The notes under the pieces were generated by a model. The model saw only the letters and a program-made list of their open reading frames with translations, searched no databases and was not told where the DNA came from. From positions 3,224,001-3,288,000 of the forward strand of contig NZ_AP018439.1 in the NCBI RefSeq assembly GCF_009937955.1: a stretch of DNA of 64,000 nt, given 5' to 3'. Each line of letters begins with the position of its first letter. The first letter of the stretch is position 1. Both the position numbers and the translations under genes were made by a program. The stretch is from Undibacterium sp. KW1 (GTDB taxonomy: Bacteria; Pseudomonadota; Gammaproteobacteria; Burkholderiales; Burkholderiaceae_D). Below, one piece after another: positions 1-64,000 of this stretch.

Positions 1-20
1 AGTTTAGCAAGAAAGAACAA

Positions 21-47
21 GCACGCACTTCAGTTTGAAGTGCGTGC
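21..47. repeat. 12-bp perfect hairpin upstream of the Sel1 gene
   Basis: A perfect inverted repeat has arms GCACGCACTTCA and TGAAGTGCGTGC with a 3-nt loop. Read on the minus strand it is followed by a T-rich stretch, so it could end a leftward transcript. On the plus strand no U-tract follows. It covers the TTG that would start a longer version of the next gene, which argues against that start. Confidence 0.6.
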
Positions 48-64
48 CTACCCATGATGACGAT

Positions 65-799
65 ATGCTTAACAACTTAAGAATCAGTGCAGGCGTGGTA
101 CTACTATGCAGCCTGTGCGCCTGCGCACCGGTTCCAACTACGGCAGAAATAGAATCTGCCGGCATACAGGCTTTGCATGCACAACTACCCTCTGCCATCG
201 CAGCACTGCAAAAATGGGCATCTGCTGGCAATGCAGTAGCCCAGCGCGAACTGGGTCTGGCGTATGCAATACATTCTGAACAACAAGCCCAGGCTTTGCT
301 GTGGCTGGAGCGTGCCGCAAAAAATCAGCATGGTGACGCAGAAGCGCAGTTTCAACTGGCAGAGGCCAACTATAAAGGCCGTCTTGGATTGACAAAAAAT
401 GAGTCGCAAGCCTGGAAATGGTATGAGCTTGCAGCCAATAATGCTTATGGCAAAGCCAGCTTCATGCTGGCTCGCATGGCAAAATATGGTCAGGGAGTAC
501 CGCAAGATCTGGCGTTGTCTGTCAAATGGCTGGAAAAAGCCAGTGAGCAAGGCAATGCACAGGCCATGTTCCTGCTATCGAACGCCTATGCCGCAGGAGA
601 AGGCGTCAAACAGGATCAGGCACTGGCCAGAAAGTGGCTGGAAGAATCTGCGGAGCTTGAATACCCGGTCGCCATCCAGGCCCTGGCCATGGAATTGGAA
701 AGCGGTAGCAAGCAAGTGGAAAAAGATCCACTAAAGGCCAGACACTTGATCAAGGAAGCCTCGGATGAACGTCTGATGCGCTGGAACCGCTATCAATAA
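65..799 (+). CDS. Sel1-repeat (TPR-like) lipoprotein
   Basis: Predicted lipid-anchored periplasmic or outer-membrane protein of about 244 residues. From the ATG at 65 the N-terminus is a short hydrophobic signal (MLNNLRISAGVVLLCSLCAC) ending in a lipobox-like LCAC. The body contains about four Sel1-like repeats of 36 residues with the usual A-x-x-x-L-x-x-x-Y and G-x-G-V-x-x-D features, such as AYAAGEGVKQDQALARKWLEE. Sel1 repeats are protein-interaction solenoids; the partner cannot be read from sequence. A longer TTG start at 35 lies inside a hairpin and would bury the signal peptide, so I reject it. The 3' end overlaps the convergent transporter gene by 7 bp. Confidence 0.8.
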   Translation: MLNNLRISAGVVLLCSLCACAPVPTTAEIESAGIQALHAQLPSAIAALQKWASAGNAVAQRELGLAYAIHSEQQAQALLWLERAAKNQHGDAEAQFQLAEANYKGRLGLTKNESQAWKWYELAANNAYGKASFMLARMAKYGQGVPQDLALSVKWLEKASEQGNAQAMFLLSNAYAAGEGVKQDQALARKWLEESAELEYPVAIQALAMELESGSKQVEKDPLKARHLIKEASDERLMRWNRYQ

Positions 800-2082
800 A
801 AAAACGTCGCCAGCATGGACATCACTGCAAGTGCCATCATACAGGTGGCCAGCCAGCCCAATATTTTCAGCCTGCGGGTAATCACAAATTTACCCATGAT
901 GTCGGCCCTTGTCGCCATCAACATCATGACCACCATGATAGGAACAGAAATCACGCCATTGATGACTGCACTCCAGTAAAGGGCCTTGATGGGGTCAATC
1001 GCCGTAAATCCCAGCGTAATACCTATCACTGTTGAAAGCGCGATGATGGCGTAGAACTGCCGGGCCTGCATCGGTGTATCTTCGAGACTGTTTTTCCATT
1101 TGAATGCGCCTGCCATGGCATACGCAGATGAACCGGCCAGCACAGGTATTGCCAGCAAACCCGTGCCTATGATACCCGCACTGAACAGCATGAAAGCCAG
1201 GTCACCGGCGATGGGCCGCAAGGCCATTGCCGCCTGCGCAGAAGTCTGGATATCGGTCACGCCATGCAAATTCAGCGTAACAGCGGTAGTCAATATGATG
1301 AAAAAAGCCACCAGATTGGAAAATGCCATACCTATGTAGGTGTCAAGCTTGATACGCTTGAGATTGGCTGGCGCCTGCTCAGGCGCCTGTATCAGTGGAC
1401 GTGCCAGATGGTCAGCGCGCATCTCCTCCACTTCTTGCGAAGCTTGCCAGAAAAACAGGTAGGGGCTGATGGTCGTACCAAATACGGCCACCACTGTCGT
1501 GATGTATTCTTTTTTCCAGGATAGCTGAGGCATGACTGCCCTCTTAACAACGTCCATCCAGGGTGTATGGACAACGAACACCGTGGCAACATACGCCAGC
1601 AAGGCCAATGTCAGCCATTTCAAAAAACGCACATAGCGCTGATAAGGAATAAATACCTGCAACAGCAAAGACAATATGCCAAAACCTATTGCATACAGAT
1701 GCGCCTTGCCACCCACGAGCAATTTCAAGGCCTCACCCATGGCAGAAATATCAGCCGCAATATTGATGGTATTGGCGATCAGCAGAAGTCCTACCACCGC
1801 ATACAATAACCAGGCGGGATAATGACGACGTATATTGGTGGCAAGACCATGACCGCTGACCCTGCCTATACGGGCACTGACGATTTGTATGCCCACCATC
1901 AAGGGATAGGTAAACAATACCGTCCACAACATATTGAAACCGAATTGCGCACCTGCTTGCGAATAGGTTGCAATGCCACTGGGGTCATCATCGGCGGCTC
2001 CAGTAATCAGACCAGGCCCCAGTTTTTTCAACAGGGACGGTTCCCTGGTGTCTGCTGACGAACCTGTAGTCGGTTTATTCAT
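793..2082 (-). CDS. NRAMP-family divalent metal transporter, divergent branch
   Basis: Polytopic inner-membrane protein of 429 residues with about 11 hydrophobic segments and an NRAMP-like TM1 (LGPGLITGAADDDPSGIATY). Canonical NRAMP proteins bind Mn2+/Fe2+ through a DPGN motif in TM1 and an M-P-H motif in TM6. Here TM1 reads DPSG (residues 33-36) and the TM6 equivalent reads GTTISPYLFFW, so the metal-selecting methionine is missing. The family assignment is firm but the substrate is not: Mg2+ or another ion is possible, as in NRAMP-related clades that lack the methionine. The gene follows the two-component genes on the same strand after 44 bp and may be read with them. Confidence 0.85.
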   Translation of the reverse strand: MNKPTTGSSADTREPSLLKKLGPGLITGAADDDPSGIATYSQAGAQFGFNMLWTVLFTYPLMVGIQIVSARIGRVSGHGLATNIRRHYPAWLLYAVVGLLLIANTINIAADISAMGEALKLLVGGKAHLYAIGFGILSLLLQVFIPYQRYVRFLKWLTLALLAYVATVFVVHTPWMDVVKRAVMPQLSWKKEYITTVVAVFGTTISPYLFFWQASQEVEEMRADHLARPLIQAPEQAPANLKRIKLDTYIGMAFSNLVAFFIILTTAVTLNLHGVTDIQTSAQAAMALRPIAGDLAFMLFSAGIIGTGLLAIPVLAGSSAYAMAGAFKWKNSLEDTPMQARQFYAIIALSTVIGITLGFTAIDPIKALYWSAVINGVISVPIMVVMMLMATRADIMGKFVITRRLKILGWLATCMMALAVMSMLATFFY

Positions 2083-2126
2083 AGCGCGGTTCTTGAATGC
2101 GAGTGATCGCTTTTGATCTTATGGCC

Positions 2127-2951
2127 TTATGGTCGCCGATGAGTGACATCCATACCTACGCCGCGGTATCCGGCAAAGCGGCTGGCCGAATCAAAAAAAG
2201 GTTCTCCACTGACTTGCAGGTATTGTATCGTGCCATCCGGTTTGCAACGCCGGTAAGTAAAATCCAGGAATGGCCGACGATTGGCGATATTGTCATCAAG
2301 TTTTTCACGCTCATCAACATCCCAGCCCTCCATGCCACCCTTTGGCGTTTTACCCAACATGTCTTCCACACGTATGCCCAGCATTTCAAATACAGGCCCG
2401 GATACACTGGTGAAATTGCCGAACTGATCCTGCTCCCAGTACCAGTCAGAAGAAAGGTGGGTAAAACTTCTAAAGCGCGCTTCGCTGACACGTAATTCAG
2501 CAGTACGCTCCAGCACGGTCTGCTCAAGACGTTTATTGTAGGTATCAAGCTGTTGATATAGCAAACGCACTTCCAGCATATTGTGTATGCGCGTCTGCAC
2601 TTCCTGCAGATCAAAAGGTTTACTGACAAAATCCTTGGCACCTGCCTGCAAGGCACGTAGTTTGTGCCCCGGCTGAGCAGTGATCACCAGTACCGGCAAA
2701 TAGGCATCAGCACTAATATTCTTTAATTCCTCCATCACCTCAAAACCATCCATACCCGGCATTTGCAGGTCCAGCAATATCAGGTCATAGTTGTGCTCTA
2801 TATGCAGTGCGCAAACCGTACGCGCATCCATGGTCGTGGTGATATTGGAATATCCGATGTTACGCAGCATTTGCTCCAGCAACATCACATTAGCTTTTTG
2901 ATCATCAACGATCAGGATGCTGGCCTTAAGAATTTCGACTGTTTCAAGCAT
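2127..2951 (-). CDS. Response regulator with C-terminal PAS domain
   Basis: Cytoplasmic protein of 274 residues. Residues 10-125 form a receiver domain with acidic residues in ILIVDDQ, the phospho-acceptor Asp61 in LILLDLQMPG, and the K-P pair in FVSKPFD. A short coiled coil (about 130-155, LEQTVLERTAEL) links it to a PAS domain (about 156-272, ending GYRGVGMDVTHRR, a typical PAS/PAC close). There is no DNA-binding or enzymatic output domain, so it probably relays phosphate or senses a ligand within a multi-protein cascade. It lies 50 bp downstream of the hybrid kinase on the same strand, which is its likely partner. Confidence 0.88.
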   Translation of the reverse strand: MLETVEILKASILIVDDQKANVMLLEQMLRNIGYSNITTTMDARTVCALHIEHNYDLILLDLQMPGMDGFEVMEELKNISADAYLPVLVITAQPGHKLRALQAGAKDFVSKPFDLQEVQTRIHNMLEVRLLYQQLDTYNKRLEQTVLERTAELRVSEARFRSFTHLSSDWYWEQDQFGNFTSVSGPVFEMLGIRVEDMLGKTPKGGMEGWDVDEREKLDDNIANRRPFLDFTYRRCKPDGTIQYLQVSGEPFFDSASRFAGYRGVGMDVTHRRP

Positions 2952-3001
2952 TTCATTCTTTCAAAATCGTTACTGCTTCAACATTGCACTCCACTACATT
3001 T

Positions 3002-5737
3002 TCAGCTCAACTCAACTTCACTTTTTATTTGGCTGCACTCAATGTCACCTTTTTTACGTGCCAATCCGTGCTCTTTGGCATGATGTAGCGCCAGGTCAAG
3101 TGCATCCATGAATTCGTTAACCTTGATCGGTTTGGTCAGATAACGGAAAAAACCAGCATCCAGGCCCTTAGCGATATCACGTGGCATGGCGTTTGCAGAT
3201 AAGGCCATCACAGGTATATGCGCAGTCAACGGGTCATTTGCCAGAATTTTGAGCGCACCAAAACCACTGAGGCCTGGCAGATTAATGTCCATCAAGATCA
3301 CATCCGGCTTGCAAAGCTGTGCCGTACTGATACCAAGATGGGCATCAACGGCCGTCAAAAGTTTCAGATCGCTGCGACGCGCAATCAATTGTTCGACCAG
3401 CGCCAGATTGGCTGGATTATCTTCAACATAAAGCAAACTGCGTTGAGACGAAGCCTGAGCCACTTTTTGCCCTATGCCCGTTCCGATCAGAAACTCGCCA
3501 GCGCTTTCATCATGCAAAGCTGGAGCTAAGGCCAGGGCGAGCTCTATCCAGAACACACTGCCAATACCAACATTACTTTCTACACCAATCGATCCACCCA
3601 TAAGCTCAACCAGTTGTTTGGTCACCACCAGGCCGATACCTGTTCCCTCTTCATTACCAGCGTCCTGCCCAAGGCGATTAAATGGTTGAAACAGCTGAGC
3701 CATCTGCTCAGGCGACAAACCCTTACCTGCATCCCTGACACTGATGCGCATCCGGTTATCACCATGCATGGCATATTCAACTGTGACCGTACCCTCGTGC
3801 TGGTTATATTTAATCGCATTTGACAGCAAATTCACCATGACTTGCTTGAGCCTGGTGCGGTCTGCAAATACATACAGAGGCATATCGATGACCGGGAAAA
3901 TCATGACTATTCCACGCGTCTTTGCCTGCGGCTCTATCATGGACTGACAATCCAGCAAGACGTCGGCTAGCAAGATAGACTCTTTTGAAATGCTGACCTT
4001 GCCTGACTCTATCATCGCCAGATCCAGGATTTCATTAATCAGCCTCAACAGATACCAGCCTGCCTGCAATATCTGGTCTATCGATAACTTCTGGTTGTCA
4101 GAGGGTGGCGGATTGTCCGATGCCATCAATTGCGCAAAGCCGAGCACTGCATTGAGCGGGGTGCGCAATTCATGGCTCATGCTGGATAAAAACTCTGATT
4201 TGGCCAGATTCGCTTTTTCAGCAACTGCCTTGGCTAATTCAAGTTCTATATTGCTATTCTGTAGTCTTTGCTCAAATAATTTATATTCGGTGACATCGCG
4301 CGCAGACGCAAAAACACCCTGTAATCGACGCTCACGGTCATAGATGGTACTGGCATTGTAAGAGACCCCGGTTTCTTTGCCATTTTTCGCAACCGCTGTC
4401 AGTTCACAATTTGTGACCTTGCCGGTTTGCAGCGCACGCTTCATTGCCAGTTCTGCAGCAGCAGGTTCAGTAAAATAATTTTTGAATGGTGCGCCAATAA
4501 GTTCGTCACGCGTACACCCGGTGATGGCTTCCATCTGATGATTGACGTCACTGATCACACCATTCAGGTCTGTGGTAATCAGGGCATCAATATTGGCCTC
4601 AATTAATGAACGCGTATAAAACTGCTGATCACGAAAACGCTGGTCGAGCAAGGCCTGCTCAGCTTCTACCTGCTTGCGGGCGGTATTGTCTGTACCTATC
4701 AATAAACTGCCGATAACAACTCCCTCCGCATCCCGCAAGGCAGTGACTGAGACAATCGCCTGCAGGCGGCTGCCATCACGACGAATATACGTCAGCTCAT
4801 GAATATCCTCCAGGCTACGCATCGCCTTGAAAATTAAAGCATCAAAACCCAAGGCAACCGGGGTATTAAATTCTGCACTCAGCGCGGCGGCCCTGCTATC
4901 CAGCTCGTTTGTATCGGAGATATCAGCGGGACTAATCAGATTGACGACATCGGCAGCGTCATAACCCAACATATGCTCTGCACCAACATTAAAAATCTGG
5001 ATAAGACCTTGAGCATCGGTCGCAATAATGGAAAAGTTTGGGCTATTAAATATGGCATCCTGCAAGGCTCCCATCTTGAGCAAAACTTCACGTACCTTGA
5101 GTGAAGTTTGTTCACCAGCCCGGCGACCAAGAGTAGCGCGGCGGATCTGTAAAGCCCAGAGCAATAAAAATACCAGCAAAAAAGCGACACTGCCAACGAC
5201 GAGCTTGATGCGAAATGCTGCTTTTAATTTACGTTCATCGAGCAGGACCTGCTCATCGACAACCGCTTCAGTCAAAATATTTTGCACTTTGGCCGATGTC
5301 AGCAGCCCAGTATGAAACAAAGCCCTGGCAGCAGCAAAACCATGCGCATCAAATTGCTTTTGACTTTCCCGCATGACGACAACTCTTTCGTCAACGGCCT
5401 TTTGCAACTGCTGTATGCGTGTCTGTTGCTGAACATTGTCGATTGTCAATCCACGCAGATGCTGAATAACAATCGCTATTTCGTCAAATTGACTATTGCG
5501 CTGTTTGATGAAAGCATCTTCCCTGGTCAGAAAATAAGCTTTTTGCCCGTTCTCCGCCTCTGACAGTTTGGCACTCAGTTCATTGAAATCATCGATGATC
5601 TTGCGGGTATGGTCTATGGACTTGACCGCATCAAAAGGGACAGCAATATTCCAGGCTATGCCCCCTATCATCAGCAAGGCCAGCAAGGTGATACCAAAGC
5701 CGATCAGGGTCAGGCGCTCTACCGAGATTGCCTTCAT
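3002..5737 (-). CDS. Hybrid sensor histidine kinase (CHASE3-PAS-PAS-HisKA-HATPase-REC)
   Basis: Membrane-bound kinase of 911 residues. TM1 lies at about 12-32 and TM2 at about 178-200 (VVGSVAFLLVFLLLWAL), with a helical CHASE3-like periplasmic domain between them. Two PAS domains follow (about 235-355 and 375-490). The dimerisation domain carries His522 in FLSSMSHELRTPLNAV. The ATPase domain shows the N box (NLLSNAIKYN), G1 (DAGKGLS) and G2 (GTGIGLVVTKQL). A C-terminal receiver holds Asp817 in VILMDINLPG and the K-P pair in YLTKPIK. It lies between the first Crp-like gene and the PAS response regulator, all on the minus strand, so a shared circuit is plausible. The signal is unknown. Confidence 0.92.
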   Translation of the reverse strand: MKAISVERLTLIGFGITLLALLMIGGIAWNIAVPFDAVKSIDHTRKIIDDFNELSAKLSEAENGQKAYFLTREDAFIKQRNSQFDEIAIVIQHLRGLTIDNVQQQTRIQQLQKAVDERVVVMRESQKQFDAHGFAAARALFHTGLLTSAKVQNILTEAVVDEQVLLDERKLKAAFRIKLVVGSVAFLLVFLLLWALQIRRATLGRRAGEQTSLKVREVLLKMGALQDAIFNSPNFSIIATDAQGLIQIFNVGAEHMLGYDAADVVNLISPADISDTNELDSRAAALSAEFNTPVALGFDALIFKAMRSLEDIHELTYIRRDGSRLQAIVSVTALRDAEGVVIGSLLIGTDNTARKQVEAEQALLDQRFRDQQFYTRSLIEANIDALITTDLNGVISDVNHQMEAITGCTRDELIGAPFKNYFTEPAAAELAMKRALQTGKVTNCELTAVAKNGKETGVSYNASTIYDRERRLQGVFASARDVTEYKLFEQRLQNSNIELELAKAVAEKANLAKSEFLSSMSHELRTPLNAVLGFAQLMASDNPPPSDNQKLSIDQILQAGWYLLRLINEILDLAMIESGKVSISKESILLADVLLDCQSMIEPQAKTRGIVMIFPVIDMPLYVFADRTRLKQVMVNLLSNAIKYNQHEGTVTVEYAMHGDNRMRISVRDAGKGLSPEQMAQLFQPFNRLGQDAGNEEGTGIGLVVTKQLVELMGGSIGVESNVGIGSVFWIELALALAPALHDESAGEFLIGTGIGQKVAQASSQRSLLYVEDNPANLALVEQLIARRSDLKLLTAVDAHLGISTAQLCKPDVILMDINLPGLSGFGALKILANDPLTAHIPVMALSANAMPRDIAKGLDAGFFRYLTKPIKVNEFMDALDLALHHAKEHGLARKKGDIECSQIKSEVELS

Positions 5738-5806
5738 ATATTTTCATTCACAGCAATCCTTCAGCAAATTGGAAATTCCGGCCAGTATTCAGAGACCTGC
5801 TCTGCT

Positions 5807-6619
5807 CTATATGCAGCCCTGTATATTGCTCTGTACGCTGTTCTGCGCATAGCCGGTTTTTCTGACAATGGGGGCAGATGCAACAGGTATGGCTTTTCCC
5901 TGACGCTGCAAGACATCTGACAGCAGGCGGGCAAATTCTTTTTTTACCACGCCATAACACTCACATACATGCTCTTCCAGCCCCACACGGTTGATGACAT
6001 GAATATGTCCCCGCCGGTAACTGATAAAACCGTAATTCTGCAACCTGCCCGCAGCTTCAGTCACACCTTCGCGCCGCACACCCAGCATATTAGCAATCAA
6101 CTCCTGGGTAATCGTCAGGTCATTGCCTGACATGCGGTCCAGCGTCAGCAAGAGCCAGCGGCATAGTTGCTGCTCGACGGAGTGATGGCGGTTACATACT
6201 GCAGTTTGGGACATTTGCGTGATCAGGGCCTGGGTATAACGCAGTAATAAGCGTAATACCGGGCCAGCACGGTTAAACTCTTCCAGCAAGATATGCGCTT
6301 TGAGGCGATATCCATGTCCGCCAGTTTGTACAATCGCACGACTGGGCGTGGTGTCGCCCCCCATAAACAGTGAAATTCCGACCAACCCCTCGTTACCGAC
6401 ACCGGCTATTTCCGAGGAGCCTCCGTTTTCCAGCAAATAATGAAGGGAAACAATTGCAGTTACCGGAAAATATACATATTGCAGCTTACCACCTGATTCG
6501 TACAAGACATCGCCGAGCAACATGGGCACCAACTCAAGATACGGTGCCAGGCGATCAAATTCGGTATCGAGTAATGCTGCCAGCAAATGATTTTGATTCG
6601 GGTCTATAGGACTGTCCAT
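5807..6619 (-). CDS. Crp/Fnr-family transcriptional regulator, copy 1
   Basis: Regulator of about 270 residues with an N-terminal cyclic-nucleotide-binding-like beta barrel and a C-terminal winged helix. The HTH is seen in ITQELIANMLGVRREGVTEA, where the RREGVTEA recognition helix is typical of the family. No FNR-type cysteine cluster is visible at the N-terminus, so oxygen sensing through Fe-S is unlikely. I chose the second Met (6619) because an AGGA-like ribosome site lies 7 nt before it. It is the first of three tandem paralogues (5.8-8.7 kb) and is followed after 70 bp by the hybrid kinase. An inverted repeat shared with its paralogues lies at 6707-6725. Confidence 0.9.
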   Translation of the reverse strand: MDSPIDPNQNHLLAALLDTEFDRLAPYLELVPMLLGDVLYESGGKLQYVYFPVTAIVSLHYLLENGGSSEIAGVGNEGLVGISLFMGGDTTPSRAIVQTGGHGYRLKAHILLEEFNRAGPVLRLLLRYTQALITQMSQTAVCNRHHSVEQQLCRWLLLTLDRMSGNDLTITQELIANMLGVRREGVTEAAGRLQNYGFISYRRGHIHVINRVGLEEHVCECYGVVKKEFARLLSDVLQRQGKAIPVASAPIVRKTGYAQNSVQSNIQGCI

Positions 6620-6960
6620 ATCGAATTCCTGCATAAATTTATAAGGGAGCCCGAGGCGCGCAAACGAGCCAACAAAATCTGCTCAGCATACCCAGCAACC
6701 CGACTCTATGGCGCTTAGGCGCATAGTGTCTGTTCGATATCACACATATAGAAATAATAATGCAAAGAAAACTCAGTGGCTCTCAGCAACTTAGCTTATT
6801 TCACTTGCTTAAACGAGCGCCATTCCTGCCAAATAATGGAAGCTAGACTATGACAGTTTCACAAAAATAGTTACGTGCGCTAGCGTACATACAGCGGGAA
6901 ATCCGCTATTCATCCGGAAGATTTGGCTGAAAATACTTTTTTAAAAAAATACTGTTATGT
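6620..6960. other. Intergenic region between Crp copies 1 and 2
   Basis: I see no gene here. The stretch holds the upstream dyad of copy 1 (6707-6725) and a further palindromic sequence at 6872-6891 (TACGTGCGCTAGCGTACATA), which resembles the paralogue dyads with a shorter spacer. The rest is AT-rich and presumably contains the promoter of copy 1. Confidence 0.5.
6707..6725. promoter_or_regulatory. Putative operator dyad upstream of Crp copy 1
   Basis: TATG-GCGC-TTAG-GCGCATA, about 90 bp upstream of the start codon. It matches the pattern TATG-(0 to 3)-GCGC-N4-GCGCATA found at the same distance before the two paralogues. An operator role, either autoregulatory or cross-regulatory, is inferred. 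Confidence 0.5.
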
Positions 6961-7770
6961 TCAATTGTCTTTCCTACCCGATCCTACTTGCCGAGACGCA
7001 GGACGAATCACCGCAGCACGACGGTCTGACTCACCCAAGACATGCAAAGGATCACCGCGAGGAATATCATCAATTAGACGATCGAATTCCAGCTTGACAA
7101 CGGCGTAACATTCACAGACCACCTTCTCCAGACCGGGGCGATCTACTACATCAATACGCCCGCGACTGTACTGTATCAAACCCAGTCTTTGTATATTGCC
7201 CGCAGCAGCAGTTACCCCCTCACGCCTGACACCCAGCATATTGGCTATCAATTCCTGCGTCATGGAAACAGAATCTGAAGGCAGACGATCCAGACTCAAT
7301 AGTAGCCAACGGCAAAGTTGCTGCTCTATGGAATGATGGCGATTGCATACAGCGGTTTGCGTCATTTGTGTGATCAGCGCCTGGGTATAGCGCAGCAAGA
7401 GCCGCAAAAACGGTCCGGCGCGGTTAAATTCGTCCTTCAGATACTGCGCCTTGAGGCGATAGCCATAGCCTGCACATTGCACCACTGCACGGCTGGGCGT
7501 GGTTTCGCCACCCATAAAGAGAGAAATGCCAAGTATACCCTCATTACCAACTATGGCTATTTCAGCAGAAGCACCGCTCTCAAGCACATACAGCAGCGAC
7601 ACGATGGACGTGGTCGGAAAATAGACGTAATTCAGGGTACCACCAGCTTCATACAAGGTCTGTCCCAGCGGCATTTCCACCAATTCCAAATGCAGGGAAA
7701 GGCGATCAAACTCTGCTTGCGGCAAAGCAGCGAGCAGGTGATTTTGCAAAGGATTATGCGGAATGGTCAT
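6961..7770 (-). CDS. Crp/Fnr-family transcriptional regulator, copy 2
   Basis: Paralogue of the neighbouring regulator, about 269 residues from the internal Met of MTIPHNPLQNHLLAALPQAE. The effector barrel shows YVYFPTTSIVSLLYVLE and GNEGILGISLFMGGETTPSR. The linker helix is RYTQALITQMTQTAVCNRHH, followed by an HTH with TQELIANMLGVRREGVTAAA. It is closely similar over its whole length to copies 1 and 3, which points to tandem duplication followed by drift. The longer reading frame to 7875 would run through the upstream dyad and lacks the family N-terminus, so I use the shorter start. Confidence 0.88.
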   Translation of the reverse strand: MTIPHNPLQNHLLAALPQAEFDRLSLHLELVEMPLGQTLYEAGGTLNYVYFPTTSIVSLLYVLESGASAEIAIVGNEGILGISLFMGGETTPSRAVVQCAGYGYRLKAQYLKDEFNRAGPFLRLLLRYTQALITQMTQTAVCNRHHSIEQQLCRWLLLSLDRLPSDSVSMTQELIANMLGVRREGVTAAAGNIQRLGLIQYSRGRIDVVDRPGLEKVVCECYAVVKLEFDRLIDDIPRGDPLHVLGESDRRAAVIRPASRQVGSGRKDN

Positions 7771-7863
7771 GGGCAGGGCTCTGAGCAGCCAACTCAGTTG
7801 CGAGTGGCATGGGTTGTATAGACTGGATTGTCTATCCACAAAGTAGCAGGTATGAGGCTGGCG

Positions 7864-7883
7864 TATGTGCGCCATCGCGCATA
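7864..7883. promoter_or_regulatory. Putative operator dyad upstream of Crp copy 2
   Basis: TATG-T-GCGC-CATC-GCGCATA, about 95 bp upstream of the start. Same pattern and position as before copies 1 and 3. Confidence 0.5.
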
Positions 7884-7992
7884 TAAGTTCGATTTATGTC
7901 AACTTATTGAAAAAATCGGCACTAGTCTTGCTATTACGCAGGATATATCAACCTTGGGCAAGCCGTTTGTCGCACGGCAGACTAAAACGAGT

Positions 7993-8715
7993 TCATTGTT
8001 GAAAAGGAATGGAAGTTAATAGTCGTGTAAATTCATTTTGTATGACGAAATAACATTCGCAAACCACTTTTTCCAGCCCTGCTCTGTCGAGTACAACAAT
8101 AGCGCCACGGCTATAACAAATCAGACCGGCGCGCTGCAAATTACCTGCCGCCTCAGTGACACGTTCACGACGCACTCCCAGAGCATTGGCAATTCTCTGC
8201 TGGGTAATATTCACCGACTCTGAAGATAGCCTGTCCAGGCTCAGCAGCAGCCAGCGACATAGTTGCTGCTCTACTGTATGATGCAAATTGCAAATGGCCG
8301 TCTGCGTCATTTGCGTGATGAGTGCCTGCGTATAGCGCAACAAGACCCGCAACAAAGGACCCGCGCGGTCAAATTCCTGCTTTAGCAACTGCCCCTTGAG
8401 CCTATAGGCAAAACCAGCGCTTTGTACAACTGCACGGTTAGGTGTCGTGTCCCCTCCCATAAACAGGGATATGCCAACCACACCTTCATGGCCAACGGCA
8501 GCAATCTCGGCAGACACGCCATCCTCCAATACATAGAGCAATGAAACGATGGCTGACGTAGGGAAATAGACGAATTGCTGACGCACTCCTGCCTCATACA
8601 AAACATCACCAACAGCCATGGAAGTCAGTTCAAGCCCACCCGATAGTGACGCAAACTCCGCTACTGGCAGTGCAGCGAGCAGATGATTATGCATAGGACT
8701 GGGGGAAGTGTGCAT
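7993..8715 (-). CDS. Crp/Fnr-family transcriptional regulator, copy 3
   Basis: Third tandem paralogue, about 240 residues from MHTSPSPMHNHLLAALPVAE. The architecture is the same: a cNMP-binding-like barrel (FVYFPTSAIVSLLYVLEDG, HEGVVGISLFMGGDTTPNR), a dimer helix and a winged helix (TQQRIANALGVRRERVTEAA). The recognition helix differs from copies 1 and 2 at one key position (RRERVTEA rather than RREGVTEA), so DNA preference may have shifted slightly. It ends FTRLLTSIPFQQ, with no tail like that of copies 1 and 2. Upstream lies a dyad in the opposite orientation to that of copy 2. Confidence 0.88.
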   Translation of the reverse strand: MHTSPSPMHNHLLAALPVAEFASLSGGLELTSMAVGDVLYEAGVRQQFVYFPTSAIVSLLYVLEDGVSAEIAAVGHEGVVGISLFMGGDTTPNRAVVQSAGFAYRLKGQLLKQEFDRAGPLLRVLLRYTQALITQMTQTAICNLHHTVEQQLCRWLLLSLDRLSSESVNITQQRIANALGVRRERVTEAAGNLQRAGLICYSRGAIVVLDRAGLEKVVCECYFVIQNEFTRLLTSIPFQQ

Positions 8716-8808
8716 TAACGTTTTTGGCCTCAAAATTCCACCAGAGATTTTGTCACACAGACAAAGCCGGGTAGCGGAGCGCAAGCCTATCACGCCATGC
8801 AAAAATTT

Positions 8809-8830
8809 TATGCGCGCTTGCGCACACATA
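8809..8830. promoter_or_regulatory. Putative operator dyad upstream of Crp copy 3
   Basis: TATGCGC-GCTT-GCGC-ACA-CATA. On the minus strand this reads TATG-TGT-GCGC-AAGC-GCGCATA, the same pattern as at copies 1 and 2, about 95 bp upstream of the start. Confidence 0.5.
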
Positions 8831-9045
8831 TCACCAGGAATAAGTGATTTATCGAAATATTATCTGAAACACCGCAAGAAACAGGTAATTCATCAAGAAA
8901 ACCTAGATCATTTTTAGTTCAACTGAAGAGCAAAAGCGGTCATAGAACTGGCGCTCAAGCCTCACGGGATCTGTTCAATTTTCTTGAAATAGTATGGAAT
9001 GACAACCCAATAAAGCGACGTCATCTGGATAAGAAACTGAGAAAG
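8831..9045. other. Intergenic region, nothing recognised
   Basis: AT-rich stretch between Crp copy 3 and the tRNA-His terminator. No gene, RNA or repeat was recognised. Confidence 0.4.
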
Positions 9046-9076
9046 CAAAAAGCCCGGTAATTAACCGGGCTTTTTG
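9046..9076 (-). terminator. Rho-independent terminator after tRNA-His
   Basis: Stem AGCCCGGT / ACCGGGCT with a 5-nt AT loop, flanked by A5 and T5, so it can work in both directions. On the minus strand it follows the tRNA-His gene by about 30 bp. Confidence 0.85.
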
Positions 9077-9107
9077 AAGCTAAGCAATTGATTTTCTTAG
9101 CGAATTC

Positions 9108-9184
9108 TGGGGTGACCGATGGGGTTCGAACCCACGACAACAGGAATCACAATCCTGGACTCTACCAACTGAGCTACGGCCACC
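9108..9184 (-). tRNA. tRNA-His (GTG anticodon)
   Basis: A 77-nt cloverleaf on the minus strand that begins GGTGGCCGTAGCTCAGTTGG, with the anticodon stem-loop CAGGA-TTGTGAT-TCCTG, T arm GTGGGTTCGAACCCA, and CCA encoded in the gene. The extra G at position -1 faces C73, the identity element of tRNA-His. The terminator lies directly downstream. A decayed partial copy of this gene occurs at 22826-22882. Confidence 0.97.
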
Positions 9185-9350
9185 ACTGTATCGAGCACAA
9201 ATATTGCAGTGCAAGAGAGCTACGCATTATACGAGGAATTTGGCTTGCTGGCAATAGCATTCTTGGTAATCCCGTTCATTGCCACTCAAGCCATCAACTT
9301 CACAAGCCCTCTCGACACCACGTTACGGCCTGCTGAACACGATGGATTGA

Positions 9351-9884
9351 TCAGAATTTGCCACCACTTCCAGCGCCCTCACGCTGGCGCCCCATACCGC
9401 CTTTGCGCTGTGGAGCCTCGCCGCTATCCGGGCGTTTGGCCTTGGGCGCGTCTGCGGTGGCGCGCAAGGAAGCATTGATAAACAATTGCAGGGTCTGACG
9501 CTGCTTGTCATCCAGCGCATCGTTCAGGGTCAGTACCAACTCGCGGATTTGCTTGTTTTCTTGCAATGTAGTTTGCTCTTCCTGCTCTATCTGCGGGTTC
9601 AGCTCACGCAATTCGATATTGCTTTGCTCCAGCCGCAACTCCAGCTCGGATTGCAGGCGATTACGACGGACATCGCGCTGATGTTGCATGGACGTCAGCT
9701 TGCTTTCCGTCTGCTGCCATAGCAATTGCTGATTGTCATTCAGGTTCAATTCCTTCTTCAACTCCCCTGCTTTGGCGAGTAAATTATCCAAGCGCACTTC
9801 CATGACTGGCGTTGCATGTGCGAAGGAGGCAAACAGGGTGAAACAAGCGAATAAAGCTATTTTGCGTAAGTTGATAGTGTGCAT
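9351..9884 (-). CDS. Periplasmic LTXXQ-like (Spy/CpxP-type) helical protein
   Basis: Secreted protein of about 177 residues. The start MHTINLRKIALFACFTLFAS gives a Sec signal peptide ending FAHA. The mature part is mostly charged alpha-helix with two LTXXQ-like motifs (LNLNDNQQLLW and LNDALDDKQRQTL), the hallmark of Spy/CpxP periplasmic chaperone-like proteins. The C-terminus is Gly/Lys/Arg-rich and disordered (RKGGMGRQREGAG). A longer frame starts at 9926, but the Met at 9884 has an AGGA ribosome site and places the signal at the N-terminus. The family assignment rests on motifs and helical pattern and is moderately sure. Confidence 0.7.
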   Translation of the reverse strand: MHTINLRKIALFACFTLFASFAHATPVMEVRLDNLLAKAGELKKELNLNDNQQLLWQQTESKLTSMQHQRDVRRNRLQSELELRLEQSNIELRELNPQIEQEEQTTLQENKQIRELVLTLNDALDDKQRQTLQLFINASLRATADAPKAKRPDSGEAPQRKGGMGRQREGAGSGGKF

Positions 9885-10119
9885 ATCATTCCTGCCAATA
9901 AAAGTAGCGGGCATAAAAAAGCCCACGCAAATAAATGCGTAGGCGAAATCTCACTGAGGTAGTGAGTTGAAGGAGCGTGCAATGAAACATAATCAATATA
10001 TTCCGACAAGAACCCAACTCCACCATGTATTACAAATTCTTACGAATACTCGGGTTTCATTTACAAATTAGCTCATGTATCAGACTTGAACTTTGACTCT
10101 CAAACACATTCAATCATGA

Positions 10120-11118
10120 TCATGCAGCAGAGGCTTGCACTTCTTGCCCGCGGTCGAAGGTAGTTACACTTTTCATGGCTAACGCAGCCTCCAGCAGCAA
10201 CTCTGGCTGACCAGATGCAAGTCTTTTACTGTCTGACAGTATCTGGCGAAAAACACGCGCACCGACCAGGCCCATCATCAGTCCCAGCATGTGGCGGATC
10301 ACCGTATTCAGGCGCAGGCCTTTGCCGCCATTGCCATACAATTCCAGTTGTTGATAGATGTAGGGAATCATGTGCTGCAGAATTTCTTCCCTGCTTTTCA
10401 CCGGCGTAGTATCACCATAATAGCGCTCGTCAAAACTCGCCATGAAATAGGGATTGTGATAAGCCTCACGCCCTATCATGACTCCATCTACATGTTGCAG
10501 GTGCAAATCCATGTCTTCGAGGGTTTTGATGCCGCCGTTCAAAATGATTTCCAGATCAGGAAATTCTTTTTTCAGGCGATACGCATAGTCATATTTGAGC
10601 GGCGGAATTTCACGGTTTTCTTTGGGCGACAAACCCTTGAGTATCGCATTGCGCGCATGAACAATAAAGGTCTTGCAGCCGGCATCAGCAACGGTGCCGA
10701 CAAAATCACGCATGAATCCATAAGAATCGACTTCATTGATGCCGATGCGATGCTTGACTGTGACGTCGATAGAGACCACGTCTTTCATCGCCTTGACGCT
10801 GTCAGCAACCAATTGCGGCTCTGCCATCAGGCAGGCACCAAATGCCCCCTTTTGCACACGCTCAGACGGGCAACCGCAATTCAGATTGATTTCATCATAA
10901 CCCCATTGCTCACCAAGCTTGGCGGCATGCGCGAGATCAGCAAGCTCACTGCCCCCTAGCTGCAGGGCAACCGGATGCTCACCAGGATTAAATTCAAGAT
11001 GGCGTTGCACATCACCATACAGGAGTGAGCCGGTTGTCACCATTTCGGTGTACAACCAGGTATTGCGGGTGATATGGCGGTGGAACTGGCGGCAGTGCCT
11101 GTCAGTCCAATCCAGCAT
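10120..11118 (-). CDS. dusA: tRNA-dihydrouridine synthase A, 5' end displaced by prophage
   Basis: Flavoenzyme that reduces uridines in the tRNA D-loop. The motifs NLNCGCPSERV, the catalytic-loop GAFGACLM, KHRIGINE and NGGIKTLEDM identify DusA. The family N-terminus normally reads V-S-V-A-P-M-L-D-W-T-D; here the first usable start is the Met of MLDWTDRHCR, so strand beta-1 is lost. The missing codons lie at 22695-22760 beyond the integrated element. Upstream, the element itself encodes VSVAP in frame, but no ATG, GTG or TTG follows the preceding stop at 11209-11211. Activity is therefore doubtful unless an unusual start such as the ATT at 11193 is used. Confidence 0.9.
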   Translation of the reverse strand: MLDWTDRHCRQFHRHITRNTWLYTEMVTTGSLLYGDVQRHLEFNPGEHPVALQLGGSELADLAHAAKLGEQWGYDEINLNCGCPSERVQKGAFGACLMAEPQLVADSVKAMKDVVSIDVTVKHRIGINEVDSYGFMRDFVGTVADAGCKTFIVHARNAILKGLSPKENREIPPLKYDYAYRLKKEFPDLEIILNGGIKTLEDMDLHLQHVDGVMIGREAYHNPYFMASFDERYYGDTTPVKSREEILQHMIPYIYQQLELYGNGGKGLRLNTVIRHMLGLMMGLVGARVFRQILSDSKRLASGQPELLLEAALAMKSVTTFDRGQEVQASAA

Positions 11119-11124
11119 CGGGGC
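11102..11124. repeat. attL, 23-bp core direct repeat
   Basis: The 23-bp sequence beginning TCAGTCCAATCCAGCATCGG is repeated exactly at 22699-22721. It covers the dusA codons for PMLDWT. dusA 5' ends are a known integration site for a family of tyrosine integrases. The two copies bound the element. Confidence 0.9.
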
Positions 11125-11231
11125 TACACTAACAGTTCTGGGGGCTTTACTGGGGTTTTCTCTATGGAGAACGTCATTTCTTACGGCTTCAATCTTATTT
11201 AAACTTAATCAATATTATGCTATTTTACGCG

Positions 11232-11261
11232 CTCATTACGGAGAAATTACGGATTACGGAG
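11232..11261. repeat. 30-bp repeat, left copy (candidate integrase/excisionase arm site)
   Basis: A 30-bp sequence that contains ATTACGG three times and is identical to 22641-22670. It lies 107 bp inside attL and overlaps the ribosome-binding region of the integrase. Recombinase arm binding is inferred from its presence at both inner ends of the element. Confidence 0.6.
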
Positions 11262-11266
11262 CGGGT

Positions 11267-12277
11267 ATGGCATCAATACGGTTACGGAATGGATCATGGG
11301 TTGCGGATATTCGCCGCAAAGGTCATAAGTCTATCAGCAAATCGTTTGGGACAAAGGGTGCTGCGGAAAAGTGGGCCAGGGATATTGAGACCAGAATTGA
11401 CAGCCTCCAGTTTAAAGATGCCCGTAGCCTGGCACACGTAACACTTGGGCAGCTAATAGATCGATACGTCGAGGAAATTGGCGCAATCAAGCCATTCAGA
11501 AGAAATAAGGCCGATGTATTGAGAGTCTGGAAACTTCGGTTCGGTGACAGGCCGCTCTCAGAATTAACCGGCGACATGCTGATTGAATGGACCAGGACAA
11601 GGGCGAGAACAGTAAAAGGTACGACCATCGCAGTCGAGCTTGCCTATCTTGGCGTCGTACTGACAACGGCAAAAGAGCTTTGGCGCATGCCCGTGGACAC
11701 GGATGTTGTTCAGTCTGCACGCACCAGCCTCAGATATTTAGGTGTATCAACCAAAAGCAAAGAACGAGAGCGCCGACCAACCACCAAAGAGATTGACGAT
11801 ATTTGTCTTTATTTCACCACAAAGGTACGTCAGAAGGTACCAATGGAACCCCTGATACTTTTTGCCATTGAGACGGCCATGCGCCTGGGAGAAATTCTCA
11901 ATCTGAAATGGGATGATTTAAACGAGGCAGACCGCACTATTATTATTAGGGACCGGAAACATCCGACAGAGAAACAGGGGAATGATCAAGAGGTGCCGCT
12001 ACTGGGTGATGCATTTAAAATAATTAAATCGATGCCCAGGACAGATGATAGAATTTTTCCAATCGCTATCGGGACGCCCAGCAGCTTGTTTCCCCGTGCC
12101 TGCAAGGAATTAGGCATTGTTGACCTACGGTTCCACGATTTGCGACACGAAGGAGTAAGCAGACTGTTTGAAAAAGGCTACTCCATAGAGCAGGTAGCAC
12201 TGGTATCAGGCCACCGCTCCTGGAAGATGTTAAGCAGGTACGTGCAGTTGCGAGCAAAAGATTTGCATCGCGCTTAA
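11267..12277 (+). CDS. int: Tyrosine recombinase / phage integrase (dusA-type)
   Basis: Site-specific recombinase of 336 residues. The C-terminal catalytic domain shows Arg206 ([13 protein letters not shown]), His290-x-x-Arg293 (FHDLRHEG), His316 (GHRSW) and the nucleophile Tyr325 (LSRYVQL). The N-terminal part (residues 1-60, LRNGSWVADIRRKGHKSISK) matches the arm-binding AP2-like region, followed by a SAM-like core-binding domain. The ATG at 11267 is chosen because GGAG lies 5 nt before it; a longer frame runs back through attL into dusA sequence and is not credible. It is transcribed away from attL. A 30-bp repeat shared with the attR end overlaps its leader. Confidence 0.93.
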   Translation: MASIRLRNGSWVADIRRKGHKSISKSFGTKGAAEKWARDIETRIDSLQFKDARSLAHVTLGQLIDRYVEEIGAIKPFRRNKADVLRVWKLRFGDRPLSELTGDMLIEWTRTRARTVKGTTIAVELAYLGVVLTTAKELWRMPVDTDVVQSARTSLRYLGVSTKSKERERRPTTKEIDDICLYFTTKVRQKVPMEPLILFAIETAMRLGEILNLKWDDLNEADRTIIIRDRKHPTEKQGNDQEVPLLGDAFKIIKSMPRTDDRIFPIAIGTPSSLFPRACKELGIVDLRFHDLRHEGVSRLFEKGYSIEQVALVSGHRSWKMLSRYVQLRAKDLHRA

Positions 12278-12387
12278 TTACTCGATTGAATTTTGTATTT
12301 GCTTAACGTTGCGTTTAAGCCACTAAAACGACTGCAAACTATGATTAAATATTGATGTGCAGCAACAATTTAATATAGGGGGTTGGT

Positions 12388-12660
12388 ATGTTGAAGATTG
12401 GAATGGCTGGTTTTTTGGGTGGTTGTGTTCTGCTATATCAAGTAACGGCATTCAGCACGATTGTATCCCTAGAGAAAAGCAAGGAGGATTGTGTAACAGC
12501 CTTCATTGATGCAGCCCACAAGGACGTATTCGCCCACCAATTAGGCACACAAAAAGCTTTTAATGAGGCCAAGGAAGACATGGCACAGGCAGAATTAAAG
12601 TGCAAGGCCATGGAAAATAAGGCCAAAACCATCGCAAAGGTAATGCAGCTACCTCAATGA
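12388..12660 (+). CDS. Small membrane-anchored protein of unknown function
   Basis: 90 residues after a strong GGGGG ribosome site. The N-terminus (IGMAGFLGGCVLLYQVTAF) is a single hydrophobic segment, either an anchor or an uncleaved signal. The remaining 65 residues are charged, helical and Lys/Glu/Ala-rich (KEDMAQAELKCKAMENKAKT) with two cysteines. I recognise no family. It stands alone between the integrase and a leftward gene and is a likely accessory gene of the element. Confidence 0.6.
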   Translation: MLKIGMAGFLGGCVLLYQVTAFSTIVSLEKSKEDCVTAFIDAAHKDVFAHQLGTQKAFNEAKEDMAQAELKCKAMENKAKTIAKVMQLPQ

Positions 12661-12697
12661 CACCGGCAGTCGTTTACCCATTTCGCTATGTCATCAG

Positions 12698-13057
12698 CTA
12701 CTTTAAAGCCAGCGCCTCTGCACTGGCTTTAAACGCAAATTTTTCATTCTGATTGTCAGTGATAATTATCATCCAGGATTGTGTGTATTCGACGTGATAG
12801 TCACCTGATTGGATTCGCTCAAAGCCACTTAGCATGAACCTGTCTGCCCTGATCCATACTAACTCAGGCTCATACAGGTATTCGCTCCACTGTTGAATCG
12901 AGCCATGCTTAAAACATGCCAGGCGTAAAGTTCTAAATCTGACCTCATCTTTTGGTGCCTCACCCATTGATAGTAAGCCATATCTAAACTTACTTTCTAT
13001 AGTATCCCTGTCCTGGGCCACGCCCATGCAGCGCATTTTTGATACTTTCACATTCAT
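12698..13057 (-). CDS. Hypothetical protein of the prophage cargo region
   Basis: About 119 residues from MNVKVSKMRCMGVAQD, preceded by a GGATGG-like ribosome site. It is a soluble protein with mixed alpha/beta character and no signal peptide or membrane segment, rich in aromatic residues (YLYEPELVWIRADRF, YTQSWMIIIT). I do not recognise a family. It is transcribed against both neighbours, which suggests an independent cargo gene. Confidence 0.5.
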   Translation of the reverse strand: MNVKVSKMRCMGVAQDRDTIESKFRYGLLSMGEAPKDEVRFRTLRLACFKHGSIQQWSEYLYEPELVWIRADRFMLSGFERIQSGDYHVEYTQSWMIIITDNQNEKFAFKASAEALALK

Positions 13058-13244
13058 ACAACCATCCTGCAATTACTGTACATACAATCAGTATCAACTA
13101 ACTTTAGAAAGTTGTCCAAGACTTAGCCAACATGAGCTGCTGTGAGTTGTTACGCTGAGATGGTTAAATTTCTTTTCTTATTGATAATGTTTTGTGGCGG
13201 ATGATATTGTTTGTCAATTGTTTAATTGAGAAAGGATTTCACAA

Positions 13245-13997
13245 ATGACACAGGCAATGATGGACGACACTTCGGATAAAGTCCGCCGCAACCTTGTAGC
13301 TTTTTGCACCGCAATTTTGATTGCATTTTTCCTTGGCATCAAAATCGAAGAAGTTCAGCCCTTACTATTAAAAGCCAACATAGCCAATAAAGAACGGTTA
13401 TGGCCTGTGCTGCTTGTAGTTTGGCTGTATTTGTTTTATCGATTCAAAGTGTCTAAATCCACACTGGAAACGTGGGAAGTATGGAAGGCAAAGAGACGCG
13501 AAATTTTCCATAATATAAAGAGACATGACTCCAGAATCATTATAGAAAAATATCTCTACGACCAAAAAACCTACTTGGGCTCTGTGATGTTCACACCATT
13601 TGTGAATAGCTCATGGAAACCGTTACCGGAAAAATTCAAAGTAAAAGCAGTTTCGTTCGATAGCGATTTTGATTCGCGGTTAAAAAAAGACTACATCGAT
13701 AACATAATAGTAAATATAGAATTTGATGGAATTATAACCGTGGACGTCGAAGCGGAACTTGCATCGCATATCACATCGGCCTTTGAAACTTCGCTACACA
13801 ATACCGGCGACTATAAATCGAGTAGGACACTATTTTTTCAAACAACTGCGCATGTAGTATTTTCAAAGTACACTTTTTATACTAAAACTTTCGCATCGTT
13901 TCTAAAGTCGATTTTTAATTGGGAATTCAGTGAGGTAGTTTTTGGCTATCTGATAGCCACAAGTGCCGTTGCAGTCATTGTCTATAAACTGCTTTAA
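13245..13997 (+). CDS. Three-TM membrane protein of unknown function
   Basis: 250 residues after an AAGGA ribosome site. Two hydrophobic segments lie near the N-terminus (about 18-33, AFCTAILIAFFLGI, and about 50-66, LWPVLLVVWLYLFYRF). A soluble domain of about 150 residues with alternating strands and charged turns follows, then a C-terminal segment (about 230-248, GYLIATSAVAVIVYKLL). The gene is clearly AT-richer than its neighbours, a sign of separate origin. Position and topology would suit a superinfection-exclusion or defence protein carried as prophage cargo, but nothing in the sequence proves this and I recognise no family. Confidence 0.55.
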   Translation: MTQAMMDDTSDKVRRNLVAFCTAILIAFFLGIKIEEVQPLLLKANIANKERLWPVLLVVWLYLFYRFKVSKSTLETWEVWKAKRREIFHNIKRHDSRIIIEKYLYDQKTYLGSVMFTPFVNSSWKPLPEKFKVKAVSFDSDFDSRLKKDYIDNIIVNIEFDGIITVDVEAELASHITSAFETSLHNTGDYKSSRTLFFQTTAHVVFSKYTFYTKTFASFLKSIFNWEFSEVVFGYLIATSAVAVIVYKLL

Positions 13998-14010
13998 CCA
14001 AAAACCCGAC

Positions 14011-14180
14011 CATAGATTAAAACGACTATGCCACCAGGTGCGCATCGAGCATAGTCGTCAATGTCTATGGGATCCGGCAGGCATAGCCATTGACGACTAT
14101 GCTGCAGGAACTTTCCATTCTTAGCTTGCCTGCATAGTCATCGATAACTATACTGGCCGACATAGTCATTTATATCTATG
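14011..14180. repeat. Array of five 20-bp dyads (CATAG-N10-CTATG) before a methyltransferase
   Basis: Units at 14011-14030, 14050-14069, 14082-14101, 14133-14152 and 14161-14180. All have CATAG, exactly 10 nt, then CTATG (CTATA in unit 4). Read in one orientation each begins CATAGTC(G/A). Units 2, 4 and 5 lie on the plus strand and units 1 and 3 on the minus strand. Unit 5 ends 10 bp before the methyltransferase ATG. A sixth copy overlaps that gene's stop codon. I found no other full copy in the window. Confidence 0.85.
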
Positions 14181-14190
14181 GTGGGCCTGC

Positions 14191-14868
14191 ATGGGGTATT
14201 TGGGATCAAAGGCGGCAAGCGGCGCGTATCAGGTAATCATTGCCAATATGCCGCCGCACGACACGTATATTGAAACGCATTTAGGAAGTGGCGCTGTCAT
14301 GTCTCGCAAGCCAGGTGCAAACCGGTCTATCGGCATTGACATGGACCAGGCCGTCATTGATCTATACCGCAAAGACAATCCAGGCACTGAACTGCACCAG
14401 GGCGACGCCCTAACATACTTGAAGCAGTTTGACTTCACTTGCGCCGGTCGCGTGCTGATCTATGCAGACCCGCCCTACTTGCTGAGCACCAGAACGTCAC
14501 GCCACCGCTACAAACATGAATACACTGATGACGACCATAGGGAACTGCTTGCCGTTCTGCGCGGGCTTTCTGAGGCCGGTGCGGCTGTGATGCTGTCGGG
14601 TTATCCGTCAGCGCTTTACGATACGATCTTAGAGGGATGGAGGTCAGTAGAATTTCAAGTGATGACGCGAGGTGGGCCGCGCACTGAGAAACTATGGATG
14701 AGTTTTGATGCGGGTGCTGCGCACTGGGCGACGTACGCGGGAGAGGGATTTGCTGAGCGCCAGAGAATTAAGCGGAAGGCGGCTCGATGGGCAGATAATT
14801 ATAGGGCATTGCCACCAGGAGAGCGCCTGGCCATACTGGCAGCAATGCTTGAGGTGAGCGGCACATAG
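14191..14868 (+). CDS. Phage-type DNA adenine methyltransferase (D12 class), orphan
   Basis: 225 residues. The catalytic motif IV is D93-P-P-Y (IYADPPYLLSTRT). The AdoMet-binding region lies at the N-terminus (DTYIETHLGSGAVMSRKPG and GIDMDQAVIDLY), so the motif order fits an N6-adenine enzyme of the Dam/D12 group. The target site cannot be read from sequence, and no partner restriction gene is visible. GGTGG serves as ribosome site. Five 20-bp dyads sit in the 180 bp upstream, and a sixth overlaps the TAG stop. It is convergent, with a 35-bp gap, to a second and dissimilar adenine methyltransferase. Confidence 0.88.
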   Translation: MGYLGSKAASGAYQVIIANMPPHDTYIETHLGSGAVMSRKPGANRSIGIDMDQAVIDLYRKDNPGTELHQGDALTYLKQFDFTCAGRVLIYADPPYLLSTRTSRHRYKHEYTDDDHRELLAVLRGLSEAGAAVMLSGYPSALYDTILEGWRSVEFQVMTRGGPRTEKLWMSFDAGAAHWATYAGEGFAERQRIKRKAARWADNYRALPPGERLAILAAMLEVSGT

Positions 14869-14883
14869 TTGATTTTGACTATG
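14864..14883. repeat. Sixth CATAG-N10-CTATG dyad, at the methyltransferase 3' end
   Basis: CATAGTTGATTTTGACTATG. The TAG of the left arm is the stop codon of the preceding methyltransferase gene. In the minus orientation it begins CATAGTCA, like units 4 and 5 upstream. The repeats therefore flank the gene on both sides. Confidence 0.85.
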
Positions 14884-14903
14884 GTCGACGGCTGAATTCC
14901 CTT

Positions 14904-15692
14904 TTAAAAGAGTCCTACTGGATCACTTGCGCGATCCCATGAATAAATAATCACTTCCAACCTGTCCACGGCCTTACCGCCACCCCCGACGCTATACTTT
15001 ATCGGCACAGTATCGATCTCAAAGTCCGCAAATATGCGACGGATATCCGGGTGATCGTTCAGGCTGATGATGGCCTTGCCTTTTAACGTCTTGAGCGTGT
15101 CGGCCATCAGTTCATATTGCTCGATCCCAAAATCCACACCGTAGCCTTCCGTTTCCCAGTATGGCGGGTCCAGGTAAAAGAACGTGTGTGGCCGGTCATA
15201 GCGCAGCATTAGCTTGTGCCAGTCCATGTTTTCGATATAAGCAGAAGCCAAGCGGAGGTGCGCTGCAGAGATGTTTTCTTCGATGCGCATAAAATTCAAT
15301 GGAGGGGCCGTGGTGGCAGTCCCCCATGTCTGGCCGTCCACTTTGCCGCCAAAAGCATGCTGCTGCAGGTAAAAAAAGCGTGCTGCCCGCTGAATATCGG
15401 TAAGTGTCTGTGGCGGGGTTTCCTGTTGCCACTTAAACACATCCCGGCTCGATAGTGCGTACTTGTATTGGCGCACAAACTCTTCCATGTGATTCTTGAC
15501 GACCCGGTACAGGTTGACCAGCTCGCCGTTGATGTCGTTAATGACTTCGACTTCAGCCGGTTGCCGCATGAAGTACAAAGCCGCCCCGCCCGCGAAAACT
15601 TCAACGTAGCAGCTATGGGGAGGGAAATTAGGGATCAGCTTGTCGGCCAAGCGACGCTTGCCGCCGATCCAGGGAATGATAGGCATTGCCAT
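14904..15692 (-). CDS. DNA adenine methyltransferase (D12 class), orphan
   Basis: 262 residues from the Met of MAMPIIPWIGGKRRLADKLI, preceded by AAGG. The AdoMet-binding motif I (WIGGKRRL and EVFAGGAALYF) and motif IV D175-P-P-Y (FFYLDPPYWETEGYG) are intact. NDINGELVNLYRVVKNH is typical of phage D12 enzymes. The likely role is protection from host restriction or altered regulation, since no cognate endonuclease is nearby. It is the most downstream gene of the leftward late block and lies 158 bp beyond Rz. The longer frame to 15851 lacks family similarity in its first 53 residues. Confidence 0.9.
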   Translation of the reverse strand: MAMPIIPWIGGKRRLADKLIPNFPPHSCYVEVFAGGAALYFMRQPAEVEVINDINGELVNLYRVVKNHMEEFVRQYKYALSSRDVFKWQQETPPQTLTDIQRAARFFYLQQHAFGGKVDGQTWGTATTAPPLNFMRIEENISAAHLRLASAYIENMDWHKLMLRYDRPHTFFYLDPPYWETEGYGVDFGIEQYELMADTLKTLKGKAIISLNDHPDIRRIFADFEIDTVPIKYSVGGGGKAVDRLEVIIYSWDRASDPVGLF

Positions 15693-15850
15693 TGAGTAAA
15701 CCTTATTGATTGTGCTAGACTTTGCCCGCCTCGCGAGGTGGCAGAGCCTTGCTCGGTTCACTGTGCATGCAGTGGATTGAGGCCGGTATAGGTTGTTCGC
15801 GCAACTTACTCCGGCGCTCTGTTCTTTTTTGCTTTGTGCAGACGTCTGCA

Positions 15851-16372
15851 CTATTCCTGTGGGGTATTCGTTACCACCTGGAGCTTTTTATAAAAGTCTC
15901 GCAGCCCTAGCGCTTGCTCACGCCAGGCGATGCAACTGGTTGCATTGTGCGCAGTTGTTTCTGCAACGTCAGTGAGCGAAACTCCGGCGGGTTCTCGGTC
16001 AGCACTGGCGGGAGGTCCGGTATCGTTACCCGCCCAGGCGGCGTTGTAGTTGCGCACGAAGCCAGCATTGATAACGCAAGCAGCACTATCACTGGCCGTA
16101 ACAAATGCAGGCGCATCTTGTTCATTTTTTTCCCCTTGTTCATACACTTCTATAAAACGGTCTTTATAAACCGTTTGCGTTTCGGTCACGACTTTGGTTT
16201 GTGCCTTGCCGATGGCAACAGTCTGGCTGGCCTGCTTGGAGATGTAATCGTTATGGAATTCACCGGCGACGCGCTCGCCATGCAATTGACCGAGCAGGAA
16301 CATGGCACCGGCTATAACGGCTACAGCAACCAGGCGTAACCAGCCTGGCACTACATAAGAAAGCAGGCTCAT
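15851..16372 (-). CDS. Rz: Rz-like inner-membrane spanin
   Basis: 173 residues with an N-terminal membrane anchor (about 10-28, GWLRLVAVAVIAGAMFLLGQL) and a long charged periplasmic stretch (SKQASQTVAIGKAQTKVVTE) suited to a coiled coil. Family knowledge: i-spanins pair with a lipoprotein o-spanin to fuse the two membranes at the last step of lysis. The start codon overlaps the endolysin stop (ATGA), so translation is probably coupled. A second gene in another frame (15907-16125) lies entirely within it and encodes the partner. Confidence 0.85.
   Translation of the reverse strand: MSLLSYVVPGWLRLVAVAVIAGAMFLLGQLHGERVAGEFHNDYISKQASQTVAIGKAQTKVVTETQTVYKDRFIEVYEQGEKNEQDAPAFVTASDSAACVINAGFVRNYNAAWAGNDTGPPASADREPAGVSLTDVAETTAHNATSCIAWREQALGLRDFYKKLQVVTNTPQE
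15907..16125 (-). CDS. Rz1: Rz1-like outer-membrane spanin lipoprotein, nested in Rz
   Basis: 72 residues in a different frame, wholly inside the Rz gene. The signal peptide MNKMRLHLLRPVIVLLALSM ends in the lipobox LASC, followed by a proline-rich stretch (TTTPPGRVTIPDLPPVL) that is typical of Rz1. I prefer the inner Met at 16125, which has a purine-rich AAGGGGAAAA leader; an alternative Met lies at 16143. Embedding in the i-spanin gene is a known phage arrangement and strengthens both calls. Confidence 0.88.
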   Translation of the reverse strand: MNKMRLHLLRPVIVLLALSMLASCATTTPPGRVTIPDLPPVLTENPPEFRSLTLQKQLRTMQPVASPGVSKR

Positions 16373-17043
16373 AGTCGCCCCTCATATTTGGGCATCCGGG
16401 CAAACACTCTGGACGGATACCGGCTGTTGATCGTGCAAAAGTCTTCGCCGTAGCCCTGCACCTTTACACGTGACTGCGGACACTGTCGCTCAAGGTGACT
16501 GAACCACTTGCGCGAATCACAGCCAGGCGTGACATCACACAACTTTATGCGCTTGCTGATGCTGCCGGGGCCGCCGTTGTGTATGGCGGCAGCGCATGCC
16601 TTGACATCATCTGGGCCATCGAGCAGAACACTGCAGCGCTCATCACTCAGGTGTGTCTTGATGACCACTGCCCGCAGCTGGTACTTCACTGCATAGCAGT
16701 CCTTCCATGACCACCCAGCCAGTGATGGATGCAGCAACCGGGTCTCTGCCAGCGCATCAAAGCGTGTGGAGCCATCTGCATTGATTGCCCGCGTGAACTG
16801 GCCCAGGCCGCAGCCCAGCTCCCTCGATGTCTTGAGGGTAGCGCCAATCTTCCAGAGGCTTTCTTGTTCAATCAGCGCCGGGAGGAATGCACGGGGAGCC
16901 AGATCAGGCCAATACTGATCTATCTCAACCTTGAGCGATGGCAGCAGCTTCTCAGCATCGCCAGGCATTTTCTGCGCTATGGCTGGCACACACAAGGCCA
17001 GCCATAGCAAAAAAGCGCCCAAAGGCGCTATAAAGCGGTTCAC
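16369..17043 (-). CDS. Exported endolysin, SLT-type lytic transglycosylase
   Basis: Peptidoglycan-cleaving lysis enzyme of 224 residues. The GTG start at 17043 overlaps the preceding holin-like gene's stop (GTGA). The N-terminus (FIAPLGAFLLWLALCVPAIAQ) is a Sec signal with an AIAQ-type cleavage site, so export need not depend on a holin lesion. The catalytic signature is E61-S62 (PALIEQESLW), followed by the GLGQ-type motif in ELGCGLGQFTRA, both as in lytic transglycosylases of the SLT fold. Several C-terminal cysteines could form disulfides in the periplasm. The next gene, Rz, overlaps it by 4 bp. Confidence 0.85.
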   Translation of the reverse strand: MNRFIAPLGAFLLWLALCVPAIAQKMPGDAEKLLPSLKVEIDQYWPDLAPRAFLPALIEQESLWKIGATLKTSRELGCGLGQFTRAINADGSTRFDALAETRLLHPSLAGWSWKDCYAVKYQLRAVVIKTHLSDERCSVLLDGPDDVKACAAAIHNGGPGSISKRIKLCDVTPGCDSRKWFSHLERQCPQSRVKVQGYGEDFCTINSRYPSRVFARMPKYEGRL

Positions 17044-17369
17044 AACACCCCCGCATACAGGTAGATGAATGCGCCAAGCCGTACCGCCCATTTGAACGAG
17101 TGCGCACAGTATAGGACTGCCAGGGAGAGCGGATGCGCCAGCTCATGCACGTCATGTACTGCATCTTGTTCATCCACCCTGGGTGACACTGCAATACGAA
17201 GCCACATGATGGATATTTCAGCCCAGGCCAGCACTGCGGCTGCCGTCATGCACTTCAGTACATCACTGTGGCCGGTTACATGTGTCAGGGGCCGCATGAT
17301 GGCAAATGCGAGAATTGTCAGGGCAAAAAAAATCGCGGTCCTGGCCGCGAGTCGCTTAATGGTGTTCAT
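17040..17369 (-). CDS. Holin-like three-TM membrane protein
   Basis: 109 residues with hydrophobic segments at about 12-26 (AIFFALTILAFAIM), 40-62 (CMTAAAVLAWAEISIMWLRIAV) and 80-109. Small size, multiple TM segments and a position directly before the endolysin, overlapping it by 4 bp, are what define phage holins. Two candidate holin genes are adjacent here, and either could be the holin or the antiholin. The function is inferred from context. Confidence 0.65.
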   Translation of the reverse strand: MNTIKRLAARTAIFFALTILAFAIMRPLTHVTGHSDVLKCMTAAAVLAWAEISIMWLRIAVSPRVDEQDAVHDVHELAHPLSLAVLYCAHSFKWAVRLGAFIYLYAGVL

Positions 17370-17384
17370 GATTACCTTTCAAAT

Positions 17385-17585
17385 TTAGTTTGTGATTTTG
17401 ATACCTTTAACCGCACCAGCTGCTGCGAGGCCAACCAGGAAAATAATGATTGCTTTCCATACGACTGACCAGACGCCCTTGCCTAAATCGCTATAAAAGC
17501 GATCTACGATGCGGTTTTCCAGGGCGTCCACTACTGCCTTTACATCTGCATCTGTTAAAAGCCGGTCGTCATTGTCTGGAGGCAT
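17385..17585 (-). CDS. Small one-TM protein of the lysis module
   Basis: 66 residues. The charged N-terminal half (DDRLLTDADVKAVVDALENR) is followed by an amphipathic-to-hydrophobic helix (WKAIIIFLVGLAAAGAVKG). Small phage proteins of this layout are often annotated as holin or holin-associated. It starts inside the end of the upstream hydrolase gene (31-bp overlap) and precedes the three-TM protein by 15 bp, so it is read with the lysis genes. Confidence 0.6.
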   Translation of the reverse strand: MPPDNDDRLLTDADVKAVVDALENRIVDRFYSDLGKGVWSVVWKAIIIFLVGLAAAGAVKGIKITN

Positions 17586-18025
17586 TCGCAGTCCTTTCTT
17601 TCATTAATCAGACCGGAAGTCAGCAGCGCATAGAAGGAATTTGGATCAAAGCGCCAGGGCTGATTAATACCAAGGGCAGCGCCTACTGCCTCATTGCAAA
17701 ACCATTTCCCGTTGTCGTCACCTACCGCGCTGACCAGAAAATGAAAGTTCCCTTTCAGGTCATATTTGGCCCCCAGGTGTTCGCGGAACCAGCGCAGTGC
17801 GCCTGGTGCCAAGCTGTCTGGCACATTGACAAAGTCCCAGCGCTGGCTGTCGAACTCGATGTACTTCAGGCGCACGCCGCCATCCATGAAGGATGACGAC
17901 GCGCACATGCAGTCATCAAAGACCAGCTCACAGTGCGAGTACGGCCCCTTGGTCCACCAGCGCACCAGCCGGTTATATATCCCGGAAAAGCCAGGGCGAG
18001 TACCCCTATAAAAAGCAACATGCAT
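17555..18025 (-). CDS. Permuted papain-like (YiiX/NlpC-P60 clan) phage hydrolase
   Basis: 156 residues. The order His before Cys, with His in GPYSHCELVF (about residue 32) and Cys in KWFCNEAVGAAL (about residue 109), is the circularly permuted NlpC/P60-like arrangement seen in YiiX-type hydrolases. Such phage proteins may cut peptide or amide bonds in the cell wall or act during entry; the substrate is unknown. No signal peptide is visible. It lies between the frameshifted gene and the lysis genes in the leftward late block. Confidence 0.7.
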   Translation of the reverse strand: MHVAFYRGTRPGFSGIYNRLVRWWTKGPYSHCELVFDDCMCASSSFMDGGVRLKYIEFDSQRWDFVNVPDSLAPGALRWFREHLGAKYDLKGNFHFLVSAVGDDNGKWFCNEAVGAALGINQPWRFDPNSFYALLTSGLINERKDCECLQTMTTGF

Positions 18026-18032
18026 ATATCAC

Positions 18033-18358
18033 CTACGAAAAGTAGAGTTTGCAAAGCGCCAGATTTTCTGCTGCTGCCACTGGCGTGGTTAAGATACTTG
18101 TCTTAAGTGATGGCGTGACAGCCGCAACTTTTGACATGATGTAATCCAGGGAAGTACCTACCTCAGGATTTGTTAAATCAATCCATTTGCGCACTTGGGC
18201 ATCCTTGATGATGGCTTGCACACCAACATCCCCGAAGTCAGCACCGCCATCTTGGCCGCACCAAATCGATCAAAGAATGGCCCAATATCGATCAGCTTTG
18301 ATGTATCAGGCTGCGCTAATGGAATACCGCTATCGATTACAAACAGTTCAATTGACAT
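18033..18358 (-). pseudogene. Frameshifted prophage gene of unknown function
   Basis: Two adjacent frames join into one protein of about 108 residues: the first starts MSIELFVIDSGIPLAQPD and runs to AVLTSG, the second continues DVGVQAIIKDAQVRKWIDL to the end at 18033. The switch lies at about 18230-18236, in a run of four G on the minus strand where five would keep the frame. Either the gene is broken, or the base was lost in sequencing, or slippage occurs. No known function. It abuts the tail fibre gene. Confidence 0.65.
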
Positions 18359-18359
18359 G

Positions 18360-20243
18360 TCAAGACATCCTCATGTAAAGGGGTAATCCCTGATTTTGTG
18401 AATCAGCAAACAGGGCAATGTGGTACCCACGCCCGTAAGCCATCGTGTAAACATCCACCACAGCACCGGAGCCTTGCACGCCAATAACACGACCACCATT
18501 TGCAACACATGTGGCTATCGTTGAATGCGTCACGGCTGCGGTTTTTGGAGTCCATGTGATGCCATCTGGCGACGTATAGCAAGATGTGGTACCTGCCCTG
18601 GTAAGCAAAAACATACCGCCAGCAAAGGTGAGCGTTTTTGTTTCTGAGACCGAGACCCCCAGATTGCGCGGCGTCCAGGTGATGCAATCTGGCGATGTAA
18701 AAGTATTACTTGTCGAACCACCGCCGTTGTCACGGGCATTGACTACAAACAGACCCGCGCCATAGGCGCAGTTTTTGGCATATTGGTTATAGGACTGAGG
18801 CAAAGTGCGTGCAGTCCAGGTCTGACCATGATCAGCAGAAGATGCACATACATTCGAAACGTTCGCATTTGGAGTTGCGAGTATCAAGCCACCACCAAAA
18901 CATAGGGATGCCCAGTTTTGTGAGGATGGCATTGTACTGGGCGACCAAGTAAAACCATCTACAGAATAAGTACCCACCGTGCTGGGGCCGCTGCTAACAG
19001 CCACAAAATTTGTGCCATCATGAATAACGGATTGCCAGGCCTGTGCAGCAATCGTGCGAGGTGCCCAGTTGACGCCATCAGGTGATGTCGCGCACACGCT
19101 GCTGCCTACCGCCACGAACAAACCAGCACCATAGGTAATCGCCAGGTAACTGGTTGAAGGCAATGTGATTGGTGCCCAGCTATTACCGTTGTCATACGAT
19201 ATCTGCCCTGTTGCACTGCCGTTCTGGATAGTGACTGCAATACCACCGCCTGCCGCAACGGCACCCCAGTTGCCGGACGGGATGATCTTTGTCGTGTCGC
19301 TGAAGCTATTTTGCAATGGCGCTGCCGGGTATGACCCCGCAGATGCCAGCACGCCAGTCTTCAGATAATCGCAGCCGTTCAAGGTAACCAAATTAGCAGT
19401 TTGACTTAATGGTATGACGCTACCAATCTGCACCGTATTTGCAACACTGGTAGGAGCCACCAGCGCCGATGCTCTTGCATCCTGTATTGAAGTAATGCCA
19501 GTCGCTCCAGTGACAATTTTAGCGATGGGATACGATCCTGAAGAAAACGCAACCGTATTTTTAGATACGACACCCGCAGACGAACATTCAATATAATTCG
19601 TTGCATTTGCCGATAACGTCAGCGTCCCACCGACTACTGACACGGTCAGATTGTCATTTCTGACAATACCACCGAAATACCCATAAACAAGACCTGTAGT
19701 CGTAGATAGGTTTTGCCCAAAATCTTTAACAGCGGGCGCGCCACCTACTGCGATGCTCCAATTATTTCTTGTACCTCCTCCTTTATAGGCATAAACATAA
19801 ACATCCAATTGACCCGTAGTGCCGTTGTACGCACTGATCTGTGCGTCCATACTGTTATCAGTGGGTGAGGCTGTATCGCAAATTGAAAGCCACAGCCCCT
19901 TACAAAGCGACTTTCCTGTTTGAATGGAGAAAGTCATAGGGCCAAGCGCAAGAGTATTGGCAGTTGTGCTTGTGGCCGAAGTACCAGGAGCGCTGACCGC
20001 AGTAGCTGCTGCAGCAGTAGCAATACCGGCCTGCCCTGTTGCATTTGCCAATGCATCATCGACCAGACCCTGCTTGATAATGATGTCGCTATGTCTGTCA
20101 ATGATGTTGGTGTGCCTGGCAACCACATTTGTCTCAAGCGCATTTGCTTCTGTAATGAACAGACTCAAAGCAGTCATAAACAAATTATTTACTCTTGCTT
20201 TGAAATCAGCCGCAAATCGATTTAATGGTTCTATAGGCGTCAT
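18360..20243 (-). CDS. Phage tail fibre with beta-propeller-like repeats
   Basis: 627 residues. The first 110 or so are helical and Ala/Thr-rich (ATGQAGIATAAAATAVSAPG), as in fibre shafts. The second half carries at least six repeats of about 45 residues with a core like TSPDGITWTPR or SYDNGNSWAPI, preceded by GAGLFVAVG-type strands. This resembles the Asp-box/sialidase type of beta propeller, a fold often used for host receptor or glycan recognition. Its start overlaps the stop of the preceding gene (ATGA). No catalytic residues for a sialidase are evident, so binding rather than cleavage is the safer reading. Confidence 0.78.
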   Translation of the reverse strand: MTPIEPLNRFAADFKARVNNLFMTALSLFITEANALETNVVARHTNIIDRHSDIIIKQGLVDDALANATGQAGIATAAAATAVSAPGTSATSTTANTLALGPMTFSIQTGKSLCKGLWLSICDTASPTDNSMDAQISAYNGTTGQLDVYVYAYKGGGTRNNWSIAVGGAPAVKDFGQNLSTTTGLVYGYFGGIVRNDNLTVSVVGGTLTLSANATNYIECSSAGVVSKNTVAFSSGSYPIAKIVTGATGITSIQDARASALVAPTSVANTVQIGSVIPLSQTANLVTLNGCDYLKTGVLASAGSYPAAPLQNSFSDTTKIIPSGNWGAVAAGGGIAVTIQNGSATGQISYDNGNSWAPITLPSTSYLAITYGAGLFVAVGSSVCATSPDGVNWAPRTIAAQAWQSVIHDGTNFVAVSSGPSTVGTYSVDGFTWSPSTMPSSQNWASLCFGGGLILATPNANVSNVCASSADHGQTWTARTLPQSYNQYAKNCAYGAGLFVVNARDNGGGSTSNTFTSPDCITWTPRNLGVSVSETKTLTFAGGMFLLTRAGTTSCYTSPDGITWTPKTAAVTHSTIATCVANGGRVIGVQGSGAVVDVYTMAYGRGYHIALFADSQNQGLPLYMRMS

Positions 20244-20629
20244 GTAAGCCCTTCAATTTCAATAGATAAAAGATACTCAGTTGGATAACTGACCTCAATG
20301 GTGGCATCGGTGAAGTAACCGTACTGCACCATAGGCTCATAGCCGATTTCAGCAACGCCGATGTAAGCGCATGGGATGGATGTCAGCGACATCAGACGGC
20401 GGTAGATCTTTTGCCAGTCTGCTTTTTTGATAATGACTTTCAGGCTCTGACGCTTGCTGACATCACCCTCTTCGACGTCCCAGTTACCCCAATCATCACG
20501 CTTTTTCTTACCAAAAAACATGATGCCGACAGTCGAGCCGAATTTCGACTCGCCAATCTCTATTACCTCTCCTGGTTGCGTTACACCGCAGCTCACGCTG
20601 CCAGATGCGCTAGTAATGGTTATGGTCAA
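20240..20629 (-). CDS. Tail-associated prophage protein, probably truncated at 5' end
   Basis: 129 residues from a TTG with no well-spaced ribosome site. Beta-rich (FGSTVGIMFFGKKKRDDWG, YGYFTDATIEVSYPTEYLLS). Its position directly before the tail fibre, with a 4-bp overlap, suggests a tail or baseplate role, but I recognise no family. The lack of a good start and the abutting rightward gene suggest that its original 5' end was lost in a deletion of the structural module. Confidence 0.5.
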   Translation of the reverse strand: MTITITSASGSVSCGVTQPGEVIEIGESKFGSTVGIMFFGKKKRDDWGNWDVEEGDVSKRQSLKVIIKKADWQKIYRRLMSLTSIPCAYIGVAEIGYEPMVQYGYFTDATIEVSYPTEYLLSIEIEGLT

Positions 20630-20644
20630 TTCACCGGTAAAGAA

Positions 20645-21487
20645 GTGTTTACCCTTGAAGAAATCGCTTCAAAACCAAGTGCAGACGAAACAAGCATTGC
20701 CACACCTCGTACAGTCACTTCCGGCAATGGCACAGTACTCACTCAAAAAAATAACGATGCTTACCTGGAAAAACTCAGGAAAGAAGACGAACTCAAAGAA
20801 CGCGCAACTAAAGAAACCCGCTACCGTGTGGAATTGTACAAACGTGTCCGCCAGCGCGGCTTCAATGGCTTCAGCCTGCAGTCTCTTCGCGCATTCGTAA
20901 AGCAAATGCTGACTGACGCCAACGACTACGAATTGAACGATGACGTCTTTAAAGAACTGCCCGGCATCTACCCGTTTATGGACAACTACACCCGTGAAAG
21001 TGCTTTTGAATTCATCGATAACGCGCCCCTTGATGTAGTCCAGCTCGTACTGGTGGACTTAGTCTTGTCAGATTCCCTGCTAGTTGATCAATGGGGTATT
21101 CAAACAATCGGTGACGGTGACGATAGCTTCATGACTGTTGAAGCAATAGCCAGGGCTGAAGGCATTGATCCAGCCCAGGTACGCGCAGAACTGGAGAAAC
21201 CTGTCGAGCCTGAACAAGAGCCAGAGCCTGTACAAAAACCGGCAAAGCGCGTCAGGCCAGCGAAAGCAGCTACAGCCCAGGAACCCAACCAGGCCAGCAA
21301 GGTGCAAACAATCACAACGGTAGATGATGCACCCAAAACCACAAAAATCAGAGGGGCCAGGCCAAAGGCGAAACAACCTGAAGCAGTACAAAGCCCTGAA
21401 TCCGATGCAGAGCCAGATAACCAGGATAAGGAACACCCAGTAATAAGCCCCAACACTTCCTGGCCTTTCCCGAAAGGAGCAAAATAA
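20645..21487 (+). CDS. Prophage protein with disordered Pro/Lys tail, 5' end uncertain
   Basis: About 280 residues if it begins at the GTG at 20645. The open frame continues further upstream into the divergent gene with no good ribosome site, so the true start was probably removed by deletion. Residues 35-160 are helical and charged ([38 protein letters not shown]). The last 90 are Pro/Glu/Lys-rich and disordered ([19 protein letters not shown]). No family recognised. The stop overlaps the next start (TAATG), so the two are translationally coupled. Confidence 0.6.
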
Positions 21488-22368
21488 TGAAGCAATGGAT
21501 TCTACGTCACCTTAAGTGGTGGATTGCAGGTAAAGAACTGCATGAAAAAAATGCTCTAATTGCCCTGTTAAAGGAAGAGTTACACGATGCAAAAGAGTTC
21601 GCGTTTGAAAGCGGGCTTGATGCCGCAAGGAATGGACCTCACACGCTTTTTGTCCATGAAGACTCCGATCTTGATGGACTGGAAGGCGATGTACCACTTT
21701 GTCATTTTTATTTTTATTCAGATTCTGGCGATAGCTCTGTCGGCATTCCAGCCAGGCATTACTGGGCATTATCAGACGATCAGACCGGCACAGAACTGGA
21801 ACGAATTTTAAAGCAACTGCATCAAAAAGAAGCCGACTTGAAGCAACAGAAATCAGCCATGCGCGATTTAGAGATACAGGTCAAGAATGCCAATGCTGAT
21901 GCCGACATGTACGCAAATGCCTGGCAGCGAGAGCTTGCTGCCTTCGATGGCACTATCCGCAACAAGCGCCACCACATTGACGCAATGGTATGTACAACTC
22001 GTGAGTTAGTCTTGAAGTTGCGCACCGCTAAAGCAGAAATCAATGCAAACAGCTTTAACTTTGTACAGCATCTAAACCGCCAGAAAGCATTTTCTGAAAA
22101 CACTTTTGGACCCGGCCTGCGCACCAGCATGGTGATTGACCACATCATCAAGGAACTGATTGAGATAGAGGCAGCGCCGAGAGATATCACCGAGTGGACA
22201 GACTTGATTCTGCTTGCCTTGGACGGTGCTTGGCGAACTGGAGCAACGCCCGAACAGATTGGAGAAGCATTGACGCAAAAGCTCAGCAGGAACGAGCAAC
22301 GCACCTGGCCGAACTGGCGCTCGGCTGACCCAGACAAAGCAATTGAGCATACTAAGGAGGCAAATTAA
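21487..22368 (+). CDS. DUF550-type dATP/dGTP pyrophosphohydrolase with N-terminal coiled region
   Basis: 293 residues. The C-terminal 95 match the DUF550 (MazZ-like) nucleotide pyrophosphohydrolase fold: [20 protein letters not shown], then the metal-binding pattern E-x-x-E (KELIEIE) and E-x-x-D ([14 protein letters not shown]), and the tail [20 protein letters not shown]. The N-terminal half is a charged coiled coil ([20 protein letters not shown]). The family hydrolyses purine dNTPs; in phages this can shape the nucleotide pool. Flanked by 1-bp overlaps on both sides, it is the middle gene of a three-gene operon. Confidence 0.78.
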
Positions 22369-22577
22369 TGAATGCCGAGTTCATGTTACTGGCGATCTAT
22401 AACAAGCCGGTTTTAAGTCTTGAAGAAGTCTGCCAGGTCGTTGGCGTCGGTACTAACACCGCTTATGTCCAACGATCAAACGGCACGTTCCCTGTCCCAA
22501 TGTCAGGAAAACCACTACGGGCAGACATACGCGATGTTGCAAAATACCTCGATAAAGTACGCGAAACAGCAGCCTAA
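22368..22577 (+). CDS. PrtN-like (pyocin activator family) small regulator
   Basis: 69 residues with a short helix-turn-helix (LSLEEVCQVVGVGTNTAYVQ) followed by a basic strand (FPVPMSGKPLRADIRDVAKY). The pattern fits the small PrtN/AlpA-type DNA-binding proteins that sit at the ends of integrated elements; roles as late-gene activator or excisionase have been described for relatives. It is the last gene before attR, coupled to the preceding gene by a 1-bp overlap and followed by a strong terminator. Its location beside the 30-bp repeat would suit a directionality factor (inference). Confidence 0.65.
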   Translation: MNAEFMLLAIYNKPVLSLEEVCQVVGVGTNTAYVQRSNGTFPVPMSGKPLRADIRDVAKYLDKVRETAA

Positions 22578-22598
22578 AACCACCAACCTTATCAATCA

Positions 22599-22626
22599 AA
22601 AAGCCGCAAATCGCGGCTTTTTTTTC
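22599..22626 (+). terminator. Rho-independent terminator at the right end of the prophage
   Basis: Stem AAGCCGC / GCGGCTT with loop AAATC, then T8. It ends the rightward DUF550/PrtN-like operon just before the 30-bp repeat and attR. Confidence 0.9.
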
Positions 22627-22640
22627 GTCTCAAGCTAAAA

Positions 22641-22670
22641 CTCATTACGGAGAAATTACGGATTACGGAG
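22641..22670. repeat. 30-bp repeat, right copy (candidate arm site)
   Basis: Exact copy of 11232-11261, in the same orientation, 28 bp inside attR. It contains three ATTACGG motifs. Confidence 0.6.
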
Positions 22671-22694
22671 AGACTTTCATAGGAGAAAAGTACC

Positions 22695-22760
22695 TTATTC
22701 AGTCCAATCCAGCATCGGGGCCACGGATACGCGGCGTGAGGGTAGTGCTTTTGTATTCAC
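22695..22760 (-). pseudogene. dusA: Severed 5' fragment of dusA
   Basis: A GTG at 22760 opens a frame that encodes a 15-residue N-terminus ending SRRVSVAP, then MLDWT, and meets a stop inside the element after 21 codons. This is the original DusA start, now cut off from the rest of the gene (10120-11118) by the integrated element. The native dusA promoter should lie just upstream (22761-22825). Confidence 0.88.
22699..22721. repeat. attR, 23-bp core direct repeat
   Basis: Exact copy of the 23-bp attL core at 11102-11124. Sequence to the right restores the dusA reading frame, which shows that the outside of this repeat is host DNA. Confidence 0.9.
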
Positions 22761-22825
22761 AATAAAACAAGACAGCAATTTACGATACCGTATTGTACCT
22801 TGCCATTGGAAAATCGCCTTTAACT

Positions 22826-22882
22826 GGAGCTCAAACTCACGACAACAGGAATAGCTATCCTGGACTCTATCAATTAGCTCAG
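22826..22882 (-). pseudogene. Decayed partial tRNA-His copy
   Basis: This segment aligns with most of the tRNA-His gene at 9108-9184. A 15-nt block (CACGACAACAGGAAT) and a 13-of-15 block (ATCCTGGACTCTA core) are kept. The anticodon loop is altered, U33 is lost, and both acceptor arms are missing, so it cannot be a working tRNA. It lies 105 bp outside attR. Confidence 0.75.
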
Positions 22883-22945
22883 CAGCAAAGAAATCAGGCT
22901 ATTATTCAAACTTCTATGAAACTTTCACCAAATTCTTATCACGCT

Positions 22946-23326
22946 TTAAGCGCACGCCTGTGCTGAGTCCCTTCGCCGCGTCATGAACAGCATGCGGCTG
23001 GGTGCAAAGATTTTTGCTGTATGCCAACGCCCCTTGGCCACCAGTACAGCCTCCCCTGCCTTCATGTGTATATGCTGAACCGCATCGTCGACCTCTATAA
23101 GAAAATCAGCGAGACCAGATAGTAAATAGACGAATTCGTCTGCCTGTGGATGCATTTCCCAGCTGGGCCAGTCTGAATCGCAACTGAACTCACTGATCAA
23201 CCAGTGTTTTCCGAAAGCTTCAATATCCGACTCAGGCAAGCTCCAGAATGCCGGCCCTTCAGTCAAAACGGTGGCCAAGCCATCTGCAGCCAGTGCAACA
23301 TAAGTTTTCTAGGACTCTATCTTCAT
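22946..23326 (-). pseudogene. Cupin-fold protein with an early amber codon
   Basis: The natural start appears to be the ATG at 23326: AAGGAGG lies 6 nt before it. Its frame reads M-K-I-E-S, then TAG at 23309-23311, then continues KTYVALAADGLATVLTEGPA into a conserved cupin. The cupin barrel shows EMHPQADEFVYLLSG and KAGEAVLVAKGRWH. A TTG at 23278 could restart a 110-residue product but has no ribosome site. The gene is therefore probably silenced by a nonsense mutation, or needs an amber suppressor. ChrR-like cupins act as small-molecule or metal sensors; the ligand here is unknown. Confidence 0.75.
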
Positions 23327-23443
23327 GCTTAGCCTCCTTAAAGAATATGGTTCTTCCGCAAGAAACAGGCTATCCGCCTTCGAGAGAAGAAAATTCACAT
23401 TACCAATTAGGCAATACTACATCAATAAATTCAATGAAGCTCA

Positions 23444-23752
23444 TTACAAGAAAAAAAGTATGCAGAGTGCGAGGCAATTAACGATGACAGTCGCAACAAA
23501 CGCCAACCTGAAAGAAGATTTGATGGTTTTGTGGTGAAATATTTTTTGCGCCAACATGGCACCCGGCCAGCCGCAAGCAAGGCCACATAATAATAAAGTG
23601 CGCTCAGAGATTCTTGAAGCACTCTTGCGTGCCGCCATTTTATCGAAGCCATACATGAAAAATACAATGAGACTCATGACGACATAAAGAACGCCAACAC
23701 CAGCCCACAGTAGTTTATGAACGTCGTGCAACACAGAAAATGCTTCTGTCAT
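23444..23752 (-). CDS. DUF1294 membrane protein
   Basis: 102 residues with three hydrophobic segments: residues 16-34 (GVGVLYVVMSLIVFFMYG), 52-66 (LLLCGLACGWPGAML) and 84-102. The family signature is YGFDKMAARKSASRISERT, followed by GWPGAMLAQKIFHHKTIKSS and FR. DUF1294 proteins are small inner-membrane proteins of unknown role, often found fused to a cold-shock domain; here the domain stands alone. It is leftward, with no close operon partner. Confidence 0.85.
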   Translation of the reverse strand: MTEAFSVLHDVHKLLWAGVGVLYVVMSLIVFFMYGFDKMAARKSASRISERTLLLCGLACGWPGAMLAQKIFHHKTIKSSFRLAFVATVIVNCLALCILFFL

Positions 23753-23797
23753 TTGTTTGAAAAACCGCGCCAGGCAAGGAAAATGGAAGATGCCGGA

Positions 23798-24628
23798 TTA
23801 TTGCAGACCAAACATCGCCAGTCCATTCTTATAGGCGATGCGCTCTGCCACATCTGCTGGCAACTCACTGAGCATGCGGCGATAAAAGGCGATCAATTGC
23901 GGCACTTCATCCCAGCGTGATGTGACCCAGGTATCGGTGCCAAGCACGAACCTGTCGGGGTAGCGCAAAAACAGGCGTTTCCATTGCGGATTAAGACTAG
24001 CGTTTTGCTCAAGATCAGAACGGAAAGACAGCTCACCAACCAGATTGGGATATTGCGCAAACACGGCTTCGACTTTATCCGGTGAAGTACTCATGCCGAT
24101 ATGTGCCCAGATCAGCTTGACGCCGGGTGCGTGCTGCAAAATACGCTCTATTGCATCCTCATCGGAATGGGCATGCAACCACAAATCACGGGCCTTGGCC
24201 AGCCTGGCAATTTTTGCCATATAAGGTGCATCAGCATCCTTGCCGAAGATATGGAATTCACCTATGCCACGATAAATACCGCGCTGCAGTTCTTTTTCTA
24301 CAAAGCGTTCTATATCGGGATTGGCAAACCAGTCATGCCTGTCAGGCTGTACTCTGTAAGGACGCAAGAAAGGGACGATCTTGATATCAGGTGCATTTTG
24401 CGCAATCAAATCCAGCGTGCCATCATTCGGGCGACTGGTTGCCAATACGGCCCGTATACCAAGCTGTCGCCACAAGGCGATGACGCGTTGTGGTGACCAG
24501 GTATTGCGCGCCTCGATGTTGTAATGCATGTGGGCATCAAATATGGGCAAAGGTTCTGCTGCTGATGCAATAGCCGAAATCATGACCAGGGAGCAGGTCA
24601 ATAAGAAACCCTGTAGTAGTCTTTTCAT
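23798..24628 (-). CDS. Exported metal-dependent amidohydrolase (TatD/amidohydrolase-2-like)
   Basis: 276 residues from MKRLLQGFLLTCSLVMISAI, a Sec signal ending ASAAEP. The mature protein is a TIM-barrel hydrolase: metal ligands are suggested by FDAHMHYN (H-x-H), the His of WLHAHSDED, LIWAHIGMS and the Asp of VLGTDTW. The family cleaves amide or ester bonds or decarboxylates aromatic acids; the substrate is not apparent. I prefer the Met at 24628 because GGGAG lies 7 nt upstream; the Met at 24634 would be only 1 nt from it. Confidence 0.8.
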   Translation of the reverse strand: MKRLLQGFLLTCSLVMISAIASAAEPLPIFDAHMHYNIEARNTWSPQRVIALWRQLGIRAVLATSRPNDGTLDLIAQNAPDIKIVPFLRPYRVQPDRHDWFANPDIERFVEKELQRGIYRGIGEFHIFGKDADAPYMAKIARLAKARDLWLHAHSDEDAIERILQHAPGVKLIWAHIGMSTSPDKVEAVFAQYPNLVGELSFRSDLEQNASLNPQWKRLFLRYPDRFVLGTDTWVTSRWDEVPQLIAFYRRMLSELPADVAERIAYKNGLAMFGLQ

Positions 24629-24706
24629 AGCCATGCTCCCTTTGCCAAATTTGATACCTCTTTTGAAGCAAGAATACACGCTATGAAACAAGCGTCAACG
24701 CTCTGA

Positions 24707-26095
24707 TTACAACATCCTGGCAATCAAGGCTTTTTCATGCCTGGCATCCAGCGGAATACGTACCTTATGCCCTGCCCCGCCTATGATGTTCAGTGGCTGA
24801 TTATCGGTATTACGCATCTCGGCCAGCCTGATCATTTCATTGCCATTTGGTGAAATGATTTCTATCTCATCGCCAACAGCAAAGCGGTTTTTAACTTCGA
24901 CTTCTGCCCAGCCATCTGTCACTTGCAAGACTTGCCCCACATACTGGCTGCGGTGCGCCTTCGACACGCCCTCCATGTAATTTTGGTGCTCTTGTGTATG
25001 ATGGCGCTGATAAAAACCATCGGTATAGCCGCGATTGGCGAGTCCATTCAACTGACCCAGCAAGTCAGTGTTAAACGGACGACCAGCGACAGCATCATCT
25101 ATCGCACGCCTGTAGGTTTGGGCGGTGCGGGCAACATAGTACAAGGACTTGGTGCGCCCTTCGACCTTCAATGAATCGATGCCAATTTTTGCCAGACGCT
25201 CTACATGCTCAACAGCGCGCAAGTCTTTTGAATTCATGATGTAGGTACCATGCTCATCTTCAAGTATGGGCATGAACTGACCTGGTTTACCACTCTCCTC
25301 TATCAGGTAAGGACGATCCGCCAATGGATGGCGTGGCATGTCGCCCATGGCAGAAAAAGATTGATTGGCTTCTTCCAGCGCCTGCTGGTAATTGAATTTG
25401 ATACTTTCAACCGGGATGCGTGCCAGATCACCAGTTTCATTTTCTGCCGCATTTTCGACCTTATAGTCCCAGCGGCAGGAATTGGTACAGGTACCCTGGT
25501 TGGGGTCGCGATGATTGAAATAGCCAGACAACAGGCAACGCCCTGAGTAAGCTATGCACAGAGCGCCGTGCACGAAAACTTCCAGCTCCATATCCGGGCA
25601 TTGCTGGCGTATTTCCTCTATTTCATCGAGCGACAATTCACGCGACAGGATCACGCGGGTCAGGCCCATCTTTTTCCAGAATTTGACATCGGCCCAGTTG
25701 ACGGCATTGGCCTGTACTGACAGATGTACAGGCACTTCTGGCCATTTTTCACGCACCATCATGATCAGGCCGGGGTCGGCCATGATGAGTGCATCCGGCT
25801 TCATGTTGATGACTGGCTCCATGTCGCGCAGATAGGTTTTGAGTTTGCTATTGTGCGGGAAGATATTGCTGGCGACGAAAAACAATTTGCCACGCGCATG
25901 AGCACCATCTATGCCCTGCTGCAATACATCGAGGGTAGAGAATTCATTATTGCGGGCACGCAGGCTATAGCGTGGCTGGCCTGCATACACTGCATCGGCA
26001 CCAAAGTCGAAAGCGGCATGCATTTTTTCCAGCGAACCGGCGGGCAGGAGAAGTTCCGGGGATTTTATTGCGTTTTTTACTGAGGCGACAGACAT
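24707..26095 (-). CDS. trhP: U32-family tRNA uridine-34 hydroxylation protein (TrhP/YegQ type)
   Basis: 462 residues with the U32 signature: ELLLPAGSLEKMHAAFDFGA at the start, ELEVFVHGALCIAYSGRCLL, then NQGTCTNSCRWDY. The four cysteines in the latter two segments are thought to bind an Fe-S cluster. Family knowledge: TrhP introduces the C5 hydroxyl of U34 in tRNAs using prephenate, the first step toward (m)cmo5U. Older annotation calls it collagenase or peptidase U32. Length and N-terminus match the E. coli YegQ class. Confidence 0.88.
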   Translation of the reverse strand: MSVASVKNAIKSPELLLPAGSLEKMHAAFDFGADAVYAGQPRYSLRARNNEFSTLDVLQQGIDGAHARGKLFFVASNIFPHNSKLKTYLRDMEPVINMKPDALIMADPGLIMMVREKWPEVPVHLSVQANAVNWADVKFWKKMGLTRVILSRELSLDEIEEIRQQCPDMELEVFVHGALCIAYSGRCLLSGYFNHRDPNQGTCTNSCRWDYKVENAAENETGDLARIPVESIKFNYQQALEEANQSFSAMGDMPRHPLADRPYLIEESGKPGQFMPILEDEHGTYIMNSKDLRAVEHVERLAKIGIDSLKVEGRTKSLYYVARTAQTYRRAIDDAVAGRPFNTDLLGQLNGLANRGYTDGFYQRHHTQEHQNYMEGVSKAHRSQYVGQVLQVTDGWAEVEVKNRFAVGDEIEIISPNGNEMIRLAEMRNTDNQPLNIIGGAGHKVRIPLDARHEKALIARML

Positions 26096-26183
26096 GGCAG
26101 GGGAATCCGAAAAGAAAAATGTCTGCGATGATAAGCCCCTGCCCTGTCAGCTCAAAATTTACTTTTACAGAATTTGATGCAGA

Positions 26184-27059
26184 TCAATCCCGGCGCATGT
26201 CAGTCAATTCATTGAAAACCAGCGCAGTCAACACAATAGCCCCACCTATCATGCTCGATTGCGCGGGCACCTCACCTGCCCCCAGCCAGGCCCAGATCGG
26301 CGCCAGCAAAACTTCAAGCAAGGACAGTAAGGCGATCTCTGGCGCAGACAGGCTATTGGATGCCTTGACCATCAGCATACAAGGCAAACCTAACTGAAAA
26401 AATCCCAAAATCGCCAGAATGGCAATGTCGTGCATGGAGGTATGGAATGGCCAGGCCAATGGCAACATGATCAATGCCGACAAACTGCCGCCAACAAACA
26501 CCGCAGGCACCAGATCTACGGCATGCCCGCCTTTTTTCAGGATGATGACGTTGATAGAAGATGCAAACGGGATACCCAGCGCGATCAGCATACCTGCCAG
26601 GCCGCGGCTATCCACCTCGGTCAAACTGCCAGCAAACATCCAGCACATACCCACACCTGCGGCGGCAATTGCCCACCAGGTACGCGCGGGTATATGCTGG
26701 CGCAATATCATCCATGCCAGGAAGGCAGTGAACAAGGGTGTCAGGCTTTCCATGATGGAGGTATTGGCGACCGTGGTCATGGTCAGGGCAATCATGAAGC
26801 AGCTATACATGGTGGCCCACATACAACCAGACAAAAAGCCTATCTTGCCCAATAATTTAAGGCGCGGTATGAAGGCCCATTTGTATTGTCTGAGCATGAC
26901 GCCTGCAATAAAAACTGCGGCAAAAAAACTGCGCCAAAAAGTAACTTCAAAATTACGTGCCACTTCGAGGTGACGGGTAAATACACCGGCAATACTCCAC
27001 AAAGTAGCAGCACAAATCATCAGCATCACCGCTTTGCGGTGAGACATTTTATTTTGCAT
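26184..27059 (-). CDS. EamA/DMT-family transporter
   Basis: About 291 residues with ten hydrophobic segments in two EamA repeats (first LMICAATLWSIAGVFTRHLE, second from MLIALGIPFASSINVIILKK). It ends LLEVLLAPIWAWLGAGEVPA, a typical second-repeat close. It probably exports a small metabolite or amino acid across the inner membrane. The longer frame begins in the typA terminator and is rejected; starts at 27059 or 27047 are both possible. Confidence 0.85.
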   Translation of the reverse strand: MQNKMSHRKAVMLMICAATLWSIAGVFTRHLEVARNFEVTFWRSFFAAVFIAGVMLRQYKWAFIPRLKLLGKIGFLSGCMWATMYSCFMIALTMTTVANTSIMESLTPLFTAFLAWMILRQHIPARTWWAIAAAGVGMCWMFAGSLTEVDSRGLAGMLIALGIPFASSINVIILKKGGHAVDLVPAVFVGGSLSALIMLPLAWPFHTSMHDIAILAILGFFQLGLPCMLMVKASNSLSAPEIALLSLLEVLLAPIWAWLGAGEVPAQSSMIGGAIVLTALVFNELTDMRRD

Positions 27060-27070
27060 ATGGGTCCAAA

Positions 27071-27119
27071 TAAAAAAACCCGTTTGACCCTGACCAGACT
27101 GGCTAGAGCAAAACGGGTT
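27071..27119 (-). terminator. Rho-independent terminator between typA and the EamA gene
   Basis: Stem AACCCGTTT / AAACGGGTT with a 25-nt loop, followed on the minus strand by T7. It ends typA transcription. Confidence 0.75.
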
Positions 27120-27176
27120 GATTTTCATGCGGCAGTACTAGAACACTAGCCGCCGCATTAGTCAGAGCAGATCACG

Positions 27177-29009
27177 TTATTCGCGTGATGCTTTTTTACG
27201 TTCGTGCTCTTTCAGGAAACGCTTGCGCAGACGAATGCTCTTTGGTGTAACTTCTACCAGTTCATCATCATCAATAAACTCAACCGCGTATTCCAGGCTC
27301 AACTGGATAGGTGGCACCAGGCGTACCGCTTCATCCGTACCGGAAGAGCGAACGTTGGTCAATTGCTTGCCCTTGATCGGGTTCACAACCAGGTCATTGT
27401 CACGGGAATGGATACCGATGATCATACCTTCATACACTGGGTCATTGTGGCTGACGAACATACGACCACGGTCTTGCAATTTCCAGATAGCGTAAGCAAC
27501 TGCGGCACCATCATCTTGCGAGATCAGTACGCCATTGCGACGGCCACCGAGTTCACCTTTGGAATTGTCGACTGGTGCGTACTCATCAAACACGTGGCTC
27601 ATCAAGCCTGTACCGCGTGTCAGTGTCATGAATTCGCCCTGGAAGCCGATCAGACCACGTGCAGGAATACGGTATTCCAGACGGACACGACCTTTGCCGT
27701 CCGGTTCCATGTTTTGCAGGTCACCACGACGACGACCGAGTTCTTCCATGACGCCACCCTGGTTGACTTCTTCTACGTCTACTGTCAGGTTTTCATAAGG
27801 TTCGTGGCGTTCGCCATCCACCATTTTAAAGACCACGCGTGGACGGGATACCGCCAGCTCAAAGCCTTCACGACGCATGTTTTCGATCAGGATAGTCAGA
27901 TGCAACTCACCGCGACCAGAAACTTCGTACGTGGAATCATCGCCTTCAGCCTGCACAACGCGCAAAGCCATATTGGATTTCAATTCACGTTCCAGACGGT
28001 CACGGATTTGACGTGTCGTCACGAATTTACCTTCGCGACCAGCCAGTGGAGAGCTGTTAACCATGAAGTTCATGGTCAGAGTTGGTTCATCAATCTTCAA
28101 CATCGGCAAGCCTTCTGGCGTGTCCGGTGCGCAGATGGTGGAGCCGATACCGATTTCTTCGATACCATTGATCAGGACGATGTCACCTGCCAGTGCCTCA
28201 TCAACCAGAACGCGGTCCAGGCCTTTGAAAGTCAATACCTGATTGATACGTGCCTTGGTTGGCTTGTCATCAGGGCCATTCATCCAGACCACATCTTGCA
28301 AACCTTTTACACGACCACGCAGGATACGGCCAACGCCGATTTTACCGACGTAGGAAGAATATTCCAGGGAGGTGATCTGCAATTGCAGAGGACCATCTGG
28401 ATCATCTTCACGCGCAGGAACGTGTTTCAGGATAGCGTCAAACAATGGTTCCATATTGCCATCGCGCACAGTGTCTTCCAGGCCAGCATAGCCCTTGAAG
28501 CCGGATGCATACACGATAGGGAAATCGAGTTGCTCGTCAGTTGCGCCGAGTTTGTCAAACAGTTCAAAAGTCGCATTAACTGCTTTTTGTGGATCAGCGT
28601 TTTCACGGTCGATCTTGTTAACGACAACGATAGGTTTCAAACCCAGAGCCAGCGCTTTACGCGTCACGAAACGTGTTTGCGGCATTGGGCCTTCTTGCGC
28701 ATCAACCAGCAACAAAACGCTATCTACCATGGACAGAACACGTTCTACTTCACCACCAAAGTCAGCATGGCCCGGTGTATCGACGATGTTGATGTGTGTG
28801 CCTTTGTATTCAACAGCACAGTTCTTGGACAAAATAGTGATACCGCGCTCTTTTTCGATATCATTCGAATCCATAACACGGGCATCAACCTGCTGGTTGT
28901 CGCGGAAAGTACCGGACTGACGCAATAACTGGTCAACCAGAGTGGTTTTGCCGTGATCGACGTGAGCGATAATGGCGATGTTACGAATAGCGCGTTTTGA
29001 AGTAGACAT
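27177..29009 (-). CDS. typA: Ribosome-associated GTPase TypA/BipA
   Basis: 610 residues, the usual length. G1 is [11 protein letters not shown] near residue 15, switch II is [12 protein letters not shown] and G4 is [10 protein letters not shown]-like domains II, III and V follow, with the TypA-specific C-terminal domain ([15 protein letters not shown]). The protein binds the 70S ribosome and helps 50S assembly at low temperature or stress. It lies 123 bp downstream of truB on the same strand, probably with its own promoter. A long open frame on the opposite strand (27204-28928) is a coding shadow. Confidence 0.97.
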
Positions 29010-29132
29010 GATAGCGTTCTTATTGGGTAATTCTATGAGGTAAATCGGATAACCTGCGATTATAACATGTTGCAGCGCAAAAGTAGAAAAACTCCTATTA
29101 TTTCAAGGAGTTGCTACCGCGCGATGACACAA

Positions 29133-30065
29133 TTAATGTTCAGTGGCAATCAGGCGCTCGGGCGCGAGTATGCCGTATTCCTGCAACTGGGCAGAACCCA
29201 GCAACTGCCCATCTGATTCACGATAGACGCGAACGCGGCCAGTTTCAATGGGCAGTGTGACTTCTTCTTTATTTAATGCCAGCCGCTGGCCGTGCAGGAA
29301 GCGGCGCGACAGTTCACCTGTGAGGTAAACAGGATCAAAGCTGGACAACAAGGCATCAACCGGGGCAAGCAATGCCAGACGCTCTGGTTCTGGCAAGCTT
29401 TCGAGATGCTCCAGAGTAATGGATTTCTCCAATACCAGATGCCCCACACCGATACGGCGCAATTCCTTCAGATGTGCGCCGCAACCCAGCATTGCACCGA
29501 TGTCCTCACCCAGCACCCGCACATAAGTACCCTTACTGCATTTAACCTTGAGGCTCAAGAAAGGCGCTTCGTAAGCCAGCAACTCCAGTTCATGAATGGT
29601 GACACTGCGCGCTTCACGTTCCAGCGTGATACCAGCGCGTGCGTACTCATACAAAGGTTTGCCATCACGTTTGAGCGCTGAATACATGGGCGGCACTTGC
29701 TGTATCGGGCCAGTGAATTGCTGTAAAGCATGCAGGATTTGCTCAATGCTGACCGCTACCGGCTTTTCTTCCAGCACTTCACCTTCTGTGTCCCCGGTTA
29801 TCGTCGTGACGCCAAGGTGTACCACCGTAGTGTAGGTCTTGTCCGCTTCGAGTAAATCCTGGGAAAACTTGGTAGCTTCACCAAAGCACAGAGGTAGCAA
29901 GCCGGTAGCAAACGGATCGAGCGTGCCGGTATGTCCCGCTTTGGCGGCATTCAAAAAACGCTTGGCCTTGATCAGGGCGTCATTACTGGAAAAACCAACC
30001 GGCTTATCCAATAGCAATACACCGTGCACAGGCACACGCTTTCTTTTAATCTGCGGAGTCGTCAT
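29133..30065 (-). CDS. truB: tRNA pseudouridine-55 synthase
   Basis: 310 residues. Motif II is GHTGTLDPFATGLLP with catalytic Asp50. KTYTTVVHLG and SKGTYVRVLGEDIG complete the family signature. It modifies U55 in the T-loop of tRNA. It follows rbfA by 46 bp in the nusA-infB operon, the classical arrangement. Confidence 0.96.
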   Translation of the reverse strand: MTTPQIKRKRVPVHGVLLLDKPVGFSSNDALIKAKRFLNAAKAGHTGTLDPFATGLLPLCFGEATKFSQDLLEADKTYTTVVHLGVTTITGDTEGEVLEEKPVAVSIEQILHALQQFTGPIQQVPPMYSALKRDGKPLYEYARAGITLEREARSVTIHELELLAYEAPFLSLKVKCSKGTYVRVLGEDIGAMLGCGAHLKELRRIGVGHLVLEKSITLEHLESLPEPERLALLAPVDALLSSFDPVYLTGELSRRFLHGQRLALNKEEVTLPIETGRVRVYRESDGQLLGSAQLQEYGILAPERLIATEH

Positions 30066-30111
30066 GTTGTCAGCAGCCCGTTACCAGGCTGCGCAATGTA
30101 TCGTTCAGGAT

Positions 30112-30501
30112 TTATTCTTCGCCATCGTCTTTGGCGCGGATGGCATTGGCTTCATCTATCAGCTTCGACATGGCCATGCCGCGAATGGTGGATGTGTCGT
30201 GCACAAAATGCAGTTGCGGCAAAGTATGGATGCGCAGACGCAAACCCAGTTGATTGCGCAGGAAGCCAGCTGCCTTGACCAGGGCCTCAACAGTATTCTT
30301 GACGGCCACAGGATCATCTACCAGGGTAGTGAAATACACTTTTGCATGGGCGTAATCGGGAGTCAACTGTACTTCAGTCAGCGTGATCATACCTACACGC
30401 GGGTCTTTCAGTTCAGACCAGATGATTTCTGCCAGGTCTTTTTGAATCTGGTCTGCTACACGCAGGCCCCGACCAGGAATATTTTTGCTATGTTTTGCCA
30501 T
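30112..30501 (-). CDS. rbfA: Ribosome-binding factor A
   Basis: 129 residues with a type II KH fold: [20 protein letters not shown], the V-G-M-I-T-L-T-E core strand and [11 protein letters not shown]. It helps 16S rRNA 5'-end maturation and 30S assembly. It lies between infB and truB. A stable hairpin in the infB-rbfA gap precedes its ribosome site. Confidence 0.95.
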
Positions 30502-30527
30502 AATTTTCTTACATCTCCATAAACCAC

Positions 30528-30550
30528 AACCCCGGAACTAGTCCGGGGTT
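30528..30550. other. GC-rich hairpin between infB and rbfA
   Basis: AACCCCGGA / TCCGGGGTT, 9 bp with a 5-nt loop. No U-tract follows on either strand, so it is more likely an RNA-processing or stability element than a terminator. Confidence 0.6.
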
Positions 30551-30558
30551 ATCTTGAG

Positions 30559-33468
30559 TTACAGAGTACGTGCTATCTCTTGTACTTCAAATATTTCAAG
30601 CTGATCGCCAACCTGAATCTCGTTGTAGCCTTTCAGTGAAAGACCGCATTCCAGACCGGCTTTGACTTCTTTGGCATCGTCCTTGTAACGCTTGAGCGAA
30701 TCCAGCTCGCCTGTCCAGGTAACCACGTTGTTGCGCAGCAAACGAACAGAAGAGGTACGCTTGACCATGCCATCGGTAACCAGACAGCCGGCAATCGCGC
30801 CAACTTTGCTGACCACGAAAACCTGGCGAATCTCGACCATACCTATGATCTGTTCGCGCTTCTCTGGGGCCAACATGCCGGACAGGGCTGCTTTCACTTC
30901 ATCTACTGCATCATAAATGATGTTGTAGTAGCGGATGTCAACGCCGTTGGACTCTGCCAATTTACGGGCAGACGCATCAGCACGGGTGTTGAAGCCAATG
31001 ATGACCGCTTTGGAAGCGACCGCCAGATTGACGTCGGATTCGGAAATACCACCCACAGCTGCATGCACGACTTGTACACGCACTTCGCTGGTCGACAATT
31101 TGACCAGGGATTGCACCAGCGCTTCTTGCGAACCCTGCACGTCGGTCTTGACGATAATAGGCAGGTTCTTGACTTCGCCTTCGCCCATGTTTTCGAACAT
31201 GTTTTCGAGCTTGGCCGCTTGCTGCTTCGCCAGTTTGACGTCACGGAACTTACCTTGACGGAACAAGGCGATTTCACGCGCTTTGCGCTCATCTGCCATG
31301 ACCATGACTTCTTCACCAGCGGACGGCACTTCGGTCAGGCCTTGAATCTCTACCGGGATGGACGGACCAGCCTCTGAAATATTCGCACCATTTTCATCCA
31401 GCATCGCACGGACACGGCCATAAGAGGAACCAGCCAGTACCACGTCACCACGCTTCAAGGTACCGGACTGCACCAGGATAGTGGCAACAGTACCGCGACC
31501 TTTATCCAGACGCGCTTCCACGACCAGACCTTTGGCAGGTGCATCTATCGGCGCTTTCAGTTCCAGCACTTCAGCTTGCAACAAAACGTTTTCCAGCAGG
31601 GAATCTATACCCAGACCAGTTTTTGCCGACACTTGCACGAAAGGTGAATCGCCACCGTATTCTTCAGGCACGACGCTCTCAGCGATCAATTCCTGGGTCA
31701 CGCGGTCTGCATTACCACCTGGTTTATCAATTTTATTGATAGCAACTACCAGAGGCACACCAGCTGCTTTAGCATGGGCAATCGCCTCTTTGGTTTGCGG
31801 CATGACGCCATCGTCTGCTGCCACGACCAGAATAACAATATCCGTCGCCTTGGCACCACGGGCACGCATCGCGGTAAACGCTTCATGGCCTGGCGTATCA
31901 AGGAAAGTGATCATGCCACGCGGTGTTTCTACGTGGTAGGCACCAATATGCTGGGTAATACCACCGGCCTCGCCAGATGCGACTTTGGCGCGACGGATGT
32001 AATCCAGCAAGGATGTCTTACCATGATCAACGTGACCCATGACAGTGACCACAGGTGCGCGCGGGAAGGATTCATATTCGCCGTGCTCTGTGGCATCCGT
32101 CAACATCGCTTCCGGATCATCCAGTTTGGCAGCAAAGGCTTTATGGCCCATTTCTTCGACCAGGATCATTGCCGTTTCCTGATCCAGCACCTGGTTGATC
32201 GTGCACATCTGACCCAGTTTCATCAAATGCTTGATGACTTCTGATGCCTTGACCGACATTTTATGCGCCAGCTCTGCAACCGTCAGGGTTTCTGGTACGA
32301 ATACATCTTTGACGATGGCTTCAACCGGCGCCTGGAAGTTGGATTCACGGTCATCATGATGACTGTTGCGGCGACCTTTAGGACCGCCCTTCCAGCCATC
32401 ACGGCCACCAGAAGTATCACCACGTGTTTTCAGACCGCCGCCACGTTTTTTGGCAGCGTCTTCTTGCCAGGTTGATGACACATTGGCAGATTTGATTGCC
32501 TTCTTGTCGCCAACAGCTGGTTTTTTCTCGTCTTTTTTCTCGACTGCTGCACCAGGTTTTTTCTCAGCCACTTTTTTATCAGCAGGCTTGTGCAAAGTAC
32601 CTTCAGCAACCTTGGGAGCCGCTACAGGAGCAGGTTCCGCAGCTTTGGCAGGGCGACGTGCCGCGTTCATCATTTCTTTGATTTGCGCAACTTCATCAGC
32701 CACAGCTTTCCTGGCTTTTTCAGTAGCAGCAGCACGCTCAGTTGCTTCTTTCGCGTCAGCGGCGGCTTTTTTCTTCGCTTCTTCTGCTTCGAGACGTTTT
32801 TTATCTTCGTCAGCAGCAGCTTGAGCAGTTTGAGCGACCGGCACAGGTTTTACCTCGGCAGGCTTGGCATCTGCAGGCTTGGCGTTAGCACTCGCATTAA
32901 GCGCCTTGGCGGCAGCAGCAGCCTGCTCAGCCTTGACGCGTTCAGCTTCTGCCTTGGCAGCCTCAGCCAGCTCAGCTTCACGCATGGCTTGCGCCTGGGC
33001 TTCTTTTTCTGCTTCGAGCTTGGCCAGTCGTTCCTGCTTCTCCAGCAATTCAGCCTCCTGACGCGCGATCAGCTCAGCTTCGCGACGCGCCTCTTCGTCA
33101 AGGCGAGCCTGCTCAGCAGCATCTACTACAGGTGCAGTTGTCTGCGCTTCATCTGCGGGAGCATCGTCACGCTTGACGAAAGTACGTTTTTTACGAACTT
33201 CAACCTGAATGGTACGAGACTTCCCAGTCGCATCGGCTTGCTTGATCTCGGTCGTTTCCTTACGAGTCAAGGTGATTTTTTTCTTTTCGGTGTCCGCAGA
33301 AACGCCATGGGAACGACGCAGATGCTCCAGCAATTTATCTTTGTCTTCCTTTGTCAGCGAATCTGACGTCGAGCTCTTACTGACGCCCGCCGCACGCAAT
33401 TGCGTGAGCAGCAAATCTGCTGACATCTTTAGCTCGGTGGCAAATTGGGCTACGTTGTTACTCGCCAT
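30559..33468 (-). CDS. infB: Translation initiation factor IF-2
   Basis: 969 residues, long for the family because of a low-complexity Ala/Lys/Glu region (about 95-330). The N-terminal IF2-associated domain ([20 protein letters not shown]) is present. The GTPase domain starts near residue 475 with [12 protein letters not shown] (Gly478), and [15 protein letters not shown] and INKIDKP follow. The C2 domain at the end binds fMet-tRNA ([15 protein letters not shown]). It lies between nusA and rbfA with the usual spacing. Confidence 0.97.
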
Positions 33469-33515
33469 TCAGTCCTCTTTTTCTATGTGCGCGTTATGAG
33501 ATTGAAACCCGTGAA

Positions 33516-35075
33516 TTACTTAGCTTCTACGAGTTTCCAGGCTTTGGCTAACAATGCCTTGGCCTGATCATCATATTTAGCGTCGATGAGTTTCATCTCA
33601 TCATCGGTCACATCTTCAAATGCATCTTTAATTAATTGACGTGCACGGTCTGCAGATAATGCCAAAATCGCGCCAAATTCGTCATAAGCCAATCCAGCGA
33701 AAGCCGCCAGGGTCTTGATACCAGCCAAACCCAGCTTGCCTGCAGTTACGCGGGTCATACCTTCGAGGTTGATTAATTCATCTTCCATACCTTCGAGACC
33801 TTCTTCAGAAGCAATTGCCTCTGTCAACAAAGCGTCACGAGCGCGGTTACGCAACTCATTAACAGTGTCTTCATCGAAAGCTTCAATTTCCAGCATTTCG
33901 CTGATCGGTACGTAAGCGATTTCTTCCAGGCTGGAGAAACCTTCATCTACCAGGATGTCGGCGACTTCCTGATCTACATCAAGTTTTTCCATGAACAGGC
34001 TGCGGATACCGGCAGTCTCTTGCTCGGCCTTATTCGCAGACTCTTCTGCCGTCATGATGTTGATTTGCCAGCCGGTCAATTCAGCGGCCAGGCGAACGTT
34101 TTGGCCACTGCGGCCAATTGCGATTGCCAGGTTTTCTTCATCAACGACCACGTCCATGCCGTGCTTTTCTTCATCCACCATGATGGATGAAACATTGGCT
34201 GGTGCCAGTGCGCCAATCACGAATTGCGCCGGGTCTTCAGACCACAGCACGATATCAACACGCTCACCACCCAGTTCGCCAGTCACTGCCTGCACGCGTG
34301 AACCACGCATACCAACGCAAGTGCCGATAGGATCAATACGTTTGTCGGCGGTGTACACAGCAATTTTTGCACGCACACCAGGATCACGTGCAGCAGACTT
34401 GATCACCAAGGAACCTTGCTCGATTTCCGGCACTTCCAGCTCGAACAACTTCATGATGAATTCTGGCGCCGTACGCGACAAGATAACTTGCGGACCACGT
34501 GCATTACGGTCTATGCGCAAAATATAGGCACGAACACGATCACCAACACGCAGATTTTCTTTGGGGATCATCTGATCACGTGGCAGACGGGCTTCAATCT
34601 TGCCAGATTCAACCACGGCTTCGCCGCGCTCCATACGCTTGATGGTACCTGTTACCAGGGAATCACCACGCTCCAGGAAGTCAGCCAGGATCTGTTCACG
34701 CTCTGCATCACGGATACGTTGCAAGACGACTTGCTTGGTATCTTGTGCAAAACGACGGCCAAAATCGACCGATTCAATTTCTTCTTCGATGTAATCATCA
34801 ACCTGAATTTCAGGATCGTCTTCCACTGCTTCAAAATGCAGGATTTCCTGATCTGGCAATTGCAGACCTGCCTCATCCGGCACCACGTGCCAGCGGCGGA
34901 AAGACCTGAATTCACCAGTATCGCGGTCGATTTCTACGCGAATATCGACTTCACCGGGAAAACGTTTTTTTGTCGCTTGCGCCAAAGCATGCTCCAGCGA
35001 TCCGAAAACAACCTCTTCATCGACGTTCTTTTCACGCGCCAGCACATCCACCAATAACAACAAATCACGACTCAT
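33516..35075 (-). CDS. nusA: Transcription termination/antitermination factor NusA
   Basis: 519 residues. The N-terminal RNA polymerase-binding domain ([20 protein letters not shown]), the S1 domain (about 135-200), KH1/KH2 ([39 protein letters not shown]) and two acidic C-terminal repeats ([19 protein letters not shown] and the second near 450) are in order. Its start overlaps the rimP stop by 4 bp, so they are coupled. It is the head of the nusA-infB-rbfA-truB group. Confidence 0.97.
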
Positions 35076-35557
35076 GCTTTGCGACTCCTAAAATCCACTT
35101 GCGGCACAAGGCGTGCCTTATCCACATCGGCGAGCGTAAACTCCAGCATGGCCGACCCATCTTTTACTTCAAATTCCAGCTTCAGATTTTCACCTTCAGG
35201 CTCATGCAAGATACCTTCAAAAGTCTTGCGATTTGGCGTGCCCGGCATGGGCATGCGCAATTTCACATTGGCTTTCTCACCAGCAAAACGCACGTAATCA
35301 GCGATTTTCTTGAGCGGCCTGTCGAGACCGGGAGAAGAAGTCTCCAGGCGACTGTAATTGACATTTTCCACCGTCAGCACATGCGATAACTGGTGACTGA
35401 CTTTTTCGCAGTCTTCCACCGTGATATTGCCGCGCTCGAGGTCTTCCGGTAAAAAATCAATATAAACCCTGAACAAGCCGCGCTCGGCCTGCTCAAAATC
35501 CACCAGATCATATCCGGTACCGTTGACGGTTTTTTCTATCAAATCCAACAAAGCCAA
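35072..35557 (-). CDS. rimP: Ribosome maturation factor RimP
   Basis: 161 residues. I place the start at the TTG at 35557 (GGAG lies 7 nt upstream), so the protein begins [10 protein letters not shown], as in betaproteobacterial homologues. The first 29 residues of the longer frame have no family counterpart. The family pattern is visible in [14 protein letters not shown] and FRVYIDF. It is needed for 30S maturation. The stop overlaps the nusA start. Confidence 0.92.
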
Positions 35558-35680
35558 ACTTATTCTCCGAGAAACACACTGACAATTTGCAAACCGGGCG
35601 AAACCCGCTACAGGCCTGGCGATCCGGACTATTGAGCGTTGCACCGCAACTTACTCAACACGATATCAATCGCTAAAACC

Positions 35681-35712
35681 AAAAAAAAATGGGCAACTGC
35701 CCATCTTTTTTT
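35681..35712 (-). terminator. Rho-independent terminator between rluB and rimP
   Basis: Stem ATGGGCA / TGCCCAT with a 2-nt loop and long A/T tracts on both sides (A9 before, T7 after), so it may act both ways. It separates the scpB-rluB unit from the rimP-nusA operon. Confidence 0.85.
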
Positions 35713-35854
35713 GTAGCGCCCTGATTTAGGTTCAAATAAAGGCAAAATCTGCTAACTACAAGATTATAAACGATAAATTACCTCGTCGCAATGGAAAACG
35801 AGGTAATTTCAACACGTCGCACCACTGCAAAACGTGTAAAACAACCGAAAAACA

Positions 35855-37810
35855 TTATGCGCCACGTGAGCGCCTGCGCGCTGCAATACCCTGACCGATG
35901 GCCTGACCGCTACCGCGGGCAGTCGGGCCGCGACGCTGCTGGCCTGCGTCAGGAAAACCCAATGCTGTCTGCAAGGGATCTGGCTGACGGCTACGTTTTT
36001 TACCATTGGCGTTGTTGGCATTATTGCCAGCATTGCCGGCGGCTTTATTGCCGTACCCGTTGCCATTGGCGTTACCGCCACGGCCCGCACCGTATTCAGC
36101 ACGGTCGCCACGACCGCTGGACATGGGAAAACCAACTTGCTTCTGGGTAAAAGGACCATTACCAAAACCTGGAGCCTTGTTACCAAATGGCTTGCCGCCT
36201 TTGCCTGGCGTGGCAGGCTTGTCACTACCAGCCTTTTCCAGACCACTCAACTTCAACAGGGCACGGACCGCATCTTCTTCCAGCTCCTCCCAACGACCAC
36301 GCTTGAGGTTGGCGGGCAAGGTCATGGCACCATAACGGGTACGGATCAGACGTGAAACCGTCAAACCTACCGCCTCAAACATACGACGCACTTCACGGTT
36401 ACGGCCTTCACCAATGATGACGCGATACCATTTATTGACACCCTCACCACCACCGTCAGTGATTTTGGAGAATTGCGCCAGACCATCCTCGAGCTCAACA
36501 CCAGCCAACAGGCGCTGACGCATACCCTCTTCCAGCTCACCGAGGGTACGCACGGCATATTCACGCTCAATACCATAACGTGGGTGCATCAGACGGTTGG
36601 CCAGATCACCGGATGTGGTGAACAGCAACAAACCTTCAGTGTTGTAATCGAGACGACCAACCGCCAGCCACTTTCCTACTTTCATGGTTGGCAAGCTCTC
36701 AAACACGGATGCACGCCCCTCAGGATCATTGGTACTGACGATCTCGCCAGCAGGCTTGTGATAAATCAGCACGCGCGGCGGCTTTTTACTGACTTTACGC
36801 ATGATGGGCTTGCCATTGATACGCACCTGATCAGTAGGCAAAATTCTTTGACCAATATGAGCTGGCTCACCATTCACGGAGACACGGCCAGCAACGATCA
36901 GCTCTTCCATGTCGCGGCGCGAACCCAGGCCAGCCTCAGCCAATACTTTATGCAATTTAGGTGCATCATCATCTGCAGTCAGATCACGGCGCACTGGCTT
37001 GCCACGGCCCTTGCCTTTGACATCATCGGCAACACCAGAATCAAATGCCTCGGAAGTAACAAAAGAAAACACGTCATCGGCATTATTGCCTGCACCAGGG
37101 CGACCACCGCGAGCCTGCTGTTGCGGACGTTTGGATTTATTGGCACCTGCCTGTCCAGCATTTTGACGCGGACCACGATCACTGCGGTCACCGCGTTCAT
37201 TACGCTCACTGCGTTCGCCACGATCTGAACGCTCGGACCTGTCGGTGCGCTCTCCGCGATCAGCGCGGACTGGACGTTCAGTTTTTTCGCCGTTTTCAGT
37301 TTTCTCACTGCGCACTGTCCGTTCTTCGCGATCTGTCCTTGGCGCACGCTCTGTGCGGGGCGGACGTTCGCTGCGTGGTGGACGTTCACTACGCTCGGCT
37401 ATTTGCTCAGTACGCACATCCGGCTCGGCAACTACAGGAGCTTCAGGCGCGACTGCTGCATGCTCTTCGACAACTTCCGCAAGCTTGGCTTTGGCACGGC
37501 TGGCGCGTGGCGCTGCTCCAGGTTCTTTAGGAATACGCGGCGCGCGCGGGGCACGCGCTTTTTTAACTGGCGCTTCAGCGACATCATCGGCTGATGTTGT
37601 CACTACTACAGTTGCTATTGCCGCCTCTGCAGCCCCTGCTGATTGCTCTGCATTCGCTTGCTTAGGCTTGGATCGGCTTACACTAGTACGTGGAGTACGC
37701 ACACCGCGCTTTGCCGGTTTTGCGTCATCACCAGCAGCCGGGCCATTGTCATTTGGGCCCGCACCATCAGCTTGGTCAGCATTTACATCTTCAGGATTCA
37801 TTGGATTCAT
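35855..37810 (-). CDS. rluB: 23S rRNA pseudouridine-2605 synthase RluB with long charged extensions
   Basis: 651 residues, more than twice the E. coli length. The catalytic core (about 290-540) has an S4 domain ([20 protein letters not shown]) and the synthase motif [20 protein letters not shown] with its catalytic Asp. The first 285 residues are low-complexity: Ala/Lys-rich, then strings of Arg-Ser-Glu and Arg-Thr-Asp (about 140-220). The C-terminal 110 are Gly/Asn/Arg-rich ([20 protein letters not shown]). Extensions of this type are known in betaproteobacterial RluB and may bind RNA. The 5' end overlaps scpB by 20 bp. Confidence 0.92.
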
Positions 37811-38957
37811 TCTTCAGTTCTATTGAAGGCAACTGACTCGCTGCAGCGCCCGATACACTATCCGGTGCCGCAGTATCGGCTACCTGATCACTCAATTGCG
37901 TGACAGGTTGAGAATCTCCCCCAACCTCACTTATTTCTTCGATTACTTGTTCGGCTATATCTTCAGTAATTTCTTTTACTATCTCTTCTGAAATTGCTAC
38001 ATTTTCTGCGTCGCTTGCAGCTTCAACGCGCTCTTCAGCGACAATTTCCACTGCCACATCAGTTGCAGGCAATGCATCTGAGGCGTGATCGATCGCCACA
38101 CCTGACTCAACGCTAATCTCATCCTGCTCATGCGACTCTTGCTCGGATTCAACTTCTGCATTCTGTAAGGTTTCAATCTGCTGTTGCACATCAGGTGTCA
38201 CCTGCACCAATGGCCCCGATTCTTCTGCAAGCACCTCTGCAGCATCAGCCGACTCCTGCACAGCATCAGAAGCATCTTCACCAGGCACATCCACATCCTC
38301 AGTTTGCTCTGCCAAAGGCACATCTTCAGCCACAGGCTCAACCTCTGCCGCATCTGCATCAACAGCGGCAAACATGCCGCCATCCAGCGCTGCCAACTCG
38401 GGCGCAGCCTCTTCTTCTGCATCCCTCTTTACTTGCTGCAAAGGCGGCAACTGATCCAATGAAGACAGGCCCAGGTCATCCAGGAACTGCTTGGTAGTGG
38501 CGAACAAGGATGGGCGACCTGGCACATCCCTGTGGCCTATAGTTTCTATCCAGCCACGGTCTTCCAGTGTCTTGATCATCTGCGAAGCCACGGTCACGCC
38601 ACGTATTTCTTCTATATCACCACGCGTCACTGGCTGGCGATAAGCAATAATCGCCAGTGTTTCCAGCGTTGCTCTTGAATACTTTGGTGGCTTTTCCGGG
38701 TTCAGCCTGTCTATATAGGCGCGCATTTCCGGTTTACTTTGAAAGCGCCAGCCTGTCGATAAAGCCACCAGTTCTATGCCCTTGTCGGACCAGTCCTGAC
38801 GCAAGCCTTCCAGCATCAATTTGATAGTATCTGCGCCGACCACATCACCTTGATCATCCGCATCCTGGAACAGCTTTTTCATCGTATTGACTGTCAGCGG
38901 CTCTGGCGCGCATAACAAGGCTGTTTCGAGGACTCGTTTTGCCTCAGCAGTATTCAT
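37791..38957 (-). CDS. scpB: Segregation and condensation protein B with long acidic tail
   Basis: 388 residues. Residues 1-170 are the ScpB winged-helix core ([55 protein letters not shown]). ScpB links ScpA to the SMC complex in chromosome segregation. From about 185 on there is a tail of about 200 residues that is strongly acidic and disordered ([20 protein letters not shown]). The last 20 bp overlap the rluB start, so the two are co-translated; the overlap pairs an acidic tail gene with an Arg-rich partner. Confidence 0.93.
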
Positions 38958-39528
38958 GCAATATTAAAGTACACGGGTTTATTTAGTTGATGTCACGCAA
39001 CACGGCAACTGATACTCAGTTACCATTTCGCTATTGTTCACATCAGTTTTGTATTAAATTTGTTGCCACCAACCTGGCAGCAACGCCCCTTATGCGGGCG
39101 GCTGGGACTGCATGGAGCGCGCAAAGAACTTAGCAGCGCACAATCCCTAAAATTAGTAGACACTGGATTGTAGTCCAGAAATTCACACACGATCAAAAAA
39201 TATCGTCAACAAACAATAAAAAAGCCACGCTGATACGTGGCTTTACTCATTATTTCCGTCGGCAAGCGGGGAAATCAAGCGAATTTCCGCATAGATACCC
39301 ACTTCTGCACCCAATCCGGAAAGCCAACCACAAGCCTTCCAACAACATCCTGCATACCATTGCAAGGGCGCGAGGTTAGCATGCATTTGGGAAGTTTGCA
39401 CGGAAAAATCTGGACAGATTGCATGCGACTCAAGTAAAACAAAGATTAAATTATATTTATATCAACAACACCGAATAAGATTTTATGGAAAAATACCATG
39501 CGATCTTCAATCAAACTTATGACAAACT
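38958..39528. other. 571-bp intergenic region with hairpins
   Basis: No convincing gene. A hairpin at about 39060-39083 (GTTGCCACCA / TGGCAGCAAC, with two G-T pairs) and a rho-independent terminator at 39214-39246 are present. Short open frames of 26-36 codons on the minus strand just before that terminator have no ribosome site. A leftward small RNA ending at 39.22 kb is possible but unproven. Confidence 0.4.
39214..39246 (-). terminator. Orphan rho-independent terminator
   Basis: Stem AAAGCCACG / CGTGGCTTT with a 6-nt loop. The T-run (T6) is on the minus strand. No minus-strand gene ends here; the nearest one upstream finishes at 39972 with a rightward gene between. Confidence 0.75.
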
Positions 39529-39975
39529 ATGTGTTTCATGACCATCTTAAGCACCAGTTCCGACTACGACCTATCTCTTGCCAACAATGAGCTCATTCAA
39601 TTCGTAAAAAAACTACCCGGCATTCCAGAAGAAAAATATCTACGCTTCGAGAATAAATGGTTCCTCGCCTCAAATGCCGGATGCAGTTGCAACTTCAGGC
39701 ATTTATCTGGCGACAGCATAGAGCTAGGATTTGGCGAACCGGAAGAATGGTTTCAAGAAGATCACGACACTATTGAAGCAACACATCAAATTGCAGCAAG
39801 CATACGCATGCTGATACAGCAAGGCGCCAATGTGGATTGTCTTGATGCATGGGCACATGAACAAAATGATGCAGCAACACTAATCGATGACATCGAAGTC
39901 AATCTGGCCGAGGTCAGCGACGCCGCATTCCGTTTTTTTGAAGAATATCGCTTTTCTTTCACAATCAAAGCTTAA
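39529..39975 (+). CDS. Hypothetical acidic protein
   Basis: 148 residues (or 145 from the Met at 39538; neither start has a clear ribosome site). A compact soluble protein, acidic, with three cysteines, two of them close together (SNAGCSCNFRHLSGD), and a helical second half (TIEATHQIAASIRMLIQQGA). I recognise no family. Its stop overlaps the convergent VOC gene by 4 bp. Confidence 0.6.
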   Translation: MCFMTILSTSSDYDLSLANNELIQFVKKLPGIPEEKYLRFENKWFLASNAGCSCNFRHLSGDSIELGFGEPEEWFQEDHDTIEATHQIAASIRMLIQQGANVDCLDAWAHEQNDAATLIDDIEVNLAEVSDAAFRFFEEYRFSFTIKA

Positions 39976-40361
39976 TCTGACTGGCGCGCATAACTCACCA
40001 TCAACATTTTCCATTGATGACCATCTGGCTGATTCCAGTAAATCATGCTGCCGCCATAATCAGTATTAATCTCCATATCCACAGGCCAGCGCACGGAGCT
40101 GCGATAGGTGATGCCTGCCAGCTTGATACACCCCAGTATTTCATCAAACTTTTGCGGGCTGACACGAAAACAAAAATGATAAACAGGGAAGTCTTCGTCA
40201 GTCTGGATAAAATCCAGTATCAAAACCTCACTCACAAATACTGGAGCAAACGGCCCCAGAGCCGTCGGTGTCCAGGGCACACCAAGCAGGTCAGCCAGCA
40301 ACTTTGCCGAACCCAGCTTGTTGTGCGAAGGAACGATAGTGCGATCAAGTTCAATACTCAT
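39972..40361 (-). CDS. VOC-superfamily protein (glyoxalase/dioxygenase fold)
   Basis: About 129 residues from MSIELDRTIVPSHNKLGSAK. The pattern of a single VOC module pair is visible: the start DRTIVPSHNKLGSAKLLADL, FHYHFCFRVSP-like central strand (VYHFCFRVSPQKFDEILGCI), and the closing GGSMIYWNQPDGHQWKML. His and Glu metal ligands are partly present, so enzymatic activity is possible but the reaction is unknown. The first 25 codons of the longer frame are rejected because the family starts at the Met at 40361. Confidence 0.78.
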   Translation of the reverse strand: MSIELDRTIVPSHNKLGSAKLLADLLGVPWTPTALGPFAPVFVSEVLILDFIQTDEDFPVYHFCFRVSPQKFDEILGCIKLAGITYRSSVRWPVDMEINTDYGGSMIYWNQPDGHQWKMLMVSYARQSD

Positions 40362-40732
40362 GGCATTTTTCCTTGCCAGGCCGGGCTCAGGTTTTGTGAC
40401 AGCATCTTGTATTTTACTTATTTTTACAGAATTCAAAAAACATGCAAAATTTGGTTGAATTCACAATAAATTGCATTTTTTGCATAAAACATACACTTTG
40501 ATTTTTCACGTGGACTTCAAGCAAAGACGATGCGTAAAATGCAATTCAATGCAAATAAAGCAAGCTCATTCACGCCTGGCAACTTAGGCAAGAAACCCGG
40601 ATCCCCCGGAAACAATTGCCAGAAACTTGCAACATCTTTTTTTGCAGTACTGCCTTCAGGAACGACTCGCTTTAGCCGCCGCTCATTGTCAATCGCATCC
40701 GACCAGCAGCACAGCCTTTCAGGGGACAAAAA
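40362..40732. other. Intergenic leader between VOC gene and chemoreceptor
   Basis: The left part is AT-rich and likely holds divergent promoters. From 40550 the sequence is GC-richer and can fold (CCCGG-ATC-CCCGG near 40598), possibly as the 5' leader of the chemoreceptor gene. I compared it by eye with the c-di-GMP riboswitch consensus and do not see a match. Confidence 0.35.
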
Positions 40733-42397
40733 ATGTTTATTGCAAATCTCAAAATCAGCCAGCGCCTGTATTCAGGTTTTGGCATAGTTATCTTGATGCT
40801 GATTGCTGTTGTACTTATAGGCACCTCACGTCTGACTTTGCTCAACAGCGAAATCAACCTGACCGTCAATGACCGCTATCAAAAAATATATGCACTCAAC
40901 GACGCCATCAAAAACCTGAATCTGCAAGCCAGGAATTTGCGCAATATCTTGCTCATGAGTGATGAAGCTGAAATAAAAAAAGAAATCGACAGCGTACAAA
41001 AATCCTCTCAGACGATTACCGTCGAACTCGACAAGCTATCGACCACTATACGCAGCCCAAAAGCCAAGGAGTTGCTCAGGCTTACCATAGAACAGCGCAC
41101 GCAATATATTCCCATCAGAGACAAAATGATACAGCTCGTGACAGACGGCAGCAAAGACGAGGCAAAAGATTTTCTATTCAAAGAAGTTCGCCCCAAACAA
41201 CTCAGTTACCTGGAAGCCATGGAGTCACTGATCAAGTTTCAAGAGGGATTAATGGCCGAGTCAGCCATAGAAACCAGGACAACAGCAGAATCAGCCACTC
41301 AGCTAATGATAGTCACTGGCATACTTGCCGCCATCGTCAGTTGCCTTATCGCCTGGTCAATTACACGACGCATAGTCACCCCCATTAACAGTGCAGTAAA
41401 AATCGCCAAGACCGTTGCCAGCGGCGATTTGACCAGTGACATTGATGTCACCGGCAAAGATGAAATGGGCTCACTGCTGCGCGCGCTGGCTTTGATGAAC
41501 AAGAACCTGATAGACATCGTCGAACAGATACGCAATGGCACAGACACTGTCGCTACCGCATCCACACAAATCGCATCAGGGAACCAGGACCTGTCCGCCC
41601 GCACTGAAAAACAGGCAAGTGCACTGGAAGAAACCGCGTCCTCCATGGAGGAGCTCACCAGCGCAGTCAAGCAAAACTCCGATAACGCCCTTGAAGCCAA
41701 TCAGCTCGCACGAAATGCATCCGAAGTCGCCGTCAAAGGCGGTAATGTAGTCACGCGGGTGGTAGATACCATGTCTTCCATCAGTGAATCATCCAGGAAG
41801 ATTGTTGACATCATCAGCGTCATAGACGGCATCGCCTTCCAGACCAACATCCTGGCACTGAATGCCGCCGTCGAAGCGGCGCGCGCCGGAGAGCAAGGCC
41901 GGGGATTTGCCGTGGTTGCTTCAGAAGTGCGCAATCTTGCCCAGCGCTCGGCAACAGCAGCAAAAGAGATCAAGCTCTTGATTGATACATCTGTAGAAAA
42001 AGTGAATGCAGGAAGCCAGCTTGTTGATGAAGCCGGCCTGACCATGGGGGAAGTCGTCAACAGCGTCAGGCATGTAACCCATATCATTGCGGAAATCAGC
42101 TCTGCCAGCGCAGAACAGACGGCAGGCATAGAACAGATCAACCGGGCCATTGTGGAACTGGATAACACCACCCAGCAAAACTCTGCTCTCGTCGAAGAAA
42201 TAGCCGCAGCAGCCGAATCACTGCAGGATCAGGCAAGAAAACAAGCTGACGTTGTCAGCATATTTAAAACCAGCAACACCACGCCAACCACTGCCGCCAG
42301 GCTGCACAATATTTCCGAACATCCAAAAGCAGCGAGGCAAGCGTTTGCACCAACAGTCATTGCATTACCAATGTCTGCATCAGCAAGAGAAAAATAG
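40733..42397 (+). CDS. Methyl-accepting chemotaxis protein with 4HB sensor
   Basis: 554 residues after an AGGGGA ribosome site. TM1 is at about 12-32 ([20 protein letters not shown]) and TM2 at about 190-210 ([20 protein letters not shown]). The periplasmic region between is a four-helix bundle type. A HAMP domain follows ([20 protein letters not shown]), then a coiled-coil signalling domain with the conserved hairpin tip [20 protein letters not shown]. There is no C-terminal CheR-binding pentapeptide (ends SASAREK). The ligand is unknown. It stands alone without che genes nearby. Confidence 0.93.
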
Positions 42398-42499
42398 ACC
42401 ACGAGTACCAGAAATATCACCAACAAAACTACGCCACAATTCCACGACTACGGCAAACAGGTTTCACATCACACAAGCAGCAGGTGCGTGACAAGCAAG

Positions 42500-42537
42500 A
42501 AAAGCAAAAGCCCTTGATCATTTCTGGTCAAGGGCTT
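42500..42537 (-). terminator. Rho-independent terminator after tRNA-fMet
   Basis: Stem AAGCCCTTGA / TCAAGGGCTT with a 9-nt loop, followed on the minus strand by TTTGCTTTTC. It follows the tRNA gene directly. Confidence 0.8.
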
Positions 42538-42544
42538 GAATACT

Positions 42545-42621
<77 letters not shown>

Positions 42622-42750
42622 TCTGAAGAATGAAACTATACATGATTTTGCTGCTCCGCGCAATTCTTTTATAGAATATGGACTTTTGCCGCGCTTTTAC
42701 AGACAGATGTTACACTCTGCGGATTCGCCAATTTTGACTCTTTTTTACCC

Positions 42751-43320
42751 ATGAAATTCTGCTCTGAATGCGCGTCCCCGGTGGTCTTGCAAATCCCTGT
42801 TGATGATACCCGCGAGCGTTTTGTCTGCCCAGCTTGCGGCACTATCCATTATCAAAACCCGAAGATGGTGGTGGGTGCTATTCCCGTTTGGGAAGAAGAT
42901 GGTGTCACCAGGATATTATTATGCAAGCGAGCCATAGAACCGCGTCTGGGCTTTTGGACCCTGCCTGCCGGTTTCATGGAAAATAATGAGACCACGGCTC
43001 AAGCAGCGCAGCGTGAAACAGAAGAAGAAGCTGGTGCTAATATCAAATTGCATGAGCTGTTTTCTATCTTGAATGTACCGCATGTACATCAGGTCCACCT
43101 GTTTTATCGCGCCACTCTACTGGATCTGAATTACGCCGCTGGAGTCGAGAGCCTGGAAGTAGCACTCTTCTCTGAAGAGCAAATCCCCTGGGATGACATC
43201 GCCTTTCCCACCACAGGCCATACGCTGAAGTTTTTCTTTGAAGACCTCGCGAAGGTCAGGGACGGCGGGCGCTTTCACATGCACGAGCATGATATTTTCA
43301 AGCCCATGCGGGATGGCTGA
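42751..43320 (+). CDS. Nudix hydrolase with N-terminal zinc ribbon
   Basis: 189 residues. Zinc ribbon cysteines are C4-x2-C7 and C26-x2-C29. The Nudix box is complete: GFMENNETTAQAAQRETEEE followed by AG (G-x5-E-x7-R-E-x2-E-E-x-G). Zinc-ribbon Nudix proteins of this size include ADP-ribose- and NADH-type pyrophosphatases; the substrate is not fixed. The gene is between tRNA-fMet and the amt terminator and stands alone. Confidence 0.88.
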   Translation: MKFCSECASPVVLQIPVDDTRERFVCPACGTIHYQNPKMVVGAIPVWEEDGVTRILLCKRAIEPRLGFWTLPAGFMENNETTAQAAQRETEEEAGANIKLHELFSILNVPHVHQVHLFYRATLLDLNYAAGVESLEVALFSEEQIPWDDIAFPTTGHTLKFFFEDLAKVRDGGRFHMHEHDIFKPMRDG

Positions 43321-43344
43321 AATACCATTGGCCAGGCTAATATC

Positions 43345-43378
43345 AAAAATGGGCAAATTTTAATTTGCCCATTTTTTT
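43345..43378. terminator. Bidirectional terminator between the Nudix gene and amt
   Basis: Long stem AATGGGCAAATT / AATTTGCCCATT with A5 before and T7 after. It can end the rightward Nudix gene and the leftward amt gene. Confidence 0.9.
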
Positions 43379-43383
43379 CGATA

Positions 43384-44586
43384 TTACCAACTGGTTTCGC
43401 GTTCTGCAGTTGATGAGATTTTGTGGATAGCCAAATCCGCACCTTCAAATTCCTCTTCAGGATCAAGGCGTATGCCTATGAATTTTTTCAGACTGGCGTA
43501 GATGATATAGCCACCGATGAAGGCAATCGCAACACCCATGACGGTGCCCAGCAATTGCGACATCAAGCTGACGCCACCAAGACCACCCAGAGACTTTAAG
43601 CCAAAGATACCAGCGGCAATACCACCCCAGGCACCACACAGGCCATGCAGGGGCCAGACACCGAGTACATCATCGACTTTCCATTTGTTTTGCGTCCAGG
43701 TGAACATCCAGACAAAGATCGCACCTGCCATACCACCAGTGATCAGCGCTCCGAGAGGATGCATAAGGTCAGAACCCGCGCACACCGCCACCAGGCCAGC
43801 CAGGGGACCATTGTAGGCAAAGCCAGGATCATTCTTGCCGAGGATGAAGGCGACCAGGGTGCCACCCACCATGGCCATCAGTGAATTCATGGCAACCAGC
43901 CCATTCATTTTATCCAGGGTTTGTGCGCTCATGACATTGAAGCCAAACCAGCCCACCGTCAGTATCCAGGCGCCCAGCGCCAGGAAAGGGATGCTGGATG
44001 GCGGGTGAGCTGCGATTGCGCCATTCTTCATATAGCGGCCACGGCGTGCTCCCAGTAGCAGCACGGCAGGCAAGGCGACCCAGCCACCAAAGGCATGCAC
44101 AACCACAGAACCGGCAAAGTCATGAAATTCCTCAGAGAACATTGCCTTCAGCCATGCCTGCATGCCAAAACGCTGGTTCCAGGCTATGCCTTCAAAGAAA
44201 GGATACAACACACCGACCAGCAAGGCAGTAGCAATCAACTGAGGGTGAAATTTTGCCCGCTCGGCAATGCCGCCTGAGATAATGGCGGGTATGGCAGCGG
44301 CAAAGGTCAGCAAGAAAAAGAACTTGACCATTTCAAAGCCGTTTTTGGCAACCAGCACCTCGGCACCTGAATAAAACTGCACGCCGTAAGCAATGGTGTA
44401 ACCGACAAAAAAGTAGGCGATGGTCGATACGGCAAAATCAACCAGTATCTTGACGAGGGCATTGACCTGGTTTTTCTTGCGCACAGTACCCAATTCTAAA
44501 AACGCAAACCCCGCATGCATTGCTAAAATCATGATTGCGCCAAGCAAGATAAACAAGGCGTCAGCGCTGCTATTTTGTGCATTCAT
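43384..44586 (-). CDS. amt: Ammonium transporter (Amt family)
   Basis: 400 residues from MNAQNSSADALFILLGAIMI, with GGGAG upstream; about 11 membrane segments. Signature stretches are FAFLELGTVRKKNQVNALVK, FFEGIAWNQRFG, DFAGSVVVHAFGGWVALPAV with the pore His, and LHGLCGAWGGIAAGIFG. It takes up NH4+/NH3 across the inner membrane. A sigma-54-type promoter and NtrC-like half-sites upstream fit nitrogen control. No glnK gene is adjacent, unlike the common glnK-amtB pair. The longer frame to 44730 covers the promoter and is rejected. Confidence 0.9.
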   Translation of the reverse strand: MNAQNSSADALFILLGAIMILAMHAGFAFLELGTVRKKNQVNALVKILVDFAVSTIAYFFVGYTIAYGVQFYSGAEVLVAKNGFEMVKFFFLLTFAAAIPAIISGGIAERAKFHPQLIATALLVGVLYPFFEGIAWNQRFGMQAWLKAMFSEEFHDFAGSVVVHAFGGWVALPAVLLLGARRGRYMKNGAIAAHPPSSIPFLALGAWILTVGWFGFNVMSAQTLDKMNGLVAMNSLMAMVGGTLVAFILGKNDPGFAYNGPLAGLVAVCAGSDLMHPLGALITGGMAGAIFVWMFTWTQNKWKVDDVLGVWPLHGLCGAWGGIAAGIFGLKSLGGLGGVSLMSQLLGTVMGVAIAFIGGYIIYASLKKFIGIRLDPEEEFEGADLAIHKISSTAERETSW

Positions 44587-44638
44587 GCAAAATATCTCCC
44601 AATTAATGTGCAAATCCGAATTAAAGATGCACTGATAA

Positions 44639-44655
44639 AGCAAAATGCATTCCAA
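44639..44655 (-). promoter_or_regulatory. Predicted sigma-54 promoter of amt
   Basis: On the minus strand: TTGGAATGCATTTTGCT. The invariant GG and GC are exactly 10 nt apart and TTTGCT matches the -12 element. The start codon of amt lies 53 bp downstream. Confidence 0.6.
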
Positions 44656-44737
44656 TTTGGTGCAAACGATAAGTGATTGATTTAATGCGATTTTTAAAAC
44701 CTGGTTATGCAATGCAGAAGTTTGATGCACTAAAATA

Positions 44738-44755
44738 TGGCATCTTTTTGGTGCA
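44738..44755. promoter_or_regulatory. NtrC-like site upstream of amt
   Basis: The minus strand reads TGCACCAAAAAGATGCCA, close to the NtrC consensus TGCACCA-N3-TGGTGCA in its left half. It lies about 85 bp upstream of the sigma-54 element, a usual enhancer distance. Half-sites TGCA recur between them. Confidence 0.4.
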
Positions 44756-44773
44756 AGCTATGTTGGGGGCTGC

Positions 44774-45490
44774 GTGATCCCCTGGCTGGAAACCGATAGT
44801 CCCTTTCCTCATCCCAGCACCGCACTGACTGAAAAAGACGGTGCCGCAGGCTTATTGGCAGCGGGTGCCGACCTGTCAGCGGGACGCTTGCTGTATGCTT
44901 ATAAAAATGGCATCTTTCCCTGGTTTTCTGATGGGCAACCTATTTTGTGGTGGTCCACCGATCCGCGCATGGTCTTGCAGGTACAAGACTTCAAGCTGTC
45001 ACTCAGTCTGAAAAAGCGCTTGCGCCAGGTCAGTAAAGACCCGCGCTGGGAAGTGCGCTTTGATACTGCCTTCGAAGACGTCATGCGAGCCTGCGCTGCG
45101 CCTCGTGGAGAAGAACACGGCACCTGGATTTCTGACGACATCGTCGCGGGTTATTGTGACTTGCACAAGCTCGGTTATGCCCATTCCATCGAAGTCTGGC
45201 TGGACGGGGAACTGGTAGGAGGCGCCTATGGCGTTTGCATAGGCCGCATGTTTTATGGCGAATCCATGTTTGCCAGGGTCACGGATGCATCCAAGATAGC
45301 GCTGGCACATCTGGTATTTTTCTTGCGTGAACATGGGGTGAAAATGTTAGACTGCCAGCAAGAGACGGCACATTTGGCATCTCTGGGCGCAAAAGCGATC
45401 AGCAGAACCGAGTTTTTGCGCTGGGTAGAACATGCCAGTGCCTTGCCAGCGATTAGCAATTGGACCATAGTCAACAAGATCAGCCCGTGA
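44774..45490 (+). CDS. aat: Leucyl/phenylalanyl-tRNA-protein transferase
   Basis: 238 residues from a GTG preceded by GGGGG. Family signatures: [60 protein letters not shown], and [20 protein letters not shown]. It adds Leu or Phe to N-terminal Lys or Arg, making substrates for ClpS/ClpAP. It overlaps bpt (GTGA), so the two N-degron transferases are co-translated. Confidence 0.95.
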
Positions 45491-46218
45491 CCCAGCTTAA
45501 CGAACTCCCCTTCGCCAGCATACAGTTTTATGCGACGGCGCCCTACCCTTGCAGTTATCTGGAAGGCTTGCAGGCGCGTTCGCAAGTGGCCACGCCCGCG
45601 CATCTGATTAATGCGGATGCATACTCGGAGCTGGTAAAGAGTGGTTTTCGCCGTAGCGGCATTTTTATTTACCGGCCGCATTGTGATAACTGCCAGGCTT
45701 GCACACCTGTTCGTGTGCGCGTCAATGAATTTGAAACCAACCGCAGCCAGCGCCGTGCCTGGAAAAAACATGGCAATCTGCATGCGCGCGTCAGCAGCCT
45801 CAGTTATGTGCATGAACACTATGAGCTGTACCAGCGCTACCAGGGTGAGCGTCATTCTGGCGGCGGCATGGACAATGACAGTCGTGACCAGTATGCACAA
45901 TTCCTGTTGCAAAGCCGGGTGAATACACGCCTGGTTGAATTCAGGGATGACAACAATATCCTGCGCATGGTCAGCATCATTGATGTACTCACAGATGGCT
46001 TGTCGTCGGTATATACCTTTTATGACCCGGATGATGCGACGGCATCGTATGGCACCTACAATGTTTTGTGGCAGATAGAGCAAACACGCTTATTAAAGCT
46101 GCCCTATGTCTATCTGGGTTACTGGATTGCAGCTAGCCCCAAGATGGCTTACAAAACCAATTTCCGCCCTCTGGATGCCTTGATGCAGGGGCGCTGGCAA
46201 ACTTTGCGGGAGTTGTGA
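45487..46218 (+). CDS. bpt: Aspartate/glutamate leucyltransferase (bacterial ATE1-like)
   Basis: 243 residues from the GTG at 45487, which overlaps the aat stop as GTGA. Key motifs: the N-terminal Cys of [28 protein letters not shown], and [13 protein letters not shown] at the end. It transfers Leu to N-terminal Asp or Glu. The earlier ATG at 45460 would lie inside aat with no ribosome site. Confidence 0.92.
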
Positions 46219-46279
46219 AAGGCTCCGTCCTGTTTGTCTCTCAAATTTTATTTTCAACTTTTTTTCCCATCCTATTTAC

Positions 46280-47326
46280 ATGCCTGCAAAACTTCTTTAC
46301 TCCCTGATCCGCCCTGCCCTGTTTGCCATGGATCCGGAAAATGCCCATCACCTGACCTTACCTGCGCTGCAGCGTGCCAATCAACTTGGCCTGGGTGGTT
46401 TGCTGGGCAATAAGCCCGCAGAAGATGTGCGCACAGTCATGGGTGTGCGTTTTCCCAATCCGGTAGGTCTTGCTGCTGGCCTGGACAAGGACGGTGCGTA
46501 TATTGATGGCCTGGCGGCAATCGGTTTTGGTTCCATAGAAATTGGCACGGTCACGCCTCGCGCGCAAGCAGGCAACCCCAAGCCACGCATGTTCCGCCTG
46601 CCACAGGCTGATGCGATTATCAATCGCATGGGATTCAACAATGGCGGCGTTGATGCCTTTGTCAAAAATGTGCAGGCTTCGCGTTTTTACCAGGACAAAC
46701 AAGGCGTGCTTGGCCTCAACATAGGCAAGAATGCCGATACGCCAATAGAACGCGCTGCTGAAGACTACCTGCATTGCCTGACCAAGGTTTATCCGTATGC
46801 CAGTTATGTGACAGTGAATATATCTTCCCCCAACACCAAGAACCTGCGCCAGTTGCAAGGTGCAACCGAGCTTGATGCCTTGCTGTCACAACTCAAGGAG
46901 GCGCAGCAAAAACTGGCGGATGAACATAAACGTTATGTGCCAGTTGCCCTGAAGATCGCCCCTGATATCGACGCAGAACAGATCAAGACCATAGCTGAAG
47001 CCCTGCTGCGTCACAAGATAGATGGAGTGATTGCGACCAATACCACCATCACCCGCGATGCCGTACAAGGCTTGCCGCATGCAGAAGAAACGGGTGGACT
47101 GTCTGGCAAACCCGTCTTTGAATTATCGAATCGTGTCATCCGTGCCCTGAAGGCAGAACTGGGTAATGAGTTACCCATCATCGGTGTCGGCGGGATTTTT
47201 TCTGGTGACGATGCTGTGGCTAAAATGCAGGCGGGAGCAGCGCTGGTACAAGTGTATTCTGGCCTGATTTATCAAGGCCCGGCATTAGTCAAAGACTGCG
47301 CAGATGCCTTGCGCGGACATAAATAA
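46280..47326 (+). CDS. pyrD: Dihydroorotate dehydrogenase (quinone), class 2
   Basis: 348 residues. The N-terminal membrane-associating helix region ([20 protein letters not shown]) marks class 2. FMN and substrate motifs are [30 protein letters not shown] with the catalytic Ser region, and [13 protein letters not shown]. It oxidises dihydroorotate to orotate using quinone at the inner membrane, in pyrimidine synthesis. It lies 61 bp after bpt and 15 bp before an aldo/keto reductase, and may share transcription with both. Confidence 0.96.
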
Positions 47327-47341
47327 TTTATCCCTATCATC

Positions 47342-48385
47342 ATGAAGAAAATTTTACTTGGCAATAGCCAACTGAATGTAACCACCATCTGCCTGGGCAC
47401 CATGACCTTTGGCGAGCAAAACACAGAAGCAGAAGCGCACGAGCAGCTGGATTATGCGCTGGAGCGTGGCATTAACTTTATTGATACTGCAGAGATGTAT
47501 CCGGTCATGCCGCGTGCAGCTACACAAGGCAAGACCGAGCAGTACATAGGTAGCTGGATCAAAAAATCTGGCAAGCGTAATGAGATCGTAATCGCGACTA
47601 AAGTGGCTGGCCCCTCACGCGGCATGGGCTGGATACGCAATGGCGAAAATGATTTGAATGAAAAGAATATTCGTGCCGCTATCGAGACCAGTTTGCAACG
47701 CCTGCAAACTGATTATATCGACTTGTACCAATTGCACTGGCCCAGCCGCAATGCCCCCATCTTTGGACAAAAACAATTTGATCCAGCACTGGAAAGACCC
47801 TGTACAGATATAGCTGAAACAGTGGCGGTATTGAATGCCCTCGTCAAGGAAGGCAAGATACGCGCTTTTGGCGTATCGAATGAAACATCCTGGGGTGTCA
47901 GTGAGTTTATCAAGCAGGCAGAACTGCAAGGCGCAGCGAACATCGCCAGCATACAAAATGCCTACAACCTGGTGAACCGTTCATTTGAACAGGGTCTGGA
48001 TGAAACCTGCTTCCGCGAAAATGTAGGCTTGCTGGCGTATAGCCCGCTGGCGTTCGGACAGCTTACCGCCAAATATACTGACGATGCGAAGGCCCATGGC
48101 CGCCTGACAATATTCCCGCCGACCTGGAGCCCACGCTACATGCGCGCCAGCGTATTCGAAGCCAGCAAACGTTATGCGGCTCTAGCACGGGAACATGGCT
48201 TGACGCCAGCGCAACTGGCACTGGCCTGGTGTTATTCACGCAATTTTGTCGCCAGTACCATCATAGGAGCGACCAATCTGACGCAGTTGAAGGAGAATAT
48301 TGATGCGCTGGATGTAAGGCTCAGTGACGAAATCATGGCTGGCATCAACCGTATTCACGAAGAGCTGAACAACCCAGGTCAGTAA
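47342..48385 (+). CDS. Aldo/keto reductase (Tas-like)
   Basis: 347 residues. AKR motifs are GINFIDTAEMYPVMPRAATQ, the DYIDLYQLHWPSR strand with the active-site His, and the cofactor region STIIGATNLTQLKENIDALD. Length and the insertion PSRNAPIFGQKQFDPALERP fit the Tas/NADP(H)-dependent group. The substrate is unknown. It is downstream of pyrD on the same strand with a 15-bp gap. Confidence 0.88.
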   Translation: MKKILLGNSQLNVTTICLGTMTFGEQNTEAEAHEQLDYALERGINFIDTAEMYPVMPRAATQGKTEQYIGSWIKKSGKRNEIVIATKVAGPSRGMGWIRNGENDLNEKNIRAAIETSLQRLQTDYIDLYQLHWPSRNAPIFGQKQFDPALERPCTDIAETVAVLNALVKEGKIRAFGVSNETSWGVSEFIKQAELQGAANIASIQNAYNLVNRSFEQGLDETCFRENVGLLAYSPLAFGQLTAKYTDDAKAHGRLTIFPPTWSPRYMRASVFEASKRYAALAREHGLTPAQLALAWCYSRNFVASTIIGATNLTQLKENIDALDVRLSDEIMAGINRIHEELNNPGQ

Positions 48386-48501
48386 TATTATCGTGGTGGA
48401 ACGTCGGCAAAATAACAACTCCGGCAAAAAGTTTTCAACTGGCATAAAATACAAGCGCAATTGCAACAAATGCCTATTGATCCTTTTACCGGAGAACCGA
48501 G

Positions 48502-48900
48502 ATGTCCCAATTGCGTATTAATATTATCAAATCCCTCATCTGCTTTTTTGCCATCTCTGCGTTGCTGATTGTTTTTCTGCGCAGCCTGGTTCCAAATATT
48601 TCCCCATTACGTGTATTCCCTTATATTGCGCTGGGCATTTTTGTATTTGCCTTTGCCCTATACCTGACTATCATCATCAGGGGTGGTTTTAATCAGTGGA
48701 GTATCAATAAGGGAGCTATTGATCCCGCATGGCTGTGGTTTGCTGCAAACCCACCGGGACTGGATTCCATCACCAACAACAATACTCCAGCAGCAATGTC
48801 ACAAGATGCCATTGATACCAGCTCAGCTACAAGTATCGCTTGCAGTATTGACATGGCAAGCTCTTGCCAGACATTAAGTATTGACAGCGGGAGCAATTAG
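48502..48900 (+). CDS. Hypothetical two-TM membrane protein
   Basis: 132 residues after GGAGAACCGAG. Two hydrophobic segments at about 9-27 (LICFFAISALLIVFLRSL) and 38-58 (PYIALGIFVFAFALYLTIII), then a soluble tail of about 70 residues rich in Ser, Asn and Asp with three cysteines near the end (SIACSIDMASSCQTLS). No family recognised. Confidence 0.6.
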   Translation: MSQLRINIIKSLICFFAISALLIVFLRSLVPNISPLRVFPYIALGIFVFAFALYLTIIIRGGFNQWSINKGAIDPAWLWFAANPPGLDSITNNNTPAAMSQDAIDTSSATSIACSIDMASSCQTLSIDSGSN

Positions 48901-48974
48901 TAAATTTCCGTTAGGGCAGATACGCGTAACACGGGAATAAGCGCCACGCGCCAATCTGCCCCCCATACTTATGG

Positions 48975-49931
48975 TTATTTTTGCGGCCTGACTGGCAGCG
49001 GCACATTACACAGGTCTATATACCCTGCTGGCACCTTATACCAGTCACCGCCGCGATTTCTTTGTGCATCGATAATTGATTTGAAAGTTGCAGTATCAGT
49101 GCGGATGATTTCCAGTTTGCTGCGTTCGGACTCGGGCACATCGGCAGCTATTTTCATGCTCTTGATGGGAGTGCGCTCTTCGGCTTTTTCATAAAACCCC
49201 AAAGGCCCTGTACCACGTGGCAAGGTCGTCAGTAATTCCATGCCTTGCACAACACGACCAACTACCGTGATATTTCTATCCAGCTGTCTTGGCGCATGCC
49301 CGGTCACCACATACAAAGATGTGCCGTTGCCGCTGTTCGCATCAGTACCACGGGCAACGCCTACACTGGCATAACAATGCGCTAACCAGGCCGTGCCGGT
49401 CTTGGGATCACGCCCCGCCGGAAAACTGTTTGCATGGCCCACTTGTGGTGCATAGCCGTCGATATCAGGCAACTGCGTAAACGGTAAATTGGTGGGGTAT
49501 TTGACGGTGAATTCACCGTCAAGCTTGCGTTTGGCCGTTTTAACTTCACGCTTCTCATCCGGATCTGCCCATTGTGCGACATAGTTCTCTTGCGAACGTA
49601 CGATAGCCAAACCATCAAAATAACCCTCGTGTACCAGTGCCTTGATATTTTGTGCATGATTGGGGGCAAATTTGGGGGCCAGCTCTATGATGACACGGCC
49701 TTTGTCCAGATTCAGGTACAGCGTATTTTCAGGATCAAGTGGCCTCCAGTCCGTGGCCTTGGAATCTTTAAGAATATCACCAAGATTCAGTTTGGATGCC
49801 TGCACTGCCTTGACTGGCGGGTTCTTGGCTTTAGCTGGTGCAGCTTGTACGGTAGCAGACAAGCACAGGCCTGCGACCAGGCAAGTTATCAAGGATTTTC
49901 CAGCGGGCACAGCAACAAAACGTAAAGACAT
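48975..49931 (-). CDS. Periplasmic cyclophilin-type peptidyl-prolyl isomerase
   Basis: 318 residues with a Sec signal (LITCLVAGLCLSATVQA). The cyclophilin-like fold is seen in YLNLDKGRVIIELAPKFAPN, HAQNIKALVHEGYFDGLAIV, GTSLYVVTGHAPRQLDRNIT and GRVVQGMELLTTLP. The canonical F-H-R-V-I motif is replaced by LAIVRSQENYVAQ, so isomerase activity may be altered. The C-terminal 60 residues extend beyond the usual domain. It probably helps envelope protein folding. Confidence 0.82.
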   Translation of the reverse strand: MSLRFVAVPAGKSLITCLVAGLCLSATVQAAPAKAKNPPVKAVQASKLNLGDILKDSKATDWRPLDPENTLYLNLDKGRVIIELAPKFAPNHAQNIKALVHEGYFDGLAIVRSQENYVAQWADPDEKREVKTAKRKLDGEFTVKYPTNLPFTQLPDIDGYAPQVGHANSFPAGRDPKTGTAWLAHCYASVGVARGTDANSGNGTSLYVVTGHAPRQLDRNITVVGRVVQGMELLTTLPRGTGPLGFYEKAEERTPIKSMKIAADVPESERSKLEIIRTDTATFKSIIDAQRNRGGDWYKVPAGYIDLCNVPLPVRPQK

Positions 49932-50168
49932 TATTCGACTCCGGTAAAGTGCACAAAGAAACAGAGGACCATTGCCGCTCAGGCAAGAAGGGGTGACCTT
50001 ACGCGAATGAATTAATTTTGTCCATATACCCCCAATATATCTAACTAGCTACTTGGCTTATTATTTGGGTCAAATATGCTATTTCCTGGCTCTTCTCATT
50101 GTAATATTGCAAAATTCCGGCGAATCCGGTAAAACCTGATTCAATCTTTTATTTCAAGGAGTCCTTGT

Positions 50169-50609
50169 TTGAAACCTCAACTTCACGCACCTACCGGTGC
50201 ATTTGTGGGCGCATCATGGGCCGCATTGTTTATAGGTGCAGCCACTTATTTTGCTGGCGTCTGGAATGCAGAGATGCAATTGAATGAAAAAGGTTATTAC
50301 TTTACCGTCTTGATGTATGGCCTGTTTGCTGCCGTTTCCCTGCAAAAATCAGTACGCGACAAACTCGAAGGGATACCTGTTACCGGCATCTACTTTGGCC
50401 TGTGCTGGCTGTCACTGGGTTTATCCATACTGTTACTGGCTGTAGGTTTGTTCAATGCAACACTGGGCTGGAGCGAAAAAGGCTTCTTTGCCATGGCATT
50501 CTTGCTGAGCCTGTTTGCTGCTGTTGCAGTACAAAAAAATGTGCGCGATATCAAGCTGCTCAAACCTGATCCAGATACCTTGCCCATGCACGATGGTCAC
50601 GAAAACTGA
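50169..50609 (+). CDS. YiaA/YiaB-type inner-membrane protein
   Basis: 146 residues starting at a TTG with AAGGAG 9 nt upstream. Four hydrophobic segments form two copies of the YiaAB two-helix unit: [20 protein letters not shown] with [20 protein letters not shown], then [20 protein letters not shown] with [20 protein letters not shown]. Each unit ends VS(V)LQKSVRD or VAVQKNVRD. Function of the family is unknown. Confidence 0.85.
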
Positions 50610-50643
50610 TTCCTGGTTAAAACTATAGAACGAAAAACTCATC

Positions 50644-51126
50644 GTGAATAATGATGTTCCCAAAAACGGTGACTTTGCCGCTTATCTGGAAAGTCTGGGC
50701 AAGCAAAGCGCAGCAGGGGCGCCACAACATCCTGAGCCAGACTATGGCTTGCCCGCTTTTCAAGCAAGTCAAGAATTGACTTTCGAGGAAAAATTGCACC
50801 TGCAAGAACTTGCTGAACTTCCACCTGTAGCAGACGATGATTTATTGACGCAAGCGCTAGCGACTGCTGGGGATGGACTTGAATATGGTCTGGATGGAGA
50901 GGCTGGTGACGATGCTGAAAATGAAGACTTGAATGCGCTGGCAAGTTCGCAAGAGAAGCCAGAAGATGAGCGGGATGCCCTAACATTTCTGGGCGAGCAT
51001 GCCTTGAACCTGCCACATCAAGCCAGACCAGAAGAGCTGAATGAGCTGCCGCCAATCTCTGAAGAGGATTTGATACAACAGGCACTGGCTAGTCAGGCAG
51101 ACGGGGAAGATAGCTCACCAGACTAA
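50644..51126 (+). CDS. Acidic hypothetical protein with an internal repeat
   Basis: 160 residues from a GTG; very acidic (about one quarter Asp/Glu) with no signal peptide or membrane segment. A module of about 20 residues occurs twice: LQELAELPPVADDDLLTQAL near 56 and PEELNELPPISEEDLIQQAL near 128. Short hydrophobic residues in an acidic background suggest two copies of a binding motif. No family recognised. It lies 34 bp after the YiaA-like gene. Confidence 0.6.
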   Translation: MNNDVPKNGDFAAYLESLGKQSAAGAPQHPEPDYGLPAFQASQELTFEEKLHLQELAELPPVADDDLLTQALATAGDGLEYGLDGEAGDDAENEDLNALASSQEKPEDERDALTFLGEHALNLPHQARPEELNELPPISEEDLIQQALASQADGEDSSPD

Positions 51127-51147
51127 AACCGTCGTCACAAAGAAAAA

Positions 51148-51175
51148 GAGCCTGCATTTGAAAAAATGCAGGCTC
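51148..51175 (-). terminator. Rho-independent terminator between the acidic protein and the methyltransferase
   Basis: Stem GAGCCTGCATTT / AAATGCAGGCTC with a 4-nt loop. On the minus strand T5 follows, so it ends the PRMT-like gene; it may also slow rightward transcription. Confidence 0.85.
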
Positions 51176-51192
51176 ATTACATTTTACTGGAA

Positions 51193-52116
51193 TCAGCCGT
51201 AAGCCAGTGACAAATGCCCTGCACGGACACTTGCAGTGGATTTCACTTCCACCTGCATGGAGTTTTGCAGAGAAGCGATAGAACCACCAGCACGGTACTG
51301 GAAACTGACTTGCAACAGATCACCTTCTTTCACCGCAACTGGCTGGGCCAATGGCAAGGCCATATAGTGATTCAACCAGTCTATGGTGGATGAGGTTTCC
51401 ATCAATACCGCCAGGATATTCTTGGTCACAAAACGCAAGGCACTGACCGTTCCCGATTTTTCTATGGTAAAACTGCCCTCCCATTTGACTTGCAAGTCAT
51501 TGGGTTGACTGAAATCAATAATGCTGTACAAGGCCGGTTGCGCCAACTCTATCGTGTCGGCAGAAAAAACACCAGCCTGCTGAAACTGGATAATCGGGGC
51601 CTGATAGCCAGAAAAATCATAAGCCTGCTGCAAAGGCTGCACTGCCATGACGACGGCTTCTGGTATGAACAGGGGCAATGGACCGCCAAATTTTGCGGCA
51701 TAGCGTTTTTTAAAATTCTCGATGACTTCCACCTGTTTTTCACGCAGCATCGCGACATGTATCATTTCGCAAATGACGATATCGACAGGTTCTGGTGGCA
51801 GGTATTCAAAGGCATCGGCATGGATGACTTCGACTTTTTCACCATCGCGGTTCATGGCCAGCAAGCGACGTGCTTCATCGACCATGTCGGGATTAAACTC
51901 GACACAATACACCTTGGACGCCGCCTGTGCAGCAAACCACGACAAAACGCCTGTCCCCCCACCCAACTCCAGCACCTTGGCTCCCTCAAATACCTGGCGG
52001 CGTATCGCCGCCTTGAAGTTGTCCATACGGTTCAGGTCCATCAACATATTGTGATGGTATTGCAGGGGGATAAACTGGCCCAGGTAGCAACTCTCAGCCT
52101 CGCGCTCTATCAACAT
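51193..52116 (-). CDS. PRMT-like SAM-dependent methyltransferase
   Basis: 307 residues from MLIEREAESCYLGQFIPLQY (GGAG upstream). AdoMet motif I is VLELGGGTGVLSWFAAQAAS, followed by the acidic VEFNPDMVDEARRLL. The segment DIVICEMIHVAMLREKQVEV resembles the glutamate-containing loop of protein arginine methyltransferases, and the C-terminal half is a beta barrel as in PRMTs (VKEGDLLQVSFQYRAGG). PRMT-like proteins are uncommon in bacteria and their substrates are mostly unknown, so the arginine target is an inference. Confidence 0.75.
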   Translation of the reverse strand: MLIEREAESCYLGQFIPLQYHHNMLMDLNRMDNFKAAIRRQVFEGAKVLELGGGTGVLSWFAAQAASKVYCVEFNPDMVDEARRLLAMNRDGEKVEVIHADAFEYLPPEPVDIVICEMIHVAMLREKQVEVIENFKKRYAAKFGGPLPLFIPEAVVMAVQPLQQAYDFSGYQAPIIQFQQAGVFSADTIELAQPALYSIIDFSQPNDLQVKWEGSFTIEKSGTVSALRFVTKNILAVLMETSSTIDWLNHYMALPLAQPVAVKEGDLLQVSFQYRAGGSIASLQNSMQVEVKSTASVRAGHLSLAYG

Positions 52117-52425
52117 GTTCACTCCTTCATTTCTATTTTCATCATGTGGCTGCCATCTGAAGAGTTCTGCAGGACAGTCAATTTTTCGCCAGCAACACAC
52201 AACGCCAACTTCGCTGAGTGTATGGCTTCAAAGAATGATTATCCTTGGCTTATCAGGAAGTGATACACAGAGCTAAGCAGCGAAACTGTATCAATTCTTG
52301 CGTATGCGAAAGATGGCCGCATGCAAAGCATGTTTACCAATTAACTTTATGCAAAGAAACGGATACGCGCAATGGCAGTTTTGAAAAAACAAATAAAAGG
52401 ATTTAAAGAACAGATGAACTGACGA
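52117..52425. other. Intergenic region, nothing recognised
   Basis: 309 bp between the methyltransferase start and the small secreted protein. It presumably holds the methyltransferase promoter. A frame of 16 codons near 52371 has no ribosome site and is not supported. Confidence 0.4.
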
Positions 52426-52626
52426 TCAGTTTGATTTTGGACGCTCGCAGCGACCATCCTGATACGCCTGGGGCAGTTGCTCCCAGCCCTCACCCGGCGA
52501 AGTCTGGGAACAGACCACATGGGCATTGAGTTTGCTGCGCCACTTATACCAGGCGGCTGGCGCAGCATGCGTCGGGGTGACGAGTAATACCATGCACAGT
52601 ACAATTATCTTTCTGAACATGATCAT
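52426..52626 (-). CDS. Small secreted protein of unknown function
   Basis: 66 residues (or 64 from the Met at 52620). The N-terminus FRKIIVLCMVLLVTPTHAAP is a Sec signal. The mature part, about 42 residues, contains WYKWRSKLNAHVVCSQTSPG and EGWEQLPQAYQDGRCERP, with two cysteines that could form a disulfide. The W-Y-K-W-x-S pattern and G-E-G-W are reminiscent of small conserved betaproteobacterial secreted proteins, but I cannot name a family. It lies 32 bp downstream of ribB. Confidence 0.65.
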   Translation of the reverse strand: MIMFRKIIVLCMVLLVTPTHAAPAAWYKWRSKLNAHVVCSQTSPGEGWEQLPQAYQDGRCERPKSN

Positions 52627-52658
52627 ACTTGCCCCCCGGTTTTGTGGTTAATAAAGGC

Positions 52659-53359
52659 TTAGCTTAGCGCTGTAGTTGATAATGCACGATAAGCTGCAAG
52701 TTCATCAATCGTCAAGATCACGATATCGTGAGTCACTGCATATTCTATGATTTGTGCGCCCTTGGCCATGCTGCCATCCGGGTTCATCAATTCACATAAT
52801 ACAGCTGCTGGAGACAACCCTGCCATGATAGCCAAGTCAACAGAACCTTCAGTATGCCCACGACGGCTGAGTACACCACCAGGTGCAGCCCGCAAAGGGA
52901 AGACATGGCCAGGCCGTGCCAAATCCTCAGCTTTAGCATCTGCGGCGATGGCAGTCAGGATAGTCGTGACGCGGTCAGCAGCAGAAACACCGGTAGTCAC
53001 GCCTTGTTTGGCCTCTATAGACACCGTGAAAGCTGTGCCATAACGGCTTTCATTGTGGCTGACCATGGGGGCAGATCAAGTTGTTGCAACTTTTCGTCAG
53101 TCAGACACAGGCAAACAATACCACTGCAATCGCGGATCAGCCTGGCCATGGATTCAACGGTGATTTTTTCTGCTGCAACAATGAGATCGGCTTCGTTTTC
53201 GCGGTCAAAATCATCCATGAGCAACACGGGACGGCCATTGCGCAAGTCTGCCAACGCTCTGGACAGGCGCTGCTCAAAAGGACTGAGGGATAAAATTTCC
53301 GGCTGGGCGGAAACAGGGGATGGGACAGTAGTATTGGTATTACCAATAGTATTCAACAT
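52659..53359 (-). pseudogene. ribB: 3,4-dihydroxy-2-butanone 4-phosphate synthase, frameshifted
   Basis: The N-terminal part (from the Met at 53359: [60 protein letters not shown]) and the C-terminal part ([64 protein letters not shown]) together match full-length RibB. They are in different frames. The switch is at 53067-53071, a run of five C on the minus strand where six would join LPP to MVSHNE. RibB makes the four-carbon precursor of riboflavin. The gene sits behind an FMN riboswitch. It is either truly inactive, in which case another RibB must exist, or a base was missed. Confidence 0.9.
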
Positions 53360-53470
53360 AATGAAACGCTCCGGCAAAAGTGAATGTGCAAAAGACGTTT
53401 CAGGGAGTAAAAAACGAATAGCCAAACACCAACGCCCATGGTTTTCACCACAGGAGTTTTGTATAAGGCG

Positions 53471-53654
53471 CATCTTCTCTCATCCGGACTATGACCGTCG
53501 GCCCTGGAATCTCACCAGATCTGCTGACCTTGCAAACTGCTGCAACTCACTGCAACCGTTTTTTACTGCAAGCGCTCGCGGGCTTGTTCACGCGCATTAC
53601 CAAGGCAATGTGGTGAATTTACCGCCGGTGGGGAATTACACCCCGCCCTGAAGA
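53471..53654 (-). ncRNA. FMN riboswitch (RFN element)
   Basis: On the minus strand the conserved blocks are in order: AGGGCGGGGTGTAATTCCCC with ACCGGCGGT, the variable arm, GCAAGGTCAGCAGATC, TGGTGAGATTCCAGGGCCGA, CGGTCATAGTCCGGATG and AGAGAAGATG. The closing stem pairs TCTTC with GAAGA. It lies 112 bp upstream of the ribB start and should lower expression when FMN is plentiful. I see no clear terminator between them, so control of translation is likelier than of transcription. Confidence 0.96.
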
Positions 53655-53685
53655 CGTACAACCTGCCGATATATTCGGCACAGGA

Positions 53686-53691
53686 ATTATA
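53686..53691 (-). promoter_or_regulatory. Minus-10 element of the ribB promoter
   Basis: A perfect TATAAT on the minus strand, 32 bp before the riboswitch. The -35 region (about TCAAAC) is weak. Confidence 0.5.
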
Positions 53692-54157
53692 CGCAAAAAT
53701 GACATTACTGTTTGAACAAGCATTAATCCGGCGCATCATTCACAGATATTCTATTTATAACTACAAGATATATAAGCCCCAATATCCCTTCATGCGAAAA
53801 ACATATATTCACATGAGAATTGTTAAAAATATTGTCTGAATTGACTCGCATTTCCACATGGCAACATCTATTCTTATTTCAAAAGGCATTCCAGCCTTTT
53901 TCACAGCAGCAGCCTTACAAATCGCACCCGGACAAACTTCTGACGAGATGGCGGATTATATAAAGCATCAAAATTGCACACTTTTTGCATAAATTATTAT
54001 TACTTAAATAATTTAAGCTGATTCTGCGGATTAAACTAAAGGCAATATCAGTCCAACGATTTTATATATGTCAAATACGTATATAAGCAAATGAATACTA
54101 AGTAGTTTGGAATAAAGCCTGAATTCATTACGATGCACCTACTTTGCGCGAGGCGAT
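53692..54157. other. AT-rich intergenic region between ribB and the sulfate cluster
   Basis: 466 bp with divergent transcription on either side. There is a small hairpin AAAGGC / GCCTTT followed by T5 (53882-53901) that resembles a weak terminator, and an AT-rich stretch at 53990-54110 that probably contains the TauE/cysI promoter. No gene seen. Confidence 0.4.
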
Positions 54158-54931
54158 ATGACGTTAACCTATATATTTTCGGGATTTGCAGTTGGCACCC
54201 TGGTCGGCCTGACCGGTGTAGGTGGCGGCTCACTGATGACTCCCCTGCTTACCTTGCTGTTTGGTGTCTCACCAACAGTGGCGGTAGGCACCGACCTCGC
54301 CTTTGCATCGATTACCAAAGCAGCGGGTACTTTTACCCACAGATTGCGTGGCACGGTTGAATGGCATGTGGTACGCCTGCTGTGCTACGGCGCGTTACCT
54401 GCCGCCGTCATTGCGACCCTGTTTCTCAAGCAATTTGGCGCACTCGACAAGGAAATAGGCCAGCTCATACGTTACTCCATCGCTGTTTCTGTGTTGCTAA
54501 CGGTGGTTGCCTTGCTGTTTAAAGGCAAGATGCTGAACTGGCTCAACAAGCATCCTGAAAAACAACTGCATGGAAAAAACCTGGCTGCTGCCACGATCAT
54601 TGCAGGCGCAGTATTAGGCACACTGGTGACGATATCCTCCATCGGTGCTGGTGCAATTGGCGCAACACTGCTAGTCATGCTGTACCCACGCATGTCTGCC
54701 GCGCATATCGCCGGTACCGATATCGCCTATGCTGTACCTTTGACAGCCATTGCCGCTTTTGGTCACTGGTGGCTGGGGTCCATAGATTGGGTTTTGCTGG
54801 GCAGCCTGCTGATTGGCTCTTTGCCAGGCATTACCCTGGGCTCGATGGCAGCGCGTGCAGTACCAGAAAAATTTTTACGTGGCCTGTTGGCAACCACTCT
54901 GACTTTGGTTGCTGCCAAGCTTGTCCTTTGA
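54158..54931 (+). CDS. TauE/SafE-family permease of the sulfate cluster
   Basis: 257 residues with about eight membrane segments. The TauE signature is repeated: GFAVGTLVGLTGVGGGSLMT and, in the second half, LGTLVTISSIGAGAIGATLL. The family moves sulfite, sulfonates or other organosulfur anions. It is the first gene of the assimilatory sulfate block, 49 bp before cysI, so sulfate uptake or sulfite export is likely. Confidence 0.85.
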   Translation: MTLTYIFSGFAVGTLVGLTGVGGGSLMTPLLTLLFGVSPTVAVGTDLAFASITKAAGTFTHRLRGTVEWHVVRLLCYGALPAAVIATLFLKQFGALDKEIGQLIRYSIAVSVLLTVVALLFKGKMLNWLNKHPEKQLHGKNLAAATIIAGAVLGTLVTISSIGAGAIGATLLVMLYPRMSAAHIAGTDIAYAVPLTAIAAFGHWWLGSIDWVLLGSLLIGSLPGITLGSMAARAVPEKFLRGLLATTLTLVAAKLVL

Positions 54932-54980
54932 CTCTGTTTGCAAACGCGTACTTACAGACGCATTTTATGGGTAATTAAAG

Positions 54981-56687
54981 ATGTATCGTTACGACCAGCA
55001 CGATCACCAAATCATCAAGGAACGTATTGCACAATTCCGTGACCAGGTTAGCCGCCGGCTCTCGAATGAATTGAGTGAAGATGAATTCCGTATTTTGCGT
55101 CTGCAAAACGGCCTGTACATGCAGCGTCACGCCTATATGCTGCGGGTGGCAGTGCCATACGGCATGCTGTCGTCGAACCAGGTACGCAAGTTTGCTCATA
55201 TTGCCCGCAAATATGATCGTGGTTATGGTCATTTTACGACTCGTCAGAATATCCAGTACAACTGGATTAACCTGGAAGATACACCAGACATCCTGGAAGA
55301 ACTGGCATCAGTAGAAATGCATGCCATCCAGACTTCTGGCAACTGCATGCGCAATATCACTTCAGATGAATTCGCTGGTGTTGCTGCTGATGAAGTGATA
55401 GATCCGCGCGCCTATGCAGAAATCCTGCGTCAATGGACTACCTTCCACCCTGAGTTTGCCTACTTGCCGCGCAAGTTCAAGATCGCCATCAATGGTGCAA
55501 AAGAAGACCGTGCCGCGATTGCAGTGCATGATATTGGACTGACTGTGGTACACAATGAAGCTGGCGAAGTCGGCTTCAAGGTCATGGTTGGCGGCGGCAT
55601 GGGCCGTACGCCTATACTGGGTAGCGTGATACGCGAATTCCTGCCGTGGCAACATGTCATGACTTACCTCGAAGCGATATTGCGTATCTATAACCAGTAC
55701 GGTCGTCGCGACAATATCTATAAAGCACGTATCAAGATACTGGTGAAAGCCATAGGTGCAGAGGATTTTGCCCGTCAGGTAGAAGAAGAATGGCAAGACA
55801 TCAAGGATGGCCCAGCCACTTTGACAGAAGCAGAATTGAAACGCGTTGCCAGTTACTTCACAACGCCAGATTATGAAAATCTGCCTGCGCAAGATGCCGC
55901 TTATGAACAGCACTTGCAGGACAATAAATCCTTTGCCAACTGGGTCAAGCGTAATGTCAAACCACACAAGGTGGCTGGCTATGCAGCCGTGGTCTTGTCA
56001 CTGAAGAAGCCAGGCGTGCCTCCGGGTGATGCCAGCTCTGAGCAAATGGATTTCATCGCCGATCTGGCCGATCAATACAGCTTTGGCGAACTCCGTGTCA
56101 CGCATGAACAAAACCTGGTGCTGGCTGATGTCAAAGTCGCTGACTTGTTCACCGTCTGGCAAGAAGCCAAGGCCCACGGCCTGGCGACACCAAATATCGG
56201 TTTGCTGACCGACATGATCTGCTGCCCAGGCGGTGACTTCTGTGCGCTGGCAAATGCCAAGTCCATCCCTATCGCGCTGGATATCACCGATCGCTTCAAC
56301 GACCTTGATTATCTGCATGATATTGGCGACATAGAACTCAATATGTCTGGCTGTATCAATGCCTGTGGTCATCACCATGTCGGCAATATCGGCATTCTGG
56401 GTGTGGATAAAGATGGCAGCGAGTTTTACCAGGTATCCATAGGTGGTGCGCAGGGTAATAGCGCCGCCATAGGCAAGATCATAGGCCCGTCTTTTGCTGC
56501 TGGACAAATGCCGGAGGTGATAGACCGCATCATCCAGGTGTATGTGCGCGACCGTCTCGAAAACGAACGCTTCATCGACACTGCACAACGTCTGGGGATC
56601 GCGCCATTCAAGGAATTTGTGTATGCAACACCGATACGTACCAATGAACATCATGGTGAAGACGCCGGTACTGCTGTCAGCTACTGA
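54981..56687 (+). CDS. cysI: Sulfite reductase haemoprotein (ferredoxin/NADPH type)
   Basis: 568 residues. The parallel ferredoxin-like half-domains (HAYMLRVAVPYGMLSSNQVR, YGHFTTRQNIQYNWI) and the sirohaem/Fe4S4 cysteines (MICCPGGDFCALANAKS, C-x5-C; SGCINACGHHH, C-x3-C) are intact. It reduces sulfite to sulfide with six electrons. No cysJ flavoprotein gene is present here, so the electron donor must be encoded elsewhere. It is followed at 17 bp by the DUF934 gene. Confidence 0.95.
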   Translation: MYRYDQHDHQIIKERIAQFRDQVSRRLSNELSEDEFRILRLQNGLYMQRHAYMLRVAVPYGMLSSNQVRKFAHIARKYDRGYGHFTTRQNIQYNWINLEDTPDILEELASVEMHAIQTSGNCMRNITSDEFAGVAADEVIDPRAYAEILRQWTTFHPEFAYLPRKFKIAINGAKEDRAAIAVHDIGLTVVHNEAGEVGFKVMVGGGMGRTPILGSVIREFLPWQHVMTYLEAILRIYNQYGRRDNIYKARIKILVKAIGAEDFARQVEEEWQDIKDGPATLTEAELKRVASYFTTPDYENLPAQDAAYEQHLQDNKSFANWVKRNVKPHKVAGYAAVVLSLKKPGVPPGDASSEQMDFIADLADQYSFGELRVTHEQNLVLADVKVADLFTVWQEAKAHGLATPNIGLLTDMICCPGGDFCALANAKSIPIALDITDRFNDLDYLHDIGDIELNMSGCINACGHHHVGNIGILGVDKDGSEFYQVSIGGAQGNSAAIGKIIGPSFAAGQMPEVIDRIIQVYVRDRLENERFIDTAQRLGIAPFKEFVYATPIRTNEHHGEDAGTAVSY

Positions 56688-56704
56688 AATTAAGAAAGTG
56701 CATC

Positions 56705-57226
56705 ATGCGAGAAATTATTAAAGACAAAGCCATCGTAGCCGACGACTGGACAGTATTGCGTCTCACCGAAAATGAAACACCGGATGCCGTCAGCGTACCT
56801 GCGGGCAAAGTCATCATCCCGCTGAAAGTATGGTTGCTGCAACGCGAAAGCCTGTTGAACCGTACTGATATTGCCGTCTGGTTCAGCAGCGATGAGCAGG
56901 CAAAAGAATTGAAAGAAGATATCGGCCGCTTTAAGCTGCTGGCAGTGGATTTCCCTAAATTTGCCGATGGCCGCGGTTACTCCATTGCCTATAACCTGCG
57001 TTCACGATTGAATTTCACTGGCGAATTGCGTGCCATCGGCGATGTCTTGCGCGACCAATTGTTTTACATGCAGCGCGTTGGTTTCAATGCCTTTGCCACA
57101 CGGGAAGACAAGAATATCCAAGATGCAATCAAAGGTCTGACTGATTTTTCTGAAAAATACCAGACTTCCTGGGATGAGAAAAACCCCTTGTTCCGCCGCG
57201 CAGAGCGCACAGGGGCTGAAGCATGA
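56705..57226 (+). CDS. DUF934 protein of the sulfate reduction cluster
   Basis: 173 residues. The family features IIKDKAIVADDWTVLR near the start, and the central stretch FPKFADGRGYSIAYNLRSRL and RAIGDVLRDQLFYMQRVGFN are clear. DUF934 genes sit between cysI and cysH in many betaproteobacteria and are assumed to help sulfite reduction, perhaps in electron supply, but the activity is not established. It overlaps cysH by 4 bp (ATGA). Confidence 0.9.
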   Translation: MREIIKDKAIVADDWTVLRLTENETPDAVSVPAGKVIIPLKVWLLQRESLLNRTDIAVWFSSDEQAKELKEDIGRFKLLAVDFPKFADGRGYSIAYNLRSRLNFTGELRAIGDVLRDQLFYMQRVGFNAFATREDKNIQDAIKGLTDFSEKYQTSWDEKNPLFRRAERTGAEA

Positions 57227-57936
57227 GTGATTTTCTGGAGCGCCTTGCCGCAACTCAGGCTATATTGGAAAGAATCGCTGACGACTTTGAGCCAGCGGTA
57301 TTTGCTTCCAGCCTGGCGGCAGAAGACATGGTGTTGACTGACCTGATTTTGCGCAAGAAATTGAATATCACGATTTTCTCGCTGGAAACTGGACGCCTGC
57401 ATGCAGAAACCCTGGGCATGCTGGATAAAGTCAAGGAAACCTATGGCACAGAAATCAAGCTGTTCAAGCCGGATGCTGCTGCAGTAGAAAATTATGTCAG
57501 CCAGCATGGGCTGAATGCGTTTTATGACAGCGTGGAAATGCGCAAGGAATGCTGCCGCATACGCAAGGTGGAACCGCTGAAACGTGCACTGGCAGGCAAC
57601 AAGGCCTGGGTCACAGGCCAGCGCCGCGCGCAGTCTGCAACACGTACTGAATTGGCGATACAGGAAGACGATACGACACATGGCCTGCAAAAGTTTAATC
57701 CTTTGGCAGATTGGTCAGAAGATGATGTCTGGCACTATCTCAGGAGCAACAATGTGCCTTACAATCCTTTGCATGACAAAGGATATCCATCAATAGGTTG
57801 TGAACCCTGCACCCGCGCCATACAACCAGGTGAAGATGTCAGGGCTGGACGATGGTGGTGGGAAAACCCCGATTCCAAGGAATGCGGTCTGCATGTGGTG
57901 GATGGCAAGCTGATCCGAATTAAACAAGCTGTCTGA
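57223..57936 (+). CDS. cysH: Adenylyl-sulfate (APS) reductase
   Basis: 237 residues. The PP-loop-like N-terminus (FASSLAAEDMVLTDLI), two cysteine pairs (KECCRIRKVEPL and GCEPCTRAI) that bind a 4Fe-4S cluster in APS reductases, and the C-terminal catalytic ECGLH are all present. The Fe-S cysteines favour APS over PAPS as substrate, which agrees with the absence of cysC nearby. It makes sulfite from APS, using thioredoxin. Confidence 0.94.
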   Translation: MSDFLERLAATQAILERIADDFEPAVFASSLAAEDMVLTDLILRKKLNITIFSLETGRLHAETLGMLDKVKETYGTEIKLFKPDAAAVENYVSQHGLNAFYDSVEMRKECCRIRKVEPLKRALAGNKAWVTGQRRAQSATRTELAIQEDDTTHGLQKFNPLADWSEDDVWHYLRSNNVPYNPLHDKGYPSIGCEPCTRAIQPGEDVRAGRWWWENPDSKECGLHVVDGKLIRIKQAV

Positions 57937-57948
57937 AGAAGAAAAATC

Positions 57949-58884
57949 ATGAATACTGTCGTGGAAAACCATTTTATTGATGCTGCGAGCAATCGCCACC
58001 TGGATTGGCTGGAATCCGAAGCCATCCATATCATGCGCGAAGTCGCGGCTGAATGCAGCAACCCTGCCCTGCTGTTTTCTGGCGGCAAAGACTCTATCGT
58101 CTTGCTGCGCCTGGCAGAAAAGGCTTTCCGCCCGGGTAAATTCCCTTTCCCGCTGGTGCATATTGATACTGGCCATAACTTCCCTGAAGTCATCGCCTTT
58201 CGCGACAAGCGGGTTGCCCAACTGGGTGAACGCCTCATCGTTGGTTCGGTAGAAGAATCGATACGCCGTGGCACAGTACGCCTGCGCAACCCGGCAACGG
58301 ACTCACGCAATGCGGCACAAGCCGTGACCTTGCTGGAAACTATCGCAGAGCATAAGTTCGATGCCTGCATAGGCGGTGCCCGTCGCGATGAAGAAAAAGC
58401 CCGCGCCAAGGAGAGAATATTCTCTTTCCGTGATGAATTTGGTCAATGGAACCCGAAAGCACAGCGCCCTGAACTGTGGGACCTGTATAACACCCGCGTC
58501 CACGCTGGCGAAAACATGCGCGTCTTCCCTATCTCGAACTGGACCGAGCTCGACGTATGGCAATACATCGCCCGTGAAAAACTGGAATTGCCACAGATTT
58601 ATTTTGCCCATGAACGCCAGGTCATACCACGCAATGGCTTGCTGGTGCCACTGACTGACCTGACGCCGCCACGTGATGGTGAAACGGTAGAGACGCAGGT
58701 TGTCCGCTTCCGTACCGTTGGTGATATCTCCTGCACCTGCCCGGTATCGTCTGACGCCGCAACAGTAGAAGCCATCATCGCTGAGACAGCGATTACCCAG
58801 ATTACAGAACGTGGCGCCACACGCATGGATGACCAGACATCAGAAGCATCGATGGAAAAACGTAAAAAAGAAGGATATTTCTAA
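57949..58884 (+). CDS. cysD: Sulfate adenylyltransferase subunit 2
   Basis: 311 residues. The PP-loop LLFSGGKDSIVLLRLAEKAF and the ending RATRMDDQTSEASMEKRKKE are typical of CysD. With CysN it forms ATP sulfurylase, making APS from sulfate and ATP. It overlaps the cysN start by one base (TAATG). Confidence 0.96.
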   Translation: MNTVVENHFIDAASNRHLDWLESEAIHIMREVAAECSNPALLFSGGKDSIVLLRLAEKAFRPGKFPFPLVHIDTGHNFPEVIAFRDKRVAQLGERLIVGSVEESIRRGTVRLRNPATDSRNAAQAVTLLETIAEHKFDACIGGARRDEEKARAKERIFSFRDEFGQWNPKAQRPELWDLYNTRVHAGENMRVFPISNWTELDVWQYIAREKLELPQIYFAHERQVIPRNGLLVPLTDLTPPRDGETVETQVVRFRTVGDISCTCPVSSDAATVEAIIAETAITQITERGATRMDDQTSEASMEKRKKEGYF

Positions 58885-60200
58885 TGAACGCCGTAGAACA
58901 ATTGACTGCCGCCGTTGGTAGAGAACGTGGCCTGTTGCGCTTCATCACGGCGGGTTCAGTGGATGATGGCAAGAGCACTTTGATCGGTCGCCTGCTGTTT
59001 GACAGCAAGGGTATTTTTGCTGACCAGCTTGATGCCATTTCACGCGCCAAGCACAAGCGCACCGTTGGTGACACCATAGACTTGTCCCTGCTGACGGATG
59101 GACTGGAAGCAGAACGCGAACAAGGCATCACTATTGACGTGGCCTATCGCTACTTCGCGACACCAAAACGCAAGTTCATCATCGCCGATACACCTGGCCA
59201 TGAACAATACACGCGCAATATGGTGACTGGTGCATCGACTGCCGATGCAGTCATCATTTTGATCGACGTGTCCAAGGTCAAACTCAATGATGATGGTAGT
59301 GTCGATTTGCTGACGCAAACCAAACGTCATTCCACCATTGCCCATTTGCTGCAGATTGAACATGTGATCGTCGCTGTCAACAAGATGGATCTGGTGAACT
59401 ACGACCAGACGGTATATGAGCGCATCATTGGCGCCTACCAGGAGTTTGCTGATCAACTGGGCCTGAAAGACATACGCCCTATCCCGCTGTCAGCCCTGGC
59501 GGGTGACAATGTCGTCACAGCGAGCGAAAAACTGGCCTGGTACAAGGGCCCGACGCTGATAGAGTTACTGGAATCCTTAAACGTCTATGATGCCTGCCAC
59601 GACGAACCTTTCCGCTTCCCGGTGCAACTGGTGGCACGCCACAATGGCCATGAAGCAAATGATTTCCGTGGTTACATGGGCCGTATTGAAGCTGGCAAGG
59701 TCAGCAAGGGCGATAAACTGCTAGTGCAACCTGGTGGCCAGACTGCCACCGTCAAAGACATTCTGACGCTGGATACTTCGCTTGACACTGCCGTCGTCGG
59801 CCAGTCAGTGACTATCTTGCTGGATGAATATGTAGATATTTCACGCGGCGACATGCTGGTGGGCGCAGACCGCCCTGCGACGCTGTTGAAAACCGTCAAG
59901 GCTGACTTGTGCTGGTTGTCAGAAGATGCGCTGGATATACGCCGCAAATACTGGCTCAAGCACACCACCAGGCAAGTCGCCGCCAGAGTCACTGGCATTG
60001 ATACCCTGCTGGATATCAATACGCAGGAACGCCGCCCTGCTGACAGCCTGAAGCTCAATGACATCGCCACCGTCACCCTGAATGTGGCCCAGGCACTGGC
60101 AGCCGACGATTATCAGGACTTACGCTCTACTGGTGCGTTCATCCTCATTGATGAAGTGACACACCAGACCGTGGCAGCAGGCATGATAAGACTGGCCTGA
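58884..60200 (+). CDS. cysN: Sulfate adenylyltransferase subunit 1 (GTPase)
   Basis: 438 residues. G1 is GSVDDGKSTLIGRLLFD, G3 is DTPGHEQYTRNM and G4 is VNKMDLV. EF-Tu-like domains follow. It drives APS formation by GTP hydrolysis. There is no fused CysC kinase domain (such fusions are about 600 residues), which fits direct APS reduction by CysH. Confidence 0.96.
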   Translation: MNAVEQLTAAVGRERGLLRFITAGSVDDGKSTLIGRLLFDSKGIFADQLDAISRAKHKRTVGDTIDLSLLTDGLEAEREQGITIDVAYRYFATPKRKFIIADTPGHEQYTRNMVTGASTADAVIILIDVSKVKLNDDGSVDLLTQTKRHSTIAHLLQIEHVIVAVNKMDLVNYDQTVYERIIGAYQEFADQLGLKDIRPIPLSALAGDNVVTASEKLAWYKGPTLIELLESLNVYDACHDEPFRFPVQLVARHNGHEANDFRGYMGRIEAGKVSKGDKLLVQPGGQTATVKDILTLDTSLDTAVVGQSVTILLDEYVDISRGDMLVGADRPATLLKTVKADLCWLSEDALDIRRKYWLKHTTRQVAARVTGIDTLLDINTQERRPADSLKLNDIATVTLNVAQALAADDYQDLRSTGAFILIDEVTHQTVAAGMIRLA

Positions 60201-60203
60201 GTC

Positions 60204-60926
60204 ATGCAAGGTGCTCAGGGCAAGGTTTATCTGATAGGAGCAGGCCCCGGTGCTGCGGACCTGATTACGGTACGTGGTGCCCGTCTGCTGGCACTGGCAG
60301 ACGTAGTGTTGTATGACGCCCTGGTCACGGCAGAGATGCTGGATCTGTGTCCACAGGCGGTCAAAATCTCGGTGGGCAAACGCAGCGGACAACGGTCTGC
60401 TGCGCAAGAGCACATCAATCAGCAAATGCTGGAATGCGCGGCGCAATATGCCCTCGTCGTTCGCCTCAAGGGCGGTGACCCCATGCTATTTGGCCGAGCT
60501 GATGAAGAACTGACTGCGCTGGAAGCTGCAGGCATAGACTACGAAATCGTACCCGGCATCACCACTGCACTTGCAGCGGCAGCCAGCGTCAGGCAACCGC
60601 TGACCAAGCGTGGCGTGGCACGCAGCGTTGCCTTGTTCACTTCCAGCACAGCCCCTGGCGAAAGGTCAGATACCCGCATTCCTGAATGCGACACCCTGGT
60701 GCAATACATGGGAGGCAGAGAAGCCACGCTGACAGCGCAACGCATGCTGGCGGCCAATTTCCCTGGCAATTTGCCTGTGGTCATCATAGAAAATTGCAGT
60801 CGCCCGAATGAATGCAGCCAGGCCTTGAGTCTGGATGAATTATCCAAAGGTCTGCCCATCAGCACAGGGCCGGTATTAGTGATGATGGGTGAAGCAATGC
60901 GGGCACGTACTGTCAAATCATCGTGA
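60204..60926 (+). CDS. cobA: Uroporphyrinogen-III C-methyltransferase
   Basis: 240 residues. SUMT motifs: VYLIGAGPGAADLITVRGAR at the start, VVRLKGGDPMLFGRADEELT and TRIPECDTLVQYMGGREATL. It makes precorrin-2, the precursor of the sirohaem used by the sulfite reductase in this cluster. It starts 3 bp after cysN and is a single-domain enzyme without the CysG dehydrogenase part. Confidence 0.93.
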   Translation: MQGAQGKVYLIGAGPGAADLITVRGARLLALADVVLYDALVTAEMLDLCPQAVKISVGKRSGQRSAAQEHINQQMLECAAQYALVVRLKGGDPMLFGRADEELTALEAAGIDYEIVPGITTALAAAASVRQPLTKRGVARSVALFTSSTAPGERSDTRIPECDTLVQYMGGREATLTAQRMLAANFPGNLPVVIIENCSRPNECSQALSLDELSKGLPISTGPVLVMMGEAMRARTVKSS

Positions 60927-60945
60927 CAATGACGCTCGAATAAGA

Positions 60946-61713
60946 CTAAGGTGGCAACCTTACACCAAGTCTGCGTGCCATTAATTGTAATATCCCACCA
61001 TCTCGCAGTTGTTCATACAATTCGTCGTAGCGCAGGCGTAATTGCTCACAATTGGCATTTTTACAGTAAGCCAGATAACCATCCTGCATATCCATGAAGG
61101 GTTCTATCATCAGCAATTCATTGCTGATGCCCATGGTTTTCATAGTCGCCTCGGTATTTCGCATATTACTGGCAAGATAATCGACCCGCTTTGCCAGCAA
61201 CATATTGAGGCCATTGGTCAGGGTGTTGGCAACCACAGGCTTGATGATGGTACGCAGGTTCTCAAACTGGGGGCCATATACCCAGCCATTGATGACACCA
61301 AGTTTGAGACCGGGCATGCTGGCATAATTGCCATCCCAGTTCATGTCTGATCCTTTGCGTATATACAAGGCCATGATGTCGCGATAAAAAGCACGCCTGG
61401 CGAACCCATACTTGGCTTCTCTTTCTGCGGTTTTATACGGGCCTATGAGTATCTGCGCCTGCTCATGTTCGACCATCCATTGCGCCCTGGCCCAAGGGTA
61501 AATTTCGAATTTGACTTCATCGCCATTTTGCCTGGCAAGCGCACGTATGATGTCGGCACCCAGCCCAGTGAATTCGCCAGTGGGAGTACGTTCAAATACA
61601 TTGGCGAATTCTGTTCCGACAGCCAATACCTGGCCAGCGTTAGCGGCAGTGACAGGCAGTGCGAAAACGAGTGCCAGCAAGGCAATTGAAAATACTGTTT
61701 TCAACTGAATCAT
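60946..61713 (-). CDS. Periplasmic solute-binding protein, family 3
   Basis: 255 residues from MIQLKTVFSIALLALVFALP, a Sec signal ending ANAG. The family-3 pattern is visible in GEFTGLGADIIRALARQNGD, WMVEHEQAQILIGPYKTAER and KLGVINGWVYGPQFENLRTI. No ABC permease genes are adjacent, so it may serve a distant transporter or act as a stand-alone sensor. The start at 61779 would place 22 residues before the signal and is rejected. Confidence 0.82.
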   Translation of the reverse strand: MIQLKTVFSIALLALVFALPVTAANAGQVLAVGTEFANVFERTPTGEFTGLGADIIRALARQNGDEVKFEIYPWARAQWMVEHEQAQILIGPYKTAEREAKYGFARRAFYRDIMALYIRKGSDMNWDGNYASMPGLKLGVINGWVYGPQFENLRTIIKPVVANTLTNGLNMLLAKRVDYLASNMRNTEATMKTMGISNELLMIEPFMDMQDGYLAYCKNANCEQLRLRYDELYEQLRDGGILQLMARRLGVRLPP

Positions 61714-61801
61714 ACTTTTTCCTGCATTCGGGGTCAGCACAGAAACAGCATTATTGATGAACAATAACCTTGCACTCATTTACCAGGAATAGCAACAGCC
61801 T

Positions 61802-62173
61802 TTATAGCACATTGAGGCAATAATCACGTATCGCCTGCAGAACCGTTTCATCTTCGCCAACAGCATTTACTATCTTGAATTGCAAACCAGGATGGCTTGC
61901 ACGTATTGTCTCAGCGAGTACTGGCAAATCCCGCAGGACATGACCACCCTGCCCCAAAAACACGGGGGCCAAAGTGATACTTGCACATCCGTCTGCGACC
62001 AGTTGCGCCGCCAGCTCTGGCAATGACGGCGTCATGAATTCGAGGAATGCCAGAGCTACGGTGACATCCGGCAAACTGGCTTGCGTCATCGTTTGCAGAC
62101 GCTGGAAAGGCGCAGCCCAGCGCGGGTCGCGGGCGCCGTGGGCAAACAGGATCAGGGCTGATTTATTTGCCAT
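61802..62173 (-). CDS. cbiX: Short-form CbiX sirohydrochlorin chelatase
   Basis: 123 residues, the single-domain length. The active-site His of LILFAHGARDPRW and the second His of FLGQGGHVLRDLP are present. It inserts Fe2+ or Co2+ into sirohydrochlorin; near cobA and cysI the iron reaction to sirohaem is the natural reading. Its start overlaps the lptG stop (TGATG), an unusual operon partner. Confidence 0.85.
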   Translation of the reverse strand: MANKSALILFAHGARDPRWAAPFQRLQTMTQASLPDVTVALAFLEFMTPSLPELAAQLVADGCASITLAPVFLGQGGHVLRDLPVLAETIRASHPGLQFKIVNAVGEDETVLQAIRDYCLNVL

Positions 62174-63306
62174 CAGTTTCTTTCAACATAGCGTAGGCCC
62201 AATGAGGCAATAATAAGGAACAGGATACTCGGTACCACCGCAGTCACCAGCGCAGGCCAGGTATTGAGCAATCCCACATGCGAGAACAAGGCATTGATGA
62301 GGTAAAAAGTCATACCTATCATGATGCCGCTGAAAATCTTCAGACTGACACCACCGCTACGCACATGCAGGTAAGCAAACGGTAGCGCCAGCGCCATCAT
62401 GACCAGCGCTGCAAATGGATAAGTGATTTTTTTCCAGAAGGCGATTTCATAGCGCTCACCATCCTGCTTATTATCTGCCAGATGCTTGGTGAACGCGGCC
62501 AGATCGGTTGCCGACATGCGGTCAGGATCAGCAAACAGTACTGACAAGATATCTGGTGTGACTTCTGATACGACGTCGCGGCTTGCCAGCTTCTCGCTCT
62601 TGACAGCGGCAATATCTTCACTGGTCAGGGTTTTGGGGAAAGAAGTTTCTATCACATCGGAAAGTCGCCAGATGTTCTTGCCCATGTATTCAGCATCCGT
62701 CGCTGTCATTTCACGCGACAGGTGGAAGTTTTTATCAAACTCGAATATCTTGACGCTCTTCAAATGGCGGTTGGGCAGGATTTCTTTGACATTCAAAAAA
62801 CGGGAACCGATGATGTCGCCAGTCAAACCATTTTCCCGCACCAGGTCCTTCGTCCACAAGCCTGTGCGGAATTCCTGCTCCAGTGATTCACCGATAGCGC
62901 TGAGTTTCATTTTCTCGGCAAACTTGCTGGAAACCGGCGAAATGACTTCGCCAAACAAGAAGGTCAGCAAAACGAAGATCATGCCTATCTTGAGCAGGAT
63001 ACTACCCGCCATCATGGTGGACATGCTGGATGCACGCATGATGGTGAATTCAGAATTGGAAGCAAATTGCGCCAGTACATAAATCGTACCGATCAACACC
63101 GCAATAGGCATGAATTCATAGATACGGCCAGGCCAGCCTAGTAACACATAAATCACTGCATGCTTGAGCTGATAGCCGCCCCGGTTCACCGAAGACTGTA
63201 ATTCGTTGACCAGGTCGAAGAAGGAAAACAAGGCCAGCAAAGCCAGCATGACGAACAGGACTGAGCGTAATATCTCAACGCCAAAATATCTTTGTAAAAT
63301 TTTCAT
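62173..63306 (-). CDS. lptG: LPS export system permease LptG
   Basis: 377 residues from the ATG at 63306, which overlaps the lptF stop as ATGA. Six membrane segments: the N-terminal pair around VLFVMLALLALFSFFDLVNE and YEFMPIAVLIGTIYVLAQFA, the large periplasmic jellyroll, and the C-terminal pair ITYPFAALVMMALALPFAYL and on. The coupling-helix segment SNSEFTIMRASSMS is typical. With LptF and LptB it extracts LPS from the inner membrane. Confidence 0.94.
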   Translation of the reverse strand: MKILQRYFGVEILRSVLFVMLALLALFSFFDLVNELQSSVNRGGYQLKHAVIYVLLGWPGRIYEFMPIAVLIGTIYVLAQFASNSEFTIMRASSMSTMMAGSILLKIGMIFVLLTFLFGEVISPVSSKFAEKMKLSAIGESLEQEFRTGLWTKDLVRENGLTGDIIGSRFLNVKEILPNRHLKSVKIFEFDKNFHLSREMTATDAEYMGKNIWRLSDVIETSFPKTLTSEDIAAVKSEKLASRDVVSEVTPDILSVLFADPDRMSATDLAAFTKHLADNKQDGERYEIAFWKKITYPFAALVMMALALPFAYLHVRSGGVSLKIFSGIMIGMTFYLINALFSHVGLLNTWPALVTAVVPSILFLIIASLGLRYVERN

Positions 63307-64000
63307 GCTGGGCACTTTTCCTTACCGCGCAAACCTGATTTAAAACGTACCCACAACATTAAAGGGTGCCAGCGGCTATTCACTTTTAAACGCCATAAAA
63401 ACATGCAGAGAGTCAGGACAGCCACAAACAAGTGATGTGGCCACCAGGCCATGCCGAAACTGCTACGCTCCTGTACCACCAGCGCCTGCAGGATATTCGT
63501 GACTGACAGGTAGATCACTACCAGCAGCAGCGCAACGATCAGATTGGCAGAGCGCCCGACACGCGGATTAACATAGCCCAGAGGGATAGCCAGCAGCAAC
63601 AGCACCGCGCACATCAAAGGCAAAGATATACGCCACAACAGCTCGCCGAACTTGGTACTGTCCAGATTTTCCACCAAAGCTGTCAAAGGCATGGATTTGG
63701 CAGATTTGTCTCCGGCGATACTGGCATTCTGGCTGGATATCAGCACGCCATATTTTTCGAACTGCATCATCTGGAAATCAGGCGCAGTTGGCAAGCCATC
63801 GTAGCGCCGCCCTTTGCTCATGACCAGGAACTTGTCGCCAGCTTTGTCGATTTCTACCATGCCCTCTTTGGCAACGACGATGCTGGAGCGGCCATCTTTA
63901 TAGGTATTGATGAAAATGTTTTGTACTTTACTGAGATCGCCTGCCACTTCTTCGACAAAGAAAATGCGGTCGGATGATGCAGATTCCTGAAACTTGCCCG
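63303..64000 (-). CDS. lptF: LPS export system permease LptF, 5' part outside the window
   Basis: The frame is open to the window edge; the 3' end is at 63303 and 232 residues are present. The visible part has the periplasmic beta-jellyroll (IFINTYKDGRSSIVVAKEGM) and the last membrane segments (LMCAVLLLLAIPLGYVNPRV, LIVALLLVVIYLSVTNILQA). It precedes lptG with a 4-bp overlap. The start lies to the right of base 64000. Confidence 0.93.
   Translation of the reverse strand, partial: GKFQESASSDRIFFVEEVAGDLSKVQNIFINTYKDGRSSIVVAKEGMVEIDKAGDKFLVMSKGRRYDGLPTAPDFQMMQFEKYGVLISSQNASIAGDKSAKSMPLTALVENLDSTKFGELLWRISLPLMCAVLLLLAIPLGYVNPRVGRSANLIVALLLVVIYLSVTNILQALVVQERSSFGMAWWPHHLFVAVLTLCMFLWRLKVNSRWHPLMLWVRFKSGLRGKEKCPA

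Follow-up and report, generated by a model that had tools for sequence, protein, structure and literature searches.

The 20-bp dyads of the form CATAG-N10-CTATG that surround a gene for a D12-class N6-adenine methyltransferase (MTase) in the window, i.e. the whole 64-kb stretch of Undibacterium DNA analysed here, are best read as an array of operators belonging to a portable MTase module; we regard this reading as well supported, with a probability of about 0.85. Somewhat less firmly, we take the MTase itself as the likeliest protein to bind these operators and thereby to repress its own gene. The module, a dyad-bearing promoter joined to one MTase family, recurs on prophages, P2-like phages, and IncP-1 and Acinetobacter plasmids, and it looks like a portable self-limiting switch with which mobile DNA methylates briefly on entry and then turns methylation off.

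Five units in the window match the dyad exactly, namely unit 1 (14011–14030, minus strand, CATAGTCG orientation, PWM score 20.6), unit 2 (14050–14069, plus strand), unit 3 (14082–14101, minus strand), unit 5 (14161–14180, plus strand, PWM score 25.6) and unit 6 (14864–14883, minus strand). Unit 4 (14133–14152, plus strand) carries one mismatch, an A as its last base, and is placed between TTGCCT (14126–14131) and TATACT (14149–14154). The palindromes GGATCC, CTGCAG and GTCGAC directly follow units 2, 3 and 6, respectively. Unit 5 ends 10 bp 5' of the MTase start codon (ATG at 14191), and unit 6 spans the stop codon (TAG, 14866–14868). Our pattern search thus recovered the positions, arms, spacing, directions and common start CATAGTC(G/A) that an earlier note on this DNA had reported. 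Dyads with at most one mismatch number 9 in the window versus 1.41 expected, a count reached by none of 100 shuffles. In the 6.69-Mb host genome, five of the six exact matches to CATAGTCR-N7-CTATG fall in the window, the reversed-pattern control giving one match; a looser palindrome, CAYNGWCR-N4-YRWCNRTG, gives 38 strand matches versus 12 for its control, scattered save at the window locus. The exact oriented pattern is present in 8 of 59 other genomes versus 14 of 59 for the reversed control pattern, hence isolated copies of the dyad elsewhere represent background.

The MTase (225 aa, 14191–14868, plus strand) matches PF02086 with 36.6 bits (cut-off 22), and in an alignment of 30 sequences residues D93, P94 and Y96 of its DPPY motif are invariant, P95 nearly so. 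A structure model contains the Dam fold, within which the protein is ~90 residues shorter than E. coli Dam; this comparison concerns the Dam-fold part, with the C-terminal part lying outside it. The Dam-like domain would be devoid of the segment with which Dam recognises its target, and the score against TIGR00571, the NCBIfam model of Dam family site-specific MTases, is 41.2 bits, under the cut-off of 114.85. Beyond the Dam fold, the family shares an invariant RQRI.RK motif and a conserved, basic C-terminal hairpin of two predicted helices (residues 187–205 and 209–223), while no N-terminal extension stands ahead of the conserved MGYLGSK start. A search for free-standing copies of the C-terminal domain gave 16 short proteins, three of which are named DNA methylase by a source. 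PADLOC matches comprise generic MTase models and one PD-Lambda-5_B model.

Relatives of this MTase are found on mobile DNA of very different kinds: Peduoviridae phages of Salmonella and Klebsiella, IncP-1 plasmids, plasmids of Acinetobacter, Shewanella, Photobacterium and Xanthomonas, sphingomonads (plasmids included) and repeated genomic elements. The family member on IncP-1 plasmids lies beside trbP and corresponds to upf31.0 (PMC6266692, in part). The homologue search gave 3518 proteins at E ≤ 0.001, of which the best 120 were listed. Among the plasmid matches to the window MTase, E. coli is absent both from the ten genera named and from the 60 matches listed. No relative was present at E ≤ 1e-25 in 35 further Undibacterium genomes, and two viral scans that used distant MTases found no relatives. 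In one genome (G306, C2), six copies of an element with the family MTase (L147, L148, L150–L153) are 98.7 to 99.95% alike, and a seventh (L140) has diverged to 77%. The ORF that follows the MTase in L140, and in copies L139 and L146 of G293, we take to be IS66-transposase-like.

From 226 loci, 204 with a near-full-length MTase were retained and reduced to 93 non-redundant ones (at least 150 bp upstream, at most half of the upstream 8-mers shared), many of them from P2-like phages. A matrix built from the six window units detects, at threshold 10, 133 units upstream of the MTase in 62 of the 92 other loci, whereas three control segments yield 11, 10 and 3 units and shuffled upstream sequence yields 3 to 8; just downstream of the MTase it finds 22 units in 11 loci. 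The earlier note had named the lack of any tie to MTase genes as an outcome that would speak against it; this was not borne out, although one array (L261, below) has no MTase on its contig. A matrix-independent count leads to the same spacing: among perfect 5-bp inverted repeats with loops of 3 to 21 bases in the 200 bp upstream, those with loop 10 number 72 (shuffles: mean 18.1, maximum 24), and five other segments give 19 to 39 at this loop length, without a peak. The refined consensus is CAYNGTCATTTTTRACNRTG, and at a lax threshold the refined matrix yields 227 units in 78 of the 93 loci, compared with 6 to 11 for each of three control segments and 24 immediately downstream; this matrix was trained on the loci that it scored, a circularity from which the six-unit matrix is free. 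A unit scoring at least 14 is present in 73 of the 93 loci, those without a good unit being kept in these denominators. The window unit is thus one form of a widespread palindrome, whose arms include CATAG/CTATG (the window type), CATCG/CGATG (the IncP-1 type) and CACGG/CCGTG.

The position of the dyads relative to the promoter gives them a candidate function. In low-copy loci with one to three dyads, TTGACA is often followed by one base and the dyad; the final four bases of the right arm, together with the next two, then make up the −10 element. When the −10 element is set at dyad base 17, at least 9 of the 12 −35/−10 bases agree in 11 of the 45 units from 19 diverse loci, versus a mean of 0.31 over 51 offsets; these 19 were hand-picked among loci with dyad matches, leaving out non-P2 loci without matches such as L030, L033, L053, L060, L074, L139, L140, L146 and L148. 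TTGACA stands at the fixed place in L056, L057, L131, L145, L159, L160 and L254. Over all 227 units, 11 reach 9/12 in the dyad register (offset 16; mean over offsets 0.43), and the mean promoter match at this offset ranks second of 51, which indicates that most P2-like loci have no such promoter or a degenerate one. A palindrome over the promoter of an MTase gene, as known from MTase autorepressors, is thus found in relatives, whereas the window has only the 9/12 match of unit 4 (TTGCCT/TATACT, 17-bp spacer), which is at chance level (2 such matches found, 1.4 expected). In L254 (2788–3522), the family MTase is 45% identical to a Fibrella MTase, and its ATG follows the −10 element of TTGACA-dyad-TATACT by six bases, so that a leaderless mRNA seems possible; the same ATG spacing is repeated in L145, L159 and L160.

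Based on these observations, we infer that each 20-bp palindrome serves as the site of a homodimeric DNA-binding protein, with half-sites close to CAYNGTCR. In the basic layout, TTGACA-n-CATAG-N10-C-TATGCT, the dyad would fill the 17-bp promoter spacer, and its occupancy would block RNA polymerase; additional units, placed further 5' or, at a few loci, on or behind the stop codon, would make repression tighter. The MTase is the sole gene common to all 20 varied loci of a gene-sharing comparison (flanks of 3.4 to 8.7 kb, the window with 64 kb; loci hand-picked, some of the same context), the next two gene clusters, from 14 and 6 of the 20 loci, being by position antisense frames of the MTase itself. 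This points to the MTase as the binder, which may bind as a dimer through its predicted C-terminal hairpin; by analogy with M.SsoII, the hairpin, unrelated to the domain used there, would be needed for binding, the N-terminal domain being absent. In a cell free of MTase the promoter would be accessible, and a burst of adenine methylation could protect the entering element; as the MTase accumulates, it would shut off its own gene, and over-methylation of the host would be avoided. Of the two readings in the earlier note, operator array or ends of a mobile cassette, the first has held up, as dyads recur 5' of MTase relatives and, at many loci, in promoter register.

Alternatively, the array might answer to a different regulator, supplied by the host or, as an XRE- or HTH-type protein, by the element, that would act in trans on the MTase gene and possibly on others; we consider this possible though unlikely. 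Such a regulator is suggested by L261, a complete viral contig of 5.4 kb without an MTase, in which two good dyads and a diverged third (4086–4159) lie 5' of a gene that reads as helix-turn-helix-like. L261 could reflect trans-regulation or be a fragment of a larger genome. It stems from a pattern scan of viral contigs (10 of 18 covered in part, L261 in full) that gave 18 loci, two of which have the MTase (L250, the contig of L013, and L254) and one an array without it (L261), the other 15 being single sites that we take as chance. Also in favour of a different regulator, the dyads of L026, shared with L028 and clustered ~2 kb past the MTase, lie beyond what reads as a transposase and beside an apparently XRE-like gene. 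Against it, no regulator is common to the 20 varied loci, whereas the MTase is; furthermore, the CATAG arm form is found in the window, on one Acinetobacter plasmid and elsewhere, and half-sites vary among phage loci. Other loci depart from the scheme in other ways: 20 of the 93 are without a unit scoring at least 14, among them a group with L024 of Serratia, in which the gene apparently lies close behind another gene, and IS-linked loci with diverged promoter palindromes, while L060 has dyads downstream only.

Strand-specific folding offers another explanation of the dyads, namely single-strand hairpins that serve as a promoter of the Frpo kind during transfer or as a structured mRNA leader. 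The window array indeed folds more stably than its shuffles (z −6.3 as ssDNA, −5.9 as RNA), and z falls below −2 in 40% (coding strand) and 51% (template strand) of the upstream regions, compared with 5% and 13% of controls. The entry MTase M.EcoGIX is, moreover, thought to use an Frpo promoter (PMC7736820, in part). However, both strands are more structured than controls (median z as RNA −1.53 for coding and −2.00 for template), and at 50 of the 93 loci the coding strand folds more stably (mean 2.0 kcal/mol), which is not significant (P = 0.12), so that we rejected an RNA leader structure. Furthermore, with TTGACA in place the start site is expected 3' of the dyad, leaving the dyad outside the mRNA, the −35 element lies outside the hairpin, and coding-strand G-T mismatches, summed over pairs 1–8, are not commoner than A-C mismatches (133 versus 177). 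We regard single-strand hairpins as quite improbable, although, given the strong fold of the window array, the dyads may have some role in single strands.

Covariation of the two arms bears on the same question. The two bases at arm position 4 form a pair in 51 of the 70 best units, versus 24.8 after shuffling between loci (maximum 38), but within loci in 52 of 100 versus 44.4 (maximum 53; 1% of 2000 shuffles reach the observed value). There is likewise a small within-locus excess at pair 6 (3% of shuffles) and a deficit at pair 3, opposite to what pairing would give; hairpin pairing was thus rejected as the source of the covariation, the weak signal at pairs 4 and 6 being its remaining support. 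Half-sites that change on both sides together, locus by locus, may rather be explained by a symmetric protein evolving with its element, with a contribution of common descent, and the covariation could even reflect nothing more than a shared ancestry of gene and site. The direction that the earlier note assigned to each unit holds in the window, but matters less across the family, where 194 units divide into 116 plus and 78 minus (58 and 20 for those nearest to the gene). Both orientations, the lack of a clear preference for a folding strand and half-site drift mainly per locus favour a double-stranded operator rather than RNA hairpins or cassette ends. Helical phasing of the dyads (gaps of 6 and 16–18 bp) was discarded: the 146 gaps are non-uniform, but in the 23 gaps from diverse loci this is not significant (P = 0.27), and the period that fits best, 12.9, differs from 10.5.

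Finally, that the dyads mark the termini of a mobile gene cassette or its points of exchange, the second reading of the earlier note, is highly improbable: although the MTase gene sits on very different elements and dyads flank both sides in the window, L225, L065, L123, L131, L158 and L254, a downstream unit scoring at least 12 is missing from 84 of the 93 loci, single-dyad loci occur, the dyads lie in promoter register, the six G306 copies share a left boundary ~517 bp 5' of the gene without a dyad match there, and an empty site was looked for and none found. Three of the nine loci with such a downstream unit have no good upstream unit, and a unit at most 9 bases from the MTase stop codon is present also in L225, L060, L074 and L131.

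The preferred reading, i.e. operators of a self-repressing MTase gene, can be set against known systems. In the literature searched, which covered the themes of MTase autoregulation, P2-like phages, IncP-1 plasmids and D12 enzymes and extended to journals outside subscription, the dyads are without description. To our knowledge, no D12 adenine MTase that represses itself has been described apart from restriction-modification systems. Among non-specific prophage MTases, M.EcoGII and others like it are near by description only; Hia5 is presumably a further MTase of this kind. The closest likeness is to M.SsoII, M.Ecl18kI and M.EcoRII, which repress their own genes through a promoter palindrome, as we predict here (PMC6100179, PMC3874152, PMC12707154, each in part). 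Two molecules of M.SsoII bind one 15-bp promoter palindrome, with the catalytic domains on flanking DNA (PMC6100179, in part), and the EcoRII and Ecl18kI MTases also carry repressor domains (PMC12707154, PMC3874152, in part). However, M.SsoII is a cytosine-C5 enzyme of a restriction-modification system, with an N-terminal regulatory domain and a single 15-bp site, whereas the window MTase is an adenine D12 enzyme with no known partner nuclease, a predicted C-terminal hairpin and 20-bp sites that are often arrayed. M.EcoGIX and M.BceJIII are, like the window MTase, adenine MTases of mobile DNA; they are silent and proposed to act early against restriction on entry, but, compared by description only, they are assigned to the beta class, and their control is attributed to a single-strand promoter instead of palindromes (PMC7736820, in part). 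RptR represses its own promoter, ahead of restriction-modification genes, through three palindromic motifs over the −10 element, yet is a stand-alone repressor whose site, TAGCTA, has 6 bp (PMC12255303, in part). The MTases that prophages and plasmids carry are frequently silent at the level of transcription in the host (PMC4659465, in part), and the means of silencing is seldom known; the dyad-promoter module offers a testable answer, i.e. self-repression after a burst on entry.

Palindromic hexamers abut the dyads far beyond the window. In the 388 flanks of 194 units, a 6-bp palindrome starts at the dyad edge in 77 and one base further out in 110, whereas the next 15 offsets give 1 to 32, at most 11 except for a peak at offsets 9 to 11, mainly TGGCCA; a hexamer between two dyads is counted twice, and this double counting and shared descent inflate the totals. 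For the 19 diverse loci plus window unit 6, the corresponding counts are 15 and 17 among 92 flanks, with 18 other offsets ranging from 0 to 5, and the recurrence of hexamers across different elements is real. CTGCAG, TGGCCA and GGTACC are the commonest. CTGCAG forms the linker in 14 of the 21 cases in which two dyads are separated by 6 bp, and the hexamer signal may thus be in part an extended half-site (AG-CAYNG ... CNRTG-CT). A more speculative and rather doubtful idea is that of dual-function adenine MTases, whose C-terminal hairpin would sit on the dyads and whose catalytic domains would dock on the abutting hexamers (CTGCAG, TGGCCA, GGTACC, GGATCC, GTCGAC and others). If so, the operator would gauge the MTase's own methylation, its restriction-site-like palindromes signalling whether the DNA already carries the mark, and the entry burst would stop once protection is complete.

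Regarding the neighbourhood of the array, the earlier note had called the MTase an orphan, which stands only in part, as a second D12 MTase (14904–15851, minus strand) is convergent with the first, 35 bp from its end. At the DNA level this second gene resembles gp25 of Burkholderia phage KS9 and a Dam gene of Pseudomonas phage B3, and a 368-bp stretch with 90% identity lies elsewhere in the host genome (C1:2208626-2208993). The 250-aa protein encoded 5' of the dyads (13245–13997, plus strand) matches nothing in Pfam, PHROG, PADLOC or NCBIfam under the thresholds applied. Further downstream, the gene at 21487–22368 (plus strand) encodes a C-terminal dATP/dGTP pyrophosphohydrolase domain (PF04447), a domain known from phages with modified purines.
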